Source: Akkermansia muciniphila
Lineage (GTDB): Bacteria; Verrucomicrobiota; Verrucomicrobiia; Verrucomicrobiales; Akkermansiaceae
DNA length: 64,000 nucleotides
NCBI RefSeq assembly: GCF_900184965.1
Contig: NZ_FXYA01000204.1
Location: 62,001-126,000, forward strand
Reading direction: 5' to 3'
In this document: positions 1-64,000 of the stretch, one piece after another
How positions within the stretch are numbered: position 1 is the first letter of the stretch
Layout of the letters: each line of letters starts with the position of its first letter
The notes under the pieces: model-generated
Told to the model about the DNA's origin: nothing
The model's database searches: none
The model's input: the letters and a program-made list of their open reading frames with translations, nothing else
Position numbers and translations under genes: made by a program

Positions 1-42
1 TTGGCTAGAGTGCAACCGGACCGTCCGGTCAAGGGGTTGGTA

Positions 43-546
43 TTAGGCGGCGGGTTCTTCGCTGCCGCCGTTTTCTTTGTCCACATATGCCTGAATAACT
101 CGGGCAAGAGCGGAACCGGCCGCGTTGATGGTGCCAAGGAGTTTGGCAAGCAGCTGGTCGCGGGGAGGCAGTTCGCCGATGGCGCGGATTTCGTCCGCGG
201 AAAGAATGGCTCCATCCAGGATCGCCACCTTGTATTCGGCTTTTTTGGAAGCCTTGGCAAAGGTGTTGATGGCCTTGGCGGCGCCTGCTACGTCGGATGC
301 GCCGGTCACGAAAGCGGTCTGGCCGACGAGATGTTCTCCGATGTCGGGAAGGCCGGCATCCGTCAGAGCCGTGCGCATGAAGTTGTTCTTGGCTACGTGG
401 CACTGGGCGCCGCAGGCGGCCAGGGCGGAACGCAGGTTGGTGAACTCAGGCACGGTGATCGAGGTGTAGTCCACGACGATCAGGAACGGGGAGGCGTTGA
501 CGCGAGCGGTCAGGTCGTCAATGATGATACGCTTGTCAGGATTCAT
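43..546 (-). CDS. rplJ: 50S ribosomal protein L10
   Basis: The 167-residue product is the ribosomal stalk base protein L10, which binds 23S rRNA and anchors the L7/L12 dimers. The N-terminal part (MNPDKRIIIDDL, then VVDYTSITVPEFTNLR) and the central KNNFMRTAL stretch are typical of the family, as is the length. It lies 21 bp downstream of rplA in the leftward secE-nusG-rplK-rplA-rplJ block. The rplL gene is expected immediately to the left, outside the window. No L10-leader sized gap exists before this gene, so any autoregulation must act elsewhere in the transcript. Confidence 0.96.
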   Translation of the reverse strand: MNPDKRIIIDDLTARVNASPFLIVVDYTSITVPEFTNLRSALAACGAQCHVAKNNFMRTALTDAGLPDIGEHLVGQTAFVTGASDVAGAAKAINTFAKASKKAEYKVAILDGAILSADEIRAIGELPPRDQLLAKLLGTINAAGSALARVIQAYVDKENGGSEEPAA

Positions 547-567
547 GGTGTGCTAAATCGGTTCGGG

Positions 568-1269
568 TTACAGTTTGGCGATGGAAGCGGTGTCAACCGG
601 CAGACCGGGGCACATGGCGCATGAAACGGTGACGGATTCAATGTAGGCGCCCTTGGCGGAAGCCGGGCGGGCCTTGACGACGGAATCAATCAGGGCAGCG
701 ATGTTTTCGGCGATGCTTTCGTTGGAGAAAGACAGCTTGCCTACAGCGGCGGAGATATTGGCGTTCTTGTCAACCTTGTAGTCAACGCGGCCGGCCTTCA
801 CTTCCTTCACAGCTTTGGCCGTATCATCCGTGACGGTACCGGTTTTCGGGTTGGGCATCAGGCCGCGCGGACCCAGCACACGGGCAACCTTGCGTACCTC
901 CGTCATGGCGTCGGGGGTAGCAATGGCCGTATCAAAGTCAACGAATCCTTCCTGGACTTTCTTGATGAGGTCTTCAAACCCCACGAATTCAGCTCCGGCT
1001 TCCTGAGCGGCCTTGGCGGCATCGCCCTGGGCGAAGACGAGGACGCGGACGTTTTTACCCGTGCCGTTAGGCAGGGAAACGCTGCCGCGAACCATCTGGT
1101 CGGATTTGCGGGGATCCACAGTCAGGTGGAAAGAGACGGTGACAGTCGGGTCGAATTTCGGCGCCGGGAAGGATTTCATGGTTTCCACGGCTTCCGTGAT
1201 GCTGTAGTTCTTGTTAGGAGTAACAAGCTTGGCTGCTTCTTGATATCGCTTGCTGCGTTTGGTAGACAT
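568..1269 (-). CDS. rplA: 50S ribosomal protein L1
   Basis: The 233-residue protein is L1, which forms the mobile L1 stalk of the large subunit and often represses its own operon. The conserved block [14 protein letters not shown] and the N-terminal [13 protein letters not shown] segment identify it, and the length is standard. It sits 51 bp downstream of rplK and 21 bp upstream of rplJ, all leftward. The start lacks a Shine-Dalgarno sequence, as do most genes in this window. Confidence 0.97.
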
Positions 1270-1320
1270 GTGTGTATTTGGCAGTGCGTTCGGATTGGTT
1301 TAATCCTCCTGCGGTGAGTG

Positions 1321-1749
1321 TTACATACCTTCAACTTCAATGCCCATCTGACGAGCCTGGCCAGCAAGAATGCGGGCGGCGCGTTCGGGGTCTTTCGTGT
1401 TGAGGTCAGGGAGTTTGGTGTTGACGACTTCCATCAGCTTGGCCTTGGAAAGAGTGGCGACTTTCTTTTTATTCGGTTCGCCGGAGCCGGAGGCGATGCC
1501 TGCGGCTTTCTTGAGAAGCACGCTGCCCGGGGGCTGCTTGGTGATGAAAGAAAATGATTTGTCCTTGTAAACCGTGATGACGGTCGGCAGGAGATCGCCG
1601 GCCTGCTTTTGCGTGGCGGCGTTGAACTCCTTGCAGAATGCCATGATGTTTACACCGGCCTGACCAAGTGCCGGACCCACGGGCGGGGAGGGGTTAGCGG
1701 CTCCGGCATTGATCTGGAGCTTGATGATTTTGGTTATTTCTTTTGCCAT
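1321..1749 (-). CDS. rplK: 50S ribosomal protein L11
   Basis: The 142-residue product is L11, part of the GTPase-associated centre of the ribosome. The diagnostic N-terminal sequence [20 protein letters not shown] is intact, and the family length is about 140. It follows nusG by 63 bp in the leftward ribosomal block. The ATG start is clear and the protein needs no extension. Confidence 0.97.
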
Positions 1750-1812
1750 GGTTTTGCTTTGTTAGCGGAGAAAATAAACGGGAAGAGAACTGATGAGGGG
1801 GGAGAAAAAGAC

Positions 1813-2382
1813 TCAGGCTTTTTCCACCTGCCAGTATTCCAGATCCACAGGCGTGGCGCGGCCAAAAATAGAAACGCTGACGCGCAGTTTGCCTTTTTCC
1901 GGGTCGATTTCTTCGATGGTGCCTTCCTGACTCTGGAACGGTCCTTCGCATACGCGCACAGGATCGCCGACGGCGAATTCCACCTTGGGACGGGCGGCGA
2001 CGGCTTCCGCATCCAGCAGGGGCAGAAGATCTTCCACCTCGCGCTTGCGCATGGGAAGGGGAGCGTTGCGGGAACCGGCGATGCTGATGACGCCGTCAAT
2101 TTGCTGGATGAAGTACCAAAGATCCTTGTTCAGGGTGCCGTCCGCTTCCAGCAAGTACATGTTGGCATAAACGTACCCGGGAAAGAGTTTGCTGTGGCGT
2201 TCCGTTTTTTTGCCGTTCCGCACTTCGGAAATGAGTTCCGTGGGGACTTCCACCCGGTAAATGAAGTCGGAAAGTTCGGCGTCCTTCGCCTTGCGGATAA
2301 TGCGGTCACGAACACTGTTTTCCTGCCCGGAGAGGACATGAAGGACATACCATTGTTCGTGGGGCTCTGGGGTACTGGGCAT
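1813..2382 (-). CDS. nusG: Transcription termination/antitermination protein NusG
   Basis: NusG binds RNA polymerase through its NGN domain and links it to Rho or ribosomes through its KOW domain. The 189-residue protein opens with the NGN signature WYVLHVLSGQE, has FPGYVYANM in the middle and a KOW segment (DPVRVCEGPFQSQEGTI) near residues 130-150. It lies 29 bp downstream of secE, the usual order. The rho gene is also in this window, at 58.3-59.8 kb. Confidence 0.96.
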   Translation of the reverse strand: MPSTPEPHEQWYVLHVLSGQENSVRDRIIRKAKDAELSDFIYRVEVPTELISEVRNGKKTERHSKLFPGYVYANMYLLEADGTLNKDLWYFIQQIDGVISIAGSRNAPLPMRKREVEDLLPLLDAEAVAARPKVEFAVGDPVRVCEGPFQSQEGTIEEIDPEKGKLRVSVSIFGRATPVDLEYWQVEKA

Positions 2383-2411
2383 GATCGGAGAAAAAGTGGG
2401 GGAAAGTAAAA

Positions 2412-2639
2412 CTAGATTGCCAACTGGATGAGGTAGTTGACCACGCTGTGAAGGAAGATGTCGAACGATGCAACAAACGCGCCAAGGAAGACCATGGCAA
2501 TCAGTACGACGAGAGTGGAACCCCAGAGTTCGCGGAATTTTTTGAAACCTTTCACCTTGGGGTCGCTTTCCCAGGGCCAGGTCGTCTTCTTAAGTTCGCC
2601 TTTAACTTCGGCGATGAATTGAGAAATCTTGCGAAACAT
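2412..2639 (-). CDS. secE: Preprotein translocase subunit SecE
   Basis: The 75-residue protein is the small SecE subunit of the SecYEG channel. It has the amphipathic segment FIAEVKGELKKTTWP followed by a single transmembrane helix near residues 40-65 (LVVLIAMVFLGAFVASF). This short, one-helix form is common outside the gammaproteobacteria. It is preceded by tRNA-Trp and followed by nusG, the classic arrangement. Confidence 0.95.
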   Translation of the reverse strand: MFRKISQFIAEVKGELKKTTWPWESDPKVKGFKKFRELWGSTLVVLIAMVFLGAFVASFDIFLHSVVNYLIQLAI

Positions 2640-2672
2640 GCTTCAAGGTGGGGTGGTGTATTTGGAAAGAAG

Positions 2673-2748
2673 TGGCAGGTCAGGAGGGACTCGAACCCCC
2701 AACTTTTGGTTTTGGAGACCAACGCTCTACCAATTGAACTACTGACCT
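2673..2748 (-). tRNA. tRNA-Trp (CCA anticodon)
   Basis: A 76-nt leftward cloverleaf with acceptor arms AGGTCAG and CTGACCT, discriminator G and an encoded CCA end. The anticodon loop reads CTCCAAA, giving CCA for tryptophan. The T arm contains the usual GTTCGAGTC. It lies between tuf and secE, a common position for tRNA-Trp. Confidence 0.96.
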
Positions 2749-2772
2749 GTTGAAGTCTCTTCTTTCGTGGGA

Positions 2773-2804
2773 AATGAGGGGGCCTGCGGGGAGGCCCCCT
2801 CATT
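2773..2804 (-). terminator. Strong hairpin between tuf and tRNA-Trp
   Basis: A perfect 13-bp inverted repeat, AATGAGGGGGCCT and AGGCCCCCTCATT, encloses a 6-nt loop. It lies between the end of tuf and tRNA-Trp. No run of T follows on the leftward strand, so it may attenuate, protect a 3' end or guide tRNA processing rather than act as a full intrinsic terminator. Confidence 0.6.
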
Positions 2805-2841
2805 AAACCTGATGTAGATTCCTCTACAGTTCCTGAGGAAC

Positions 2842-4026
<1,185 letters not shown>

Positions 4027-4070
4027 AATATTATGTTTAGGTTTGGGCTGCTATGGGTCTAGCTTGAAGA

Positions 4071-4145
<75 letters not shown>

Positions 4146-4257
4146 ATAGACTTCTTCCGCCTTTCGCTGCTCCTAGAGAAGTCGTAAATCCGCCCAAACC
4201 TGCGGTTCTAGCGGATAAATAGCATCCTCCCGTGTTGCCTGACGAAAAGCGGACGCT

Positions 4258-4286
4258 ATGTTACGTTTTTAGATGCGGGATGTCAA
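4258..4286 (-). promoter_or_regulatory. Promoter for tRNA-Thr-tuf
   Basis: On the leftward strand TTGACA is followed after exactly 17 nt by TAACAT. The box pair lies between the 3' end of tsaD and tRNA-Thr, where the start of this highly expressed transcript is expected. Confidence 0.6.
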
Positions 4287-4351
4287 TGAAAACATGAACA
4301 TTTTTTCAGTTTAATGCTGCGAATGCAGGGCGCCCATGTATAATGTATTTA

Positions 4352-5434
4352 TCAGGAATGCGTTGAATATTTGGATCTGTTTAGATCTTCCGTCAATTTA
4401 AGATTGGGGTCAACGTCTTCATCCAGAGAGTGGAACAATCCTCTGCGGGCTTTGAGACAGGTGACATAAGCGATCATGGCGGCATTATCCGTCGTCAAGT
4501 CGAAGTCCGGGAGGACCAGTTCCACTTTTTCGCGGTCGCAGGCGGTTTTCAGGCGGGAACGCAGCTCCCTGTTGCAGGAGACGCCCCCGGAGACGGCAAG
4601 GGTGCGGTGACCGGAGGCGCGCAGAGCTTTCAGAGCCTTGTGAATCAGGACGTCCGTCACGGCCCGCTGGAAGGAAGCGCAGAGGTCGCGCAGAGTTTGC
4701 CAAGGCAGGTCGTGAGGATCGCCGGTTTTCGTAATTTTGGGCAATGTGTAGAGAACGGCCGTTTTCAGGCCTGAGAAAGATACGTTGACTGTATGTTCTT
4801 TCATCAGGGCCCGGGGGAAAGAAAAGGCTTCCGGATCGCCTTCCGCCGCCAGGCGGTCGATTTCCGGCCCTCCGGGATAGGGAAGGCCGAGCATTTTGCC
4901 TACCTTGTCAAAGGCTTCCCCTGCTGCGTCGTCTAAAGAACGGCCCAGCAGACGGTAGTTCCCTACGCCGCGCACGTCCACAAAGAGGGTGTGGCCGCCG
5001 GAAACGACCATGCCCAGATGGGGAACGGGACCGCCGGGGCGTTTGAGGAAGGGGGAGAGCAGATGGCCTTCCAGATGATTGACGGAGACGAAGGGCTTGC
5101 CTGCCGCCAGAGCAAGAGCCTTGGCCGTGCTGTTGCCTACCAGGAGCGCAGCTACCAGGCCGGGGCCTCCCGTGGCGCCGAAAACGTCAATGTCCGCAGG
5201 AGCTGTTCCGGCTTCGCGGCACGCGGTACGGATGATTCCGGGAAGGTCCGCTGAATGGTTGCGGGAAGCCAGTTCCGGGACTACGCCGCCGTGCTGGCGG
5301 TGAATGGCAATTTGGGAGGAGATGACGGAAGAGAGTATTTCCGGCGCTTTTTCCTCTCCGGCAGAGCGCAGGATGGCGACCGCCGTTTCATCACAGGAGG
5401 ATTCTATTCCCAGAACGGTAAGGGATTCCGGCAT
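4352..5434 (-). CDS. tsaD: tRNA N6-adenosine threonylcarbamoyltransferase TsaD
   Basis: TsaD transfers threonylcarbamoyl to A37 of ANN-decoding tRNAs with TsaB and TsaE. The 360-residue product begins MPESLTVLGIESSCDETAVA, has the metal-binding HLEGH motif near residue 110 and the ASKH-type segment VVSGGHTLFV. I chose the ATG at 5434 because the open frame upstream runs into clpX and adds only a non-conserved proline-rich stretch. It starts 22 bp after clpX ends, so clpP-clpX-tsaD probably form one operon. Confidence 0.95.
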   Translation of the reverse strand: MPESLTVLGIESSCDETAVAILRSAGEEKAPEILSSVISSQIAIHRQHGGVVPELASRNHSADLPGIIRTACREAGTAPADIDVFGATGGPGLVAALLVGNSTAKALALAAGKPFVSVNHLEGHLLSPFLKRPGGPVPHLGMVVSGGHTLFVDVRGVGNYRLLGRSLDDAAGEAFDKVGKMLGLPYPGGPEIDRLAAEGDPEAFSFPRALMKEHTVNVSFSGLKTAVLYTLPKITKTGDPHDLPWQTLRDLCASFQRAVTDVLIHKALKALRASGHRTLAVSGGVSCNRELRSRLKTACDREKVELVLPDFDLTTDNAAMIAYVTCLKARRGLFHSLDEDVDPNLKLTEDLNRSKYSTHS

Positions 5435-5456
5435 GAAGGAAGAGCAGGGAGGGGGG

Positions 5457-6827
5457 TTAGGAGGCCTGGTGGATTTGGGCCGGTTTGCTGCCGGTAACCG
5501 TTTCCCGGGTGATGGTGACGGAATCCGCATTTTTCATGCTGGGCACCTTGTACATGACGTCCAGCATGAGGGTTTCAAAGATGGAACGCAGAGCGCGGGC
5601 TCCCGTGCCGCGTTCCATGGCTTCGGCAGCCATGGCTTTCAGGGCGTCCGGCTGCACGTCCAGGTTGGCGCCGTACATGGCGAGCAGTTTGGAATATTGC
5701 TTAACCAGGGCGTTTTTGGGTTCCGTAAGCAGGCGGACGAGCTGGCTCTCATCCAGTTTGGAGAGCGGGCAGAAGATGGGCAGACGGCCTACGAATTCCG
5801 GAATCATGCCGAAGGAGAAGAGATCTTCCGGCATGGCCTGCGCCAGTATTTCCTCTTCCGAGTATTCCTTGCGGTCGCGTTGTTCCGTGATGGCTCCGAA
5901 TCCCATCTGGGTGGCGCCGAGACGTTTGCGGATGATGTCTTCCAGACCGACGAAAGCACCGCCGACAATGAAGAGGATTTTTTCCGTGTTGACGCGGATG
6001 TATTCCTGTTGCGGGTGCTTGCGGCCTCCGGTGGGCGGAACGTTGCAAATAGTGCCTTCAATGATTTTCAGCAAAGCCTGCTGCACGCCTTCCCCGGAGA
6101 CGTCTCTCGTAACGGAGACATTCTGGGTTTTACGGCCGATTTTGTCGATTTCATCCACATAGATGATGCCCTGTTCCGCTTTCGCTACGTCAAAGTTGGC
6201 AGCCTGGAGCAGGCGCAGGATGATGTTTTCCACATCTTCCCCCACGTAACCGGCTTCCGTCAGCGTGGTGGCGTCCACAATGCAGAACGGGACGTTGAGC
6301 ATTTTCGCCAGCGTTTTCGCCAGCAGGGTTTTTCCGGAGCCGGTGGGACCGGCCAGCAGGATGTTGGATTTTTCAATCTCCACATCGTCCAGGGATTTGT
6401 CTTCCAGCATGACGGCACTTTGGCGCAGGCGCATGTAGTGGTTGTACACGGCTACGGAAAGCACTTTCTTGGCATAGTCCTGCCCGATGACATACTGGTT
6501 GAGCGTGGCGCACATTTCTTCCGGCGTAGGCAGCGGGCCTTCGTAGGCGGCCGGTCCGGCCGCCGTTTCCCTGAGCATGTCTGCAGCTGCCTCCTTGCGG
6601 GCTTCCGCCTGGCACATGGCATAGGCGGAGGGCTCCATATTCAGGATGCCGCGGATGAAGCGGGCTGCCATAGGAAGGCCTGTGTCCTTCACAATCATGT
6701 TGACGCAAATTTCAACGCAATTGTTGCAGATGTAAAAGTCTTCCGCAATCTGGATGAGCTTGTCCACCTTGTTCCCGGGCTTGCCGCAGCAGGAACAGGC
6801 AGGAAGATGATGAGTGGAACCGGACAT
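5457..6827 (-). CDS. clpX: ATP-dependent Clp protease ATPase subunit ClpX
   Basis: ClpX unfolds substrates and feeds them to ClpP. The 456-residue protein has an N-terminal zinc-binding domain with Cys pairs at 11/14 and 34/37, a Walker A GPTGSGKT, and Walker B followed by DEIDKI. The IGF-type loop that docks to ClpP lies within the segment [11 protein letters not shown]. It starts 36 bp after clpP ends. The length is slightly above the usual 420-430, because of extra residues between the zinc domain and the AAA+ module. Confidence 0.96.
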
Positions 6828-6863
6828 GGTTGTTCAGGTAGAGAGAAATGGCGGAGGGAGGGA

Positions 6864-7520
6864 TCAGGCCCTGGCTTTTTTCTTGTCGTCCTGGTCGTCG
6901 GAATGGTGCGTCAGAACTTTATCCACCAGGCCGTAGGCCACGGCTTCCTCAGCAGTCATGTAGTTGTCGCGGTCGGCATCCTTTTCAATCTGTTTTTCGG
7001 TTTTGCCGGTGTGTTTGGCCAGAATGCCGTTGAGACGTTTTTTGAGGTTGAACATGAAGCCGATGGTGCGTTCCACATCTGAAGCGGTGCCCTGGGCGCC
7101 GCCGGAAACCTGGTGAATCATTACGTGGGAGTTCGGCAGGCAGAAGCGTTTGCCGGGAGCTCCCGCGGCCAGAAGCACGGAGCCCATGGATGCCGCTATG
7201 CCCAGACAATACGTGTTTACGTCGCAGGAGACGAATTGCATCGTGTCGTAAATCGCGAGACCCGCCGTGACGGACCCTCCGGGGGAGTTGATGTAAACGT
7301 GGATGTCCTTTTTCGGATCAGCCATCTGAAGGAACAGGAGCTGGGCAATGACGGAATTCGCCACATCGTCGTCAATAGCGGAGCCGATGAAGATAACGCG
7401 GTCTTTCAGGAGGCGGGAGTAAATGTCAAAAGCGCGTTCGCCGCGGCCGTCCTGCTCCACCACCATGGGCACATAGTAGGAGTTTGCGGGACTTGATTTG
7501 GAAGATTGGTCTTGAAACAT
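6864..7520 (-). CDS. clpP: ATP-dependent Clp protease proteolytic subunit ClpP
   Basis: ClpP is the barrel-shaped serine peptidase partner of ClpX. The 218-residue protein shows the catalytic Ser in AASMGSVLL, the His in SHVMIHQ and the Asp in the [13 protein letters not shown] region. The first 15 or so residues are probably a propeptide or flexible extension. It begins 122 bp downstream of tig, separated from it by a terminator-like hairpin, so it likely has its own promoter. Confidence 0.96.
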
Positions 7521-7581
7521 ATTGATGGAAGATAGGATGTTGTTTTTTCAATGTACGTTACCCGTCTGCAGGACGCAAAAC

Positions 7582-7614
7582 GGGGGAGTCGGGCATGTGC
7601 GCGCCAACTCCCCC
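7582..7614 (-). terminator. Intrinsic terminator after tig
   Basis: Arms GGGGGAGT and ACTCCCCC pair across a 17-nt spacer that is itself partly self-complementary. On the leftward strand the stem is followed by GTTTTG. It lies just after the tig stop codon and before clpP. Confidence 0.65.
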
Positions 7615-7642
7615 TGATAAGGTGTTTTGTGCAGAGGAGGGG

Positions 7643-8953
7643 TTACTGCTCGTCTACCGTTACTTTGGCCTCTTTTGTCAGGAAGTCCAGAACCTTGGCT
7701 GTCAGCAGGCTCATTCTGATGCCATGCACGCGGCCTTCGCGCTGAAGTTCGCGGATGTAGGATTTGAGGTTCTTTTTCTGCTGGCGGGCCTGGCGCGCCA
7801 CTTCGTTGTAAAGCTCCATTTCCGTGACGGCAATTTTTTCCACCTGGGCCACTTCCTGAAGCATGAAGAAGACCTTGAGGTTGCGCTTGGCCTCCTGTCT
7901 GGCTTCTTCCCGGGCTTCCTCAACAAATTTATCCATGTCCGCCGGGGCGTTTCCGCTGTACATGGCCTGCTGCATTTTCTGCTGGAGGATGCCGTACACT
8001 TCGCGTTCTACGACGGCTTCCGGAAGATTGAAGTCAAGCATGTCCGCCAGCTTTTCCGTGATCTGATCGGCCTTGGCTTCATCAATTTGCATGGCTTTGC
8101 GCTGGGCCAGGTTTTCCTTCAGGGCGGTTTTCAATTCTTCCAGGTTTTTGCCGGGAAGCACTTTTTCCGCAAAGGCGTCATCCATGACCGGAAGCTGTTT
8201 TTCACGTACTTCTTTCACCGTGGCATGGAAGACGAGTTCCTTGCCGCGCAGTTCCGTAATTGGGAAGGTATCCGGAATGGTGACGGTGATATCCTTGCTG
8301 TCACCGGCATTCAGGCCTTCCAGGGCAGAGGCGAAGCCGGGCAGGAATTGATCGTCTTCCACCTTCATCCACTGGCCGTCACGGCCTTCCAGGAAGCCTA
8401 CGGGTTTGCCTACGGCTTCCGCTACGGGCTTGCCGTCCAACGTGGTTTTGAAGTCGATGATCGCTACGTCGTCTTTTTTGGCGGCGCGGTCCACGGGGGT
8501 GAATTCCGCGATTTGTTCAGCCAGGGAGTTCAGCGCTTCCTCTACGTCTGCTTCCGTTACTTCGGAAGAGGGGACCTTGACTTCGATGCCTTTGTATTCC
8601 GGCAATTCAAATTCGGGAACCACGGTCATCGTGCTGGTAGCGGCGTAGTTGCCCTGGTCATCCAGGGAATGTTCCGGCTTTCCAAAGTTGAGCACTTTCA
8701 ATTTGGGGTTTTCTTCCAGAGCGGCGGAGCAGGCCGTTTCAAAAAGGGTATCCAGCAGTTCTTCTTCAATTTCTTTCTTGAAGCGCTTTTCAATGATGGA
8801 CTTGGGGGTTTTGCCGGGGCGGAAGCCGGGAAGCTTGGCTTTGGCGGCGTAGGAATCCACAATGGAGGCGCGGCGCGCAGACGTGGTTTCTGCGGGGATG
8901 GAAGCTTTCAGCGTGGCTGTGCAGTCCGGTTGAATATCAACGTTGATTTCCAT
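7643..8953 (-). CDS. tig: Trigger factor (ribosome-associated chaperone)
   Basis: Trigger factor binds nascent chains at ribosomal protein L23. The 436-residue protein has the N-terminal ribosome-binding domain with a GFRPGKTPKSII version of the signature loop near residues 40-52. An FKBP-like domain follows around residues 150-240, and a long helical C-terminal chaperone domain completes it. The ATG at 8953 (MEINVDIQPDCTATL) is chosen over an upstream start that would add 44 non-conserved residues. The tig-clpP-clpX order is conserved in many bacteria. Confidence 0.94.
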   Translation of the reverse strand: MEINVDIQPDCTATLKASIPAETTSARRASIVDSYAAKAKLPGFRPGKTPKSIIEKRFKKEIEEELLDTLFETACSAALEENPKLKVLNFGKPEHSLDDQGNYAATSTMTVVPEFELPEYKGIEVKVPSSEVTEADVEEALNSLAEQIAEFTPVDRAAKKDDVAIIDFKTTLDGKPVAEAVGKPVGFLEGRDGQWMKVEDDQFLPGFASALEGLNAGDSKDITVTIPDTFPITELRGKELVFHATVKEVREKQLPVMDDAFAEKVLPGKNLEELKTALKENLAQRKAMQIDEAKADQITEKLADMLDFNLPEAVVEREVYGILQQKMQQAMYSGNAPADMDKFVEEAREEARQEAKRNLKVFFMLQEVAQVEKIAVTEMELYNEVARQARQQKKNLKSYIRELQREGRVHGIRMSLLTAKVLDFLTKEAKVTVDEQ

Positions 8954-9162
8954 AAATAATACGGTCAGTGTTAATAGAAAATGGTTCTGTTTCGGCTCCG
9001 GGATGGCGGCAGCGGTCAAAACACGAGCGGCAATGACTTTAATGAGAGCGTATCTGGAGTGCAAGCTATTGCACGGGAATGACACAATTGCCCCCCTTAA
9101 GCGCGCACGCGCATGCGGCGTAAAGAGGCGCGCTACAACTGTGTTCTACGCGGAATCACGTC

Positions 9163-9193
9163 TTGACTATGCAAGAGGAAAAGTCCTTTATAT
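9163..9193 (+). promoter_or_regulatory. Possible bamA promoter
   Basis: TTGACT at 9163-9168 is followed 18-19 nt later by TTTATAT. Transcription would start near 9200. This supports the bamA start at 9217, because the alternative TTG start at 9163 lies inside the -35 box. Confidence 0.45.
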
Positions 9194-9216
9194 CCCAAGC
9201 ATTAAGTTCAGCTCTC

Positions 9217-11640
9217 ATGATTCGTCCCGTTTTTTTGTGTGTTTCCTTTCCCTTGATAGCATGTTCGGCTGTTTTGGCCCAGGATGAAACTTCCCTTAAC
9301 AGAGGCGGCTATGGTTCCGTGATGACTCCGGAACAGGTAATGCGGGAACTGGGGCCGGGCACGGGGCTTCTTCCCGGCGACCAGGCGTATGAGGGGCGGC
9401 CTGTGAAAAGCGTTTCCGTGCGGTACAGAAGCACCGGCAAGACCGTGTCCGAAGACCGTCTGAAAAATTTGCTGGCTACGCAGCCGGGCACCAGTTATTC
9501 CCCGGAAGTGGTTAACAAGGACTTGGAACGGCTGTTGGAAAGCGGTCTGGTAGGCGGCAATACAACGGTGGCCGTGGAGCCTTCCGGCGACGGCGTGTCG
9601 GTGGTGTTTGAAATGGCTGCCCAGAATCTGCTGGGCGGCGTGGGGTTCCGCGGCAATACCGCGTTTGACAACAGGGACCTCTCCGAGGAATGCGGGCTGA
9701 AGGGGGGGGAAGCTCTCAGCGATAAGGCCCTGAGCAGCGCTATTGCCAAGCTGCGCACTTACTATCAGGAAGCCCGGTATCCGGATGTACGCGTTTCCTA
9801 TTTTTACCAGAAAACGGAACGGCCCGGCTTTGTGGATGTGGTCTTCGATATCAACGAAGGGAAAAAGGCCAATATTATCAAGATTGACTTTGTGGGCAAT
9901 GAACACATCAGCGCCAAGGATCTTCGACAGGTGATGAAAACCAAGGAGAAGGGCTGGCTGACCTGGATTACCAAGTCCGGACGCATTGACCGTGAGCAGG
10001 TAGAGGACGATCTGGCGGAATTGGTGACTTATTACCGCAATAAAGGTTATTTGCGCGTCAAGCTGGACAAGGTGGAATATTTCGACGCCGGCAAGGGCAA
10101 TGAGCAAAAGCTGATCATGAAAATTACCCTTACCGAGGGGCGCCGCTACAAGGTTAACCAGGTTGCCTTCGGTCCCACCAAGGTGTTTACGGCCCAGGAA
10201 CTGATTCCCGGCCTGAGCATGTATAACGGGGATACCTATTCCGCCCAGAAAGTGGCCGACGACGTGACGATGATCCGTCGTTATTACGGTTCCCGGGGAT
10301 ATGCGGACGCCTCCGTGCGTCCGGACATTCAGGAAGTGGGCGTTGATCCCAAAACAGGGTACGGGCAGATCAACATCGTGTACCATGTGACGGAAGGCAA
10401 TCCCTACCGCGTAGGCAACATCCGCCTGACCGGGAATAACCGCACGAAGGATTACGTTATCCGCCAGGAACTTCCCCTCCAGTCCAATGACCCCATGAAC
10501 GCCGTGGATCTGGATACCGCCCAGAAGCGTCTCCAGAACCTGAACTATTTTGACATGGTGGACGTGGCCCAGGTGGGGTCCACGCGGCCCGGCTACCGTG
10601 ATATCAATATCGAGGTGGCGGAAAAACGTACGGGGTCCCTGAATATCGGCGTGGCATTTTCCTCTATTGAAAGCGTTTATCTGTTCGCTGGCATCACCCA
10701 GTCCAACTTTGACATGTATGACTGGTCCTCTTTCGTGGGCGGCGGCCAGCGTTTCGCGATCAACGCCCGCGTCGGTTTTGAAACGCAGGATGCCAGCATC
10801 TCCTGGGTGGATCCGTGGTTCCTGCACCGCAAACTGGCCTTCGGGACGGAAATTTTTTACAGCAATTCCTCATATTTTTCCGATTATTACGACCAGCAGA
10901 ACTATGGCTTTGCCATTTCCCTCCGCAAACCGATCGGGGAGTTGGATTACGTGAAACTGGAATACCGTCTGGAACAGTACCGTATTGACGCCGAGGGGAA
11001 CGCCCCTATCTTCTTCTGGCAACAGGACGGAGATTACCTGCGCAGCCATGTGGAGCTTTCCTACACCATTGATACCCGAGACGCGCAGATTTTCCCCCGC
11101 AAGGGAGGCAAATTTGAAGTACTGGCCGGTTATTCCGGCCTGGGCGGCGATGTGCATACATACAACTTCGGCGTGAATGGCTCCTATTACTGGAATTTGC
11201 GCGGAGACACCATTTTCAGCATCAATGCCGGTGCGGCTACCGTGGATTCCTATGGCAGCCACGATGTACCCATTTTTGAGCGCCTCTATCTCGGCGGGCC
11301 GTACAACATGCGCGGTTTCCGTTTCCGGGACGTGGCGCCGTACAATCCCGCCCTGAGCGGTGATGAAACGATGGGCGGCCGTTCCTCCTTCTTCTGCCAG
11401 TTTGAATATTCCATTCCCGTGATTGAAGAAGTGCGCGTCGCGGTGTTTTATGACATCGGCTTTGTCAACGGGGACTCCTTTGACTTCAGCACGTCCAAAA
11501 TAGTTTCCGACTACGGGATCGGCCTGCGCTTGAACCTGCCCATCGGCCCGCTGGCAGTGGACTATGCCATTCCGATTCAGAAGAACAACGCCATTGACCG
11601 CGGGGGCCAATTCCAGTTCTATCTTAATTATTCCTATTAA
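9217..11640 (+). CDS. bamA: Outer membrane protein assembly factor BamA
   Basis: BamA inserts beta-barrel proteins into the outer membrane. From the ATG at 9217 the 807-residue product has a signal peptide ending near SAVLAQ. POTRA repeats follow through about residue 450, including NEGKKANIIKIDFVGN and EGNPYRVGNIRLTGN. The C-terminal Omp85 barrel contains the LYLGGPYNMRGFRFRD motif of the conserved inward loop. It ends in FYLNYSY, an aromatic-rich last strand. It heads a rightward group with a coiled-coil membrane protein (33 bp on) and metF. No skp-like gene follows as in enterics. Confidence 0.95.
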   Translation: MIRPVFLCVSFPLIACSAVLAQDETSLNRGGYGSVMTPEQVMRELGPGTGLLPGDQAYEGRPVKSVSVRYRSTGKTVSEDRLKNLLATQPGTSYSPEVVNKDLERLLESGLVGGNTTVAVEPSGDGVSVVFEMAAQNLLGGVGFRGNTAFDNRDLSEECGLKGGEALSDKALSSAIAKLRTYYQEARYPDVRVSYFYQKTERPGFVDVVFDINEGKKANIIKIDFVGNEHISAKDLRQVMKTKEKGWLTWITKSGRIDREQVEDDLAELVTYYRNKGYLRVKLDKVEYFDAGKGNEQKLIMKITLTEGRRYKVNQVAFGPTKVFTAQELIPGLSMYNGDTYSAQKVADDVTMIRRYYGSRGYADASVRPDIQEVGVDPKTGYGQINIVYHVTEGNPYRVGNIRLTGNNRTKDYVIRQELPLQSNDPMNAVDLDTAQKRLQNLNYFDMVDVAQVGSTRPGYRDINIEVAEKRTGSLNIGVAFSSIESVYLFAGITQSNFDMYDWSSFVGGGQRFAINARVGFETQDASISWVDPWFLHRKLAFGTEIFYSNSSYFSDYYDQQNYGFAISLRKPIGELDYVKLEYRLEQYRIDAEGNAPIFFWQQDGDYLRSHVELSYTIDTRDAQIFPRKGGKFEVLAGYSGLGGDVHTYNFGVNGSYYWNLRGDTIFSINAGAATVDSYGSHDVPIFERLYLGGPYNMRGFRFRDVAPYNPALSGDETMGGRSSFFCQFEYSIPVIEEVRVAVFYDIGFVNGDSFDFSTSKIVSDYGIGLRLNLPIGPLAVDYAIPIQKNNAIDRGGQFQFYLNYSY

Positions 11641-11673
11641 CGATATTTAATAATTTCTCTACCGTTTGACGAC

Positions 11674-12414
11674 ATGAGCAATTTCCGCATTCTTATCCTG
11701 GCGTTTCTGGTGGTGGTGCTGGCTGTTCTGGGAATGATTTATGTGAATATTTCTTCAAGGATGGATGTGATTCAGCAACAGCAGCAGATGGCCTCCGCTC
11801 CGGCGCCGGCCAATCCCTCCCCTTATCTTCCGATGCCCACGCAGGCTCCTGCCTCCGCCGTTCAGCCGGTGGTGGTGGCGGACCCCGTGGTGAGCGAGGA
11901 GCTGGCTCATGTCTCGGCGGAGCTGGAACGGATGAAGAAGGAGAATGAAGAATTGAAGAAGCGCCATGCCCTGGCGGAGGAAGAACGCGATTTGTTGGAA
12001 CGCCAGAGCATGGAGAAGGGAGATCCCCGGCTGCAATGGCTTAATGAAATCAAGGATGCGGAGCAGGTGGGCCGTGTGACGGAATACTACCGTGACGCTA
12101 ATCTGGTTCTGTTCCAGTCCATCGGCCAGCCCGACCTGAAAGTGGGGCAGGAACTGGGCATCCGCAGGCGCGGAAGCATTTTCGTCTCCCTGATTATCGA
12201 CGGGGTTGACCCGGACGGGAAGGTGTTCCAGTCCTACGTGAAGCGTAATACGCTTTTTGATCATAATGACAAGGAACCCATCAAGCCGGGAGATGAAGTC
12301 ATTGTTCCTCCTGCAAGCTGGCAGGAAAACATGACGGAAGAAAACAAGTCCGCGTCTCCTTCCCCCGTTCCCGTGGAAGCTCCCAAACCGGTGATGATTC
12401 CCATGGAGCCGTGA
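11674..12414 (+). CDS. Signal-anchored coiled-coil periplasmic protein, unknown function
   Basis: I do not recognise the family. The 246-residue protein has an N-terminal membrane anchor (residues 5-27, ILILAFLVVVLAVLGMIYV), then a Gln and Ala/Pro-rich linker. A coiled coil lies around residues 75-115 (ELERMKKENEELKKRHALAEEE), followed by a compact domain near 130-215 (KVGQELGIRRRGSIFVSLII) and a Pro-rich tail. Anchor, coiled coil and beta-rich domain recall the layout of MreC, but no MreC motif is evident. Its place directly after bamA suggests an envelope role. This is inference only. Confidence 0.8.
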   Translation: MSNFRILILAFLVVVLAVLGMIYVNISSRMDVIQQQQQMASAPAPANPSPYLPMPTQAPASAVQPVVVADPVVSEELAHVSAELERMKKENEELKKRHALAEEERDLLERQSMEKGDPRLQWLNEIKDAEQVGRVTEYYRDANLVLFQSIGQPDLKVGQELGIRRRGSIFVSLIIDGVDPDGKVFQSYVKRNTLFDHNDKEPIKPGDEVIVPPASWQENMTEENKSASPSPVPVEAPKPVMIPMEP

Positions 12415-12452
12415 TGCGGCCCCGTATCCAGTCAAGCCAAGCATAAAGAGAA

Positions 12453-13388
12453 ATGCACCTGAGAGAAAGATTGCAATCGGGAGCCGGTCCCAGCCTGTCC
12501 TTTGAATTTTTCCCGCCCAAAAACGAGCAGGCTGCGTTGGCCTTGTACCAGACCATTCGTGAACTGGAGCCTTACCGCCCCAGCTTCGTCAGCGTGACGT
12601 ACGGCGCAGGAGGCTCCACCCGCGAGCTTACCCGCGAGGTGGTGCTGCGCATCCAGCATGAATCCCGTATTCCTACGGTGCCCCACCTCACCTGCGTAGG
12701 CCATAGCCGGGAGGAGGTATGGAATATTCTGGATCAATACGCCCGGGCAGGAGTGCGGGCTGTTCTTGCACTCCGGGGAGACCCTCCCCGGGGAGCGAAG
12801 GATTACAACCGTGATGCGGATGCTTTCCGCCATGCGGCGGATCTGGTGGCTTTCATCCGTGGGTATAATGAATCCGGCCGCCATCCGGATCCGGAGGGAT
12901 TCGCCATAGGCGTGGCCGGTTTCCCGGAAGGTCATCCGGCTACTCCCAACCGCTTGCGCGAGATGGATTTCCTGAAAGCCAAAGTAGATGCCGGCGCGGA
13001 TTATATCTGTACCCAGCTGTTTTTTGACAATCATTCTTTTCTGGATTACCGGGAACGCTGTCTGCTGGCCGGCATCAAGGTGCCCATCCTGGCGGGAATC
13101 ATGCCTGTGACCAGCCTGTCCGGCATGAACCGCATGGCAGAGCTTTCCGGAGGCACCTGTTTCCCGGCCCGGCTGCTCAAGGCGCTGAAGCGTGCGGGTT
13201 CCAATCCGGACGCTATTCAGGAGGTAGGCATTCAGTACGCCTCCAGCCAGTGCGCCGAGCTGCTGGATTCCGACGTGGACGGCATTCATTTTTATACGCT
13301 TAACCAGAGCCGGGCTACGCGGGAAATCTACAGGAATCTGGGCCTGAAGGATTCCCTCCAGCTTCTGGAACATGGCGAAGATAAGTAA
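12453..13388 (+). CDS. metF: 5,10-methylenetetrahydrofolate reductase
   Basis: MetF reduces methylene-THF to methyl-THF for methionine synthesis, using FAD. The 311-residue TIM-barrel protein has FEFFPPKNEQ near the start, SVTYGAGGS, LALRGDPP (folate/FAD site), KVDAGADYICTQLFFD and the C-terminal HFYTLNQS. All are characteristic and the length fits. It starts 38 bp after the preceding gene. The methionine-cycle genes metK and ahcY lie 14 kb away in the window. Confidence 0.95.
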   Translation: MHLRERLQSGAGPSLSFEFFPPKNEQAALALYQTIRELEPYRPSFVSVTYGAGGSTRELTREVVLRIQHESRIPTVPHLTCVGHSREEVWNILDQYARAGVRAVLALRGDPPRGAKDYNRDADAFRHAADLVAFIRGYNESGRHPDPEGFAIGVAGFPEGHPATPNRLREMDFLKAKVDAGADYICTQLFFDNHSFLDYRERCLLAGIKVPILAGIMPVTSLSGMNRMAELSGGTCFPARLLKALKRAGSNPDAIQEVGIQYASSQCAELLDSDVDGIHFYTLNQSRATREIYRNLGLKDSLQLLEHGEDK

Positions 13389-13440
13389 AAAGCTGATTGA
13401 TTTGGCTGGGACAACACGGTAGAAACCTCTTCAACATATT

Positions 13441-14178
13441 ATGGATATCAAGGATATTAAACGGGCCATGGACAATATGCCGATGGGCGACGGAAGCGCG
13501 TTTGCGGAGATTTCCGTCGGTCCGTCCAGGCACGAACAGTTTTTGGATGAACATTACGGCAAGGTTGCGCTGGTTGTATTGCTATGCGTCCTTGGAGCCG
13601 CCGGATGGATTATTTATAATGGCGTGCAGGACTCCATGGAAAGAAAGGCTGGCGCCGCTCTGGTGGCCGCTATGCCGGAATCCCCGGCAACCGGGGAAAT
13701 TTCCCTGAACGAACAGGGGCTTCAGCAGGTGGTAGCTGATTTTGACAGTTCCCGCGCCGCCGTCACCGCCTCTTATCTTCAGGCCGTTGCCCTGTGGAAC
13801 GCCGGCAAGGAGGATGAAGGCGTGGCCAAAATGAAAGCTTTTATTGATTCTGCTCCCACGGAGGAATGGAAAGCCCAGGCGTCCGTTACCCTGGCATGCC
13901 GCCTGATGAACCGGGGGAAAGCGAATGAGGCGGAAGGGCTGTTCCGTTCCGTGGTGGATGCTGGAGATCCCACTTTCTCCGGTTTTGCCACCATGTGCCT
14001 GGGGGACATTGCCCGGGCTAAGAAAGACAATGCCGTCGCAGGCGCTTTTTACCGTGAACTGGCGGAAAAATTCCCGTCCAGTGCATTTGCCCTGCAAAGC
14101 GGAGGCTACCTGTTGCGCAAGAGCCTGTTTGATATTCAGAGCCCCGTTCGTATTGAGCCTGTGGTAGAACAGAAATAA
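13441..14178 (+). CDS. TPR membrane protein, YfgM-like
   Basis: The 245-residue protein has a cytoplasmic N-terminus, one transmembrane helix near residues 40-60 (VALVVLLCVLGAAGWIIYN) and a periplasmic tetratricopeptide-like region (ASVTLACRLMNRGKANEAEGLFRSVVD). This layout matches the YfgM/ancillary SecYEG-associated TPR proteins. It follows metF by 52 bp and may be cotranscribed with bamA and metF. The exact function is uncertain. Confidence 0.75.
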   Translation: MDIKDIKRAMDNMPMGDGSAFAEISVGPSRHEQFLDEHYGKVALVVLLCVLGAAGWIIYNGVQDSMERKAGAALVAAMPESPATGEISLNEQGLQQVVADFDSSRAAVTASYLQAVALWNAGKEDEGVAKMKAFIDSAPTEEWKAQASVTLACRLMNRGKANEAEGLFRSVVDAGDPTFSGFATMCLGDIARAKKDNAVAGAFYRELAEKFPSSAFALQSGGYLLRKSLFDIQSPVRIEPVVEQK

Positions 14179-14224
14179 GCCTACGGACGTTTCCGAAGTT
14201 TTCCGGAAGATGAACGTTTTTCTC

Positions 14225-14259
14225 ATCCGCATGTCTGTTTTTTTGCAGTGCATGCGGAT
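14225..14259 (+). terminator. Possible terminator hairpin after the TPR gene
   Basis: Arms ATCCGCATG and CATGCGGAT enclose a 17-nt loop rich in T, followed by TTTCCG. It lies 46 bp after the TPR gene stop codon. The short T tail makes it a weak candidate. Confidence 0.35.
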
Positions 14260-14432
14260 TTCCGTATTCAGGAACGCCGGAACAGAGGGTAATGAAAAGC
14301 CCGCTGTGCGCTTAACTGTTGTGATTCCGGAAATTCCGTTCCGGACCGTGACATATTTAAACAAATGATAAGGGGATTCCTCGCTTACCGGATGTAACCG
14401 GGTCACCGGTATTAACCAGTATTTTTCATTCC

Positions 14433-14705
14433 ATGAACAAGCATATCAAATCATTCTGGCTTCTTCCACTGGCGGGAATGGCGCTTTCTTTCATGCCGTC
14501 CTGCACGACGGACAGCTACGGGAACAGCTCCGTAACGCCCGGCGGAGCCGCCGCTATCGGTGTGGGGGCGCTGGCTGCCGGCGCCGCCATTGGAGCGGCT
14601 GTCCAGCATGACCGCGACAAGGACAGGTACCGCAATGACTGGCGCCGCCATAATCCCCCGCCTCCGCCTCCCCGTCCGCATCATCGCCCCCACTGGCGGA
14701 GATAA
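14433..14705 (+). CDS. Small lipoprotein with glycine-zipper and Pro/His tail
   Basis: The 90-residue product has a lipoprotein signal peptide with a lipobox-like FMPSC (Cys 24). A glycine-zipper segment (GGAAAIGVGALAAGAAIGAAV) follows, then a charged Arg/Asp stretch and a Pro/His/Arg-rich end. Glycine-zipper lipoproteins typically sit in the outer membrane. No specific family was recognised. It has its own 254-bp upstream gap and faces the TetR gene convergently. Confidence 0.7.
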   Translation: MNKHIKSFWLLPLAGMALSFMPSCTTDSYGNSSVTPGGAAAIGVGALAAGAAIGAAVQHDRDKDRYRNDWRRHNPPPPPPRPHHRPHWRR

Positions 14706-14801
14706 GGTGGGGGCATGCGTGTAAAGGCTGCGGTATTTCTGTCCGGCAGGGAGAGTCTGGGGGGGGTGATGCGGTTTTCCGATCTTCCCTTGCACGAATT
14801 C

Positions 14802-15428
14802 TCAAACCTGCCGGACGCCACGGAGCGCCCAGGTCATGCGTTGCCTGGCGCTTTCCGGGTCATTGAGGAGAGACCCCAGCAAATCGAGAACGGGCCGTGC
14901 CGCTTTCGGGTCGTGCACTTGGAGTTGTCCGGAAAGAATAAAGGGGGCTCCTCCGCAGCAGGCAAGGTAAACGAGGATGTTCATGGGGTCTCCCATGAGT
15001 ACGGATCCCTCCTGCTGGGCTTCCCGTATGGTTTCCAGCAGCACGAGGGGATGGCGCGTATGGATTCCTGAAATGAAACGGATGGCTGCCCGTTCCCCAG
15101 CCAGGGCATCCAGCACCAGCTGGGCGATGAACTGGCCGTGACGCAACAGGAATTCCATGACGTCACCCAGGATGGCTTCCAGTTTTTCAAAGGCCGGAAG
15201 ATGAATGTTGGCGTGGGTTCTGATGCCAGTGAACAGAGGTTCGTACCAGCGTTCCAGAAGCTCGGTCAGAAAAGCTTCCCGGTTGCCGAAGTGATAGACA
15301 AAGCTTCCTGTATTGGTGCCGGCCCGCAGGGACAGACCGCGAACGGTGAGGGCGCGCAGCCCGGATTCCGCGACGATCATGGCGCCCGTATTGAGCAGGT
15401 GCTCTCTGGTGGATTTCCGTTTGGGCAT
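14802..15428 (-). CDS. TetR-family transcriptional regulator
   Basis: The 208-residue protein opens with a TetR helix-turn-helix (residues 5-50: TREHLLNTGAMIVAESGLRA, then TNTGSFVYHFGNREAFLTELL) and has a variable ligand-binding domain. The ATG at 15428 gives the natural start (MPKRKS). It lies 132 bp downstream of the RND pump gene on the same strand, beyond a strong terminator. It is therefore probably transcribed separately and is a candidate repressor of the efflux operon. That link is inference from position. Confidence 0.88.
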   Translation of the reverse strand: MPKRKSTREHLLNTGAMIVAESGLRALTVRGLSLRAGTNTGSFVYHFGNREAFLTELLERWYEPLFTGIRTHANIHLPAFEKLEAILGDVMEFLLRHGQFIAQLVLDALAGERAAIRFISGIHTRHPLVLLETIREAQQEGSVLMGDPMNILVYLACCGGAPFILSGQLQVHDPKAARPVLDLLGSLLNDPESARQRMTWALRGVRQV

Positions 15429-15507
15429 GAAGGTGAAGCTTGAACCTCCATGTGTGCTCCTTATTGGCCTGCAAGGCAAGGATTCGTTATGTCTGTTGTT
15501 GTAAAAA

Positions 15508-15541
15508 GCGGAACCGGGGCTTATCCCCTCCCCGGTTCCGC
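15508..15541 (-). terminator. Intrinsic terminator of the RND efflux operon
   Basis: A 12-bp stem, GCGGAACCGGGG and CCCCGGTTCCGC, with a 10-nt loop, is followed on the leftward strand by TTTTT. It lies just after the pump gene stop codon. Confidence 0.85.
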
Positions 15542-15560
15542 CGCCGGAGTCCTGAATGAA

Positions 15561-18500
15561 TCAGGAGGTGGCTTTCAATTCCTTCCGCCGGGAGGCAATC
15601 CAGCGGGAAAAGAGTTTGGCTGTGGCCGGAATGATGAGCAGGTTCAGAATGGTGGCCGTCACCAGCCCGCCGAACTGGACGACGGCCAGAGGGCCGAGCA
15701 GTTCGCCTCCGGGCTGGTCAATGGCCCAGATCAGCGGGAGCAGCCCCAGCACGGTAGTCAGGGAAGTCATGATGATGGGGACCACGCGTTCCAGAGAACC
15801 TTTCCGTATGGCTTCCGCGGGTTCCATTCCCTGATGTTCCAGGGCCCGGTATCTGTTGAGCAGAATCAGGCCGCTGCGGATGGCGAAGCCGATGACGGTC
15901 ACGAATCCCACAATGGAAGCCACGGAAAGAATGGGCGGGATATAGGCTTCCCCAAACAGGGAGGCCAGTGTGCCGGGAGAGGCCAGGAAAACGGCTACGA
16001 TGCCGCCCACCAGGCACAGCGGTATGTTCACCAGGGTCAGCATGGCGCGCCGGACGCTTCCCAGTGCGGAGGATAGAAGCAGAACGATGAGCACCATGAC
16101 GATGGCGCCCAGGGCGTAAAGCCGTTGTGAGGCGGATTCCCGCGCTTTGATAGTGCCGTCATAGTCCACGGTACAGCCCATGGCATTCATGACCGGGTCC
16201 AATTGTTCCCGACAGGCCTTCGCGAGGTCTCCCAGGTTGGAATTGGGGGAGGGATTACAGGAAATCATGGCTTTCCGCATGGTGTTGTCCCTCAGGATGA
16301 GGTTGGAAACTTCCTCCCGGTACACCTGCGCCACGTCGTCCAGGCGCACGGTTTTTTTGTTAGGGGAAATAAGTTCCAGGTTCTTGACGTCTTCCATGGA
16401 CGTTTTAAGTCTGGGATCAATGCGCAGCACAATGTTCCAATGGTCCTGGTTTTTGATGACTTCTCCCAGTTTTTGTCCGTTCATGGCCGTGGAAACCTGT
16501 TCCGCAGCATTCGCCATGGTCAGGCCGTAGGAAGCCAGGGCTTCCTGATTGTACTGCACGCGGATAGTATCCACCATAATTTCCCGGTTGGCGCGCGCAT
16601 CCGCCACTTCCGGCATGTTCTCCAGAATTTCCTTGGCTTTCCGGGCGGCCAGGCGGAGCTGGGGCAGCTCCGTTCCGTAAATGTTGATGGCGATTTCCGA
16701 GTTGGAGCCGGATAAAGCGGAACTGATGCGATGGGCCAGCGGATACCCGATCATGGAGCTGGTGCCGGGAATGCCGTCAATGCATTTCTTGATGGCGGCG
16801 CGCAATTCTTTCTGGTCTTTCTTGAGATCCACGCGCACGAGCAGTTCGGAGGCGCTGACGGGTTCCGCATGTTCGTCATTTTCCGCGCGTCCCGTGCGCT
16901 GGGTGACGCTGAGAACCCCCGGAATCTGTTCAATGTCTTTCATGACTTTCCGGGAGATACGTTCCGTTTCATCCAGGGAAGTGCCCGGCACCGTGCTGAC
17001 GAATACTGTGTAGCAATCCTCGTTGAACGGCGGCAGGAAACTGGTTCCGAATGTGGACCCCAGCCACAGGGCCAGCAGCGTAATGGCTGCCATGATGGCG
17101 CAGACCGTTTTGGAAAAGCGCAGGCAGAATTCCAGGATGGGGGTATAAATGCGCTTAATGAGACGGGAGCTGAAGGAGTCCCCGCTTTCCAGAGTAGCGG
17201 CGTTTTTGCTTTTCCTGAACCATATGTAACAGAGTACCGGAGTGATGGTGACAGCTACAATAAGGGAAGAAAGCAGGGCCAGCATGTAGGAGATCCCCAG
17301 CGGCCGGAAAAATTGGCCTTCCAGCCCGGACAGGAAGAGCACCGGAGTGAATACCAGCAGGATGATGACGGAAGAGAAGGAAATGGAGCCTACGATTTCG
17401 CTCTTGGCGTTCATCAGCACTTCATACTTGCTCTTGCGCTTATCCTTCGGCAGGGCGGCGTTTCGGTTCAGGTGCCTCCAGGCTATTTCCACGAAAATAA
17501 TGGCGTTGTCCACCACGTCTCCCACGGCTACGGCCAGGCCGCCCAGGGTCATGATATTGATGGCCAGCCCGAAGACGGGGAACATCATCATTCCGAACAG
17601 GATGGACAGGGGCATGGAGATCAGCGTGATGATGGCCGTGCGCAGGTTCAGCAGAGTCAGGAAGATAACGATCATGACCACCGCTCCGGCAATGAGGAGG
17701 GTTTCCGTGCCGTTATCCAGGGACATTTCTATGAAATCCGCCTGCCGATAGGCGGTGGTGTGCAGTTTCATTCCCTTGGGAAGCTGGCTTTGGCTGAATT
17801 CCCTGACGGCTGCGTCCACGGCCTGCGTCAGGGCCAGCGTATTGGCTCCCGGCACCTTCTGCACGGAAAGCACCACAGCGTCTTCCCCCATAAATCCGGC
17901 GTCTCCCCGCCGCGGCGCACCGTCTATCTTGACTTCCGCCACATCCTGAAGCCGAAGTATTCCGGAGGCATGATCCGGAACCAGGGCGCGGTTGAGCTGT
18001 TCAATATTGGCGGTGCGGGTATCCTGCTGAATGGGGAGTTCCTGCCCGGCCACATCCTCCAGATACCCTGCGGGGACGGAGGACTGGGATTCCTGAACAG
18101 CCGTTTTCAGGCTGGAAAGGTCCACCCCTGCCAGTTTGAGTTTATTGGGGTCGTAAATCACCTGGTATTCCGGCAGACGTCCGCCCAGCACCGTGACCTG
18201 GCCCACCCCGGGAATGGCCAGCAGGCGCGTGCGCAGCTTGTATTCCGCCAGTTGCCGCATGTCCAGTTTGGAGGTATCCTTGTCTCCCGTCAGGGCGATG
18301 AGCATGATTTCCCCAGTTATGGAGACGATGGGTGCCAGTTCCGGGGATGTTCCTTCCGGCAGGGATTCCCGGACTGCACCAAGGCGTTCCGTTACAATCT
18401 GCCGGGCCTGGTAGATATCTTTGTCCCAGTCGAAATCCACCCAAACGAAGGAAAGTCCGCTGCCGGAGGAGGAGCGGACGCCCTTGACCCCGGCGGTCCC

Positions 18501-18719
18501 GTTCATGGCGGATTCAATGGGAATGGTGATGTACTGTTCCACTTCTTCCGCAGTAAGTCCGGGGGCTTCCGTCTGGATGGTGACACGCGGAACCTTCAGT
18601 TCCGGGAATACGTCCACGGGAATGTTTTTCACCACGAAGATGCTGATGATTGCCAGCGCAATCGTCAGCAGAATCACGGTGATCCTGTTATTCAGGCAGA
18701 ATGAAATTAGAAAGTTCAT
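15561..18719 (-). CDS. Heavy-metal RND efflux pump, CusA/CzcA family
   Basis: This 1052-residue inner-membrane pump would export substrate through the adaptor and outer-membrane factor encoded just upstream, driven by protons. The N-terminus has the RND pattern with a first helix and NIPVDVFPELKVPRV, typical of HME-RND pumps. The fourth-helix region reads GGLAVAVGDVVDNAIIF, with acidic residues in the proton-relay zone. Twelve helices and two large periplasmic loops fit the length. The His/Cys-rich adaptor points to a soft or transition metal, but I cannot tell copper/silver from zinc/cobalt. It starts 89 bp after the adaptor gene. Confidence 0.92.
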   Translation of the reverse strand: MNFLISFCLNNRITVILLTIALAIISIFVVKNIPVDVFPELKVPRVTIQTEAPGLTAEEVEQYITIPIESAMNGTAGVKGVRSSSGSGLSFVWVDFDWDKDIYQARQIVTERLGAVRESLPEGTSPELAPIVSITGEIMLIALTGDKDTSKLDMRQLAEYKLRTRLLAIPGVGQVTVLGGRLPEYQVIYDPNKLKLAGVDLSSLKTAVQESQSSVPAGYLEDVAGQELPIQQDTRTANIEQLNRALVPDHASGILRLQDVAEVKIDGAPRRGDAGFMGEDAVVLSVQKVPGANTLALTQAVDAAVREFSQSQLPKGMKLHTTAYRQADFIEMSLDNGTETLLIAGAVVMIVIFLTLLNLRTAIITLISMPLSILFGMMMFPVFGLAINIMTLGGLAVAVGDVVDNAIIFVEIAWRHLNRNAALPKDKRKSKYEVLMNAKSEIVGSISFSSVIILLVFTPVLFLSGLEGQFFRPLGISYMLALLSSLIVAVTITPVLCYIWFRKSKNAATLESGDSFSSRLIKRIYTPILEFCLRFSKTVCAIMAAITLLALWLGSTFGTSFLPPFNEDCYTVFVSTVPGTSLDETERISRKVMKDIEQIPGVLSVTQRTGRAENDEHAEPVSASELLVRVDLKKDQKELRAAIKKCIDGIPGTSSMIGYPLAHRISSALSGSNSEIAINIYGTELPQLRLAARKAKEILENMPEVADARANREIMVDTIRVQYNQEALASYGLTMANAAEQVSTAMNGQKLGEVIKNQDHWNIVLRIDPRLKTSMEDVKNLELISPNKKTVRLDDVAQVYREEVSNLILRDNTMRKAMISCNPSPNSNLGDLAKACREQLDPVMNAMGCTVDYDGTIKARESASQRLYALGAIVMVLIVLLLSSALGSVRRAMLTLVNIPLCLVGGIVAVFLASPGTLASLFGEAYIPPILSVASIVGFVTVIGFAIRSGLILLNRYRALEHQGMEPAEAIRKGSLERVVPIIMTSLTTVLGLLPLIWAIDQPGGELLGPLAVVQFGGLVTATILNLLIIPATAKLFSRWIASRRKELKATS

Positions 18720-18808
18720 GGATTTTTGTCGTTAAATACGGGAGATTCAAGGGACTGTTCCAAGGCGTTAGTGGTATTTGTTCCTTAATCTTTCGTTTTG
18801 TACATCGT

Positions 18809-20230
18809 TTAGTGTTCTCCTTCGTGGAACTGGCCGTCCGCGTGGAAGTGTCCGGCAGCTTTTTTGCTTCCGGCCTCTCCGGTGGGCAGGATGTATTTCA
18901 ATTCATACCCTCCCTTGGTGACGATGGTCTGTCCCGGCATCAGCCCCCTGACGGGCGTTTTTCCCTGCCGGGAGGGCTGCGTTTCCACTTTTTTCATGAC
19001 AAATGTGTCGTTCCCGGCCTTGATGAAAACCACGTCGTTCACCCCTACCTTGACGACGGCGCTGTTGGGGACGGGAATAAAGCCCTCCGCGGCGGCGTCA
19101 TCGGAATACAAATCCAGCCGGGCCAGCTGGCCGGCATGCGCCCCTTCCGGCAGGCGGTCCGGAGTGAAATACAGGGCCCGGGACTGGGTGGAGGGATCTA
19201 CCTGTTCGGCTACTCTCAGGGTTCCGTCCAGCAGTTCCGTATTTTTGCCGCTGGTCAGGGCCAGCCGGGCTTTTGCGTAATGGACGGGATCTGCCCCATA
19301 AATGGTCGTGGAAAATTCCAGATCCCCTTTATTGGTCATGACGAGGGCGGGCGCGCCCTGTTCTCCCCAGGCTCCCTGGGTCATGTTCACGGACTGGACG
19401 GAACCATCCGCCGCTGCGTATATGTAAAGCAGGTTATTTTTCAATACGCCGGATTCCATTACCAGTTTTAATTTATTGTTGCTGGCGGTCAGGGCGGCCC
19501 GGAGGCTGTGGATTTCCGCCTCTTTGAATTGGATGGAAGTATTCAGTTCGCTGTTGCGGGTGCCGATTTTTTCCAACTGGGCCCGGCGTTCCCTGAGGGT
19601 GTTGAGTTCCGCAGCGGCGCGGTCCAGCGCGGCCTGCGCCTGGGCGGCGTTCCCTTCCATTTCCACAATATCCGGGGAAGCCAGCGTGTACAGCAGTTCC
19701 CCTTTGCGCACCTGTTGCGCGGACTTGACGTTGAATGTTACGCGCCCTGCGGCGGGAAGGGCGTATGTGGTCACCGCATGGGGAGGGATGACCATCTGCC
19801 CGTGAAGGGTTTTTGCCGCTCCTTGGGAGGCTTCCTCCACTTTCTCAAAGCGCATGTCCAGGGAATGGCGCGCTTTTTCATCCACATGCACGGGAATCAT
19901 GTCTCCCAGTTGGCCGGAATTTTTTCCCTCGTGCTCGTGTTCATGGCTGCCTGTGCATACCTCTCCTTCCGCGTGCTGGTGGCCTTCCTGTTCATGGTCG
20001 CCTGTGCAGACGGTTCCGTCCGCATGCCTGTGTTCTTCATGGGCATGGCCTTGAGTACAGGTCTCGCCTCCCTTGTGCTGATGGTCGTCATGGCCATGGT
20101 CCGCCGTGCAGGCGGAGCCGTCCCCGTGTTTGTGTTCCGCAGGGGCAGCTTGTTCTCCGCGTGCGGAATGGAGGCAGAAAACAGGAGCCAGGCCCAACAT
20201 GATGGAAAAATAAAGATGTTTCATGTTCAT
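18809..20230 (-). CDS. Efflux periplasmic adaptor with four His/Cys tandem repeats
   Basis: A 473-residue HlyD/CusB-type membrane-fusion protein linking the RND pump to its outer-membrane channel. After a signal peptide (residues 1-26), residues 33-100 hold four copies of a 17-residue unit of form HxHxxGxxCTxxH, with Cys at 41, 58, 75 and 92. A lipoyl/hairpin section (around 150-270) with coiled-coil helices follows, then a beta barrel and membrane-proximal domain. The C-terminus is again His-rich (AGHFHADGQFHEGEH). The repeats probably bind metal in the periplasm. It lies 26 bp after the outer-membrane factor gene. Confidence 0.9.
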   Translation of the reverse strand: MNMKHLYFSIMLGLAPVFCLHSARGEQAAPAEHKHGDGSACTADHGHDDHQHKGGETCTQGHAHEEHRHADGTVCTGDHEQEGHQHAEGEVCTGSHEHEHEGKNSGQLGDMIPVHVDEKARHSLDMRFEKVEEASQGAAKTLHGQMVIPPHAVTTYALPAAGRVTFNVKSAQQVRKGELLYTLASPDIVEMEGNAAQAQAALDRAAAELNTLRERRAQLEKIGTRNSELNTSIQFKEAEIHSLRAALTASNNKLKLVMESGVLKNNLLYIYAAADGSVQSVNMTQGAWGEQGAPALVMTNKGDLEFSTTIYGADPVHYAKARLALTSGKNTELLDGTLRVAEQVDPSTQSRALYFTPDRLPEGAHAGQLARLDLYSDDAAAEGFIPVPNSAVVKVGVNDVVFIKAGNDTFVMKKVETQPSRQGKTPVRGLMPGQTIVTKGGYELKYILPTGEAGSKKAAGHFHADGQFHEGEH

Positions 20231-20256
20231 TAAAGATGGTGGAGGATTGATGTGGA

Positions 20257-21537
20257 TTAAAGGTTGGCGTGGGTGAGGTAACGGAGCTGGGCCTGAATGG
20301 CCATCAGCTTGTCCAGATTATCCAGAAAAGCCAGGCGGCTTTCGTAAAGCTGATGGCGGTTTTCCGCCAGTTCCAGCAGGGAGGCTTCCCCAATGCCGTG
20401 CAGCTTTTCCATAGTCCGGACGGAGGCGGCGAAGGCCTCCATGCGCTGAAGTTCCGTGCGGCAGTGGCGGAGCGCCATCTGCTGGCTGGCGTCAAGCTGG
20501 CGGGCGTTGAATAATTCCGTTTTCCAAAGCTGGATGGTTTCCTGCCTGGACAAGTCCCGCGTGCCGCGTGCTTCCGCGATAGCCTTGCGGTTGCGGTTCC
20601 AAAGAGGAAGATTGAACCCTATTTCCCCGCCCACTTCCTTTTCTCCGTCATCGCGGGTGAAAGTGGGGCCGAGCTCCAGTTCCGGATACTGCCGGCGGAT
20701 TTCCGTTTTGAATAATGTTTCCGTGGTAGCGTAGGCTGCCAGCTGGGCCTTGATTTTTGGAGAGGCGGTCAAGTCTGAAGGGCCGGGAGCCGGCACGGCG
20801 GCGGGCAGATGGAATCCCTGTTTGGTCAGGACCCTGAGTTTGCGTACCGCAGAAGGATGCAGCCCCATCAGTTTGACGAGTTCCATCTTTTGCTCCAATT
20901 CCGTTTCCGTTACGGTCTGGAGCTCCCGGATGGCGTCATTCATGCGCTGGGAAGCTACCTGCCGGGAGGAAAAATCCACTTCCCCCGCGCCGATAAGCTG
21001 TTCAATCATGCCGTTTTCCTGCCGGATGGCATCCAGCCGCTCCCGGATGACCGCCTTGCGGCGCCGGGTAACGGCCAATTTGCTCCATGCCTGGTCCAGG
21101 GAACTGAGAAAATCCAGTTCCGCCTGGCGGAGAGTCCAGAAATCAGCCTCTTTGTATTGTTCCGCCACTTTTTTTTCCAGGGCGGGGAGGCCGGTCACGG
21201 GAATGGTGAAGCCCAGGCTGCCGGACATGTTGAGCGTATTTTCCTGGAGGACTTGTTCAATACCCCAGGAAAAGGAGGGATCGTTCCACCAGCCCGATTG
21301 CCTGGCCACTTCATTGCCGGAGGCCAGTTTCAGCCGGGCTTTGTTCAGATCCGGATTCATGACCAGGCCGATCCGGCGGGCCTGGTTCTGGGTGATGGAG
21401 GTAGGGGAATCTACGCGGGAGGCCTCTTTCCAGGAGGCTTCCTCCGCGTTCAGGTCAATAGGCGCGCTGTGGTAGACGCTGCATGAGCTGAGCAGGGCTG
21501 TCAGGCTGAGCCCGGCGAAGAATGGTGTGGATTTCAT
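20257..21537 (-). CDS. TolC/CusC-type outer membrane efflux lipoprotein
   Basis: This is the 426-residue outer-membrane factor of the tripartite efflux system. From the ATG at 21537 it has a lipoprotein signal with LLSSC at residues 15-19 and two coiled-coil halves characteristic of TolC-like proteins. EIGFNLPLWNRNRKAIAEARG is the usual mid-hairpin motif. An upstream start would add 11 residues before the signal peptide and is less likely. It is first in the leftward order outer-membrane factor, adaptor, pump. Confidence 0.9.
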   Translation of the reverse strand: MKSTPFFAGLSLTALLSSCSVYHSAPIDLNAEEASWKEASRVDSPTSITQNQARRIGLVMNPDLNKARLKLASGNEVARQSGWWNDPSFSWGIEQVLQENTLNMSGSLGFTIPVTGLPALEKKVAEQYKEADFWTLRQAELDFLSSLDQAWSKLAVTRRRKAVIRERLDAIRQENGMIEQLIGAGEVDFSSRQVASQRMNDAIRELQTVTETELEQKMELVKLMGLHPSAVRKLRVLTKQGFHLPAAVPAPGPSDLTASPKIKAQLAAYATTETLFKTEIRRQYPELELGPTFTRDDGEKEVGGEIGFNLPLWNRNRKAIAEARGTRDLSRQETIQLWKTELFNARQLDASQQMALRHCRTELQRMEAFAASVRTMEKLHGIGEASLLELAENRHQLYESRLAFLDNLDKLMAIQAQLRYLTHANL

Positions 21538-21682
21538 GATGAAAAAGATAATAAAAACAGTTCGATCCAATCAGGTTGGGACAATGCGGCGAATAACTCC
21601 GCGGAAACAAATAAAGCGGACGCCATATTAAAGGCAGCGTACCGCAGGAAACGCCTTCCAGGGACGTTCCTGAAAGAAGCCG

Positions 21683-22111
21683 TTAAATCAGCAGGGGAAG
21701 TTGAAAGCCTTCATGCGCCGGCCCGGTGTTCCTGAACGGGTCAGGGGGACCCGGCGTTGCGGAATCCGATGTTTGGCTTATGAGAAGAAGAGAGCGGGCC
21801 AGATGATGAAAATCCGGCAATGTCTGCCAGATGACGTAAGGCTGGGGCAGAGGCGCATGAGGCACAGGCACCATTAGGTCACTAATCTCCAGTTGCCTGT
21901 GTTCACAGAGATGCCCGGCCATAGGGGCGGAAGAACTGGGGTGGGATGTATCGTCCCCATGGCCTTCGCAGGGGGCGGCATCCTGATGGCAGGAACAGGA
22001 AAAAATGAAGATTTCTTCATGGCACGGGCACACGGAAACCATCCCCGTTCCGCCTATGACGACGAGCAGAAGGGTAAACAGCATGATGCCGGTGCGCAAT
22101 GCTCTGACCAT
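21683..22111 (-). CDS. Small Cys/His-rich membrane-anchored protein, unknown
   Basis: The 142-residue product begins at the ATG at 22111 with a membrane helix or signal (LRTGIMLFTLLLVVIGGTG). It continues with CPCHEE, CSCHQD and CEGHGDD, then a His-containing segment HLCEH. This is a dense set of possible metal ligands in the first 75 residues. The C-terminal half is proline-rich and featureless. It lies 145 bp upstream of the metal efflux genes on the same strand. It could be a periplasmic metal-binding or sensing accessory, but I recognise no family. Confidence 0.65.
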   Translation of the reverse strand: MVRALRTGIMLFTLLLVVIGGTGMVSVCPCHEEIFIFSCSCHQDAAPCEGHGDDTSHPSSSAPMAGHLCEHRQLEISDLMVPVPHAPLPQPYVIWQTLPDFHHLARSLLLISQTSDSATPGPPDPFRNTGPAHEGFQLPLLI

Positions 22112-22193
22112 GGTATGCCGCAAATCCTAGAAAGGAGGCGTGAGGGGGTCAAGAGCAAAAGTGGCGGATGTCTGAACCCTGAAGGGAAGACCG

Positions 22194-23219
22194 TTATTTT
22201 CCCGCCGCTTTGCGGAGCAGATCCACAGTGTGTTCAAAGGCTACGCCGCGGACATCAATAATCCGGGAGTTTCCCGCGATGGCCCCGATGATTTCCTCCC
22301 GGAATTTTCCAGACTGTTCTTCCGTGAGCAGGTTTTTGGAGCTCAGGGAGCGCGTGATGAGCTGGAGAACATACCCTGTTTCCACGAATGACTGGCGTCC
22401 CACGGCTTTTTTCATGGCCTCCATGAATTCCGGCGCATGGGCGGTCGACAGACCGGCCACGGCTTTTTCATAAGCGCGGATGAAGGAATCCACCGGGGCT
22501 TTGGAAACTTCCGTCTTGGTGAGGTCAAAGCTGGATTGATAGGCGAGAGCCCCTTCTTCCGCCAGTTGAAGGGCATTTTTGCCGAATTTGTTGACGGCGG
22601 TTATGTCCGCCCCTTTTTCCAGCAGCAGGGCCGCCACCTGGAAATTGCCGCGCATAGCCGCCAGCATGAGAGGCGTAAATCCGTTGCCTTCCCGGTTATT
22701 GATGTCTGCTTTCCTTTCAATCAGCATGTCGGACAGGCGGTCCAGCCCGCTCCAGGAAGCCCAGTGCAGCGCGGTCCATCCGTCCTTGTCTTTCCGGTCG
22801 ATTTCCACGCGGGGGTCTTCCAGAAGCCGTTCCAGGTAGGGAGCCCGCGTGGCTTCCAGCTTCAGTGTGGTTTCAATGTTGTTGTAGTTGGCGTAGCATA
22901 TCCACATGACAGGGGTTCTGCCATGGGGATCCGTCATGTTGACAAAAGCCTTTCCTTCCGCCGCAGCCAGTTTTTCCCCTTCTTTCAGGGTCTGTTCGAA
23001 TTCTTTCATTCCCTTGACCCGGGCTTCCTGCTCCTCCTGTTCCGAGGAGGCGTTGACTTCCTTGGCCTCCGCTTTTTTCATTACGGTAATCAGGTCCAGG
23101 GCCGGGTTGGGGTCTCCGGAAAAGGATTTGGAGACCAACAGGCTGAGACCTCCGAGGATGGAGCTGAACGCTACCAGGATGAGGGAGTCCACAATGATGT
23201 TGCGCGTGTGCTGGTTCAT
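22194..23219 (-). CDS. Ankyrin-repeat membrane protein
   Basis: The 341-residue protein has an N-terminal helix (IIVDSLILVAFSSILGGLSLLV, residues 8-29), a charged coiled-coil section and ankyrin repeats between about residues 95 and 215. GRTPVMWICYANYN, DGWTALHWASWSGLDRLSDM and NGFTPLMLAAMRGNFQVAAL are clear repeat cores. The C-terminal third is unassigned. It begins 12 bp after the transporter gene ends, so the two are likely one operon. Confidence 0.85.
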   Translation of the reverse strand: MNQHTRNIIVDSLILVAFSSILGGLSLLVSKSFSGDPNPALDLITVMKKAEAKEVNASSEQEEQEARVKGMKEFEQTLKEGEKLAAAEGKAFVNMTDPHGRTPVMWICYANYNNIETTLKLEATRAPYLERLLEDPRVEIDRKDKDGWTALHWASWSGLDRLSDMLIERKADINNREGNGFTPLMLAAMRGNFQVAALLLEKGADITAVNKFGKNALQLAEEGALAYQSSFDLTKTEVSKAPVDSFIRAYEKAVAGLSTAHAPEFMEAMKKAVGRQSFVETGYVLQLITRSLSSKNLLTEEQSGKFREEIIGAIAGNSRIIDVRGVAFEHTVDLLRKAAGK

Positions 23220-23231
23220 AGTCTCGTAAGG

Positions 23232-24713
23232 TCAGGAGTTGGCTTCCGTAAGTTCTTCCGCCGTCAGGGCGGGGTCCGTTTCCGTTTCAATAGCGCTGAT
23301 GGACGGCGGCCCCGCATCTTCCTCGGGATGGTCTGAGGTGATGGTCTTTCGGGTCATGATGATGGCGATGGGGCTGATTACGGCCAAGGCCAGGTAAATG
23401 GTCCACATGAATTCCGGGGAGTCCCAGAATCCGATGTGCCCGGTATCCATCTTGGCGCAGATGCCGTCATAGCAGAGGTAGGCGACGAGCAGGCCGCCGA
23501 TGATGCCGTTGATGGGTTTGGCGATGAACATGGGAAGCGCCGCCAGAGACATGTAGGAGGCTACCTTGTCTTTCGGAGCCACCCGCGCCACGTATTCGGA
23601 GAAGCGGGGGGAGAAGAGAAGTTCCCCGAATGCGAACACCAGGATCTGCGCCACAATGGCTACCAGATACGCCTGGGAGCGCGTTTCGATGCCGGGCACC
23701 AGGTAGTACCATTCAATGGGAATGGCCATGAAAACGAGGGAGAAGGCAGAGATGGACATGCCCACAATCATGAGGCCCACGGTGGAGAAACGGCCCAGCA
23801 CCGGAATGAGCAGAATGAGGCCGGAAACGATGATGGCCGGGTTGACGGCGTTGATGGAGCCTATGGCAAAGTCATCATATAGCGTGCGCACATAATATTT
23901 GGGCATCACCAGGAACTGCAGCGTGAAGACGATGCGCACGCCCATGGTCAGCACAAGGAAAAGGATGAGTTTACGGAAGGCGGATTCCCTCCACACTTCC
24001 ATGAAGAGCTGGAGGGGCCTGAGGAGGGGGGCGTTGAGGTTCGCTTCCCGTTCACTGGGTTCCGCATAGTTGTTTTCATTGATGAAGCGCGTGGTGATGC
24101 ATCCCAGCAGCACCATCAGCGTCCCGAAGTTGATGATCCAGTATCCCCCGTCCACGGCGCCGAAATGCTTGCGGAAAAATTCAATCAGGAACACGTTCGC
24201 GATGACGGCGGAAATGTTCATCAGCAGGTAATAAATGTTGAAGCCCGTGGCGCGCGCTTTCAGCGGGGAGAAGCGCCGGATGGAGGTCTGGATGACGGGG
24301 GACATGAACGCCGTGCCGAAGGACATAATCAGGATGCCCGCCATGACGGCCACCCTCCCGGAGTCCACGGTGGGGCTGAGATCCGGGCCGAAGCCCATGA
24401 TCAGGCGCCCGGCGATGAGGATGATGAAGCCGATCAGGTAGGTGCGCCGTATGCCGATGATGTCGCAGATGGAACCCACCGCGAAGACGAAGGCGGAGAT
24501 GAAAAGGGTGTACAGGCCTACCCAGAGGGCGGCGTCCGCATCGTTGAAGCTGCAATAGTCCGTCAGGTAGAGGACGAATACCGTAATCATGGAAAAGTAG
24601 GCCAGTCCGTCAAAGAATTGAACGACGTTGGTAAGCCAGAAATCCTTGGATACGGTTTTTAGGATTTTGAATTCCGAAAAGTACTTGAGGATGGGGTTTG
24701 CGGACTCATTCAT
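23232..24713 (-). CDS. MFS transporter, POT/peptide-like
   Basis: A 493-residue membrane protein with about twelve helices. The start of helix 1 (FFDGLAYFSMITVFVLYLT) and the loop GSICDIIGIRRTYLIGF resemble proton-dependent oligopeptide transporters in the major facilitator superfamily. The substrate cannot be read from the sequence; di- or tripeptides are the family default. The C-terminal tail is acidic and probably cytoplasmic. It is the first gene of a leftward pair with the ankyrin protein. Confidence 0.82.
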   Translation of the reverse strand: MNESANPILKYFSEFKILKTVSKDFWLTNVVQFFDGLAYFSMITVFVLYLTDYCSFNDADAALWVGLYTLFISAFVFAVGSICDIIGIRRTYLIGFIILIAGRLIMGFGPDLSPTVDSGRVAVMAGILIMSFGTAFMSPVIQTSIRRFSPLKARATGFNIYYLLMNISAVIANVFLIEFFRKHFGAVDGGYWIINFGTLMVLLGCITTRFINENNYAEPSEREANLNAPLLRPLQLFMEVWRESAFRKLILFLVLTMGVRIVFTLQFLVMPKYYVRTLYDDFAIGSINAVNPAIIVSGLILLIPVLGRFSTVGLMIVGMSISAFSLVFMAIPIEWYYLVPGIETRSQAYLVAIVAQILVFAFGELLFSPRFSEYVARVAPKDKVASYMSLAALPMFIAKPINGIIGGLLVAYLCYDGICAKMDTGHIGFWDSPEFMWTIYLALAVISPIAIIMTRKTITSDHPEEDAGPPSISAIETETDPALTAEELTEANS

Positions 24714-24844
24714 GGAGAAGTGGAAGCGGTAGAGAAAAAGTTGACGACGGTGAAAGAGTGGGTTACACGCACCCCCGTTTCAAGATTTTTTTCTCCCGAA
24801 GGCCGGTTTAACCGGAAAAATGCGTTTCATCGCTGGGGAAATCG

Positions 24845-25489
24845 CTATCTGGGCAGAATGCGCCGGAAGCCTGCCACATTACACCATGACAGCGCTTTCA
24901 GGCATTGCTCCACAGCTATGGCGTCCGAAGGCAGAACGGGCCACAGTCCGGCTTCTTTCAGCCCTGATTTGGCCGTTTCCGCCGCTTTCCATTCGCGGAA
25001 TTGGGAGGGAAAAGCGGAGAAAGTGAAAAAGGCCCAGCAGGCCAGCCCGATGGCCAGCGCAATGTGGAATTTCAACAGTCCGGCCGCCAGCATTCCCAGC
25101 AGAATAAGAGCCGTGAAAAAAGGAATCATCGTGGCGCGCACAGAGGCGGTTTTGCGGGCTTTGGCGGCCGCCGGGTCTTCCCGGACCAGGCTGCTCATGG
25201 CCCAGGTATGGGCTACGCAGGCCAGTCTGCCTGCGGTCACCTTGTCTTCCCACGCCGGAGGAAGGCTGATGAGTCCGTTTTCATCCACTCCGGGGAACCG
25301 GGCTTCCTTCAGTTTCCGCTGGCGTTTTTCCGCGCCGTCCAGGCGGTGGATCAATCCCGCCGGGCCGGGGAAGCCGGGCAGTTCCCGGGATTCGTAGGTG
25401 CGCAGGGGAATGATGCCTTTGGTGAAACGCAGCGCGGCAATGACGCCGAGCACGACCACGGAAAGGAAAATCACTACTGCGAATAGCAT
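24845..25489 (-). CDS. Hypothetical membrane protein, distantly YugP-like
   Basis: The 214-residue product has an N-terminal helix (MLFAVVIFLSVVVLGVIAAL), a soluble middle and two closely spaced helices (ATMIPFFTALILLGMLAAGL and FHIALAIGLACWAFFTF). The C-terminal part, FPSQFREWKAAETAKSGLKEAG, recalls the end of YugP-type zinc metallopeptidases. No HExxH motif is present, so peptidase activity is not supported. The ATG at 25489 starts at the helix; a TTG 36 bp upstream is also possible. Confidence 0.6.
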   Translation of the reverse strand: MLFAVVIFLSVVVLGVIAALRFTKGIIPLRTYESRELPGFPGPAGLIHRLDGAEKRQRKLKEARFPGVDENGLISLPPAWEDKVTAGRLACVAHTWAMSSLVREDPAAAKARKTASVRATMIPFFTALILLGMLAAGLLKFHIALAIGLACWAFFTFSAFPSQFREWKAAETAKSGLKEAGLWPVLPSDAIAVEQCLKALSWCNVAGFRRILPR

Positions 25490-25769
25490 AGACGGCTTTT
25501 TCTCATATGCCCGTGTGTCCGTCAATCTCTCCGGCTGGCATGAAGCCGCCCTTTCCGGACAGCCGCCGGGGGTGGATGCGCCCGCCGTTTTTTCCGCTTT
25601 TTCCTGCCTGAAACGCTTTGAAAACGGAAGAGCGGCGCTAATGTCGGAATGATCTGTGATTCAAGACGTCTCCATGTGCGGACGCACATTCCGGCATGGA
25701 TTTTCTTCATGCCGGAAGCTCTGGATTTGTATTGCTTTTCCGGAGTCTTTCATGTAATTGCTGACCGCA

Positions 25770-26402
25770 ATGGTCCGTATCCGGGAATGCTTGAAGAAGT
25801 GGCTGCCGTTTGTCATGATGGCGGCCGCCCTGGGTGCGGCCCCCGCCCAGGATGTGGCGTGTCCCGATGCCGCGGATCTGGATTTGGACCTGGTTAAACT
25901 GAAAAGTGGCCCCAGGGGAAAGCAGAGGGAGGCCATGAGGAAGGTCCTTCTGCTGGTGCATCTGAAGCAGAAGGAAACGTGGCTGGCGGAATCCACGGGA
26001 GAGGGGGCCGTGCATCTGGCGGCGGAAATTTCCTTCCGCCGGTATTTGGCCTCAGTGGATATGAGCGGATGCCCGGAGGAATTCAGGCGTGCTTTCCTCC
26101 GGTATGCAAAGCTTCTGAATTCCTTTGAAGAGAAAGATTTGAAAAGCGTTACGGATTTTCCTGCGGTTCCTTTGCAGGCTGCCGGAAGAGAGCTGTTCCG
26201 GGTGCTGCTTACTTACCGTCTGGAACCGGAGCATCTGCTGGAGGAAATGAAAGAGCTGGTGGATGAGGAAATTGAGGGAAAGGAGGAACTGTCCGCCGGA
26301 CAGATGATGGATATTGTCCGGGGAGTGCGGGAGGCCCTGCAATCCGGCAGCCGCCCCTTTCCTGAGGAAAGGCTGCCGGAGGACAGAGATTCCGGAATGT
26401 AG
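25770..26402 (+). CDS. Secreted hypothetical protein
   Basis: The 210-residue product starts at the ATG at 25770 and has a signal peptide (KKWLPFVMMAAALGAAPAQ, cut near residue 27). The mature part is mainly helical and highly charged, with segments such as LDLDLVKLKSGPRGKQREAM and LLEEMKELVDEEIEGKEEL. No domain was recognised. It converges on the ArsR-methyltransferase gene, leaving 111 bp between the stop codons. Confidence 0.65.
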   Translation: MVRIRECLKKWLPFVMMAAALGAAPAQDVACPDAADLDLDLVKLKSGPRGKQREAMRKVLLLVHLKQKETWLAESTGEGAVHLAAEISFRRYLASVDMSGCPEEFRRAFLRYAKLLNSFEEKDLKSVTDFPAVPLQAAGRELFRVLLTYRLEPEHLLEEMKELVDEEIEGKEELSAGQMMDIVRGVREALQSGSRPFPEERLPEDRDSGM

Positions 26403-26513
26403 CGGCTTTTCATGGACGGCGGCATGCTGGTGCCGTAAAAAATCTTGCGCAGGGCGTGCCGGGGAGGCCGCCCCGGCTATTCCGGGCGGAAAATGGATTG
26501 AGACGGCTGCTCG

Positions 26514-27431
26514 TCACGGTTTCCAGGCGGCGGCCATCAGAGTCTGGAAATGGGGCGGGTCCGGCTCCCTGTCCACAATATCCGTGTGGATATTCCGGAA
26601 TCCCGCTTCCTTCAGCATGCTTTCCAGGGCGGCGGGCGTGAAGCCCAGCCAGCGGTCCGCATAAAGTTCTCGGGCCTCCTCCTGGCCATGCTGGAGCAGA
26701 TCCAGCACCACCAGGCAACCGCCGGATTTCAGAATGTTCCACGCGGCTTCCAGCGCCCTGGACGGCTTCTGCGCATGATGCAGGGCCTGGCTGAGCAGAG
26801 CCAGATCCACCGTGCCGGGGTTAATGGGCGGCGCTTCGATGTCGCCCAGGCGGTATTCCAGATTGTCCAGCCCGTGTTTGCGCGCCAGCTCCTGCCCCAG
26901 CTCCACCATGCTGGGGGAGTTGTCCACGGCGATCACCTGTTTGGCGCTGGGGGAGATAAGCTGGGAAACGAAGCCTTCCCCGGCCCCCAGATCCGCCACT
27001 ACGTCATAGTTCAGAATGCGGAGCAGGGCTCCGGCCAGCGCTTTCCAGGAACGGCCGGGCGCGTAGTTTTTGCCCAGACGGCACACTACTTCGTCAAAAT
27101 AGGCCTGGGTGCGGTTTTTGCGCTTGTCTAGGATGACCTGAAGGGCTTTTTTGTCCGTTTCCGCCTCCGGCAGTTCCTCGCAGGCTTTCAGGGCTACGTT
27201 GTGCAGGTCGCCTGCCAGGGAAAGAGTGTAAAAGACGTTTTTCCCGGAGCGGGCGTCCTCCACCACTCCTTCCTGCCGGAGCTGGGCCAGCTGGCTGGAA
27301 ATGCGGCTTTGCCCCATGCCCAGGATTTCCTGAAGCTCCGCGACGCTCAGGGATTCTTCATTCAGCACGTTGATGATGCGCAGGCGGGTGGGATCTGCCA
27401 GGAGTTTGAGCGTTTTTAGGGTTGACTTCAT
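26514..27431 (-). CDS. ArsR-family regulator fused to a SAM-dependent methyltransferase domain (SahR-like)
   Basis: The 305-residue protein joins an ArsR winged helix (residues 1-90: LLADPTRLRIINVLNEESLSVAELQ, then GQSRISSQLAQLRQEG) to a class I methyltransferase domain with motif I VADLGAGEGFVSQL near residue 165. This architecture, divergent from metK-ahcY with only 37 bp between, fits SahR, a family known from proteobacteria to sense S-adenosylhomocysteine and control methionine-cycle genes. The methyltransferase fold is probably the SAM/SAH sensor. The ATG at 27431 is preferred; a longer frame would overlap metK. Confidence 0.85.
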   Translation of the reverse strand: MKSTLKTLKLLADPTRLRIINVLNEESLSVAELQEILGMGQSRISSQLAQLRQEGVVEDARSGKNVFYTLSLAGDLHNVALKACEELPEAETDKKALQVILDKRKNRTQAYFDEVVCRLGKNYAPGRSWKALAGALLRILNYDVVADLGAGEGFVSQLISPSAKQVIAVDNSPSMVELGQELARKHGLDNLEYRLGDIEAPPINPGTVDLALLSQALHHAQKPSRALEAAWNILKSGGCLVVLDLLQHGQEEARELYADRWLGFTPAALESMLKEAGFRNIHTDIVDREPDPPHFQTLMAAAWKP

Positions 27432-27471
27432 AGCGGAATAATATATCAACACATCGAGATTTATCGATATG
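27422..27471 (+). promoter_or_regulatory. Divergent regulatory spacer with candidate SAM-cycle operator
   Basis: The 37-bp gap between the regulator and metK contains a symmetrical ATATC (27443-27447) to GATAT (27466-27470) arrangement around a direct repeat ATCGA-gattt-ATCGA. A possible metK promoter is TTGACT (27422-27427), 16 nt, then TATCAA (27444-27449). The repeats overlap the -10 box and the metK start, so bound regulator would block both. Confidence 0.5.
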
Positions 27472-28653
27472 AGCAGAAACACCCCTCACATCTTTACGTC
27501 GGAATCCGTTGGAGAAGGCCATCCGGACAAGGTGGCCGACTACATTTCCGACTCTATTTTAGACGCCTGCCTGGCTCAAGACAAAACTAGCCGCGTTGCC
27601 TGTGAAACGCTGGTGAAAAGCAATATGGTCATTATTGCCGGAGAGCTGACGACCAAAGCGGTGATCGATCCGGAGAAAATCGCCCGCCAGGCCATTCGGG
27701 AGATTGGGTACTGCAACAGGCAGGACGACGATGTTTTCCATGCGGATACCGTCTTTTTCACGAACCTGCTCACGGAACAGTCTCCGGATATTGCGCAGGG
27801 GGTGGACGCCCGGGAGGCGGAGGGCAAGGGCCATGCGGAGCAGGGCGCCGGAGACCAGGGCATTATGTTCGGATTCGCAACGAATGAGACTCCGGAGCTG
27901 CTTCCGGCCCCCATCGTATTTGCGCACAAGCTGCTCATTGAGCTGGCCAGGCGGCGCAAATGCGGGCATGTGGACTGGCTGCGCCCGGACTGCAAGTCCC
28001 AGGTGGCTGTGGCCTATGGCGAAGACGGGCGTCCCAAGCATATTGAAAACGTAGTTATTTCCACCCAGCACACGGAAGACGTGGACCGTGGCACGATTTA
28101 CTCATATTGCGTCAAACTCATTAAAAATGTGCTTCCTTCGGAATTGCTGGATGAGAGGACGGAATACTTCATCAACCCCACCGGGAAATTCGTGGTGGGA
28201 GGCCCCCACGGGGATTCCGGCCTGACGGGACGCAAAATTATTGTGGACACGTACGGCGGCATGGGGCGCCACGGCGGCGGAGCCTTTTCCGGGAAAGACC
28301 CGTCCAAGGTGGACCGTTCCGCCGCGTATATGTGCCGCTGGGTCGCCAAGCACATTGTGGCTGCCGGGCTGGCGGACAAATGTGAATTGCAGGTGGCCTA
28401 CGCCATCGGCTACCCCACTCCGGTTTCCATCCGGGTGGATACGTTCGGCACGGGAAAAGTGGAGGAAAAATCCATTGAAGATGCGCTGGAAAGCATCTTT
28501 TCCTTCAAGCCTGCGGATATGGTGGAACAGTTGAACCTGCTTCAGCCTATTTACCGGGAGACGACGCACTACGGGCATTTCACCAATCCGGAGTTGCCCT
28601 GGGAACAGCTGGACGAAACGCGCCTGGCCTTCCTGAAACAACTTCTTCATTAA
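27469..28653 (+). CDS. metK: S-adenosylmethionine synthetase
   Basis: MetK makes SAM from methionine and ATP. The 394-residue protein has [20 protein letters not shown], the nucleotide-binding [11 protein letters not shown]-type loop ([11 protein letters not shown]) and the [19 protein letters not shown] motif. Length is typical. It starts within the putative operator region and has no ribosome-binding site upstream. It is 22 bp ahead of ahcY, forming a two-gene SAM-cycle operon opposite a SahR-like regulator. Confidence 0.97.
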
Positions 28654-28675
28654 TCCTACGACAACGCTTACAGAC

Positions 28676-30091
28676 ATGTTTTCAGAAACGGAACAATACA
28701 AAGTGCGCGATATCGGCCTGGCGGATTTCGGCCGCAGGGAACTGGATATTGCGGAGCATGAGATGCCCGGCCTGATGGCCGTGCGCGAAAAGTACGCCTC
28801 CGCCAGGCCCCTGGAGGGCGTACGCATCATGGGCTCCCTGCACATGACGGTGCAGACGGCCGTGCTGATTGAAACGCTGACGGCTCTGGGCGCTTCCGTC
28901 CGCTGGGCGAGCTGCAACATTTTCTCCACCCAGGACCACGCCGCCGCCGCCATCGCCAAATCCGGCACGCCCGTGTTCGCCTGGAAGGGGGAGACGCTGC
29001 GGGAATACTGGGACTGCACGTGGAAGGCCATGAACTTTCCTGACGGGCTGGGGCCGCAGCTGATTGTGGATGACGGCGGAGACGCCACCCTGCTTATTCA
29101 CCGCGGGTATGAAATGGAGGAAGGCTCCGACTGGGTGGATACCCCGTCGGAATCGGAGGAAGAGGAAGTCATCAAGGCCCTGTTGAAAAAGATTGCCGCG
29201 GCAACTCCGGGCATTTTCCATCGCTGGCTTCCCGAACTGAAGGGCGTTTCCGAGGAAACGACCACCGGCGTGCACCGCCTGTACCAGATGCAGGCCGCCG
29301 GCCGTCTGCTGATTCCGGCCATCAACGTGAACGATTCCGTAACCAAGTCCAAATTTGACAACCTGTACGGCTGCCGCGAGTCCCTGGTGGACGGCATCAA
29401 GCGCGCCACGGACGTTATGGTTGCCGGCAAGGTGGCCGTCGTCTGCGGCTACGGGGACGTGGGCAAGGGCTGCGCCCAGTCCCTGCGCGGCATGGGGGCC
29501 CAGGTGGTCGTGACGGAAATAGACCCCATCTGCGCCCTTCAGGCCGCCATGGAAGGCTACCGCGTGCTGACGGTGGAAGATACGCTGGGCTGGGCGGATA
29601 TTTACGTGACCACCACGGGAAACTGCAACATCATCCGCATCGAACACATGGAAAAGATGAAGGACCAGGCCATTGTCTGCAACATCGGCCACTTCGACAA
29701 TGAAATCCAGGTGCACAAGCTCCAGACGTATCCCGGCATCAGTCATCTTAACATCAAGCCCCAGGTGGACCGCTACACGTTCCCGTCCGGCAACAGCCTG
29801 TATCTTCTGGCGGAAGGCCGCCTGGTCAACCTGGGCTGCGCTACGGGCCATCCCAGCTTCGTGATGTCCAACAGCTTCGCCAACCAGGTGCTGGCCCAGC
29901 TGGAGCTGTGGAATACCCGTAAAGACCGTTCCGTGGGCGTGGAAGTGCTGCCCAAGGTGCTGGATGAGGAAGTGGCGCGGCTGCACCTCGCCAAAATCGG
30001 GTGCAAGCTGACTGTCCTGCGTCCGGAGCAGGCGGACTACATCGGCGTTCCGGTGGAAGGGCCTTATAAACCGGACTTTTACAGGTATTAA
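28676..30091 (+). CDS. ahcY: Adenosylhomocysteinase
   Basis: AhcY hydrolyses S-adenosylhomocysteine to adenosine and homocysteine with bound NAD. The 471-residue product has [16 protein letters not shown], the catalytic-site [20 protein letters not shown] and the NAD-binding [17 protein letters not shown]. It ends in the diagnostic PDFYRY. It includes the roughly 40-residue insert found in long-form bacterial enzymes. It follows metK by 22 bp and ends before a strong terminator. Confidence 0.97.
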
Positions 30092-30115
30092 CTTTGTAAG
30101 GGTTTTCTTTTCCTG

Positions 30116-30148
30116 GCCGTTCCTCGCGGACTTTCCCGACGGAACGGC
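30116..30148 (+). terminator. Intrinsic terminator of metK-ahcY
   Basis: Arms GCCGTTCC and GGAACGGC (30116-30123 and 30141-30148) are followed by TTTTTTATTTT. It starts 24 bp after the ahcY stop. Confidence 0.9.
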
Positions 30149-30159
30149 TTTTTTATTTT

Positions 30160-30954
30160 CCCGGTAACGGGTGGAGCAGGAGGGCAGCCCGTTTATTTTC
30201 CTTCCTGCTTTTATGCAGGTCCCCTGTGGGTAGTGAAAAAAGGAAGGCTTTTTATCCTGTCTTTAAAGTTTAAATACCTTTCCGGCAGGCAACACGGAAG
30301 CAGTATTGGAATGTTGGCCAGACAAAGCCTCGGCCTGCTTGAAGGATTTCCCAAAACCGCTTGAATTTAGTAAAGGGGGCGGTTATCGAATGAAGCATAG
30401 GAGAAGAGCAGGAGCCTTTTCTTCTCCGCCAGAATCAGCCTCATCAGGCGGGCGGCTTTCTGGTATGTTATTTCCGCAGGCTTATGTCTGCCGTATATCT
30501 CTTCCTTGATAAAGAGGTTTCTGATTGTAACAGAAAAGAATATTTAAAAATGACGAATTCCAAATTCGGAGTCAAGGTTAAATTTTGAAAGAAAGGAGCT
30601 TCTGAAAATAAGTTTCCCCAATGACCGGGACCTTTCGTCTTCATGATTCCGTCCGGGGCTCCCCATCAATTCCCATTCCGGCAGAAATATTCATATCCGC
30701 CGGAAAGCCTGTATTTCAAAGAAAGTGGTTGATTATCAGCTTTATTCCCTTTCTGCGGAGAGTTCCTCCCGTCATGCGGCAATAATCGCACTCAATCTTT
30801 TTTCAACCTCAGGGAATTTGGAATCCCTCAATCGAATTTGGAATTCGTGTAGTATTCCCCCACTCTTTACACGGTGCATGCACCCGGAGAGCAAATCCTG
30901 TTTTTCAATGATTTATGTTGGAGGATACGGTTTGTTCCTCTACATCAAACGACC
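30160..30954. other. Gene-poor, AT-richer spacer with inverted and direct repeats
   Basis: I see no convincing gene in this 795-bp stretch. It holds a perfect 16-nt inverted repeat: ACGAATTCCAAATTCG at 30553-30568 and its complement at 30833-30848. The core GAATTTGGAAT also recurs as a direct copy at about 30814. The right-hand copies lie 100-140 bp before the glycan-related gene at 30955 and may be regulatory. No transposase, tRNA or att-like duplication was noticed. Confidence 0.55.
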
Positions 30955-31938
30955 ATGGATACTTCTTCCCGGAAAACGTCTCTTGTTGTGTTGTTCAACC
31001 ATCGGTATGACCGTAACATTCCGGTCATCAGAGAGCTTTATTCAAGACGCTTTTCCGGGTTGCTTCAATTAATGCCCTATTACAAGGGGGATGCCCCTGA
31101 CGTATGTTCCGTTTACGGGAATTCTTTCCAGTTTTATAATTATATTTTACAGTCCAGGGAAAGAATCAGACAGCTGGATGGCGATTATCTTCTCATCATC
31201 GGAGACGATCTTCTTTTAAATCCCGGGTTTGACGAATTTTCCACGCCGTCCCTGCTGGGAATTCATGGGGAGGATACGTGTTACCTTGACGGTTTTGTGG
31301 ACGTTTCTCTGCCGGTGTGTTACCGGGGAACGGCGGAAGCTCACCGTTTTTCCATAACTCCCCCCGGTATTGATGCGGAAAGCGTCAACAGGAACGTTCC
31401 TTCCTATGAGGAAGCCAGGCGGATTTTAAAATCCAGGAACCTCATGCGGCATGATGAATTGTCGCGCGTACGCATGTTTCTGCCCAAATGGAGTTCCGGC
31501 GGGATTCATGCGAATTGGAAAGTGTTGAAGGGCAGGGTATGGCATTTGCTGAATTACTGGAAGCACCGGATGAAAAAATACCGGTATTCCTATCCTGTCG
31601 TTTTCGGATATTCGGACATTGTCTGCATTCCGAAAGGGAGATTGGACGATTTCTGCCGTATTCTCGAAGTGTTCTCCGCATGGAACATGTTTGTGGAGCT
31701 GGCCATTCCCACGGCGTTGCAGCTTCTTCCCGGTACAAAACTGGCTACGCTGGAGGACACACAATACAAGTCGGGAAACGTCTGGTTCCCCCAGGATCCG
31801 GAACACTTTGAAGCCATGAATGCCGTCATCGGAGGGCTTTTGTCTTCTTCCGGAGGGAACCTTGACAAATTGCTTGCCTCCTTTCCGGAGGAATACCTGT
31901 ACCTCCATCCCGTGAAATTGTCCCGCTTTGCCAGGTAG
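30955..31938 (+). CDS. Putative glycosyltransferase-like protein
   Basis: The 327-residue protein starts at the ATG at 30955 (MDTSSRKTSLVVLFNHRYDRN). It contains DGDYLLIIGDDLLLNPGF, a DxD-like acidic pair in a Rossmann-type setting, and SYPVVFGYSDIVCIPKGRLDDF followed by an aromatic, acidic stretch. These features resemble GT-A type glycosyltransferases, but I cannot place it in a CAZy family. It is followed by a mutase-like flavoprotein and another transferase-like gene, so a role in a surface glycan is likely. Confidence 0.6.
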   Translation: MDTSSRKTSLVVLFNHRYDRNIPVIRELYSRRFSGLLQLMPYYKGDAPDVCSVYGNSFQFYNYILQSRERIRQLDGDYLLIIGDDLLLNPGFDEFSTPSLLGIHGEDTCYLDGFVDVSLPVCYRGTAEAHRFSITPPGIDAESVNRNVPSYEEARRILKSRNLMRHDELSRVRMFLPKWSSGGIHANWKVLKGRVWHLLNYWKHRMKKYRYSYPVVFGYSDIVCIPKGRLDDFCRILEVFSAWNMFVELAIPTALQLLPGTKLATLEDTQYKSGNVWFPQDPEHFEAMNAVIGGLLSSSGGNLDKLLASFPEEYLYLHPVKLSRFAR

Positions 31939-31967
31939 GGGCGTCAATAAATTGGCCTTTTTATCCC

Positions 31968-33233
31968 ATGATGAAATATGCTGTGATCGGAGCCGGGGTT
32001 TCCGGATTGTCCATGGCCGGAATGTTGCTGAAGAGAGGTCATGAGGTGGTTGTTTATGAAAGGGACTCCCGGCCCGGCGGCCTGATTAAATGCACGGAGG
32101 TGCAGGGTAATCTGTATCATCGGGTGGGCGGGCATGTGTTCAATTCCCGGCGGCAGGAGGTGCTGGACTGGTTTTGGTCCCGGTTTGACAGGGAGCGCGA
32201 TTTTGTTTCCGCCCGGCGCCGGGCGGTTATTTCCCTGGAGGGTGGGGCTGTGGTGGATTATCCCATTGAAAACCACCTCGACCAGTTTCCCGAGGCCGTC
32301 CGTTCCTCTATCGTCCATGAGTTGCTGGAACTTTACAGGAATCCTCCCGCGGAGCCCCGCTCCCTGGGAGAGTTTTTTCTGAACCGTTTCGGGAAAACCC
32401 TGAACAGCCTTTATTTCACGCCATACAATAACAAGGTGTGGAGGCAGGATATCAGCCAAATTGCCATGGATTGGCTGGAAAACAAGCTTCCCATGCCGGG
32501 TGTGGCGGAAATCCTGCTGAACAATATTGGGCACATCGATGAAAGCGTCATGGTGCACAGTTCTTTCTTTTATGCGAAAAACGGCGGTTCCCAGTTTCTG
32601 GCGGATACGCTGGCTCGCGGCCTTAAGGTCAGGTACCGGGAGGAAGCCGTAAATATCCTCCCGAAGGACGGGAAATGGCTCATACAGGGAGAGTTGTTTG
32701 ACAGAGTTGTCTTTACGGGGAATGTCAGGCAGCTTGGGGATTGTTTCCCCTGCGTGGACGAATTGCGCCCGTTTTTCCCCCGGATTTCAGAATTGCGCTC
32801 TCACGGAACCACTTCCGTGCTTTGCCGGATCTCCCCTAATGACTACAGCTGGATTTACATGCCCTCTCCGTCCCACCGTTCCCACCGGATCATTTGCACG
32901 GGGAATTTTTCCAGAAATAATAATAACGGGGACATCACCACCGCGACTATTGAATTTTCCGAGCAAATGGCGGCAGGGGAAATCAGGCGCCAGCTGGAGC
33001 TTATTCCCTTTTCCCCTGTGTATCTGGCTCATCACTGGGAAGAATACACCTATCCCGTTCAGGATGCCTCCAGCCGGACCCTCATCAGGGAACTAAAGGA
33101 GCGCCTGGAACCGAAAGGCATTTATTTATTAGGCCGTTTTGCGGAGTGGGAATACTACAACATGGATGCGGCCATTGGCGCGGCCCTTGATTTGGATAAA
33201 AGGCTGGCTGCGAAGCAGATGCCGCGGGGATGA
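31968..33233 (+). CDS. FAD-dependent UDP-galactopyranose mutase-like protein
   Basis: The 421-residue flavoprotein has the dinucleotide motif IGAGVSGLSMAGMLLKRGHEV followed by YERDSRPGGLIKC. VDYPIENHLDQFP recalls the YPIQN stretch of mutase relatives. The C-terminal FAD-contact GRFAEWEYYNMDAAIGAA is typical of UDP-galactopyranose mutase and related amine-oxidase-fold enzymes. It could instead be another sugar-nucleotide or carotenoid-type oxidoreductase. The neighbours on both sides look like glycosyltransferases, which supports a nucleotide-sugar role. It starts 29 bp after the preceding gene. Confidence 0.75.
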   Translation: MMKYAVIGAGVSGLSMAGMLLKRGHEVVVYERDSRPGGLIKCTEVQGNLYHRVGGHVFNSRRQEVLDWFWSRFDRERDFVSARRRAVISLEGGAVVDYPIENHLDQFPEAVRSSIVHELLELYRNPPAEPRSLGEFFLNRFGKTLNSLYFTPYNNKVWRQDISQIAMDWLENKLPMPGVAEILLNNIGHIDESVMVHSSFFYAKNGGSQFLADTLARGLKVRYREEAVNILPKDGKWLIQGELFDRVVFTGNVRQLGDCFPCVDELRPFFPRISELRSHGTTSVLCRISPNDYSWIYMPSPSHRSHRIICTGNFSRNNNNGDITTATIEFSEQMAAGEIRRQLELIPFSPVYLAHHWEEYTYPVQDASSRTLIRELKERLEPKGIYLLGRFAEWEYYNMDAAIGAALDLDKRLAAKQMPRG

Positions 33234-33519
33234 GTCAATTTCCGGGTATGGCAGAGTATTTGAACGGGGGATTGTTAATCCGCTGTCAATGGAAAACTTT
33301 AACAGAGAATAATTTCCGTACATAGAACACGGGTTGAAACAGGATTTTTTTTATCGCAAAAATTCCATTCAATCCTATAAACCATTTATAATTATTTTTT
33401 TATAGTTACACCTAAATTTTTTAGGAACAGACGGATTAACAACTCGTTATAGCTGAAAGCGCAGAAGATGTGCCCCTGTTTTTTACCAGGGGCATGCATT
33501 TCCACCGGAATTTGGGAGT
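33234..33519. other. AT-rich spacer between glycan genes
   Basis: No gene was seen. The central part (33340-33430) is far richer in A and T than its surroundings and includes a small hairpin, CCTAAA-TTT-TTTAGG, at 33411-33425. It could carry the promoter of the next gene. Confidence 0.4.
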
Positions 33520-34410
33520 ATGGCTATCCGTTATTGTTCTTTCGCGACCCGCGGCTACCGTTTGCGGCAATGGATGCAGATGATGAGCCTGAGGCTGGCG
33601 GATTCCTCTGTGGAATTGTCCTGTTGGAATCTTAATCGCCTGGAGAGGGAAGGAATCAGGGAGGCTGTTCCCTGGTTCGACCCGAATTTGCAGGGCGCCG
33701 GGTTTTGGGTATGGAAGCCTTTCATCATTCTCAAAGAGCTGGAACATTTGGAGGAAGGGGATTACCTGCTTTATACGGATGCGGGGCGTCCGCCGGGGAG
33801 GCTTTTCCATCATTCCTTGCAGCCGTTTGTCCAATGGCTCCGGGAGAAGGGGCAGGATATAATGCCGGGCGTGAACATTTCCTATTATACGGGGGACCTT
33901 ACGCGGTGGTGCAAGCAGAGCGTTTTTGATGAATTGAAGCTGGATAGCAGGTGTTTTGAAAAAGCGCCCCTGATTCAGGGATCATTCCTTTTCTTGAAAA
34001 AGTCGGAACAAAGCCTCCGAATTCTCCATGAATGGATGGATTTATGCCGTCAGTTCAAGCTGGTGTCTTCCGCAGCTCCGGAAGAAGAGAGCCGTTGCCG
34101 CTCCAATTTTGTGGCTCACACGCACGATCAGACGTTGCTGTCCCTCGTGGCGGCGCAACATCATCTGGACTGCCTGTATTCCGCGAAGGGCGTCATTCAT
34201 CTGGAAGGCCGCCGGGCGTTTGAGCGGCATCCCGGTTTTGACGACAAGGACCCGGACCGGTTTTTGGAAGAACTTGGCGCAAAGAAAGAGGAGCATCCCT
34301 TAATGCCCGTGGTTGGCTGTATGCAGCAGGCGTTTTTCCTGTATGAAAAAGCCATGAGTAAATTGATGAAGCTGGTTGGTTTGAGACCCCTCCGCGGGTT
34401 TTACCGTTGA
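33520..34410 (+). CDS. Putative glycosyltransferase (GxWVWKP / LYTDAG type)
   Basis: The 296-residue protein carries GAGFWVWKPFIILKELE followed by EEGDYLLYTDAG, a pair of motifs seen in a poorly characterised group of polysaccharide-associated glycosyltransferases. A basic loop and HTHDQTLLSL near residue 205 follow. No membrane helix or signal is present, so it is probably cytoplasmic. It is the third of three rightward glycan-related genes. The exact sugar and acceptor cannot be inferred. Confidence 0.65.
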   Translation: MAIRYCSFATRGYRLRQWMQMMSLRLADSSVELSCWNLNRLEREGIREAVPWFDPNLQGAGFWVWKPFIILKELEHLEEGDYLLYTDAGRPPGRLFHHSLQPFVQWLREKGQDIMPGVNISYYTGDLTRWCKQSVFDELKLDSRCFEKAPLIQGSFLFLKKSEQSLRILHEWMDLCRQFKLVSSAAPEEESRCRSNFVAHTHDQTLLSLVAAQHHLDCLYSAKGVIHLEGRRAFERHPGFDDKDPDRFLEELGAKKEEHPLMPVVGCMQQAFFLYEKAMSKLMKLVGLRPLRGFYR

Positions 34411-34493
34411 GGGACGGTTGTGGGCGGAAGGGGCGTCTGCCAGCTTCCGCCTTCGTGACGGACCGCGCCGGCCTGCTGTGGGGAAAAATAAAA

Positions 34494-34516
34494 AAGCGCC
34501 GGAAAAACCGGCGCTT
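34494..34516 (-). terminator. Intrinsic terminator of the sulfatase gene
   Basis: Arms AAGCGCCGG and CCGGCGCTT with a 5-nt loop, followed on the leftward strand by TTTTATTTTT. It lies 25 bp after the sulfatase stop codon. Confidence 0.9.
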
Positions 34517-34541
34517 GGAAAAGCAGTTTCCTGGGGAACTG

Positions 34542-36200
34542 TTACCAGGAAGCGTCGAATTTGGGGATAGGCGTTCCCTTGCCTCCGGGGCTGTTTTCCG
34601 GGACTTTATAGGCTTTACGAAGTTCGTGGTAACGCTTCTTGAGCTGCTCCACCGTATTTTTGTAGGCAGGATCGTCAATGACGTTTTTCATTTGCATGGG
34701 ATCCTTTTTCATGTCAAAGAGCATCCATTCTCCGCTGGTCCAGATGTAGGAAAGCGTGTAGCGGTCCGTCCGGATGCCGTCGTGGCGCGGGGCGTTGTGT
34801 TCGCCGGGATTTTCGTAAAAACAGTAGTAAATGGCATCCCTCCAGTTGTCGGGAGTCTTGCCCGTGAAAGCGGTGGGAAGCAGGGATACGCCCTGGAAGG
34901 TATTCATGTTTTCCGGGGTGTCCGCCCCTGCCGCGGAAACGATGGTGGGAGCGTAGTCGATGTTTTGCACCATGGCGTTGTTGCGGATGCCCGCGGGAAT
35001 TTTGCCGGGCCATCTCATGATGAGGGGCATGCGGAGGGATTCTTCAAAAATCCAGCGCTTGTCGTACATGCCGTGTTCTCCCATGTAGAACCCCTGGTCT
35101 CCGCAGTAGATGACCAGCGTGTCTTTCGCGAGCCCCTCTTTGTCCAGATATTCCATAAGGCGGCCGATGCTGTCGTCCACGGACAGAAGGCACCCCAGAT
35201 AATCCTCCATGTAGGCATGCCATTTCCATTCCGCAAACGCTTTCGGGTCCTTCAGTTTTCCGGATTTCATGCCGTCCACCAGGGACTTGGTGCGCTTGGC
35301 GTAATAGTCCGTCCAGGTTTTCTTTTCTTCCGGCGTCATGCGGTTCAGTTCGCCCAGGTCCCAGCCGTAGCCGGGGGAAACGATGCTTTTGCGCATCTCT
35401 TCCGGAACCTGGTCCTTAAGTACTTTGAGGTCGGAATAAATCGCCATGTGATTGGCGACGGTCTGCTGGTTTTTCTTCAGGAATTCCGGACGGTTGGCGT
35501 AGTCGTCATGGAAGTTGGCGGGCGGCGTCATGCCGGAGGTGTCCACCTTGCCCAGGTGGCGCAGAGCAGGGCACCAGGCGCGGTGGGGGGCCTTGTGGCC
35601 CACAACGAGCAGGAAGGGCTTGTTCTTGTCCCGGTTTTCCAGCCACTGGATGGATTTGTCCGTGACCACGTCCGTGGCATAGCCGGGAAATCGCTTCGTC
35701 TGGCGTTTGCCGTCCGGCTTGAGGCTGATAAAGTCCGGATTGTAGTAGCTGCCCTGGCCGGGGAAGATTTCCCACGTGTCGAACCCGGTGGGATTTGATT
35801 CCAGGTGCCATTTGCCGAAAAGGCCCGTCTGGTATCCGGCTTTCTGCAGCATTTTCGGGTAGGTGGGCTGGGAGCCGTCCAGCGGTTTCTGGCCGTTGAA
35901 GACAAAGCCGTTCATGTGGGAATGCCTGCCGGTCAGGATACAGGCGCGGGAGGGGCCGCACAGGGAGTTGGCGCAGTAGCTGCGGTCAAAAACCATGCCC
36001 TGGCGTCCCAGTTTGTTGAAGTTGGGCAGGGCGACGGGGGAATCGTCTTTGCCGGTGCCCAGCGTCTGGTAGGCGTGGTCGTCCGTAATGATAAAGAGGA
36101 TGTTCGGTTTCTTATTTTCCGCGGCCCTGGTTTGGGCTGACAGGGGAACTGCCGCCAGCAGGGCCAGAGTTCCGGCGACGATGGTTTTCAAGGGTCTCAT
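34542..36200 (-). CDS. Secreted sulfatase, Cys-type
   Basis: The 552-residue protein has a signal peptide (residues 1-22, TLALLAAVPLSAQ). The metal-binding start is NILFIITDDHAY (Asp 40, Asp 41). The modification site CGPSRACILTGR has Cys 81, to be converted to formylglycine. DNAMVQNIDYAPTIVSAAG-type and GDQGFYMGEHGMYDKRW segments are typical of family S1 sulfatases. In a mucin degrader the likely substrates are sulfated host glycans such as GlcNAc-6-sulfate or galactose sulfates; the specificity is not readable here. It is divergent from recQ. Confidence 0.9.
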   Translation of the reverse strand: MRPLKTIVAGTLALLAAVPLSAQTRAAENKKPNILFIITDDHAYQTLGTGKDDSPVALPNFNKLGRQGMVFDRSYCANSLCGPSRACILTGRHSHMNGFVFNGQKPLDGSQPTYPKMLQKAGYQTGLFGKWHLESNPTGFDTWEIFPGQGSYYNPDFISLKPDGKRQTKRFPGYATDVVTDKSIQWLENRDKNKPFLLVVGHKAPHRAWCPALRHLGKVDTSGMTPPANFHDDYANRPEFLKKNQQTVANHMAIYSDLKVLKDQVPEEMRKSIVSPGYGWDLGELNRMTPEEKKTWTDYYAKRTKSLVDGMKSGKLKDPKAFAEWKWHAYMEDYLGCLLSVDDSIGRLMEYLDKEGLAKDTLVIYCGDQGFYMGEHGMYDKRWIFEESLRMPLIMRWPGKIPAGIRNNAMVQNIDYAPTIVSAAGADTPENMNTFQGVSLLPTAFTGKTPDNWRDAIYYCFYENPGEHNAPRHDGIRTDRYTLSYIWTSGEWMLFDMKKDPMQMKNVIDDPAYKNTVEQLKKRYHELRKAYKVPENSPGGKGTPIPKFDASW

Positions 36201-36287
36201 ATTGCCTGGAGGATATAGGATGGCGCCGCCGTGTCAATGTCATAGGATTCCTTTTGCCGGTATTCTGCGTTATGGTATTCTCGCCCC

Positions 36288-38186
36288 ATGCTTTCCTCTA
36301 CTCTGGAAGACACGCTGCGTTTGTTCGGCAAGGAACGGTTCCGTCCCATGCAGAGGGAGCTGGTGGAGTGTGCGCTGGAGGGCCGTTCCTGCATCGGTAT
36401 TTTGCCTACGGGTTCCGGCAAGAGCCTTTGCTATCAGATTCCGGCGGTGCTTGGAAACGGGCTGACGGTTGTGGTTTCTCCGCTGATTGCCCTGATGCGC
36501 GACCAGGTGGCGGGGCTGGAAAGACTGGGGGTGGCCGCCGCCAGGTATGATTCGACCCTGGCGGAGGAAGATAAGGCCGCCCTGATGGACAGATTGACGT
36601 CCGGAAGCGTCCGCCTTCTGTTTGCCGCGCCGGAATCTCTGGAATCCCCGTGGATTCGGCGGGCCATGGAGCTTGTCCCTCCCGGCTTGTTCGTGGTGGA
36701 TGAGGCTCATTGCCTTTCGGAATGGGGGCACAGTTTCCGTCCGGATTATCTGGGGCTGCCCGGTTTTTTCAAAAAGCACGGATTCCGCTGCGTTATGGCG
36801 TTGACGGCCACGGCTACGGAGCGGGTGTGCCGCGATCTGGCCGGCCTGTTTGGCGTGCGCGATGAATGTATTTTCCGGGCTGCTCCGTACCGTGCGAATA
36901 TTTTCCGTCAGGTGGAAACGTTGAGGGAGCAGGATAAGGCCGCGCGGCTGGTTGAATTGTTGAAAGAGGAAGGCCGCCGTCCCGCCGTGGTGTACACGCG
37001 GACCCGCAAAGATGCGGAAAACCTTTCCTACGAATTGGGGAAAGCCGGTTTTTCCGTCAAGTCCTACCATGCGGGCATGCCTCCGGAAACGCGGGGGCTG
37101 GTTCAGGACGAGTTTCTGGCAGGCGCGGCGGACGTGCTGGTGGCGACGATTGCTTTCGGCATGGGGATTGACAAGCCGGACGTGCGTTCCGTAGTGCATT
37201 ACCATCCCCCAGCCAGTCTGGAGGCGTATGTTCAGGAATCCGGTCGTGCGGGCCGCGACGGTCTTCCTTCCTTCAGCCTGGTGATGTTGTCCCCCCGCGA
37301 CAGCGTGGCCGCAGTCAACCGGCTGCATGCGGCGGAACCGGACCGGCACGGCATGAAAGGGCTGGTATCCCTGTTGTCCCGCAGGGGGGAGCACATTATT
37401 TCCCTGTATGAGGCTTCCTCCGTTTATGATTTGCCGGATGTGGCGGTGGACCGGATGCTGTTTGACCTGAAGCGTTCCGGTTCCGTACGGGAGCAGGGGA
37501 CGGGACACAAGTACTACAAGGTGCGCCCTCTGTTCCGGATGGAAGAAATCCTGTGCGGCCGCAGCAGGGAGGAATGCGCCCGGCTGCAATGGATGGATAT
37601 GCGCCGGCAGGGGGAGGTGGAAGATCTGGCCGTGGAATGGGGAATTTCATGGGAAGAAGCCGCCGCCTGGCTTGGAGACCTGGCTCTTTCCGGGGAATGG
37701 AAAGTGGAGATGCGCCAGGCAGCCCTTCATCTGTATTCGGAAGGGTTTGACGCGGAAGAGGCTACGGAGGAATTTGCGCAGTATTTTTCCAGATCCCGGC
37801 TAAACGGGCTGGAACGCTGGAAAACCTGCGTTTCCACGCTGACGTCTTCCGCCTGCCTGAATAGAAGCCTGGATGCCTATTTCGGTTTCCGGGACGCATC
37901 CGGACCTTGCGGGCATTGTCCTGCGTGCTGCGGGATGGAGCCCGCGGCCATGGAGGAAGAGGAACCCTCCCCGTTACCGGAAGAGCTGCGTTCCGCCGTC
38001 ATGGAGCTGGCGGGGCAGAGAAAGCCCGCGCTGGCCCGCCCTTCCCAGTTGGCGCGCTTTTTGCTGGGGCTGGCTTCCCCCGCGGCCATGCGCGCCCGGT
38101 TGTGGAGCCATCCGCTCTACGGGGCGTTGGCGGACAGGAAATGGGAAGACGTGTGGATTGAGGCGCATGCCTTGTTGGGGAGTTAG
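36288..38186 (+). CDS. recQ: ATP-dependent DNA helicase RecQ
   Basis: A 632-residue superfamily 2 helicase with the RecQ motif 0 region FGKERFRPMQ, Walker A ILPTGSGKSLCYQIPA, DEAH box VVDEAHCLSEWGHSFRPDY, and motif VI QESGRAGRDGLPS. After the helicase core, a winged-helix-like stretch (about 380-500) comes before a Cys-rich zinc region, CGHCPACC near residue 541. In E. coli RecQ the zinc Cys residues lie around 380-403, so the order here looks different. It ends with a small C-terminal domain, and its stop overlaps the convergent glycosyltransferase gene by 4 bp. Confidence 0.9.
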   Translation: MLSSTLEDTLRLFGKERFRPMQRELVECALEGRSCIGILPTGSGKSLCYQIPAVLGNGLTVVVSPLIALMRDQVAGLERLGVAAARYDSTLAEEDKAALMDRLTSGSVRLLFAAPESLESPWIRRAMELVPPGLFVVDEAHCLSEWGHSFRPDYLGLPGFFKKHGFRCVMALTATATERVCRDLAGLFGVRDECIFRAAPYRANIFRQVETLREQDKAARLVELLKEEGRRPAVVYTRTRKDAENLSYELGKAGFSVKSYHAGMPPETRGLVQDEFLAGAADVLVATIAFGMGIDKPDVRSVVHYHPPASLEAYVQESGRAGRDGLPSFSLVMLSPRDSVAAVNRLHAAEPDRHGMKGLVSLLSRRGEHIISLYEASSVYDLPDVAVDRMLFDLKRSGSVREQGTGHKYYKVRPLFRMEEILCGRSREECARLQWMDMRRQGEVEDLAVEWGISWEEAAAWLGDLALSGEWKVEMRQAALHLYSEGFDAEEATEEFAQYFSRSRLNGLERWKTCVSTLTSSACLNRSLDAYFGFRDASGPCGHCPACCGMEPAAMEEEEPSPLPEELRSAVMELAGQRKPALARPSQLARFLLGLASPAAMRARLWSHPLYGALADRKWEDVWIEAHALLGS

Positions 38187-39379
38187 AGGGCGGCTTTTCC
38201 GCTTTGGGCGGCTTCACAGGCGGCAATAATGCGTTTGCAGGAATTTTCCGCATGCAGCAGGGAACCCCAGTAGCGGGATATTTCCTCAGGGTTGCGTTTT
38301 CCAGAGTCCCAGGCGCGTATTTCTTCCAGCAGCGCTTGGGAGAGGCTTTCCGGAGAATCCTGCGGGCTGAGCGTGCCTGAATCATGGGAAACGTACCATT
38401 GCAGGCAGTTCAGCTGGGGGGTGAGGCGGGGCCCTACGACAGAGGCTCCGGCGCACAACGCTTCTGCGGAGGCAAGGTGCGTTCCCTCGGACAGGGAGGT
38501 GCAAAGACTGATTTTGGCCAGGGATTGTTTCTTTTGCAGCTCAATGTTTGGGATATAGCCGGCCAGATGAATGCGGGAGCGAAGGCCTTGCGGAAGGTTG
38601 CCGTGCCATTCCCGGAGAAAAGGCGGGAGATTGCCGTAAATTTCCGCTTCCCATTCCGGGGCGTGGACAAGAGCCTGTTCCAGCGTGGACATCAGCAGTC
38701 CGGGGCGTTTATAGAGAAGATCGTCCCAGCGGCCTACGGCCATGATGATGTTGCGCTTCTCTCCGGCAAAGCGGCAGGTGGAAGAAATGGGGTTGGGAAC
38801 CAGGGCCAGTTTCCGGACGATGGATTTTCCATAGAGCCATTCCCTGTCTGCGACGGATTGGAGGGCGGACGGAATGGGGAAAGCGACCACGTCTCCTGAA
38901 TCCAAATGTTTTCTGCGTCCCCTGCTGGCGAGGTTCCATGTATGCTGTTTCAGGAGGCGCAGCAGGAAAAAAGCGGAACCTTTGATTTTCCCGTGGATGA
39001 AAACGTCTTTAATGTACATGTTTTTCGCAATGGGAAGCCAGTATTGCCACGGAAAGAACAGTCCGGAGGAGTCCATGTAGATTACCAGAAAAATTCCCGC
39101 GTCATGGATGGCTCTGGCGATGGGAAGGTATTTGCCCATTCCCCACGCGTACAGGACCAATCCGTCAATGCCCAGGGACTTCCACCAGGCGGGGTTTTCC
39201 AGGTTGGCGTATTCCGTGCGGATGAGGTCGGGATCATCTCCTTCCCGGGCAGGTGTGGGCATGATGGCCCTGCTCTCCACTCCGATTCTCTGGAAGGCCT
39301 TGCAGAAAGCGCCTGAATCACGGGAAAAGAAGGTATGGTCCCCTTTGAAGGAAACCGGCGTGCATGTGTACCATCTCAT
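38183..39379 (-). CDS. Glycosyltransferase, GT4-like
   Basis: The 398-residue product shows the C-terminal GT-B nucleotide-sugar site: FAGEKRNIIMAVGRWDD, IHLAGYIPNIELQKKQSLAK and SLSEGTHLASAEALCAGASVVG, where the EGxxxxxxEAL pattern is family-like. The N-terminal acceptor domain is less conserved. The start at 39379 overlaps the stop of the next upstream transferase by 4 bp, supporting translational coupling. It is last in the nadB operon and convergent with recQ. Confidence 0.82.
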   Translation of the reverse strand: MRWYTCTPVSFKGDHTFFSRDSGAFCKAFQRIGVESRAIMPTPAREGDDPDLIRTEYANLENPAWWKSLGIDGLVLYAWGMGKYLPIARAIHDAGIFLVIYMDSSGLFFPWQYWLPIAKNMYIKDVFIHGKIKGSAFFLLRLLKQHTWNLASRGRRKHLDSGDVVAFPIPSALQSVADREWLYGKSIVRKLALVPNPISSTCRFAGEKRNIIMAVGRWDDLLYKRPGLLMSTLEQALVHAPEWEAEIYGNLPPFLREWHGNLPQGLRSRIHLAGYIPNIELQKKQSLAKISLCTSLSEGTHLASAEALCAGASVVGPRLTPQLNCLQWYVSHDSGTLSPQDSPESLSQALLEEIRAWDSGKRNPEEISRYWGSLLHAENSCKRIIAACEAAQSGKAAL

Positions 39380-40584
39380 GATATTGCGGGGGTGGAAGGT
39401 GAATGGAAAACGTGAAGCTCGCCAAGAAGGTCTTCCATGGACCGGAGCCATGCGGCGGGGGAGTATGTGGAGGACAAAAGTTGTTGCCCGTGCGCGCCCA
39501 TGGACGGCCAGCGTTCTTCTTCCTCTAGGGCGGTGCGCAGCGTCTCCGCCAGGGATTCCACGGAAGGTTTCTGCGCAATCCAGCCGTTCCTGCCGTGGGT
39601 GATGAGTTCCGGCAGCCCTCCGTTCGGGGTAACGATGACGGGCGTGCCGTGGAGCCATGATTCCAGGACAACCATACCGAAGGTTTCCTCCCAGAGGGAG
39701 GGCGCTACGGAGAGGCCGCAGGCGGCGCGGACGGCTCCTTGTTCCTCATGGGGAATGAATCCGGTCAGGCGGATGGATTCAAGATGGCGGGAAGAGATAT
39801 AACGCTCCAGTTCCCCGCGCAGGGGGCCGTCTCCCATCAGGTAGAGCATGCGGCCGGGGGGGGACAGGAGTTCCCACGCCTGAACCAGTTGCAGGACTCC
39901 TTTTTCCTGCGTCAGGCGTCCGGCGTAAAGGACGTCCCGGCGGGGCGCTCCAGGGGCGGGGGAAGGATGTTGCCGGATGAAATGCGGGATAACCCTGATT
40001 TTATCCTCCGGTATTCCGGTCTGGATGAGAAGCTCCCGCTGGCGTTGGCTGATGGCAATGTAGGAGGAAAAGCGGTTCCAGGTTCCCATGCGGCGCGTTT
40101 GATGCAGGACGGCGGCTGCCAGAGAGGAGTACGCGGCGTTTTTTCTCCAACAGGCGCGCATGATGCCGGGGAGATAGTTGCCGCCCTGACAGGAAAAGCA
40201 GGGCGCTCCGTCCCGGTAAAAAACCCCGTTGAGGCAGCCGGAGCGGTAATTGTGCATATAATGGATGACGGGAGCGGGTTGATTCAGGGCCAGTTCATAG
40301 ACGCAGGGAGACATGGCCGGGAACGTATTGTGGATGATCCATGCGTCATAGTGGTTTTCCAGCAGGCATTCGCGCAGTTTTTTCTCCACATCCCTGTTGT
40401 GGAGCATATAACTCATTTTCGTCAGGGAGCCGTGGGGGCTCCGGCGCAGTTCCTCCGTTGAGTAAACAAAGGGAGTGACGTCCGCTATGGCGCCCAGCGC
40501 CTCCGTAATGGCATGGAAGCAGATTTCTTCCCCTCCAACCTCGCTGTAACGGCTGAAAATATGTAGAATGCGTGGACGTTGCAT
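39376..40584 (-). CDS. Glycosyltransferase family 4 protein
   Basis: A 402-residue GT-B enzyme with the N-terminal LHIFSRYSEVGGEEICFHAI glycine-rich acceptor loop. The GT4 core DVLYAGRLTQEKGVLQLVQAW is followed by RLTGFIPHEEQGAVRAAC and SLWEETFGMVVLESWLHGTPV, containing the ExFGxxxxE motif. It probably transfers a sugar in a surface polysaccharide pathway. It is preceded by a DPBB-like secreted protein with 20 bp between and followed by another transferase with a 4-bp overlap. Confidence 0.88.
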   Translation of the reverse strand: MQRPRILHIFSRYSEVGGEEICFHAITEALGAIADVTPFVYSTEELRRSPHGSLTKMSYMLHNRDVEKKLRECLLENHYDAWIIHNTFPAMSPCVYELALNQPAPVIHYMHNYRSGCLNGVFYRDGAPCFSCQGGNYLPGIMRACWRKNAAYSSLAAAVLHQTRRMGTWNRFSSYIAISQRQRELLIQTGIPEDKIRVIPHFIRQHPSPAPGAPRRDVLYAGRLTQEKGVLQLVQAWELLSPPGRMLYLMGDGPLRGELERYISSRHLESIRLTGFIPHEEQGAVRAACGLSVAPSLWEETFGMVVLESWLHGTPVIVTPNGGLPELITHGRNGWIAQKPSVESLAETLRTALEEEERWPSMGAHGQQLLSSTYSPAAWLRSMEDLLGELHVFHSPSTPAIS

Positions 40585-40604
40585 GGCTGCGGCGGAACAG
40601 GGGG

Positions 40605-41630
40605 TTATCCTTGGAGTTCCCTTCTGAGTTTTGCGGGATCCTTCAATAGCTCCCTTTGAATGGCTTCCTGCTGCCGACGCAGGCGGTCTTCCCGTGACTG
40701 GAGGGATTTTTTCCCGGCTCCCAGCCCGGAATTGACAAAGGGATTGTTATCCCCGTATTTGGACCACGGGCCGCGCGGAATACGGTAAAATTCCACAAAG
40801 CGCCAGTGGACAAGGGCTGTTCCCCCGGTAATGCCCAGATAGTCGCGTACGGCAGGGGAGATGTCAATGCCCGCCCCTTTGTTCTGGGTGTTGACGGGGG
40901 GCTTGTTGCCAAAGACGTAGGGCCAGTCTTCCGTGGTAAAGGGGCCGCAGTCTTCCCATTGGGCAAAACAGGAACGCTTGTTGTAAACGATTTGCACCCA
41001 TCTGCCCTTGCAGACGGATTGCCCTTTTCCCGTGTATTCACGGCGGAACCACGGGATGACCCGCGACGCCTCCGCCTTATGTTCCCCTTTGGAAACGTCA
41101 TTATAAGGGAGCGCCACGTAAAAGGGGTTTTGCCGGGGGATGAATGTTTTCGGCCGGAAGTCCATCGTGCGGCAAACGGGATCCGGGTTGTCGAAGCCGC
41201 CGAAGTTTTCCCGCCATGCGGAATCCCACGAACTTTTGTGGTTGGCTACAGGGTTGCGCTCCGTGGGTTCTTCCCCCACCCAAAAGACTGTGGCGGTAAT
41301 GTTGAGCCGCCAGGGATAGGTGCCGGGGCTTTGCCTGGACGTCCTGGGAAGGATGCGGGGCGCCGGCCGCTTTCCTCCCTCTGTTGCCGCGGGCGATTTG
41401 ACGATGACCCGGGGTAGGGGGTCCCGCTGCGTTGGGGTGATGATGGCGGGCCCTTTGGGCCGTCCGGGGCTGTCCGCCAGGGCGCGTGTGGCGCTCCGCC
41501 CTGTCTGGATGTCCGCCCTGGCGGTCCCTGCGGGGACCAGAACCAGCAGCGCGAGCAGGCATGCGGACGGGAGGGGGCTCCCGGAGGACCCCTTCCGTAA
41601 TGCCTGTTGACGCTGCCGGTAGTTTACCAT
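40605..41630 (-). CDS. Secreted protein with double-psi beta-barrel-like domain
   Basis: The 341-residue product has a signal sequence (residues 19-40, LPSACLLALLVLVPAGTARA), a Pro/Arg-rich linker to about residue 100 and a conserved-looking domain. That domain includes CFAQWEDCGPFTTEDW and AGIDISPAVRDYLGI. The pairing of a DCGPF-like turn with a GIDxSPAxxxxLG motif resembles RlpA/expansin double-psi barrels, which often bind or cut peptidoglycan. This is an inference. A basic Gln/Arg-rich helix ends the protein. It overlaps the nadB 3' end by 7 bp. Confidence 0.65.
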   Translation of the reverse strand: MVNYRQRQQALRKGSSGSPLPSACLLALLVLVPAGTARADIQTGRSATRALADSPGRPKGPAIITPTQRDPLPRVIVKSPAATEGGKRPAPRILPRTSRQSPGTYPWRLNITATVFWVGEEPTERNPVANHKSSWDSAWRENFGGFDNPDPVCRTMDFRPKTFIPRQNPFYVALPYNDVSKGEHKAEASRVIPWFRREYTGKGQSVCKGRWVQIVYNKRSCFAQWEDCGPFTTEDWPYVFGNKPPVNTQNKGAGIDISPAVRDYLGITGGTALVHWRFVEFYRIPRGPWSKYGDNNPFVNSGLGAGKKSLQSREDRLRRQQEAIQRELLKDPAKLRRELQG

Positions 41631-43228
41631 CGGTGCAGTTGGGTGACGAAGCGGTGGTCCAGCTTGCCGGGATAATCCGTATTGAAATGGAGGCCGCGGC
41701 TTTCATTGCGGCGCATGGCGCAGTCCACGATCAGGGAGGCCACCGCCACCAGATTGCGCAATTCCAGGATGTCCGGCGTAATGCGGTACCCCCAGTAGAA
41801 GTCCTTTACCTCCCGGTGCAGCATCCGGAGCCGCGTGGCTGCGCGGTCCAGCCTTTTATTGGTCCGCACAATGGAGACGTAATCCCACATCAGGCGGCGG
41901 ATTTCATCCCAGTTATGATAGATGACGGAAAGTTCGTCAGGAAGGGCCGTATCTCCGTGGTGCCAGGCGGGGATGTCGTAAGAAGTGGGGGAATCCTTTC
42001 TCAGGGGATGCAGGGAAAGCATGGAATTCAGCGCCCTTTTGGCGACCACCACGCATTCCAACAGGGAATTGGAAGCCAGCCGGTTGGCGCCGTGAAGGCC
42101 GGTGCAACCGGTTTCCCCTGCGGCGTAAAGGCCGTCCAGGCTGGTCTGGCCGTTGACGTCCGTCAGCACGCCGCCGCACTGGAAATGCGCTGCGGGAACA
42201 ACGGGGATAGGTTCCCTGGCGGGATCGACGCCGTAGCGGTTGCATGTCTCGTAAATCAGGGGAAAACGTTCCCGGACGAACCCTTCCGGCTTGTGGGAGA
42301 TATCCAGATAAACGCACATGCTGCCCGTCCTCTTCATTTCCGAGTCTACGGCGCGGGCGGTGATGTCGCGCGGGGCCAGGGACTTGCGGGGATCGTACTT
42401 GTGCATGAATTCCTTCCCGTCCGCGCCTATCAGCACGCCGCCTTCCCCGCGCACGGCTTCGGAGATGAGGAAGGAGCGCGCTTCCGCGCCTTCCGCCCGG
42501 GTGTTGAAGAAACAGGTGGGGTGGAACTGCACGAATTCCATGTTGGCGATGGTGGCCCCCGCCCGCCAGGCCATGGCTACGCCGTCCCCCGTGGCGGAAT
42601 CATTATTGGTGGTGTACAGGTAGACGCGCCCGCAGCCGCCGGTGGCGAGCAGCACGCGGTCCGACCGGAAGATTTCCACTTCTCCGGAGACGCGGTCCAG
42701 CACATAGGCCCCCAGCACGCGGTCTTCCGTGACGAGGCCCAGCTTGGTGGTCGTAATCAGGTCAATGGCGAAATGGTCTTCCAGAAGTTCGATGTTGGGG
42801 TGAAGCTTGGCCGCCTCCAGAAGTTTGGAGGTAATTTCCAGTCCGGTGGCGTCTTTGGCGTGGAGGATGCGCCTCTTGGTGTGGCCGCCCTCTCTGGCCA
42901 GTTCGTAATCCTCTCCCTGATTGCCGGAGTCGAAATTCACCCCCCATTCCAGCAGTTCCCGGATGGCGTCCGGACCTTCCTCCACGATAGTGCGCACAGC
43001 CTGTTCGTTGCAGAGGCCCGCTCCGGCGTCCAGCGTATCCGCGACATGGTCTTCAAAGGAATCGTTGCGGTCCCATACGGCGGCGATGCCGCCCTGCGCC
43101 TTGGCGGAACTGCAATCCAGAAATTTGCCTTTTGTAATGACTGCAACTTTGCCGTGTTCCGCCGCTCTCAAGGCGAAACTCAATCCGGCAACACCTGCCC
43201 CAATGACTAAAAAGTCGCTCGTCTTCAT
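41624..43228 (-). CDS. nadB: L-aspartate oxidase
   Basis: NadB oxidises L-aspartate to iminoaspartate using FAD, the first step of de novo NAD synthesis. The 534-residue protein has the FAD motif VIGAGVAGLSFALRAAEHG, then SSAKAQGGIAAVW, the active-site region ARILHAKDATG-like (KRRILHAKDATG), QFHPTCF and the C-terminal ETGCTGLHGANRLASNSLLE. Length is typical. The start at 43228 begins directly at the FAD fold. It heads a leftward four-gene operon with a DPBB-like protein and two glycosyltransferases; nadA and nadC are not nearby. Confidence 0.95.
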   Translation of the reverse strand: MKTSDFLVIGAGVAGLSFALRAAEHGKVAVITKGKFLDCSSAKAQGGIAAVWDRNDSFEDHVADTLDAGAGLCNEQAVRTIVEEGPDAIRELLEWGVNFDSGNQGEDYELAREGGHTKRRILHAKDATGLEITSKLLEAAKLHPNIELLEDHFAIDLITTTKLGLVTEDRVLGAYVLDRVSGEVEIFRSDRVLLATGGCGRVYLYTTNNDSATGDGVAMAWRAGATIANMEFVQFHPTCFFNTRAEGAEARSFLISEAVRGEGGVLIGADGKEFMHKYDPRKSLAPRDITARAVDSEMKRTGSMCVYLDISHKPEGFVRERFPLIYETCNRYGVDPAREPIPVVPAAHFQCGGVLTDVNGQTSLDGLYAAGETGCTGLHGANRLASNSLLECVVVAKRALNSMLSLHPLRKDSPTSYDIPAWHHGDTALPDELSVIYHNWDEIRRLMWDYVSIVRTNKRLDRAATRLRMLHREVKDFYWGYRITPDILELRNLVAVASLIVDCAMRRNESRGLHFNTDYPGKLDHRFVTQLHRW

Positions 43229-43334
43229 CTTGAATGGTACGGCATTATACCATGATGCGGGCCGCCAAGTCACGCCCAATGATGGAGCGGCGGGGCATAT
43301 TTGTCTGGAAAAGAAGCGTAAAACACGCTAATTG

Positions 43335-43916
43335 ATGGGTATGAGACCCCAAGGGAACGAACAGGAAGCGCGCCGGAACAAGCATGTGCGCAGCGCGCCG
43401 TCCAAAATTGCCGTGAAAGCGCTGGGAGAGGAGGCGCTGGACGGGATTCTGGACAAATCCCCCAACCCTCTGCTGCTGATTCTGGACTGCGTGCAGGACC
43501 CCCATAACCTGGGAGCCATCCTGCGGACGGCGGACGGCGCGGGAGTGGATGCCGTCATCGCCCCGCGGGACAAATCCGTGGGCATTACGGAGACGGTGCT
43601 GCGCGTTTCCGTAGGCGCTGCGGAGAAGGTGCCTTTTATTCAGGTGACCAATCTGGCGCGTACCATGAAGCAGCTCCAGAGCCGCGGCATCTGGATATTC
43701 GGCACATCGGACAAGGGAGACCGCGGCCTGTATGAAACGGACTTCACGGGGCCGGCCGCTCTGGTGATGGGAGCGGAAGGGGAAGGAATGAGGAGGCTGA
43801 CGGAAGAGAACTGCGATTTCCTGCTGAGGATCCCCATGAAAGGAAGCATTCCGTGCCTGAACGTATCTGTGGCTACGGGCGTATGCCTGTATGAAATGGT
43901 GCGGCAGCGTTCCTGA
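43335..43916 (+). CDS. 23S rRNA 2'-O-methyltransferase, RlmB/TrmH (SpoU) family, short form
   Basis: The 193-residue SPOUT methylase has the three family motifs: [21 protein letters not shown] (motif 1), [13 protein letters not shown] (motif 2) and [22 protein letters not shown] (motif 3), forming the SAM-binding trefoil knot. It most resembles RlmB, which methylates G2251. Most RlmB proteins are about 245 residues with an N-terminal L30e-like RNA-binding domain. Here only about 50 residues precede motif 1, so that domain is missing or reduced. The ATG at 43335 follows a TTG; a later ATG at 43341 is also possible. Confidence 0.85.
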
Positions 43917-43949
43917 TTCCATGACTGTTTTTCTCCCTCCCTCGTCTTT

Positions 43950-44771
43950 ATGATTCAGGAACTTGCTCTTGCTCCGAGGGACCGCGCCAGATTTATCTCA
44001 GACATTCATTTCGGCCATACCAAGGCGCTGGTGCGGGAGCCGGAAGAGCTGGAGTTTCTTCTGAAGGGGTGTTCCCATCTGGTGGTGTGCGGCGACCTCA
44101 GTGAAACCCGTGAAGGCCCCTGCCGGGAGGAAGGTTTGGAAAAACGGGCCCGTTTCCTGCGGATGTGCCGGGCTGCCGGGGTACAGCCCGTTCTGCTGGC
44201 CGGCAACCATGATCCGGACGAGAAAGCCGGACTGCTGAAATTGCAGGGCGGGCGCATCTGCGCTTTGCACGGCCATGCGCTGTTCAGGGAGGTGGCCCCA
44301 TGGGGATGGGAATATTTGAAAAACAAGCAGGTTTCCCGCGAACTGATTGCCGCGTTCCCGGAGGCGGATGTGGATTTGCTGCGGCGGCTGGAGCTGGCGC
44401 GTGCCATGAGCGTGCTGGTGCCGCCTGTTTACACGCGTCCCGGAGCACATCAAAATAAGCTGGTGCGTTTTTTAGCTCATTCTGCCTGGCCGCCGGAACG
44501 GCCCGCGCGGATTCTTCTGGCATGGCTGACGATGATGCGGCGCATGAGGAAATTTGCGGACTGTTTTTTCCCGGAAGCGGAAGTCGTTATTTTCGGCCAT
44601 CTTCACCGCCGGGCGGTGAGCGGGAAAAAGGGGAGGCGTCTGAACGTCAACCTGGGCGCCTGTTTCCGCCATGCCAAGTGCTGGGCGGCGGACGTGACGC
44701 CGGAGGGGGGCGTCTCCATACGCAGTTATACGCCCGGGGGATATGACGGTCCGGCGGCAATCCTCCGCTGA
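43950..44771 (+). CDS. Calcineurin-like metallophosphoesterase
   Basis: The 273-residue protein contains the complete binuclear-metal motif set: FISDIHFGH, VVCGDLSE, LAGNHDPDE, CALHGHALF and FGHLHRRA. The FGHxH ending and size are similar to LpxH-like UDP-2,3-diacylglucosamine hydrolases, but other phosphoesterase families share them. A lipid A role is therefore only one option. No signal peptide is present. It follows the rRNA methylase by 33 bp in the same direction. Confidence 0.85.
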   Translation: MIQELALAPRDRARFISDIHFGHTKALVREPEELEFLLKGCSHLVVCGDLSETREGPCREEGLEKRARFLRMCRAAGVQPVLLAGNHDPDEKAGLLKLQGGRICALHGHALFREVAPWGWEYLKNKQVSRELIAAFPEADVDLLRRLELARAMSVLVPPVYTRPGAHQNKLVRFLAHSAWPPERPARILLAWLTMMRRMRKFADCFFPEAEVVIFGHLHRRAVSGKKGRRLNVNLGACFRHAKCWAADVTPEGGVSIRSYTPGGYDGPAAILR

Positions 44772-44789
44772 TTGATGCCTTTCCCGGAG

Positions 44790-45104
44790 AAAAAGGTCAG
44801 GGGAACGCGTCCGTGTTTAGGCGATAATGTGTTAGAGCACCGAATGACTAGTCCATACAGTTTGTGGACGCGTTCCCCATAGAATTTGACCGCGCCTGTT
44901 TCCCCTGGCGGCTGGCGGGACAGTTTTTCCCGGAGCTTTTCAGGGCGCAGCCCCGGCAGCAGCAGGGGCGCGAGGAGGAAAAAAGCCTGGAGAAGAAGGA
45001 CTCCGTTCTGGCGGATGCGCCGCCGGAGCGTTTTCTTTCACTGTTTCTTTCCGAATCGGGGCTGATCATGAATCAAAGTTAGTTCACTCTAACTATTCTT
45101 GCAA
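44790..45104 (-). other. Candidate iron-regulated short leftward transcript
   Basis: A leftward promoter, TTGCAA (45104-45099), 17 nt, TAACTT (45081-45076), contains the palindromic DtxR-type box at 45077-45094. About 200 bp downstream, a 13-bp inverted repeat GGGGAACGCGTCC (44800-44812) and GGACGCGTTCCCC (44866-44878) is followed on this strand by TTTTT, which could terminate transcription. The enclosed region has a 73-codon leftward frame from 45069 with a Cys cluster (CCCRGC), an opposing frame at 44864-45082, and a start-less leftward frame with a hydrophobic stretch. None is convincing as a gene, so a regulatory RNA is possible. Confidence 0.4.
45077..45094 (-). promoter_or_regulatory. 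DtxR-type operator, site 1
   Basis: The 18-nt sequence AGTTAGTTCACTCTAACT is a near-perfect palindrome of form TTAG-N6-CTAA. It lies between the -35 and -10 boxes of the leftward promoter described above and about 110 bp upstream of the DtxR-family gene. Confidence 0.7.
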
Positions 45105-45143
45105 GAAAAAAGTTTGGTCAATCTAATATTTTCCAGGAAGAGA

Positions 45144-45194
45144 TTGACTTGGACAGATCCTTGGCTATTGTTTTTTTTGTTAGTCAAACCTAAT
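45144..45194 (+). promoter_or_regulatory. Promoter and operator site 2 of the DtxR-family gene
   Basis: TTGACT (45144-45149), 16 nt, TATTGT (45166-45171) is a reasonable promoter. The box GTTAGTCAAACCTAAT (45179-45194) covers the expected start point, 12 bp before the ATG at 45206. This arrangement implies autorepression. A degenerate further box lies at 45112-45127. Confidence 0.65.
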
Positions 45195-45205
45195 AAGAGT
45201 CAACC

Positions 45206-45658
45206 ATGATACACAAAAAATTCCCCACTCCGGAGTTGAGCAACAGTCTGGAGGATTATATTGAGGCTGTCCGCAACATTGAGTTGGAAAAGGGGTTCGC
45301 CACCGTAGGGGAGATTGCGGAAGCCCTGAATGTGAAAAAGCCTTCCGCTTCACTGGCCATGAAGCAGTTGAAGGAACGCGGCCTGGTGGAATACACGCAG
45401 TATTCTCCCATTGCCCTGACCGGGGAAGGCCGTTATTACGCGGACCGGGTCATTTCCTGCCATACCATGGTGAAGGAGTTCCTTATGACAGTGCTGAAGA
45501 TGGAGGAAAAACGCGCCGATGAAGTGGCCTGCTGCATTGAACATATCATGACGCTGGAGGAAATCTCCCGTTTCCGGATTCTGACGGAACGTTGCAGAGA
45601 GAGGGGTATAGAATACATGGAGCAGTCCGCTTCCCCGGCCGGCTGCTCCGCGCCGTAA
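45206..45658 (+). CDS. DtxR/MntR-family metal-dependent transcriptional regulator
   Basis: The 150-residue protein has an N-terminal winged helix (residues 12-70: LEDYIEAVRNIELEKGFATV, LNVKKPSASLAMKQLKERGL) and the dimerisation/metal domain (72-128). Metal ligands can be read by comparison with the family: Asp 17 matches MntR Asp 8, while Cys 109, Glu 112 and His 113 in ACCIEH match DtxR Cys 102, Glu 105 and His 106. His 86 is also conserved. It lacks the SH3-like domain of DtxR. The neighbouring feo genes and boxes suggest iron repression, but the mixed ligand set leaves manganese possible. Confidence 0.9.
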   Translation: MIHKKFPTPELSNSLEDYIEAVRNIELEKGFATVGEIAEALNVKKPSASLAMKQLKERGLVEYTQYSPIALTGEGRYYADRVISCHTMVKEFLMTVLKMEEKRADEVACCIEHIMTLEEISRFRILTERCRERGIEYMEQSASPAGCSAP

Positions 45659-46167
45659 ACAGGAACCGTAATCCGGAATGCTTTAGCCATTCTAAGCGGA
45701 GGCGGCGGAAACACCTTGAAAAACAGAAGAGAAGAAACTTTCGCTGCTACGCGGAGAAACAAGGGCCGGGCTGGTTTTCCGGATTTCTCACGTTCTTCCG
45801 GTTCGTGGCTGCGGAGCGTTTCAGGCCTGAGTTTGTCCGGCGTGCGGAAAATGGTCTGGGGCTGGTTTCTTCCCGGATGTTTGCCGGTTTCTCTGTGGCC
45901 TTCCGCTGGATGTGCATGGCTTTCAACAGGCCCTGAACGGCCCGTTTCCGGGCAGCGGGACTTTTCACTGCTTTCGCATTAATGGCGGCGATCATTACTC
46001 CGACACCCTCCCCCATAGGTCCTTGTCGTTCATATAACTCATGGTCATTATGTTGATTGGGTTCATCCGGCCTTGACGGCATGTAGCCGCTTTTCTTCCG
46101 GCAAGATGGGATTATATCCAATCCAGTCTGCATTTTCTATGCGTTTTCTCGACGTTTATGTTGAGTT

Positions 46168-46187
46168 AAATTAGTGGAAACTAATTT
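46168..46187. promoter_or_regulatory. DtxR-type operator, site 3
   Basis: AAATTAGT-GGAA-ACTAATTT is a perfect 20-nt interrupted palindrome containing TTAG-N6-CTAA. It lies 120-135 bp upstream of site 4, in AT-rich DNA; which promoter it serves is unclear. Confidence 0.6.
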
Positions 46188-46293
46188 TTTTGATGGGTGT
46201 AAGAATATTTTTAATATATTGATAATAAGTAAAATATAATAAATCGTTATGGTGATGGTCGGAGCCGGTCAAGGGAATCGGAAAGAAAAAGTG

Positions 46294-46322
46294 TTGACCG
46301 AATAGTTAGTTCAATCTAACTT
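46294..46322 (+). promoter_or_regulatory. Promoter with embedded DtxR-type operator, site 4
   Basis: TTGACC (46294-46299), 17 nt, TAACTT (46317-46322). The palindrome AGTTAGTTCAATCTAACT (46304-46321) fills the spacer and its right half forms the -10 box. It precedes the small Cys-rich gene at 46334 and probably also the porin gene. Confidence 0.7.
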
Positions 46323-46333
46323 TGCCGTGTTGC

Positions 46334-46525
46334 ATGAACTTGGCTCATACAGGACTTCGCCGTTTCTTCCGCTGGATCTGCCGGTACAGGAAACTGGCCG
46401 GGCTGCTCATCCGGCGTCCCAGATACCGTCTGCTTTGCGGAGACTGTGAGTTCTGTATGGGGGCATGCGGCAGAGCTGTGAAAGAGCAATCCCGGCAGAA
46501 CGGAAGCGGAGCACTTTCCCTGTAA
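46334..46525 (+). CDS. Small basic Cys-rich protein under a DtxR-type box
   Basis: I do not recognise this 63-residue product. Residues 8-33 are rich in Arg, aromatic and Leu residues (RRFFRWICRYRKLAGLLIRR), and are followed by a C-x2-C-x2-C-x3-C cluster (LLCGDCEFCMGACGRAV), suited to binding iron, zinc or an Fe-S cluster. The ATG lies 12 bp after the operator-promoter, and the frame ends 85 bp before the porin gene. Its codon use resembles that of its neighbours. The operator supports an iron-linked role. Confidence 0.55.
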   Translation: MNLAHTGLRRFFRWICRYRKLAGLLIRRPRYRLLCGDCEFCMGACGRAVKEQSRQNGSGALSL

Positions 46526-46610
46526 AGAAAAGCGCCCCCTCTCCGCCGCCCTGGATCAATAATACAATCATTATTCCACAAATATCCAACAATAAGACTA
46601 ACCGTTTTCT

Positions 46611-47828
46611 ATGAAGAAGCATAGCATAATGGCAATGGCGTTGACGAGCCTCATGGCTCTTCCTGTAATCGCTCAAGACAGCACCCCTGCTATTGGTGAT
46701 ATTTTACAGGGTATCAACATGTTTACCCCGGAAGAAGACGATCCTGCCTACAAAGTGAAGGCCAATGATAAGTACGGCGCCCAATGGGCTGTGGATATGG
46801 CCTACGGACTTTGGAATATGGAAAAGGTTTCCAATGTTAAGCGCCATACCAACCTGGCTCTTCTTCATGCCCAGCTCAATCAGCGTCTTATTGAAGACAA
46901 GGCCAACGGGGGAACCTGGTTGCGTGTGGAATTTTCCGGCTCATGGGGGCTGGATCGCGAATCCGCCCAGAGCGATACGTTTTTCACTGAAGCCTATGCC
47001 ACGGCTTCCGGTTTGCACGCTGACGCGATGGGACCTCATGAAGGGATATTCCCTGAAGTGGCCCTGATGCAATACTTTGCGGGGAAGCGCGGCTGCCTCA
47101 TTGCAGGCATGGTAAACCTCACCAACTATGTTGATGCCGTCAGCATCGCCAATGATTCTTTCTCTTCTTTCACCAATGACGGGTTTGTGAACTCCACTAT
47201 TCTTCCTCTGGTGGACAGCAATGTTGGCGGTATTCTGCAAGTTGAACTCAACCGCAATAATTACATGATGGTTGCCGTTTCCCGCACGGGATGCGATTCC
47301 GGATACAACCCCTTTAATTCCGATCATGGCGATGGTTATGCCGTGGTTGGCGAATACGGCCATATTTTTGCCGATGGAGCTGCGACTCTCCGCGTCAATC
47401 CGTTCTATGCCAGTACGGATGTGGACATGGATGACGGGACCGGGGAACGCCGCCGCCAAAATGCCGGACTTGTCGCGAGCATTGAATATATCCCCTGCGA
47501 GCCTTTGACCATTTACTCGCGAGCCGGGTTTGCCGCCAAACAATACTTGAGCAATTCCGCTGAATTCTCCGTGGGAGCCAACGTTAAGCTCTTCCCTTCC
47601 CGTGAAGATGACTTCCTGGGCATTTCCTACGGTGTGTTCAAAGGGCAGACTCCCTGTGACGGAGAGCGCGCTGAGCATAACCGCGAACAAGTGCTGGAAG
47701 TCATGTACAGCTTCCAGGTGAATGATTACTTCAAGGTTGTTCCGCATTTCCAGTACATTGCGAATCCGGCTTACAGCGCTTCCAGCGAGAATATTCTCTG
47801 GGGCGTTCAGGCAGTCTTTTCTTTCTGA
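46611..47828 (+). CDS. Outer membrane porin, OprB/carbohydrate-porin-like
   Basis: The 405-residue product has a signal peptide (MALTSLMALPVIAQ, cut near residue 22). The mature part is rich in Gly, aromatic and polar residues in alternating strands, and it ends in Phe (VQAVFSF), as beta-barrel proteins do. The stretch FPEVALMQYFAGKRGCLIAGMVNLTNY resembles the OprB-type porins. Its position downstream of the Cys-rich gene and DtxR-type box suggests it may be metal-regulated and could carry an iron compound, though sugar transport is the family default. Confidence 0.75.
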   Translation: MKKHSIMAMALTSLMALPVIAQDSTPAIGDILQGINMFTPEEDDPAYKVKANDKYGAQWAVDMAYGLWNMEKVSNVKRHTNLALLHAQLNQRLIEDKANGGTWLRVEFSGSWGLDRESAQSDTFFTEAYATASGLHADAMGPHEGIFPEVALMQYFAGKRGCLIAGMVNLTNYVDAVSIANDSFSSFTNDGFVNSTILPLVDSNVGGILQVELNRNNYMMVAVSRTGCDSGYNPFNSDHGDGYAVVGEYGHIFADGAATLRVNPFYASTDVDMDDGTGERRRQNAGLVASIEYIPCEPLTIYSRAGFAAKQYLSNSAEFSVGANVKLFPSREDDFLGISYGVFKGQTPCDGERAEHNREQVLEVMYSFQVNDYFKVVPHFQYIANPAYSASSENILWGVQAVFSF

Positions 47829-47983
47829 CCAGCTGATTCTGGACGCGGCCGCCTTTTCTCCTGGATTGGGCATGGCCGGAATTTGATGAAAACGCAGTCA
47901 TATTAAATCTTCCTTATCTGTCTCCATGCAGTGAGCGGAATCCTGCGTGGAAAAGATATAGAAGGGGTCTGCATGACCTGGCG

Positions 47984-48024
47984 GCAGCGCCGCATTCTCA
48001 ATCAGGTAGAGGATGCGGCGCTGC
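47984..48024 (+). terminator. Hairpin downstream of the porin gene
   Basis: Perfect 12-bp arms GCAGCGCCGCAT and ATGCGGCGCTGC with a 17-nt loop, followed by TTATTTGATT. It lies 155 bp after the porin stop. The rest of the 47829-48288 gap holds nothing recognisable. Confidence 0.55.
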
Positions 48025-48254
48025 TTATTTGATTACGGAGCGTTTGCCCTCCTTGATTGACGTCTGCCGGCTGATCTGACCGGCAATCCATGCCGGCTCT
48101 TGGAATGGCCCTCAGTCTTCCGGGGCTGTCATAAAATACCGTCAAATGAAGATAAGGCTCCCTGCCGCCGTTCCCGGAAAAGCAGGTTTTTTGCCACGCC
48201 GGAAGATGGATGGAAACCGTAACGTTTCCGGGGCTCGAAGCGTTTAAAACCATA

Positions 48255-48282
48255 TTGACTTGAACGGAAATTATCTTAAACT
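48255..48282 (+). promoter_or_regulatory. Possible promoter of the 135-residue membrane protein gene
   Basis: TTGACT (48255-48260), 16 nt, TAAACT (48277-48282). The ATG at 48289 begins 6 bp after the -10 box, so if this promoter is used the mRNA would be essentially leaderless. Confidence 0.4.
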
Positions 48283-48288
48283 GACAGA

Positions 48289-48696
48289 ATGAGTAAGGTT
48301 CAATGGGAAATTTCAAATGATGAAGTGACCGACCGTGATACTGCTCTGCGCCGCTTGCAGGAAGGAACGACCGGCCACGTAGTGTGCGCCCGCGACGGTG
48401 CATGCCTCCAGTCGTACAAGGAAGCGGACGGCGTGTACCATTGCGAAATCGTATTCAAGGAGGATTCCTGCTGCCCGCCGGTATTCGCCGCCCCGGAAGG
48501 GGTGACGGGAAAGGAACTGGAAATGCTTTACGACCGTTTTGCCAATGGAGACGATTTTTCCTTTGTGGAAAAGGAATGGGAACCTCTGATGGCCGTGGAA
48601 TACCGCCACCGCCACAATGTGATGTGGTTCATTTTCCTGTTCATTGCGCTGGTAATTGCGGTTATGGCGGCGTACCAGCACGGCTGGATTAAGTGA
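48289..48696 (+). CDS. Hypothetical tail-anchored membrane protein
   Basis: The 135-residue protein has a soluble N-terminal region with scattered Cys residues (VVCARDGACLQSY, EDSCCPPVF) and a single C-terminal membrane helix (NVMWFIFLFIALVIAVMAAY, residues 108-128). No family was recognised. It converges on the feo operon, whose terminator lies just after its stop. Whether it is linked to iron handling is unknown. Confidence 0.6.
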   Translation: MSKVQWEISNDEVTDRDTALRRLQEGTTGHVVCARDGACLQSYKEADGVYHCEIVFKEDSCCPPVFAAPEGVTGKELEMLYDRFANGDDFSFVEKEWEPLMAVEYRHRHNVMWFIFLFIALVIAVMAAYQHGWIK

Positions 48697-48724
48697 CAGG
48701 GGCGGCATGCGACGCGGCAAAAAA

Positions 48725-48753
48725 CCTGCAAACCGCGGAAAACGGTTTGCAGG
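48725..48753 (-). terminator. Intrinsic terminator of the feo operon
   Basis: Arms CCTGCAAACCG and CGGTTTGCAGG enclose a 7-nt loop and are followed on the leftward strand by TTTTTT. It lies 28 bp after the last gene of the feo operon. Confidence 0.9.
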
Positions 48754-48781
48754 TTCTGGAAGGGAGGGCCGGAATTGGGGG

Positions 48782-48952
48782 CTAATCCCGTTTTCCGTGG
48801 TCGTGATGGTGGCCGCCGCAGCAATTTCCGCCGCAACAACCGTCGCTGTCGTTGCCGCAGCTGCCGCAGCAGTTGCCGCGCTTGCTGAGGATTTTGTATA
48901 ACGCGTAGGCCAGAGCCAGGAAAAGAAGGGTGGCGATGATATATGTTCCCAT
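48782..48952 (-). CDS. FeoB-associated Cys-rich membrane protein
   Basis: A 56-residue product read directly from the DNA. Residues 3-21 form a membrane helix (TYIIATLLFLALAYALYKI). The tail holds Cys pairs (NCCGSCGNDSDGCCGGNCC) and ends in GGHHHDHGKRD. This matches the small FeoB-associated Cys-rich proteins found after feoB in many anaerobes, possibly functional counterparts of FeoC. The seven-Cys, four-His tail probably binds Fe(II). It starts 27 bp after feoB and is followed by the operon terminator. Confidence 0.85.
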   Translation of the reverse strand: MGTYIIATLLFLALAYALYKILSKRGNCCGSCGNDSDGCCGGNCCGGHHHDHGKRD

Positions 48953-48979
48953 ATTGGTTAGTAGAGTTAAGGTGTGGGT

Positions 48980-51244
48980 TCAGCAGTCATTGGAGGCTGT
49001 ATAAGGTTTCTTTGCCACCAGGTAAATAAGACCCGGCAGGAGCAATAGGGCAACACTCTGTCCGATGCCGAAGGAAGCTTCCGCATAAATCCATGCTCCC
49101 AGCTGGTAGGTCAGGAAAGCCAGGCAGTACGCCAGGGCGCACATGTAGCCGATGGCGAAGAAAGTCCATTTGGCGCTGTTCATTTCCCTTCTGATGGCTC
49201 CCATGGCCGCGAAGCAGGGGGCGCAGAGAAGATTGAAAATCATGAAGGAGAAAGCGCTCAGGAACGTGAAGGCTCCCGCCTGGACAAGGCGGTCCCCTGT
49301 TTCCCTGATTTCCGCGTCTTCATCTTCTTCTTCCGCTTCAGCGGCGGATTCCCCGGAACCTTCCTCCAGGGATGCCTGGAGCTCCTGGCCGGCGGGGGAC
49401 ATTTCCTGCGTTTCGGAGGGTTCCTCCGTTTTTTCCGCCTCATCGTCTCCGGAACCGCCGTCCGCATACAGGACGCCGAAGGTTCCGACTACGTTTTCCT
49501 TGGCGATCAATCCGGTGATGGTAGCCATGGCGGGTTTCCATTCCCCCCAGCCCAAAGGCTGGAAGACAGGCGCGGCCGCATTGCCGATGGAGGCAAGCAT
49601 GCTGTCATTCTGCTCTACGGAATCCACCTTCCAGTTATAGCTGGAGAGGAACCAGATCAGGGCACTGGACACGAAGATGACGGTTCCGGCTTTTTGCACG
49701 AAAGCCTTGCAGCGGTCCCATGCATGGATGATGACGTTCTTCCAGGCCGGGATGTGGTAAATGGGAAGTTCCATGACGAAGGGGGTGGGATCCCCGGCGA
49801 ACATGGCGGTCTTTTTCAGAATGAGGCCGGAAAGGATGATGGCGCCCACCCCGATGAAATAGGCTCCCGGAGCCACCCAGGAATTTTCCGGGAAAAAGGC
49901 TCCGGCAATCAGGGCAATGATGGGGGTTTTGGCCCCGCAGGGGATGAACGTGGTGGTCATGATGGTCATGCGCCTGTCCTTTTCGTTCTCAATGGTTCGG
50001 GTCGCCATGACTCCGGGAACGCCGCACCCCATGGAAACAAGCATGGGGATAAAGGATTTCCCGGAAAGGCCGAATTTGCGGAAAATGCGGTCCATGATAA
50101 AGGCTACGCGGGCCATATAGCCGCAGTCCTCCAATATGCCCAGGCACAGGAACAGTACCGCCATTTGCGGGAGGAAGCCCAGAACGGCCCCCACGCCGGC
50201 AATCACGCCGTCCTGGATCAGGCTTTCCAGCCAGGGGGCGCAGCCGGCGCTTTCCAGCAGGCCTCCCACCCATTCAGGAACCCATTCCCCGAAGAATGTA
50301 TCATTGGCCCAGTCCGTACCCCACGCGCCTATCGTCTGGATGGAGATGTAATATACAGCCCACATGACGACGGCGAAAATGGGGAGGCCCAGCCAGCGGT
50401 TGGTGATGATGCGATCAATCCTGTCGCTGCCCGTCAGGCCGCCGGGGCTGGCTTTAACGACGGCATTGTTGATGATGCGGGAAATGGAATTATAGCGTTC
50501 ATTGGTGATAATGGACTCGCTGTCGTCATCCATTTTCCGCTCCATGGTTTCAATAATCCCGTTAATGCGGGATTGTTCCTCGGGATGGAGAGCGAGCTGG
50601 TCCGCGACTTTCCGGTCTCTTTCGAAAACTTTAACGGCAAACCATTTTTTCTGCTGGTCCAGGCATTTGCCGGTGATGATGTCCCCAATTTCTCCGATGG
50701 CTTTTTCCAGGTGGTTCGGAAAGTGGACGGCCTGCGGGGGGCGTGCATCGTCCGACGCAGCCGTCGTTACCACGGCGTCTATCAGTTCACGGATGCCGGT
50801 CCCCTTGAGAGCGCTGATTTCCAGCACCCGGCAACCGAGGTCGCGTGAAAGTTTTTCCGTGTCGATCCTGTCGCCGCGCTTCCGGACAATGTCCATCATG
50901 TTCAGTGCGATAATGACGGGAACGCCCAGTTCGCAAAGCTGGGTGGTGAGGTAAAGATTGCGTTCCAGGTTGCTGCCGTCAACCAGATTCAGGATAAGGG
51001 AGGGGTGGTCCGTGACCAGGTAATTCCGGCTGACGATTTCCTCCAGAGTATAAGGGGAAAGGGAATAAATGCCCGGAAGGTCTTCAATGATGATATTTTT
51101 ATGCCCTTTCAGGCGGCCTTCCTTTTTTTCCACGGTGACGCCGGGCCAGTTTCCGACGTATTGGCTGGCGCCTGTCAGGGCGTTAAAAAGCGTGGTTTTT
51201 CCGCAGTTGGGGTTGCCCGCCAGGGCGATGGTAATGTTGCTCAT
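48980..51244 (-). CDS. feoB: Ferrous iron transporter B
   Basis: FeoB is the Fe(II) uptake channel of anaerobes. The 754-residue protein has an N-terminal G domain with G1 GNPNCGKT (residues 10-17), G3 DLPGIYSL, G4 NMMD and G5 SALKG, then a helical domain. The membrane part includes the gate motifs VSMGCGVPGVMATR and FIPCGAKTPI. An unusual acidic insert (about residues 600-650, EAEEEDEDAE) sits in a cytoplasmic loop before the last helices. It follows two feoA genes (77 bp gap) under a DtxR-type box. Confidence 0.96.
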   Translation of the reverse strand: MSNITIALAGNPNCGKTTLFNALTGASQYVGNWPGVTVEKKEGRLKGHKNIIIEDLPGIYSLSPYTLEEIVSRNYLVTDHPSLILNLVDGSNLERNLYLTTQLCELGVPVIIALNMMDIVRKRGDRIDTEKLSRDLGCRVLEISALKGTGIRELIDAVVTTAASDDARPPQAVHFPNHLEKAIGEIGDIITGKCLDQQKKWFAVKVFERDRKVADQLALHPEEQSRINGIIETMERKMDDDSESIITNERYNSISRIINNAVVKASPGGLTGSDRIDRIITNRWLGLPIFAVVMWAVYYISIQTIGAWGTDWANDTFFGEWVPEWVGGLLESAGCAPWLESLIQDGVIAGVGAVLGFLPQMAVLFLCLGILEDCGYMARVAFIMDRIFRKFGLSGKSFIPMLVSMGCGVPGVMATRTIENEKDRRMTIMTTTFIPCGAKTPIIALIAGAFFPENSWVAPGAYFIGVGAIILSGLILKKTAMFAGDPTPFVMELPIYHIPAWKNVIIHAWDRCKAFVQKAGTVIFVSSALIWFLSSYNWKVDSVEQNDSMLASIGNAAAPVFQPLGWGEWKPAMATITGLIAKENVVGTFGVLYADGGSGDDEAEKTEEPSETQEMSPAGQELQASLEEGSGESAAEAEEEDEDAEIRETGDRLVQAGAFTFLSAFSFMIFNLLCAPCFAAMGAIRREMNSAKWTFFAIGYMCALAYCLAFLTYQLGAWIYAEASFGIGQSVALLLLPGLIYLVAKKPYTASNDC

Positions 51245-51321
51245 GAATGGTTTCCTTGTCTTGATGAATGAGTGCGCCGTCTTGCTGTCAGGTCAGGAAA
51301 CGTGCGGTAATAAAAGCGGAA

Positions 51322-51552
51322 TCAATGGATGTGGATATTCTCGGCTTCCAATTTGCGGATGGAGAGTTCGTACCCGCGGACAGTAACTTCAATAGGGTCT
51401 CCCAGGGGGGCTACTTTGCGGATGAATATCTGCGTTCCCTTGGTAACTCCCATGTCCATGATGCGCCTTCTGACCGGGCCTTCCCCCGCCAGTTTCCCGA
51501 CGGTGACGGTTTCCCCGATGAGGGCGTCTCTTAATGTACGTTGTTTGGTCAT
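51322..51552 (-). CDS. feoA: FeoA-domain protein (second)
   Basis: The 76-residue SH3-like FeoA protein begins at the ATG at 51552 (MTKQRTLRDALIGETVTVGK) and contains RRRIMDMGVTKGTQI and DPIEVTVRGYELSIRKLEA, the typical FeoA pattern. The longer frame upstream overlaps the other feoA gene and is not used. FeoA supports FeoB activity. It lies between the first feoA (31 bp) and feoB (77 bp). Confidence 0.93.
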   Translation of the reverse strand: MTKQRTLRDALIGETVTVGKLAGEGPVRRRIMDMGVTKGTQIFIRKVAPLGDPIEVTVRGYELSIRKLEAENIHIH

Positions 51553-51583
51553 AGAATAATGGTTGATTGTTGGATGAAAGAAC

Positions 51584-51796
51584 TCAGGCAACGAATATTT
51601 TGCTGGCAAGCGCCTTGCTGAGAGCAATTCTGGCTCCTTTGACGTTGACAATGAAATTGCCTCCGTTTTCGGAAACGATGGAAATCGCGCTCCCGGCAAT
51701 GAATCCCAGACTTTCCAGAAAACGCCGGGTTTCATCCCTGCCATGGATTTTGTTGACTTGGCGGATATCGCCGATGTTGAGCATAGAGAGTGGCAT
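51584..51796 (-). CDS. feoA: FeoA-domain protein (first)
   Basis: The 70-residue protein starts at the ATG at 51796 (MPLSMLNIGDIRQVNKIHG). It has ETRRFLESLGFIAGSAISIV and VNVKGARIALSKALASKI, the second half matching the FeoA fold with its conserved Gly-x-Arg-x-Ala-Leu. It is less like standard FeoA than its neighbour. Two separate feoA genes before one feoB is a known arrangement in several anaerobes. It is the first gene of the operon. Confidence 0.9.
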   Translation of the reverse strand: MPLSMLNIGDIRQVNKIHGRDETRRFLESLGFIAGSAISIVSENGGNFIVNVKGARIALSKALASKIFVA

Positions 51797-51824
51797 GGTG
51801 CGTGTATGAATCAAGTTCGGGAGA

Positions 51825-51853
51825 AAGTTAGTCTTATCAAACTAACAAGTCAA
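51825..51853 (-). promoter_or_regulatory. feo promoter with embedded DtxR-type operator, site 5
   Basis: On the leftward strand TTGACT is followed after 17 nt by TAACTT, and GTTAG/CTAAC half sites (51827-51846) occupy the spacer and -10. Here the half sites are 10 nt apart, but a TTTG-N6-CTAA register is also present, which may reflect two overlapping dimers. The start of feoA lies 28 bp downstream. Confidence 0.7.
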
Positions 51854-51917
51854 TGATATTATTCGGCTATCTTTCTTTCATTTATTCAAAGCTCATTTAA
51901 TATGAACTGATTATATA

Positions 51918-51931
51918 TTAGTTTAATCTAA
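51918..51931. promoter_or_regulatory. DtxR-type operator, site 6
   Basis: TTAG-TTTAAT-CTAA matches the consensus exactly. It lies about 65 bp upstream of the feo promoter in AT-rich DNA and may be an auxiliary site for it. Confidence 0.6.
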
Positions 51932-52004
51932 TTCTTGTTAATGGAGAGAAGGTGGAAATTCCCCGGTAATGCCTGCCGTAGGACACGGAAGGAAGATACA
52001 AAAA

Positions 52005-52036
52005 AGCCGCGCTAATGAATGTTCATCAGCGCGGCT
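52005..52036 (-). terminator. Intrinsic terminator of the peroxidase gene
   Basis: Arms AGCCGCGCT and AGCGCGGCT with a 14-nt loop are followed on the leftward strand by TTTTT. It lies 23 bp after the peroxidase stop. Confidence 0.85.
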
Positions 52037-52059
52037 GGAAAAGGAGTTTTTCTTCAGAT

Positions 52060-53439
52060 TCAGGAGGCGGGGCAAACTTCGCCCCGGACAGGTTTACCGT
52101 TGTATTCTCCGGTGAGCGACTTCAGGAAGGCTACCAGAAGTCTCACCTCCTTCTTGTCCAGTTTGTCGTAACCGAGCTGGTAATGATACATCTTCGTAAT
52201 GGCTTCCTCCAGCGTCCGTGCGGAGGCGTCATGCATGTACGGCCAGGTGAGTTCCACGTTGCGGAGGGTAGGAACACGGAACCGGTGTCTGTCCGATTCC
52301 TTTTTGGAGAAATTCATCAGACCGTTATCGTCATTGGTTTTGGCGCGTCCGGCAAAGAAATCGCCTTTAAGGTCGGCGTATTCAAAAGACTGTCCTCCCA
52401 TGGCAGGACCGGTGTGGCAGGTTTGGCAGCCAAGCTTCAGGAAAAGCTTGTAACCCTTTTTGGCGTTCTCGCTGATGGCGTTTTTATCCCCTTTCAGGTA
52501 ACGGTCAAACGGGCTGTTCGGCGTGATGAGGGTCTTTTCATATTCCGCGATGGCATTCGTGATGGTTTCACCGGTGAACCCCTGAGGGTAAACCTTTTTG
52601 AATTCCGCGGCAAAAGCGGTGTCCTGATCCAGCTTGGCAGCGATCTTCTTCCAGTCATCCGGATGTTCGTAACCCATTTCCACCGGATTCAGGGGCGGCC
52701 CTCCGGCCTGTTCCTGGAGGTTGGCAGCGCGTCCGTCCCAAAATTGCTTGGCATGGAAAGCGGCATTGAAGACGGTAGGGGCGTTGATGCCGCCTTTCTG
52801 GCCGCGGACTCCGGTGGAGGTGGGCAGGTTGTCCGTCCCGGCTTTTTCCAGGGAATGGCAAGAAGCGCAGGAAACGGTATTGTCCGTGGAAAGGCGCACG
52901 TCATGGAAAAGCTTGTAGCCCAGGGCCACTTTGGCCGGATCCGCGGGGAGGGCGTCCGGAATGGGGGCAAGAGGGGAAAGGGCGTATTCCTCACCTACCA
53001 TGTCGCCGAAAATTTTCAGACGCTCATCCTTGATCCACTGGAGCATGGCGTTTTTCTCCCGGAGAGTGAGCGTACTGCCCCAGTGCACCATGGTGTAGGA
53101 AGTGGGAGGCATGGAATTGATTTGAAGCACATGCTCCAGCTTGGAAAGGGTGACGGCGGTGGGAGGCTCTTCCATATTGTAGCTGCGCTGCCCGTCCCTG
53201 ATATGGCGCGCCAGCAGGCCTCCGGAAAGAGTATTGACCAGTTCGGAAATATGCGTGCCGGGGCTGTGGCAGTCCGCACACTTGGCGTTCATGGTCTGTG
53301 CGGTGATTTCCGCCGCCTGGGCGGACGTCAGTGGCTTGACATTCTGGTTCGGCAGGAACAGGGGGGCGACAGCCGCCGTCACGATGACCGTGCCGCCCAG
53401 AATGGCTCCTGCCTTGATGAAGGAACGTGTTTTGCTCAT
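52060..53439 (-). CDS. Triheme cytochrome c peroxidase
   Basis: This 459-residue periplasmic enzyme would reduce hydrogen peroxide with electrons from the quinone pool or a cytochrome. It has an N-terminal anchor (residues 8-28) and three heme c motifs: CADCH at 54-58, CASCH at 191-195 and CQTCH at 338-342. The last two belong to the classic diheme peroxidase module (FDRYLKGDKNAISENAKKGY between them). The extra N-terminal heme domain matches the E. coli YhjA type, which is about 465 residues. It lies 66 bp downstream of lipA on the same strand. Peroxide defence is plausible for a mucus-layer anaerobe. Confidence 0.92.
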   Translation of the reverse strand: MSKTRSFIKAGAILGGTVIVTAAVAPLFLPNQNVKPLTSAQAAEITAQTMNAKCADCHSPGTHISELVNTLSGGLLARHIRDGQRSYNMEEPPTAVTLSKLEHVLQINSMPPTSYTMVHWGSTLTLREKNAMLQWIKDERLKIFGDMVGEEYALSPLAPIPDALPADPAKVALGYKLFHDVRLSTDNTVSCASCHSLEKAGTDNLPTSTGVRGQKGGINAPTVFNAAFHAKQFWDGRAANLQEQAGGPPLNPVEMGYEHPDDWKKIAAKLDQDTAFAAEFKKVYPQGFTGETITNAIAEYEKTLITPNSPFDRYLKGDKNAISENAKKGYKLFLKLGCQTCHTGPAMGGQSFEYADLKGDFFAGRAKTNDDNGLMNFSKKESDRHRFRVPTLRNVELTWPYMHDASARTLEEAITKMYHYQLGYDKLDKKEVRLLVAFLKSLTGEYNGKPVRGEVCPAS

Positions 53440-53505
53440 GAGATTCTCAATGACGTGGAATTGCCCGGATGGTAAAAGGGGAGGGGTAAAAAATCAAGAT
53501 TTATT

Positions 53506-54444
53506 CTAAAGTTCGCCGGCCTTTCTCAAATCTTCGTTAATGGCTTCCAGAACATCCGCTTCCGGGGTGAAATTGGCGGCATGGTAGGAGCTGCGGACCA
53601 GTGGGCCGGACGCCACGTGCCTGAAGCCTTTGGAGCGCGCAATTTCCTCATACCGGGCGAAATCATCCGGATGGACGTATTTGACCACCGGCAGATGGTT
53701 GCGGGAGGGGCGCAGGTATTGTCCCAGCGTCAGGACCGTGACGCCGTGCTCCAGCAAATCGTCCATGGAGCGGAAAAGCTCGTCTTCCGTCTCTCCCAGG
53801 CCCAGCATGATGCCGCTTTTGGTAGAAACCTTGCCGTTCACGCACTCCAGCGCCATCTTGAGAACGCGCAGGGACCGCCGGTACTGGGCGCGGAAACGGA
53901 CGATGGGCGTGAGGCGTTCCACCGTCTCCAGATTGTGTCCGAAAATATGCGGACGGGCTGCCATCAGTGTCTGGATGGAAGAAGGTTTTTCATTCAGGTC
54001 CGAGGCTAGCACTTCAATGATTGTGGAAGGGCTGGCTTTTCTGACGGCCCGAATCACCTGGGCGAAATGTGCGGCGGCGCCGTCCGGCAAATCATCCCGG
54101 GTGACCATGGTAATCACGGCGTGGCGCAGCTTCATGTGCACGACGGCTTCCGCCACGTGCTGTGGTTCTTCCGGATCCAGCGGATCAGGCTTGGCCGTGC
54201 GGGTGGCGCAGAATCCGCAGGCGCGCGTGCACCGTTCTCCGGCAATCATGAATGTGGCCGTACCCTGGTTCCAGCATTCATAACGGTTGGGGCAGTGTGC
54301 TTCTTCACAGACGGTAAAGAGGTTCTTGCCTTCCACAAGCTGCTTGACGTCCCAGAATTCCCGGCCGTTGGGCAGGCGCACCTTGATCCATGACGGCTTG
54401 CGTTCCATCCCTTCCGCAGTTTCATTATCGTTCCGGCGTTCCAT
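53506..54444 (-). CDS. lipA: Lipoyl synthase
   Basis: LipA inserts two sulfurs into octanoyl groups on carrier proteins by radical SAM chemistry. The 312-residue protein has the auxiliary cluster motif CEEAHCPNRYEC and the radical SAM motif CTRACGFC, then MLGLGETEDE and GQYLRPS. Typical length is about 300. I prefer the ATG at 54444; an in-frame ATG at 54510 would overlap tadA by 16 bp, and one at 54408 is also possible. Its usual partner lipB is not in the window. Confidence 0.95.
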   Translation of the reverse strand: MERRNDNETAEGMERKPSWIKVRLPNGREFWDVKQLVEGKNLFTVCEEAHCPNRYECWNQGTATFMIAGERCTRACGFCATRTAKPDPLDPEEPQHVAEAVVHMKLRHAVITMVTRDDLPDGAAAHFAQVIRAVRKASPSTIIEVLASDLNEKPSSIQTLMAARPHIFGHNLETVERLTPIVRFRAQYRRSLRVLKMALECVNGKVSTKSGIMLGLGETEDELFRSMDDLLEHGVTVLTLGQYLRPSRNHLPVVKYVHPDDFARYEEIARSKGFRHVASGPLVRSSYHAANFTPEADVLEAINEDLRKAGEL

Positions 54445-54494
54445 AGTCCCGCTAGCTTGCCGTGACTCTGCTGCTTTGGCAAATGCAAAGTGTT

Positions 54495-55052
54495 TTATTC
54501 CGGGCCGCATTCCCTGTTTTCATCCGGAGGGGCGGGAGGACACGCGGACAGTTTTTTCCGTTCTTTTGCCGCCCGCCGCGCCGCGCGGAAAAACTCCTGA
54601 AGATGAAGCAGACACTCGTCTCCCAATACGCCGGGGCGCACCTCGCACTTGTGGTTCAGGGGAGGATTGGAATCCAGCAGATTGATCCAGCCTCCCGCAG
54701 CCCCGGTTTTTGCATCCAGGCAGCCGAAAACGACGCGGTCCGGACGGCAATGGACGATGGCGCCCGCGCACATGGGGCACGGTTCCTTGGTGACATACAG
54801 GGTGCAGCCTTCCAGCCGCCAGTCGCCCAAAGCTTCCTGTGCCGCCGTCAGGGCGATCATTTCCGCGTGGGCCGTAGCATCCTTGAGCGTCTCCACCTGG
54901 TTCCAGCCTCGGCCAATCACGCGGCCATCCTTCACGACAATGGCTCCAACAGGCACTTCCCCTTTCGCGAGGGCCTTTCTGGATTCTTTCATGGCTTGGC
55001 GCATGAACCATTCGTCCGAACCGGGCATTTCCATCATTACGGAGGTTATCAT
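54495..55052 (-). CDS. tadA: tRNA-specific adenosine deaminase
   Basis: TadA converts A34 to inosine in tRNA-Arg(ACG). The 185-residue protein has the zinc and catalytic motif ATAHAEMIAL (His and Glu) and PCPMCAGAI (two Cys), with VGAIVVKDGRVIGRGWN upstream. The C-terminal 30 residues are a charged extension (RRAAKERKKLSACP). The start could be the first ATG or ATGs 15-24 bp further in. It is followed closely by lipA. Confidence 0.92.
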   Translation of the reverse strand: MITSVMMEMPGSDEWFMRQAMKESRKALAKGEVPVGAIVVKDGRVIGRGWNQVETLKDATAHAEMIALTAAQEALGDWRLEGCTLYVTKEPCPMCAGAIVHCRPDRVVFGCLDAKTGAAGGWINLLDSNPPLNHKCEVRPGVLGDECLLHLQEFFRAARRAAKERKKLSACPPAPPDENRECGPE

Positions 55053-55196
55053 GGACTGGGCGGCGCGGTTCTGGCAAGCTCTTTCTGGAAGATGCTTGTT
55101 GTGTTTTATACAGTAAGCGCATCATGCCGCGGAAAGGTGTGGGGATGAATGCGTTTTTACGTTGATTCCGGAGAATGGGTGGCATAAGTATGACCC

Positions 55197-56195
55197 ATGA
55201 GTTTTTCAGAACCCTGTGCCCTGGCCGTGGATTTCGGCGGCACGAGCATCAAAATGGGCGTAACGGCGGGGGATCGTATTCTGGCGACGGCCGACCGCAT
55301 CCCTACCGCCATGTTCGAAAGCCCGCAGGCAATCATTGACGCCATGATTGCGGCCGCCCGCACCCTGCGCGGACAATTCCCCACCGCCTGCGTGATGGGC
55401 ATGGGGATGCCGGGATGGTGCGATTACCAGCAGGGAGTGCTTTACCAGCTCACCAATGTAAGGGTCTGGGATCGGCAAATTCCGGTGAAAGAGATGATGG
55501 AGCAGGCCCTGGGGCTCCCCGTCGTGCTGGATAATGACGCCAACTGCATGGCTTATGCGGAATGGAAGCTGGGCGCCGGGCGCGGCATGTCCAGCCTGGT
55601 GTGCCTGACGATGGGAACGGGGATAGGCGGGGGAATCGTGGTGCATGACCGCATGCTGCGGGGGAGGCGGCTTTCCGCTGCGGAACTGGGCCAGACCAGC
55701 ATTCATTACCAGGGAAAAACGGGACCGTTCGGCAGCCGTGGAGCCATTGAGGAATACATCGGCAACAACGAGCTGGCGGCGGAGGCGGTTAAACGGTATG
55801 CCGGGGCGGGAATCGTCAAGACGGCGGATGAATGCACGCCCAGACATCTGGACGAGGCCGCCCGGTCCGGATGCCCCATAGCCCTCCAATTGTGGGAGGA
55901 TACGGCGGAAATGCTGAGCTGCCTGATCATGAACCTGATGTATACGCTGGTGCCGGACGCCTTCATCATCGGGGGCGGCGTGGCCAAGGCAGGGGATTTG
56001 TTGATGAAGCCACTGTTGGAGAACCTCAGGAAACAGTTGTTTCCTCTTCTCATGGAGGATTTGAGAATTCTGCCGGCCAGGTTTGGAGCGGAGGCGGGGC
56101 TGCTGGGGGCGGGAGCCATGGCAATGGACGAATTCATGGGGCTGGGGATTTTGGAACGGTTTAAAAACAAGAAATCACCCCAGGCTTCTTGTTAG
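55197..56195 (+). CDS. ROK-family sugar kinase
   Basis: The 332-residue kinase has the ATP-binding phosphate loop VDFGGTSIKMGV, the sugar-binding NDANCMAYAEWKLGAG and TMGTGIGGGIV, and a C-terminal IIGGGVAKAG. These define the ROK family, which phosphorylates glucose, ManNAc, GlcNAc or related sugars. The usual zinc motif CxCGxxGCxE is absent: the corresponding stretch reads GPFGSRGAIEEY, without Cys. The sugar cannot be assigned. The N-terminal ATG at 55197 gives a standard length. Confidence 0.85.
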   Translation: MSFSEPCALAVDFGGTSIKMGVTAGDRILATADRIPTAMFESPQAIIDAMIAAARTLRGQFPTACVMGMGMPGWCDYQQGVLYQLTNVRVWDRQIPVKEMMEQALGLPVVLDNDANCMAYAEWKLGAGRGMSSLVCLTMGTGIGGGIVVHDRMLRGRRLSAAELGQTSIHYQGKTGPFGSRGAIEEYIGNNELAAEAVKRYAGAGIVKTADECTPRHLDEAARSGCPIALQLWEDTAEMLSCLIMNLMYTLVPDAFIIGGGVAKAGDLLMKPLLENLRKQLFPLLMEDLRILPARFGAEAGLLGAGAMAMDEFMGLGILERFKNKKSPQASC

Positions 56196-56205
56196 ATTAG
56201 ACTAA
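56192..56205 (+). promoter_or_regulatory. DtxR-type operator, site 7, before the P1B ATPase gene
   Basis: TTAG-ATTAGA-CTAA matches the consensus exactly. It overlaps a likely -10 box (TAATAT/TATAAG around 56203-56211), about 49 bp before the ATPase start. No clear -35 box was found. Confidence 0.6.
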
Positions 56206-56253
56206 TATAAGGCTTGCCATGCCGGAGCGGCAGGCGTACAAGCGGAACAGGTC

Positions 56254-58179
56254 ATGAGTACGGATCATCCCCCTGAACATCTTCCGGAAGGAGCTTCCTG
56301 TTGTTCCGGAAGCTGCTGTTCTGGAAGCCGTTGCAGTTCTGGCGACGCCATCGGGCCTGTTCCCGCCGTGCTGGGCATTACCCTGTTCATCAGCGCTCTG
56401 GCGGCGGGAGGCGGTTCCTGGGCCGGTGTGGCCGCCTATGCGGGCGCCTATCTGCTGATAGGCTGGGATGTGCTGAAGGCCGCTTTTATGGGACTGATGC
56501 GTGGTCGCGCCATAAATGAAAATTTCCTGATGAGTCTTGCTTCCCTGGGGGCGATGTTCCTGGGGGACTATTCCGAGGCGGTGGGGGTGATGCTGTTCTA
56601 CCGCGTGGGAGAGTACCTTCAGGAACGTGCGGTAGGCAGTTCCCGCCGGTCCGTAAGCGAATTGATAAATCTGAGGCCTGAGGCCGTCCATGTGAAAAAA
56701 GCCGGCGCCGTAGATGACGTCCCTCTTTCCGAGGTTCTGCCCGGCTCCCTGATTGAAGTGCGTCCCGGAGAACGCGTTCCGTTGGACGGCATGGTGACGG
56801 GAGGCTGTTCCGTGCTGGATACCTCCGCCATGACCGGGGAATCCCTGCCGGTGGAAGCCGGGGCCGGAAGCCCTGTGCTGGCGGGGTACATCAACGGGCA
56901 GGGGGTGCTGGAAGTGCGTACGGAGCGGGACTGGCGGCATTCCGCTCTGGCGAGGGTTCAGGAACTGGTGGAGGCCGCGTCTGGCCGCAAATCCCCTCTG
57001 GAGGGGAGGCTGTCCTCATTTTCCCGCATTTATACGCCGCTGGTGATTTTCATAGCCGTCCTGGTATTTTTGCTTTACCCACTTGTGACGGGCGGAAGCT
57101 GGGCGGACGGGCTGTTCCGCGCGCTGGTCCTGCTGGTGATTTCCTGTCCCTGCGCGCTGGTGCTATCCATTCCGCTGGGCTTTTTTGCCGGAATAGGGAG
57201 AGCGGCGAGGCAGGGGATTCTTCTGAAAGGAAGCAATTATCTGGATGCCCTGCGGAAGGTGAAGACGGTGGTGTTCGACAAAACCGGAACCTTGACGGAG
57301 GGTGTTTTTTCCGTGGATGAAGTGCTTCCCCGTGACGGCGTTTCCCCGGAAGAGTTGCTGTACTGGGCGGCTCATGCGGAGCTTTCCGCCTCCCATCCGC
57401 TGGGGCGTTCCATTGTGGAGGCCTATGAAGGGGCTCTGTTCCCGGACCGCGTGGCGGAACTCGTGGAGGTGACGGGCGGGGGTGTTTCAGCCCGCGTGGA
57501 AGGGAAACTGGTTCTGGTGGGAAAAAAGGCTTTTCTTCAGGAAGCCGGCATAAAAATGGAGGAGGGAGAAAACCGTGGCGTGACCGTTTATGCGGCGTTG
57601 GACGGCATTCTTCTGGGGTGCCTCCGCCTGTCTGACCGCCTCAAGCCGGGAGCGGAGCGCGCGGTGCGGAAATTGAGGAAACTGGGCGTTTCCAACCTGG
57701 TCATGCTGACGGGGGATTCTTCTTCCGCCGGGTCAGAGGTGGGGCTTAAACTGGGGATGGACGAGGTATTCTGCGGGCTGATGCCTGCCGACAAGCTGGA
57801 GCATGTGCGCCGGCTGCAACCTGAAAAGGGGCTGCTTGCCTTTGTGGGGGACGGCATGAATGATGCCCCCTCCCTCGCTGCCGCCGACATCGGCATTGCC
57901 ATGGGCGGCGTGGGGTCCGATACGGCTCTTCAGGCGGCTGACATAGTGGTGATGAAGGGAGATCCTTTGGCCGTTCCTCTGGGGATGATGCTTTCCCAAG
58001 CCACAGAGCGCATCATTGTGCAGAACATCGTTTTTATTTTGGGCGTCAAAATTCTGGTCATGGCGCTGGGTATTCTGGGGCTGGCGGGGATGTGGGCCGC
58101 CGTGATGGCGGATGTGGGCGTCTGCCTGCTTGCGGTGGGCAACTCCATGCGTATTTTCCGGGTGAAACTGGACATGTGA
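56254..58179 (+). CDS. P1B-type metal-transporting ATPase
   Basis: A 641-residue heavy-metal ATPase. The N-terminus is a short Cys-rich tail (SCCSGSCCSGSRCSSG) instead of a folded metal-binding domain. Then follow MTGESLPV (actuator TGES), the membrane metal site SCPCAL (CPC at 298-300), the phosphorylation site DKTGT (Asp 342), an SxHPLGRSI motif and VGDGMNDAPSL. The last helices read MADVGVCLLAVGNSMRIF, where the Asp resembles the Zn/Cd/Pb (P1B-2) group. The metal is thus uncertain. A DtxR-type box lies upstream. Confidence 0.93.
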   Translation: MSTDHPPEHLPEGASCCSGSCCSGSRCSSGDAIGPVPAVLGITLFISALAAGGGSWAGVAAYAGAYLLIGWDVLKAAFMGLMRGRAINENFLMSLASLGAMFLGDYSEAVGVMLFYRVGEYLQERAVGSSRRSVSELINLRPEAVHVKKAGAVDDVPLSEVLPGSLIEVRPGERVPLDGMVTGGCSVLDTSAMTGESLPVEAGAGSPVLAGYINGQGVLEVRTERDWRHSALARVQELVEAASGRKSPLEGRLSSFSRIYTPLVIFIAVLVFLLYPLVTGGSWADGLFRALVLLVISCPCALVLSIPLGFFAGIGRAARQGILLKGSNYLDALRKVKTVVFDKTGTLTEGVFSVDEVLPRDGVSPEELLYWAAHAELSASHPLGRSIVEAYEGALFPDRVAELVEVTGGGVSARVEGKLVLVGKKAFLQEAGIKMEEGENRGVTVYAALDGILLGCLRLSDRLKPGAERAVRKLRKLGVSNLVMLTGDSSSAGSEVGLKLGMDEVFCGLMPADKLEHVRRLQPEKGLLAFVGDGMNDAPSLAAADIGIAMGGVGSDTALQAADIVVMKGDPLAVPLGMMLSQATERIIVQNIVFILGVKILVMALGILGLAGMWAAVMADVGVCLLAVGNSMRIFRVKLDM

Positions 58180-58287
58180 CGAAAGGGAATTCTCTTCCTC
58201 CCCCTGTTTATGGACGGATGCTCTTCATCCCGGTATCCGGATGCTGCCGCGGAATCTTGGAATAACGGAAAATATCCTGATAAAAAA

Positions 58288-58316
58288 GCCTCCGTTCCGG
58301 CGAGCGGAACGGAGGC
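58288..58316 (-). terminator. Intrinsic terminator of the coaE-rho transcript
   Basis: Perfect 12-bp arms GCCTCCGTTCCG and CGGAACGGAGGC with a 5-nt loop, followed on the leftward strand by TTTTTTATC. It lies 27 bp after the rho stop. Confidence 0.9.
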
Positions 58317-58343
58317 GGTGAAAAGCAGGCCGGACAGAAAATC

Positions 58344-59768
58344 CTACCGCAGCCCCGTCAACAGAAGTTCCGCGTTATTCTGGGTCTTGGAGATATTTTG
58401 CAGGAGGGCCTGAAGGCCTTCCCAGCCCGGTTTCATGGCGAGCTGACGGCGCAATTGCATGATTTTGACGAACTCCTGTTCGTTATACAGCCTGTCGTCA
58501 TTGCGGGTGCCGCTCTGGGAAAGGGAAATGGCCGGATAAATGCGCCGTTCGGAAAGTTCCCGGTCCAGGCGGATTTCCAGATTGCCCGTTCCCTTGAATT
58601 CTTCAAAAATCACTTCATCCATTCTTGATTCCGTATCCACCAGGCATGTGGCGATGATGGTCAGGCTGCCGCCTTCTTCCACATTGCGCGCCGCGGAAAA
58701 GAATTTGCGCGGTTTTTCCAACGCATTGGCCCCCAGGCCGCCGGACATGATGCGTCCCCCCGTCTGGTTGGCATTGTAGCCGCGGGCCAGCCGGGTGAGG
58801 GAATCCAGCAGGATGACGACGTCTTTGCCCATTTCCACCAGACGTTTGGCGCGTTCGATAACCAGGTCGGAAACCTGGGCATGGCGCCGGGAAGGTTCGT
58901 CAAAGGTGGAGGCGTATACCGGAGCGTCCACGGTTTCTTCAAAATCCGTTACTTCCTCCGGGCGTTCGTCCAGCAACAGCACAATCAGTTCCACTTCCGG
59001 GTAGTTGGCTCTGATGGAACGGGCGATTGTTTTCAGAAGAACGGTTTTCCCGCCGCGCGGGGGGGCCACAATCAGGCCGCGCTGCCCTTTGCCGAAGGGC
59101 GTCATGAGATCCAGCACGCGCATGGCGGCGGAATTGACCCCCTTGTTTTCCAGAAGAAGGCGTTCCTTGGGGAAAAGGGGGGTGAGGCGTTCAAAATCGC
59201 TGCGCGCCCGGTAATCTTCCGCAGGGATGCCTTCCACGCTGATGACGGAGGAGGCGGAAAGGTACTTGTCATGGGGCCGCAATTTGCGCAGCCTGACTTT
59301 GATCTGCTGGCCTACGCGGAGATGCAGCGGTTTGATGAGGTTGCCGCCCAGGTAAATATCATCCGGAGAGGTGCGGAAGCTTTTAACCGGATCCCTCAGC
59401 ATGGCGTAATTATCTTTGGCTTGTTCCATGACCCCGGAAACCACGACTTCATGTCCCTTTGCCAGGAGCTGTTTTCCCAATTCAAAAATTAACTGGGACT
59501 TGGTGAGGGAAGCCGCGTTCCGGATGGGCAGCCCTTCCGCCATTTCCTGGAGATCGTTCAGAGGGCGTTTCCGCAGTTCATTGATATCAATCTGCTCCAG
59601 AACAGGAGCTGCCGCTTCTTCCTCCCGGACTGCGGTTCCACTGTTTTCCTCCGGGGCGGCAGCCGGCTGTTCCCCGGCTGTTTCTTCCGGAGCGGGGAGG
59701 GGCTTGGGGTGAGCTTCCTGCGGAAGATCCCCGGCGGGGGAAGGAGTATTGTCGAGTTCTTCAGTCAT
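58344..59768 (-). CDS. rho: Transcription termination factor Rho
   Basis: Rho is the hexameric RNA helicase that releases transcripts. From the ATG at 59768 the 474-residue product has an acidic Ala/Pro/Glu-rich N-terminal extension (about 70 residues). Then come the Rho N-domain ([20 protein letters not shown]), an RNA-binding cold-shock-like part, Walker [12 protein letters not shown], Walker [13 protein letters not shown] and the Q-loop [11 protein letters not shown]. The N-terminal extension makes it longer than E. coli Rho (419). Its start overlaps the coaE stop by 8 bp, which suggests coupling. Confidence 0.96.
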
Positions 59769-60366
59769 GAAAAAAATGTTGGTAGAGTCTTTGGGTTTGC
59801 TTGCGGAGCAGGTCCGGGGGGCCTTCATTCCAGATGACGAAGTCGGCCGCAGCCACTTTTTCCATTATGGGGCGCTGGGCCGCCAGAATGGCTTCAATCA
59901 TATCCTCCCGGAATCCATTCCTGAGAGCCAGGCGGGTTTTCTGCGTTTCCCTGGAAACAGCCACCACGCACACGGCATCTTGGCAATAGCGCGCCGATGT
60001 TTCAAAAAACAGGGGCACGTCAATGACAAACCCGTCTACCTCCGCATTCTGACGCGCTGCCAGCATTTGCGCAAGACATTCTTGATGCAGCAGGGGATGA
60101 ATGATTCCTTCCAGCGTTCTGCGGCTTTCCGGATTCCGGAAAACAAGCTCCCGCAGAAAATGCCTGTCAGCCTTTCCGTGGGAGTCAACGCTGTCTGGGC
60201 CGAAAACGCCGGAGAGTGTCTCTTTCAGCGTACCGCCGTCCAGCAACCTGCCCGCTTCCGCATCACAGTCAAACAGGCGCAGACGTTTGTCTCCCGCCTC
60301 CATCAGCAGACGGATGAATGTAGATTTCCCGGTGGCTATCCCTCCGGTAACAACCAAGGTTTTCAT
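59761..60366 (-). CDS. coaE: Dephospho-CoA kinase
   Basis: CoaE phosphorylates dephospho-CoA to CoA. The 201-residue protein has Walker A GGIATGKSTF near residue 8, DCDAEAGRLL, and VIDVPLFFET followed by the lid-like RETQKTRLALRNG segment. Family length is about 200. It lies directly upstream of rho with an 8-bp overlap and is separated from the secretin gene by a terminator. Confidence 0.94.
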   Translation of the reverse strand: MKTLVVTGGIATGKSTFIRLLMEAGDKRLRLFDCDAEAGRLLDGGTLKETLSGVFGPDSVDSHGKADRHFLRELVFRNPESRRTLEGIIHPLLHQECLAQMLAARQNAEVDGFVIDVPLFFETSARYCQDAVCVVAVSRETQKTRLALRNGFREDMIEAILAAQRPIMEKVAAADFVIWNEGPPDLLRKQTQRLYQHFFHD

Positions 60367-60397
60367 GGGGGAAGATAAGATGCTTTTGGGATATAAA

Positions 60398-60430
60398 GAG
60401 CGGGTGAAAGGATTACCCTTTCACCCGCTC
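60398..60430 (-). terminator. Intrinsic terminator of the secretin gene
   Basis: A 14-bp perfect stem, GAGCGGGTGAAAGG and CCTTTCACCCGCTC, with a 5-nt loop, is followed by TTTATAT on the leftward strand. It lies 25 bp after the secretin stop. Confidence 0.85.
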
Positions 60431-60454
60431 CAATATGGACATTATGCACGCAGC

Positions 60455-63178
60455 CTACATGGGAGGCAGCAGGCCTTCGGAAGCGGGAAGAGCGCTTTCC
60501 GGAGCGGCCGCAGTGGGAAGGGCATTGCCGCGTACGGGCTGGCCCGTGGCGTCAATGATCTGACCCGTTACGAAGATCATCAGGTTCTTCTTGATGTGGT
60601 TGTCGGAGTTGCTGCGGAAGAAGCGGCCGATGAGAGGCAGGTCACCGAAGATCGGCACTTTGTCTTCCACCGTCTGCACGTTTTCCGTAATCAAACCACC
60701 GATTGCCACGGTGTGGCCGTCGTAGATGAACAGGGACGTTTCAACGGACCGCTTGGAGAAGATCGGCTGCTCGATGCGGTTTTCCGTCAGCGTCAGGGAC
60801 ATCGGCTTGCCGTCGGAACCAACGCCGGTGGACTGGATCGGGCTGCCGTAGTTCACGAAGCCTTCAAATTCCACGATGCTGGGCTTGAAGTTCAGGTCGA
60901 TGATGTACTTGTTGTCGCCGATGGTAGGCACCACTTCCAGAGTTACGCCGACGGGCTTCATTTCAAACACGCCGGGAGTGGCGGGAGTGACAGGGAAGCT
61001 GGATATCTGGGGTTGGATCTGATTGCCCAACAGACCGTTCACGAGGTTGCCGTTGTTTCCGTAACCATTGTTATTGTAACCGTTATTATTGCCTACGGAA
61101 TTGGGAAGTTCCGGCGGTTCATATTCGGTGGGATACCAGAATTCGCGGATGATTTCAATCTTGGCGGTTTCACCGGACTTGGCGGTTACGCTGGGAGCGG
61201 TGAGAACGTCGGACCCTTTCTTCTGGGACAGGCCGCGCATCAGCATCTGGAAAGAGCCTTCGTCATAAATGCCCGTCAGGGACATGATGCCGGGAGCGGC
61301 ATTTTTCTGGGAGGCTTCAGAGCGGTTGGTGCTGTTCAGCAGATTGTCTACGGAGTTCTTGGTGATGGCGTAATCACCCGTGCGGTTGCCGCCGGTAACG
61401 AGGCCGTTGATGGTATCGCCGCCGCTGTTCACAGGCCAGCCGGTCACGCCGCCGGGGGACTGAGTAAAGCTGTCGGGAGTGGAACCGGTGCCGTAGTTCG
61501 TGCCGCCGCCCAGGAAGGTGCTGCGGTCATTGCTTACGGAGAACGGGGTGACAATCCAGTCAAAGCCGAGTTCTTCCGTGTTTTCCTGTGTGACTTCCAC
61601 GAACTTGGTCATGATGCGCACCTGCTGGGATTCGCCGCGGGTGTTTTCAATGAGCTGTTCGATCAGATCCAGGTTGCCGGAAGTGTTGCGGACGACCAGG
61701 GAGGAATTGCCATTGACAAGGAATGCCGTGGCGCCTTCCGGGAAGCTGATGCCGCTCTTTTGCAGCAGGCTGCGGATGGAGGGCATGGGCTTAAGGCCGG
61801 AGGAGCTTTCTCCACCGCCGCCGAAGGGGTCGTCGCTGACTTCGCCGCCGCCGTCGCCGACGGTGGTGCGGAGGGCGGACTGGAAGCCCGGGGGCACGGA
61901 GAAGGTGCGCTGATACAGATCCACGTCATTGCCGCCGGCAGGAAGGATGGTTACTGCATAGTCTTCCACCTTCTGGCGCAGGCCGGCATTGCTGCAGATG
62001 AAACGGAGCACTTCCAGCATGGGAACATTGGTCAGTTTCAACTGGCCGATTTTGCGGGTGCGGATGCTTTCCTGCGGGGTTGCGGCTGGAGCAGCTTCCG
62101 TGACTTCCGCGGTTTCTTCGCCAAAGCCGTCTTCATCAGTCGCGGGAACGGCGGGAGCGACGGCGGCGGGTTGGGAATCATTGATGACAAAGTTAATGCC
62201 GCGTTCGCCGTTCGGGCCTACCGTGCGGTCCAGTTCAATGGACTTCTTGCGCAGATAGTCAATGGCGTCTTCCACGGTGGTGTCTTCAAAGGAGACGGAG
62301 GGGATGATGATGCTCTTGAGCTTCATCAGATTGGCCGTGGCGCCGTTGATGTCCGTGATCGGCGCGTTGTCAGTGCCGTCGGCTCCGGTCGGAACTTCCA
62401 TCGGGATGGGGCGTTCCCACATCTTGTCCACTTCCGCCAGCATGGTGCTGCGGGTTTCGTCGTAAGCGGCTGCATAGTAAGCCATTCTGCGACGGTTAAC
62501 CGTTTCCTGTCCGCGGCGGGCCGCCACGTTGTACGGGTCAATGGAGAGAACTTTGTTGAATTCGGCGATGGCTTTGTCGTAGTCGCCAAGGTCATAGTAA
62601 CCATAGGCCATGTGAAGGAGGGTGTTCACCTTTTCCACGTTCTTCACGTGTTCGGGGGTGAGCGCCGGATTCGTGCGAATCGGATCCTTCATGTATTCGA
62701 GCGTCTGCTTGGCAAGCTTGGCGCTCCGGGGATTGAGTTTGATGGCATCCTGCAGAAGCTTGTCAGCTTCGTCATAGCGCCCCACTTTGATGTATTCCTG
62801 AGCAACGGCGATGCTGGCGTCGCCAATGTGGTTGGCGATGGCTTCCTTGCGCTGGTCGTTGATCGGCGCGGAAGGCAGCATGTTGTAAGCGGCGTTGTAT
62901 TTGTCCAGGGCTTCCTTGTACTTGCCTTCGCGGTACAGGTTGCGGCCTTCCGCAAGGAGCTGCATGGCTTCCTGGGTTTGCGCTTCGCGGCGGGCCATGG
63001 CTGTGCGCGCTGCACTGGACTGGTATTGGTAACTGCCAGGTCCGGCGTAGGACGAACCCAAGGCACTGGAGGTTCCGACGGCGCCGCCATCACCAGCCTG
63101 CGCAAACGGGCAGGAGGCAGCAATGGCCATCAGCGCAATCAGGGAACGCTTCGGTTGATAAAGTGGTGCGTGGTCCAT
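60455..63178 (-). CDS. TPR-containing secretin, Amuc_1098/PilQ-GspD-like
   Basis: A 907-residue outer-membrane secretin. After a signal peptide (residues 10-28) come tetratricopeptide repeats (about 45-230, e.g. [17 protein letters not shown]). A secretin N-domain follows ([21 protein letters not shown]), then long N1/N2-like parts and the C-terminal multimeric barrel domain with [20 protein letters not shown] and [16 protein letters not shown]. Gly/Asn-rich repeats ([13 protein letters not shown]-like) lie just before it. It resembles Amuc_1098, the abundant outer-membrane protein of the A. muciniphila pilus-like locus. No pilotin or motor ATPase is nearby. Confidence 0.9.
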
Positions 63179-63249
63179 AGTTAGGTTCTTCTTTTTACAT
63201 GTTTTTCGGATTTGTGAAGCTTTTTTTTCAGAAAAGTTTAAATCCGGCT

Positions 63250-64000
63250 CTATTTTTTCTTGCTCAGTGTTGTTTGTTCTCCAGTAGCTTTGTTGGCAAT
63301 GGTTACGGTCTGTGTAGCATTATCAACGGTTTTCAGCGTGTAGAGCTGTTTGGCGTCTCCCGGAATCCGGAAGTCGGAACCTTCCTCTACTTCAAAGCTG
63401 GTATCCCGTTCAGGGCCGGCGGTGATAGTAAGGTTTACTTTCTTATCAATGATTGGAATGACGTATTTTGTTCCGCGCCTGATGGTGTAGGTTTGTCCGT
63501 TTTTGGTCGGCTTCAAATCCTTGACGACGGCTTCCTCGTCCGTTTCCACCATGTCCAGGCTGGGATTTTTGAATTCCTTTTTAACAACGCTGACAAGCTC
63601 GAACCTGGGTTCGTCTTTTGTATTCTTGCGGGCGCCGAACTTGCCGTTGGTCTGGACAATGTTTTTCCAAATTTCCTGTTTGGCGCGGTTCATGCCCTTA
63701 AAAGTAAAGTCATTGCCGTCCGCCTGGGTGAAAGCCAGGTAGAAACCGAACTGCTTGATTTCGTCGACAAAAAGCTTGTTGACCAGGGACGGATGGCTGT
63801 TCGGGTCATTGGGATGGGTTTTTGCCGCATATTCCTCCTCCACCGTGAAACCGTCGTTGTCAGGGTCCCGGGTCAGAACGTCCGAGTAAACGAATTCATT
63901 TTCCAGTCCGTTGTCCAGGAACCATTTGTTCGGAATGTTGCCATGGATAGGAGGGCCGGAGATGATGTCAAAGGGTTCCATTTCTCCCTCCTTAATCCAG
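63250..64000 (-). CDS. Amuc_1099-like pilus-locus protein (5' truncated)
   Basis: The open frame runs off the right end of the window, so the N-terminus, probably with a membrane anchor, is missing. At least 250 residues are present: an EF-hand/thrombospondin type 3-like acidic turn [13 protein letters not shown], then NDPNSHP, a mixed alpha/beta section and a C-terminal part rich in Lys and Thr. It lies 71 bp upstream of the secretin gene on the same strand. The order and sequence match what I recall of Amuc_1099; the Amuc_1100 gene would be the next gene beyond the window edge. Confidence 0.8.

Follow-up and report, generated by a model that had tools for sequence, protein, structure and literature searches.

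Within the window, by which we mean the whole 64,000-nucleotide stretch of Akkermansia muciniphila DNA analysed here, a 63-codon ORF lies between an mntR-type repressor gene and an OprB-family porin gene, with a convergent feo operon beyond (Table 1). Translation of the ORF gives MNLAHTGLRRFFRWICRYRKLAGLLIRRPRYRLLCGDCEFCMGACGRAVKEQSRQNGSGALSL*, in which the four-Cys cluster CGDCEFCMGACG is spaced Cys35-x2-Cys38-x2-Cys41-x3-Cys45. The initial annotation had described the product as an unrecognised 63-residue protein encoded ahead of a porin gene, with its ATG 12 bp after a promoter that embeds an operator. This layout is as described: the ATG lies 12 nt past the end of the palindrome and 11 nt past the -10-like TAACTT, and the next ORF is the OprB-family porin. 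Between the ORF and the porin, no intrinsic terminator-like site was found on the + strand.

Table 1. Features of the locus, with positions counted from the first letter of the window.
Feature	Position	Strand	Basis or remark
mntR operator, perfect AGTTAGN6CTAACT	45077..45094	.	upstream of mntR
Weaker operator before mntR	45111-45128	.	pattern search
Additional full-pattern operator before mntR	45178-45195	.	pattern search
MntR/DtxR-family metal-dependent repressor	45206..45658	+	PF01325 1.1e-13, PF02742 2.9e-10
Remnants of DUF6110-like gene and P-type ATPase	45614-46133	-	
Second operator AATTAGTGGAAACTAATT	46169..46186	.	found in 11 of 12 loci; G068 lacks it
Promoter: TTGACC (46294-46299), 17-nt spacer, TAACTT (46317-46322)	46294..46322	+	sequence
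DtxR/MntR-type operator AGTTAGTTCAATCTAACT, perfect palindrome	46304..46321	.	over promoter spacer and 5 of 6 -10 bases
5' arm of predicted stem: predicted mRNA 5' end, start codon, codons 1-9	46329..46360	+	RNA folds
63-codon ORF (P0001)	46334..46525	+	Arg-rich N-terminal half, four-Cys cluster, variable tail from about residue 50
3' arm of predicted stem: codons 38-46, with Cys38, Cys41 and Cys45	46446..46471	+	RNA folds
OprB-family porin, second cistron	46611..47828	+	PF04966 3.7e-11; 85 nt past the ORF
135-aa protein	48289-48696		C-terminal hydrophobic stretch
FeoB-associated Cys-rich membrane protein	48782-48952	-	PF12669, 24.8 bits vs cut-off 27
feoA-feoA-feoB, convergent with porin	48980..51814	-	PF04023 twice, PF02421/PF07664
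feoA leader segment GAACTTGATTCATACA	51803-51818	-	14 of 16 bases like the small-ORF start GAACTTGGCTCATACA
Operator with one mismatch over feoA promoter	51826..51843	.	pattern search
Additional feoA operator site	51916-51933	.	pattern search
DtxR-type operator and P1B-type ATPase	56190-58179		operator just before ATPase ORF 56254-58179

Conservation of the small ORF and its surroundings

Clear homologues of the ORF were found in 12 of 76 Akkermansia genomes, its own genome counted (E 1.4e-40 to 8.5e-20). Weaker protein matches in two further genomes (G022 and G014; E 1.5e-4 and 3e-3) lacked the Cys motif and were set aside. A profile of the 12 members was searched against 387 genomes of the phylum and matched 13 genomes, the thirteenth at E 9.8e-4 with an internal stop, and found nothing else convincing; a contig scan for close relatives returned two loci, both labelled A. 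muciniphila. Codons 1-52 are free of indels in all 12 genomes and stops fall at 63-68 codons, the tail differing in both sequence and length. Cys35, Cys38, Cys41 and Cys45 are invariant (12/12); Cys16 is not fixed, being Ser in 3 of 12 rows, and extra tail Cys residues occur in some members only. The full set of positions invariant among the 12 comprises M1, N2, L3, T6, G7, R10, R17, Y18, K20, A22-L25, R27-Y31, L33-G36, C38, C41, G43-G46, V49 and R54.

Selection was assessed from pN/pS pooled over codons 1-49 of the 12 sequences, with 300 column shuffles as the null. The ratio was 0.298 in frame 0, 1.148 and 1.189 in frames +1 and +2, and 1.104, 0.440 and 1.246 in the reverse frames, and none of the 300 shuffles was as low as 0.298. 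Codons 12-36, which lie inside the RNA stem described below, gave 0.257 (0/300 shuffles as low), and the two stem arms gave 0.375. Counted over columns alone (15, 13 and 21 of them variable), the excess at third positions did not reach significance (P 0.35). Measured against single genomes, the ORF ratio was 0.15-0.38 for the more distant ones and 0.82 for G040, and the ratios of most neighbour genes were lower (mostly 0.04-0.16); the constraint on the peptide is therefore moderate, and the gap to the neighbours arises partly because dS in the ORF is low. As judged from the aligned genomes, these comparisons show frame-specific purifying selection on the small ORF, with its four Cys fixed. The initial annotation had put forward a real four-Cys ORF, with homologues in Akkermansia and codon-level conservation as its checks and loss of the frame or of the Cys pattern in relatives as the outcome that would count against it; the 12 homologues, the frame-0 ratio and the intact Cys pattern all uphold that proposal. 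A spurious ORF inside an intergenic leader, which its shortness, want of a family and restriction to one lineage might suggest, is extremely improbable, and a chance ORF was ruled out by the conservation across 12 genomes together with the frame-specific selection.

No convincing relative of the protein was found in Pfam, NCBIfam or PDB, which agrees with its description as unrecognised, and the window protein itself had no Pfam match up to E 10. Weak Pfam matches were returned for a few members (At4g08330, TACI-CRD2, and Zn_ribbon_Nudix at E 0.0093 in one of 12), a PDB match to FANCL (E 0.0027, residues 12-42) was judged to be chance, and from PHROGs came just two families, both unnamed, with E no lower than 0.15. 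Small-protein surveys of Akkermansia were absent from the matches listed in the literature search. In three members, 12-13 basic residues stand against 3-6 acidic ones. Residues 8-26 are amphipathic, a level reached by 161 to 379 of 5000 shuffles. AlphaFold models of three sequences placed helices at 3-25 and 29-55 with a mean pLDDT of 58.7, which is low confidence and not usable.

The order mntR, small ORF, OprB porin, 135-aa protein and convergent feoB-feoA-feoA was found in the 12 genomes, with the flanking rlmB beyond the retrieved piece in five of them. Between mntR and the ORF, a P-type ATPase is present in four of the 12 genomes and other genes in one. In those four (G040, G045, G017 and G044) a DUF6110-like gene and the P-type ATPase are intact; in the window, only residues 81-165 or so of the ATPase are left, and the MntR frame, 150 aa long, extends into the remnant. 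The 135-aa protein is 87-100% identical in the 11 other locus-bearing genomes and had no NCBIfam match and, at best, a weak Pfam one (DUF3139, E 0.29). In three loci (L040, L041 and L042, from G047, G068 and G004), FeoB is about 42-65% like that of the window, in separate pieces, while the neighbours of FeoB are far more alike to the window's than FeoB is; by this comparison, FeoB in these genomes is apparently replaced or differently built. The FeoB-associated Cys-rich protein of the window has a Cys-rich tail that is highly variable among relatives.

The small ORF directly precedes a porin in 12/12 genomes, and the porin is of two types, about 27-33% identical to each other. A 439-aa porin begins 42 nt past the ORF in all nine genomes of one type, and a 405-aa porin begins 83-85 nt past it in the other three, namely the window species and its two nearest relatives. 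A search with the 405-type porin gave matches in at least 74 of the 76 genomes, and the best 30 loci of this longer list were examined. Three of them were the window species and relatives, and all of the remaining 27 had feoB upstream on the same strand within the 1.5-kb flank; in the loci inspected, a FeoB-associated Cys-rich gene lies between feoB and the 405-type porin. Given the split between 405- and 439-type porins among the 12 genomes, the downstream porin differs yet the small ORF is retained. We infer a role for both porin types in uptake linked to ferrous iron, and an exchange of the porin through which the small ORF persisted. One further genome, G015, encodes a 72%-identical MntR and a 439-type porin behind the same kind of promoter and operator and has no small ORF, the stretch from operator to porin holding just a 15-codon GTG frame. 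The porin therefore does not need the ORF everywhere, and on present alignments the ORF would have been either gained after the G015 split or lost in G015.

Promoter, operators and repressor

TTGAC, the 17-nt spacer and TAACTT are kept in 12/12 homologous loci, and AGTTAGN6CTAACT is present upstream of the small ORF in all 12 genomes having the ORF. A count over the whole genome (2.86 Mb) placed the pattern WRTTAGNNNNNNCTAAYW at 10 sites, or 20 matches with both strands counted, as against one forward and one reverse match for the reversed-pattern control, and 6 of the 10 sites fall inside 11.1 kb of the window. In the window only, with up to three mismatches allowed, there were 12 operator matches, two of them perfect, against 7.2 expected, a mild excess that 5 of 100 shuffles reached. 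The operator exceeds chance. Operators of the same type precede mntR, the small ORF, feoA and the P1B-type ATPase, and the feoA promoter (TTGACT-17-TAACTT) has a layout matching that of the small ORF. The second operator upstream of the ORF probably served a divergent DUF6110/P-type ATPase operon deleted here, since that operon is intact in four relatives and remnants of it persist in the window. The P1B-type ATPase, which has a Cys-rich N-terminus (CCSGSCCSGSRC) and a CPC motif, is likely a further member of the regulon.

The repressor encoded in the window is nearest to MntR structures (1on1, E 1.8e-12). Aligned with MntR, it retains Asp and Glu in the EDYIE segment as well as the EH pair, and a Cys-Cys stands, to within one residue, where MntR has Glu-Gly; these are positions that we take to be metal ligands of MntR. 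Close relatives of the window mntR (72% or more) were found in 13 of 76 genomes, and the other matching genomes gave 38-50%. A second DtxR-family repressor (G000:C82:94652-95035) is 49% identical to that of the window. The locus thus has both a repressor of the DtxR/MntR family nearby and common palindromic operators, as a DtxR/MntR regulon should, and the mntR product is likely the operator-binding protein. The metal is most likely iron or manganese, and the link to feo favours iron. Because of the synteny and the operators before mntR and feoA, the small ORF is read as the first cistron of a metal-starvation operon, so that the ORF and the OprB porin probably form such an operon under MntR/DtxR control. 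The initial annotation had suggested a metal chaperone, a sensor or an Fe-S protein made under iron shortage. Given the common operator type at mntR and at the feo operon, production under shortage of iron or manganese is probable; the kind of protein found no backing in family or structure matches.

The usual distance from a -10 element to the transcription start site puts the 5' end of the mRNA near 46329. With 11 nt between the -10 and the AUG in 12/12 loci, the predicted 5' UTR is about 5 nt or less, and the small-ORF mRNA is thus predicted to be leaderless or nearly so. In a study of A. muciniphila in mouse caecum, leaderless transcripts make up 10% of mapped start sites (PMC4782308).

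Predicted pairing of the start codon with the cysteine codons

RNA folding was carried out on single sequences spanning GTTGC to codon 50, and a consensus was obtained with RNAalifold on 11 sequences, the near-duplicate L035 being left out. In the consensus, 46329-46336 pair with 46464-46471 and 46344-46360 pair with 46446-46461. The first helix, of 8 pairs, joins the start codon to codons 44-46 and never varies, so it is uninformative on covariation. In the single-sequence folds the start codon pairs with codons 38-48 at a probability of 0.96-1.00 in 12/12 genomes, and the first eight nucleotides all pair at 0.91 or above. Of 200 dinucleotide shuffles made for each of the 12 genomes, 188 to 200 had a higher minimum free energy (MFE) than the native sequence (z -1.8 to -5.1). 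Synonymous recoding lowered the average pairing of the start codon to 0.10-0.22, compared with 0.97-1.00 for the native sequences, and in 11 genomes between 0 and 9 of the 150 recodings reached the native MFE, as did 36/150 in the window genome. When each sequence's own synonymous codons were permuted, pairing averaged 0.11-0.37 and the MFE was matched by 0 to 13 of 150 versions, with 6/150 folding as well or better in the window genome. For comparison, 90 other starts of long ORFs in the window, a set with many spurious frames, include 3 that pair as far downstream at P >0.9.

Alignment of the stem showed 257 of 264 cells paired (97.3%), as against 21.6-53.8% for slid versions. Two base pairs are changed on both sides (reached by 299/500 shuffles) and 8 further pair types are seen (395/500), while the both-side changes fill 6 cells and give a covariation score of 0.130, neither of which was reached in 500 shuffles. 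The compensated cells all belong to one clade (G047, G068 and G004) and may therefore reflect one event. In these three genomes a change of codon 8 from CTT to TAT (Leu to Tyr) co-occurs with changes of codons 39-40 from GAG TTC to GTA TCC, CTA TCC or CTA TTC, which keep two pairs and alter residues. Conversely, TGT to TGC at Cys38 (two genomes) and at Cys41 (one genome) keeps the Cys and breaks the pair. Codon changes in these two directions, although few events, are the strongest argument that neither the RNA nor the peptide is a mere by-product of the other. The dS of the ORF against the window sequence was below that of every measured neighbour in 10/10 comparisons (for example, 0.30 vs 0.40-0.67 in G045 and 0.54 vs 0.66-1.46 in G004; the nearest pair, G041, has almost no changes and means little), which supports an extra constraint beyond the peptide at the sequence level. 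Because the pairing is conserved, the nucleotide conservation around the Cys motif is partly common to RNA and peptide, and the invariant residues, Val49 and Arg54 aside, stop where the 3' arm stops. On these few events, RNA and peptide both look selected.

Folds of the growing transcript were computed for three genomes. For lengths up to 130 nt the AUG was unpaired with a probability of 0.42-0.97, which had dropped to 0.02 or less at 140 nt; longer transcripts mostly kept it paired, with exceptions (0.85 unpaired at 160 nt in G045). When the porin start was included, the AUG was unpaired with a probability of 0.43 in the window genome and 0.27 in G041, the remaining ten giving 0.01-0.16, and the leader up to the porin start gave z -0.59 in the window genome; among the 12, it is the window species that has the weakest fold. 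The start of the porin gene is itself unpaired about half the time and thus not occluded.

A search with an RNA model of the leader recovered the 12 ORF-bearing genomes, all at E 2.4e-37 or better, and one additional genome at chance level (E 0.3). Searches for known riboswitches and Rfam families in 44800-52200 gave two matches that fell far short of their gathering scores (26.5 bits against 69 and 16.3 against 100), and neither was accepted. The G015 leader was considered as a homologous RNA lacking the ORF and was dropped, as the RNA model does not match it: its clear match to the window is only 37 columns long, from the operator to the start codon (30 identities), its full-leader fold also closes the 5' end but is no better than shuffles (43/200), and its resemblance to the 3' arm was reached by 22 to 199 of 300 shuffles. 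In the feoA leader, a segment on the minus strand resembles the start of the small ORF (Table 1). A match of this kind was seen among the feoA leaders that were read (9 of 11 sought), weaker in several and most so in G004, and a common origin or a common RNA partner is possible.

Candidate functions of the small ORF

The initial annotation had overlooked this pairing, with which an action of the gene on the porin inside the mRNA becomes possible. We tentatively favour, at somewhat less than an even chance, a near-leaderless leader ORF (uORF) that gates expression of the porin and in which peptide and RNA both function. When metal runs short, the repressor would leave the operator. The AUG would be open to ribosomes mainly on transcripts below about 140 nt, or when other ribosomes occupy the Cys codons, and otherwise the stem would close over it, so that initiation would be time-gated, with a ribosome loading early or closely behind another. 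Translation of the ORF would set the read-through of the mRNA into the porin, for example by keeping Rho off. The Arg-rich four-Cys nascent chain could make the ribosome slow on the 3' arm in response to metal, to an Fe-S cluster or to cysteine supply. With codon 46-49 near its P site, a ribosome would lie over the 3' arm and, from the length of the exit tunnel, residues 17-46, the greater part of the conserved region, would lie inside the tunnel. This coincidence, a ribosome on the 3' arm while most of the conserved residues fill the tunnel, is why the leader ORF is slightly preferred. A narrower version, rather unlikely in our estimation, is a metal-sensing near-leaderless leader ORF whose Cys-cluster codons are also the RNA that locks its own start codon; binding of metal or an Fe-S cluster by the nascent cluster would slow the ribosome, the lock would be held open and the iron or manganese porin would be made. 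No RAPP-like arrest motif is present at the end of the peptide.

Nearly as likely as the leader ORF, and plausible in its own right, is a free-standing small cytosolic metal-binding or [4Fe-4S] protein that acts in trans under shortage of iron or manganese, as a Feo accessory, a metal buffer or chaperone, or a basic regulator binding RNA or membrane, with the stem tuning only its own translation. Purifying selection on residues 1-49, many of which lie outside the stem arms, the retention of Cys38 and Cys41 while their codons change, the excess of basic residues with the amphipathic segment, the operator common to feo and the persistence of the ORF before a different porin all fit such a protein, as does the weak Zn_ribbon_Nudix match of a single member. 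The Cys spacing also fits, by eye in 12/12 sequences, C-x2-C-x2-C-x3-C-[PEG], which we take to be the ferredoxin signature (PROSITE PS00198); however, the protein has a single Cys motif where ferredoxins presumably have two. Membership in ferredoxin Fer4 was rejected, with no Fer4 match and the best ferredoxin-like PDB sequence at E 8.3 over 12 positions. The want of a convincing relative in Pfam, NCBIfam or PDB and the low-confidence fold also weigh against a trans-acting protein, and this reading alone leaves the pairing of Cys codons with the start codon unexplained.

Two readings would instead dispense with much of the peptide. An attenuator like the mycobacterial polycysteine ORFs, in which scarce cysteine stalls the ribosome, the leader stays open and the peptide is discarded, would account for a predicted near-leaderless start and four Cys codons within 11 at the head of an operon, and has a precedent in mycobacteria (described in PMC9031893 and PMC4633059); it is nonetheless improbable, as the Cys codons are spaced rather than contiguous, the operator is of the metal type, the gene downstream codes for a porin and not for a cysteine function, and protein-level selection spans Arg17-Leu34, a stretch that would be superfluous if stalling were all. 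Even less probable is that the RNA alone matters, its 5'-terminal stem stabilising or regulating the porin mRNA and the frame being incidental: low dS and the conserved stem would be expected, but not a frame-specific pN/pS, an indel-free run of codons 1-52 in 12 genomes with the frame open to 63-68 codons, or Cys residues that are retained where pairs break.

The leader ORF was compared with known systems. Among the nearest is CruR (DUF2946) of Bordetella, described in PMC9426467 as a copper-responsive uORF of 145 aa, predicted to be exported, with a CXXC followed 45 residues on by a C-terminal RAPP arrest motif. As in that account, a Cys-motif ORF heads an outer-membrane-channel operon, the nascent chain would sense metal and the downstream gene would be controlled within the mRNA, and coupling to the porin could run via Rho (PMC9426467). 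Unlike CruR, the Akkermansia ORF is 63-68 aa long, has no evident export signal, no RAPP and another Cys spacing, and it combines a start codon paired with Cys codons with a DtxR/MntR-type operator. Membership in the CruR family was rejected, because PF11162 was absent from the matches of the window protein and of the 12 members, and a CXXC with RAPP 45 residues later is absent from the 12 sequences. The mycobacterial polycysteine ORFs, as described in PMC9031893 and PMC9094748, are likewise short, Cys-rich and at operon heads, and they are leaderless, as the Akkermansia ORF is predicted to be or nearly be; their Cys codons are contiguous, whereas in the Akkermansia ORF the Cys are spaced, the conserved peptide is Arg-rich and the gene that follows is a probably metal-regulated porin.

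Small proteins linked to ferrous iron uptake were also considered. In E. coli FeoC, four Cys (CX4CX2CX5C) form a [4Fe-4S] cluster, according to PMC8749426. FeoC is similarly a small cytosolic protein tied to ferrous iron uptake, but the Akkermansia ORF has another Cys spacing and heads a porin operon rather than lying downstream of feoAB; membership was rejected on that position and the lack of a Pfam FeoC match. The same study notes as an unanswered question whether functional peptides are made from the FeoB-associated Cys-rich ORFs (PMC8749426). The PF12669 protein resembles the small ORF in being a small Cys-rich product beside feo, and in sister lineages a PF12669-type gene between feoB and the porin has the place taken here by the small ORF. 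It differs in its N-terminal hydrophobic segment, and the window has its own copy; membership was rejected after hhalign against 15 Akkermansia members gave 5 aligned columns at a probability of 10.5. MntS and the Fur-regulated FbpA-C are tiny proteins repressed by metal-loaded MntR or Fur. They are not known to have the Cys cluster of the small ORF.

In the literature searched, few descriptions seem to exist of how Akkermansia controls its response to metal starvation: among the papers listed on Akkermansia with iron and FeoB, no title concerns iron regulation in this genus, and among those listed on such repressors one, a review, names Akkermansia with DtxR or MntR. The locus offers a concrete candidate regulon, consisting of mntR, feoAAB, the porin and the P1B-ATPase, with a readable operator. 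If the leader ORF model is true, the small ORF would be a new metal-linked uORF with overlapping RNA and peptide functions, in a class that has few members, and its setting would be a common gut bacterium.
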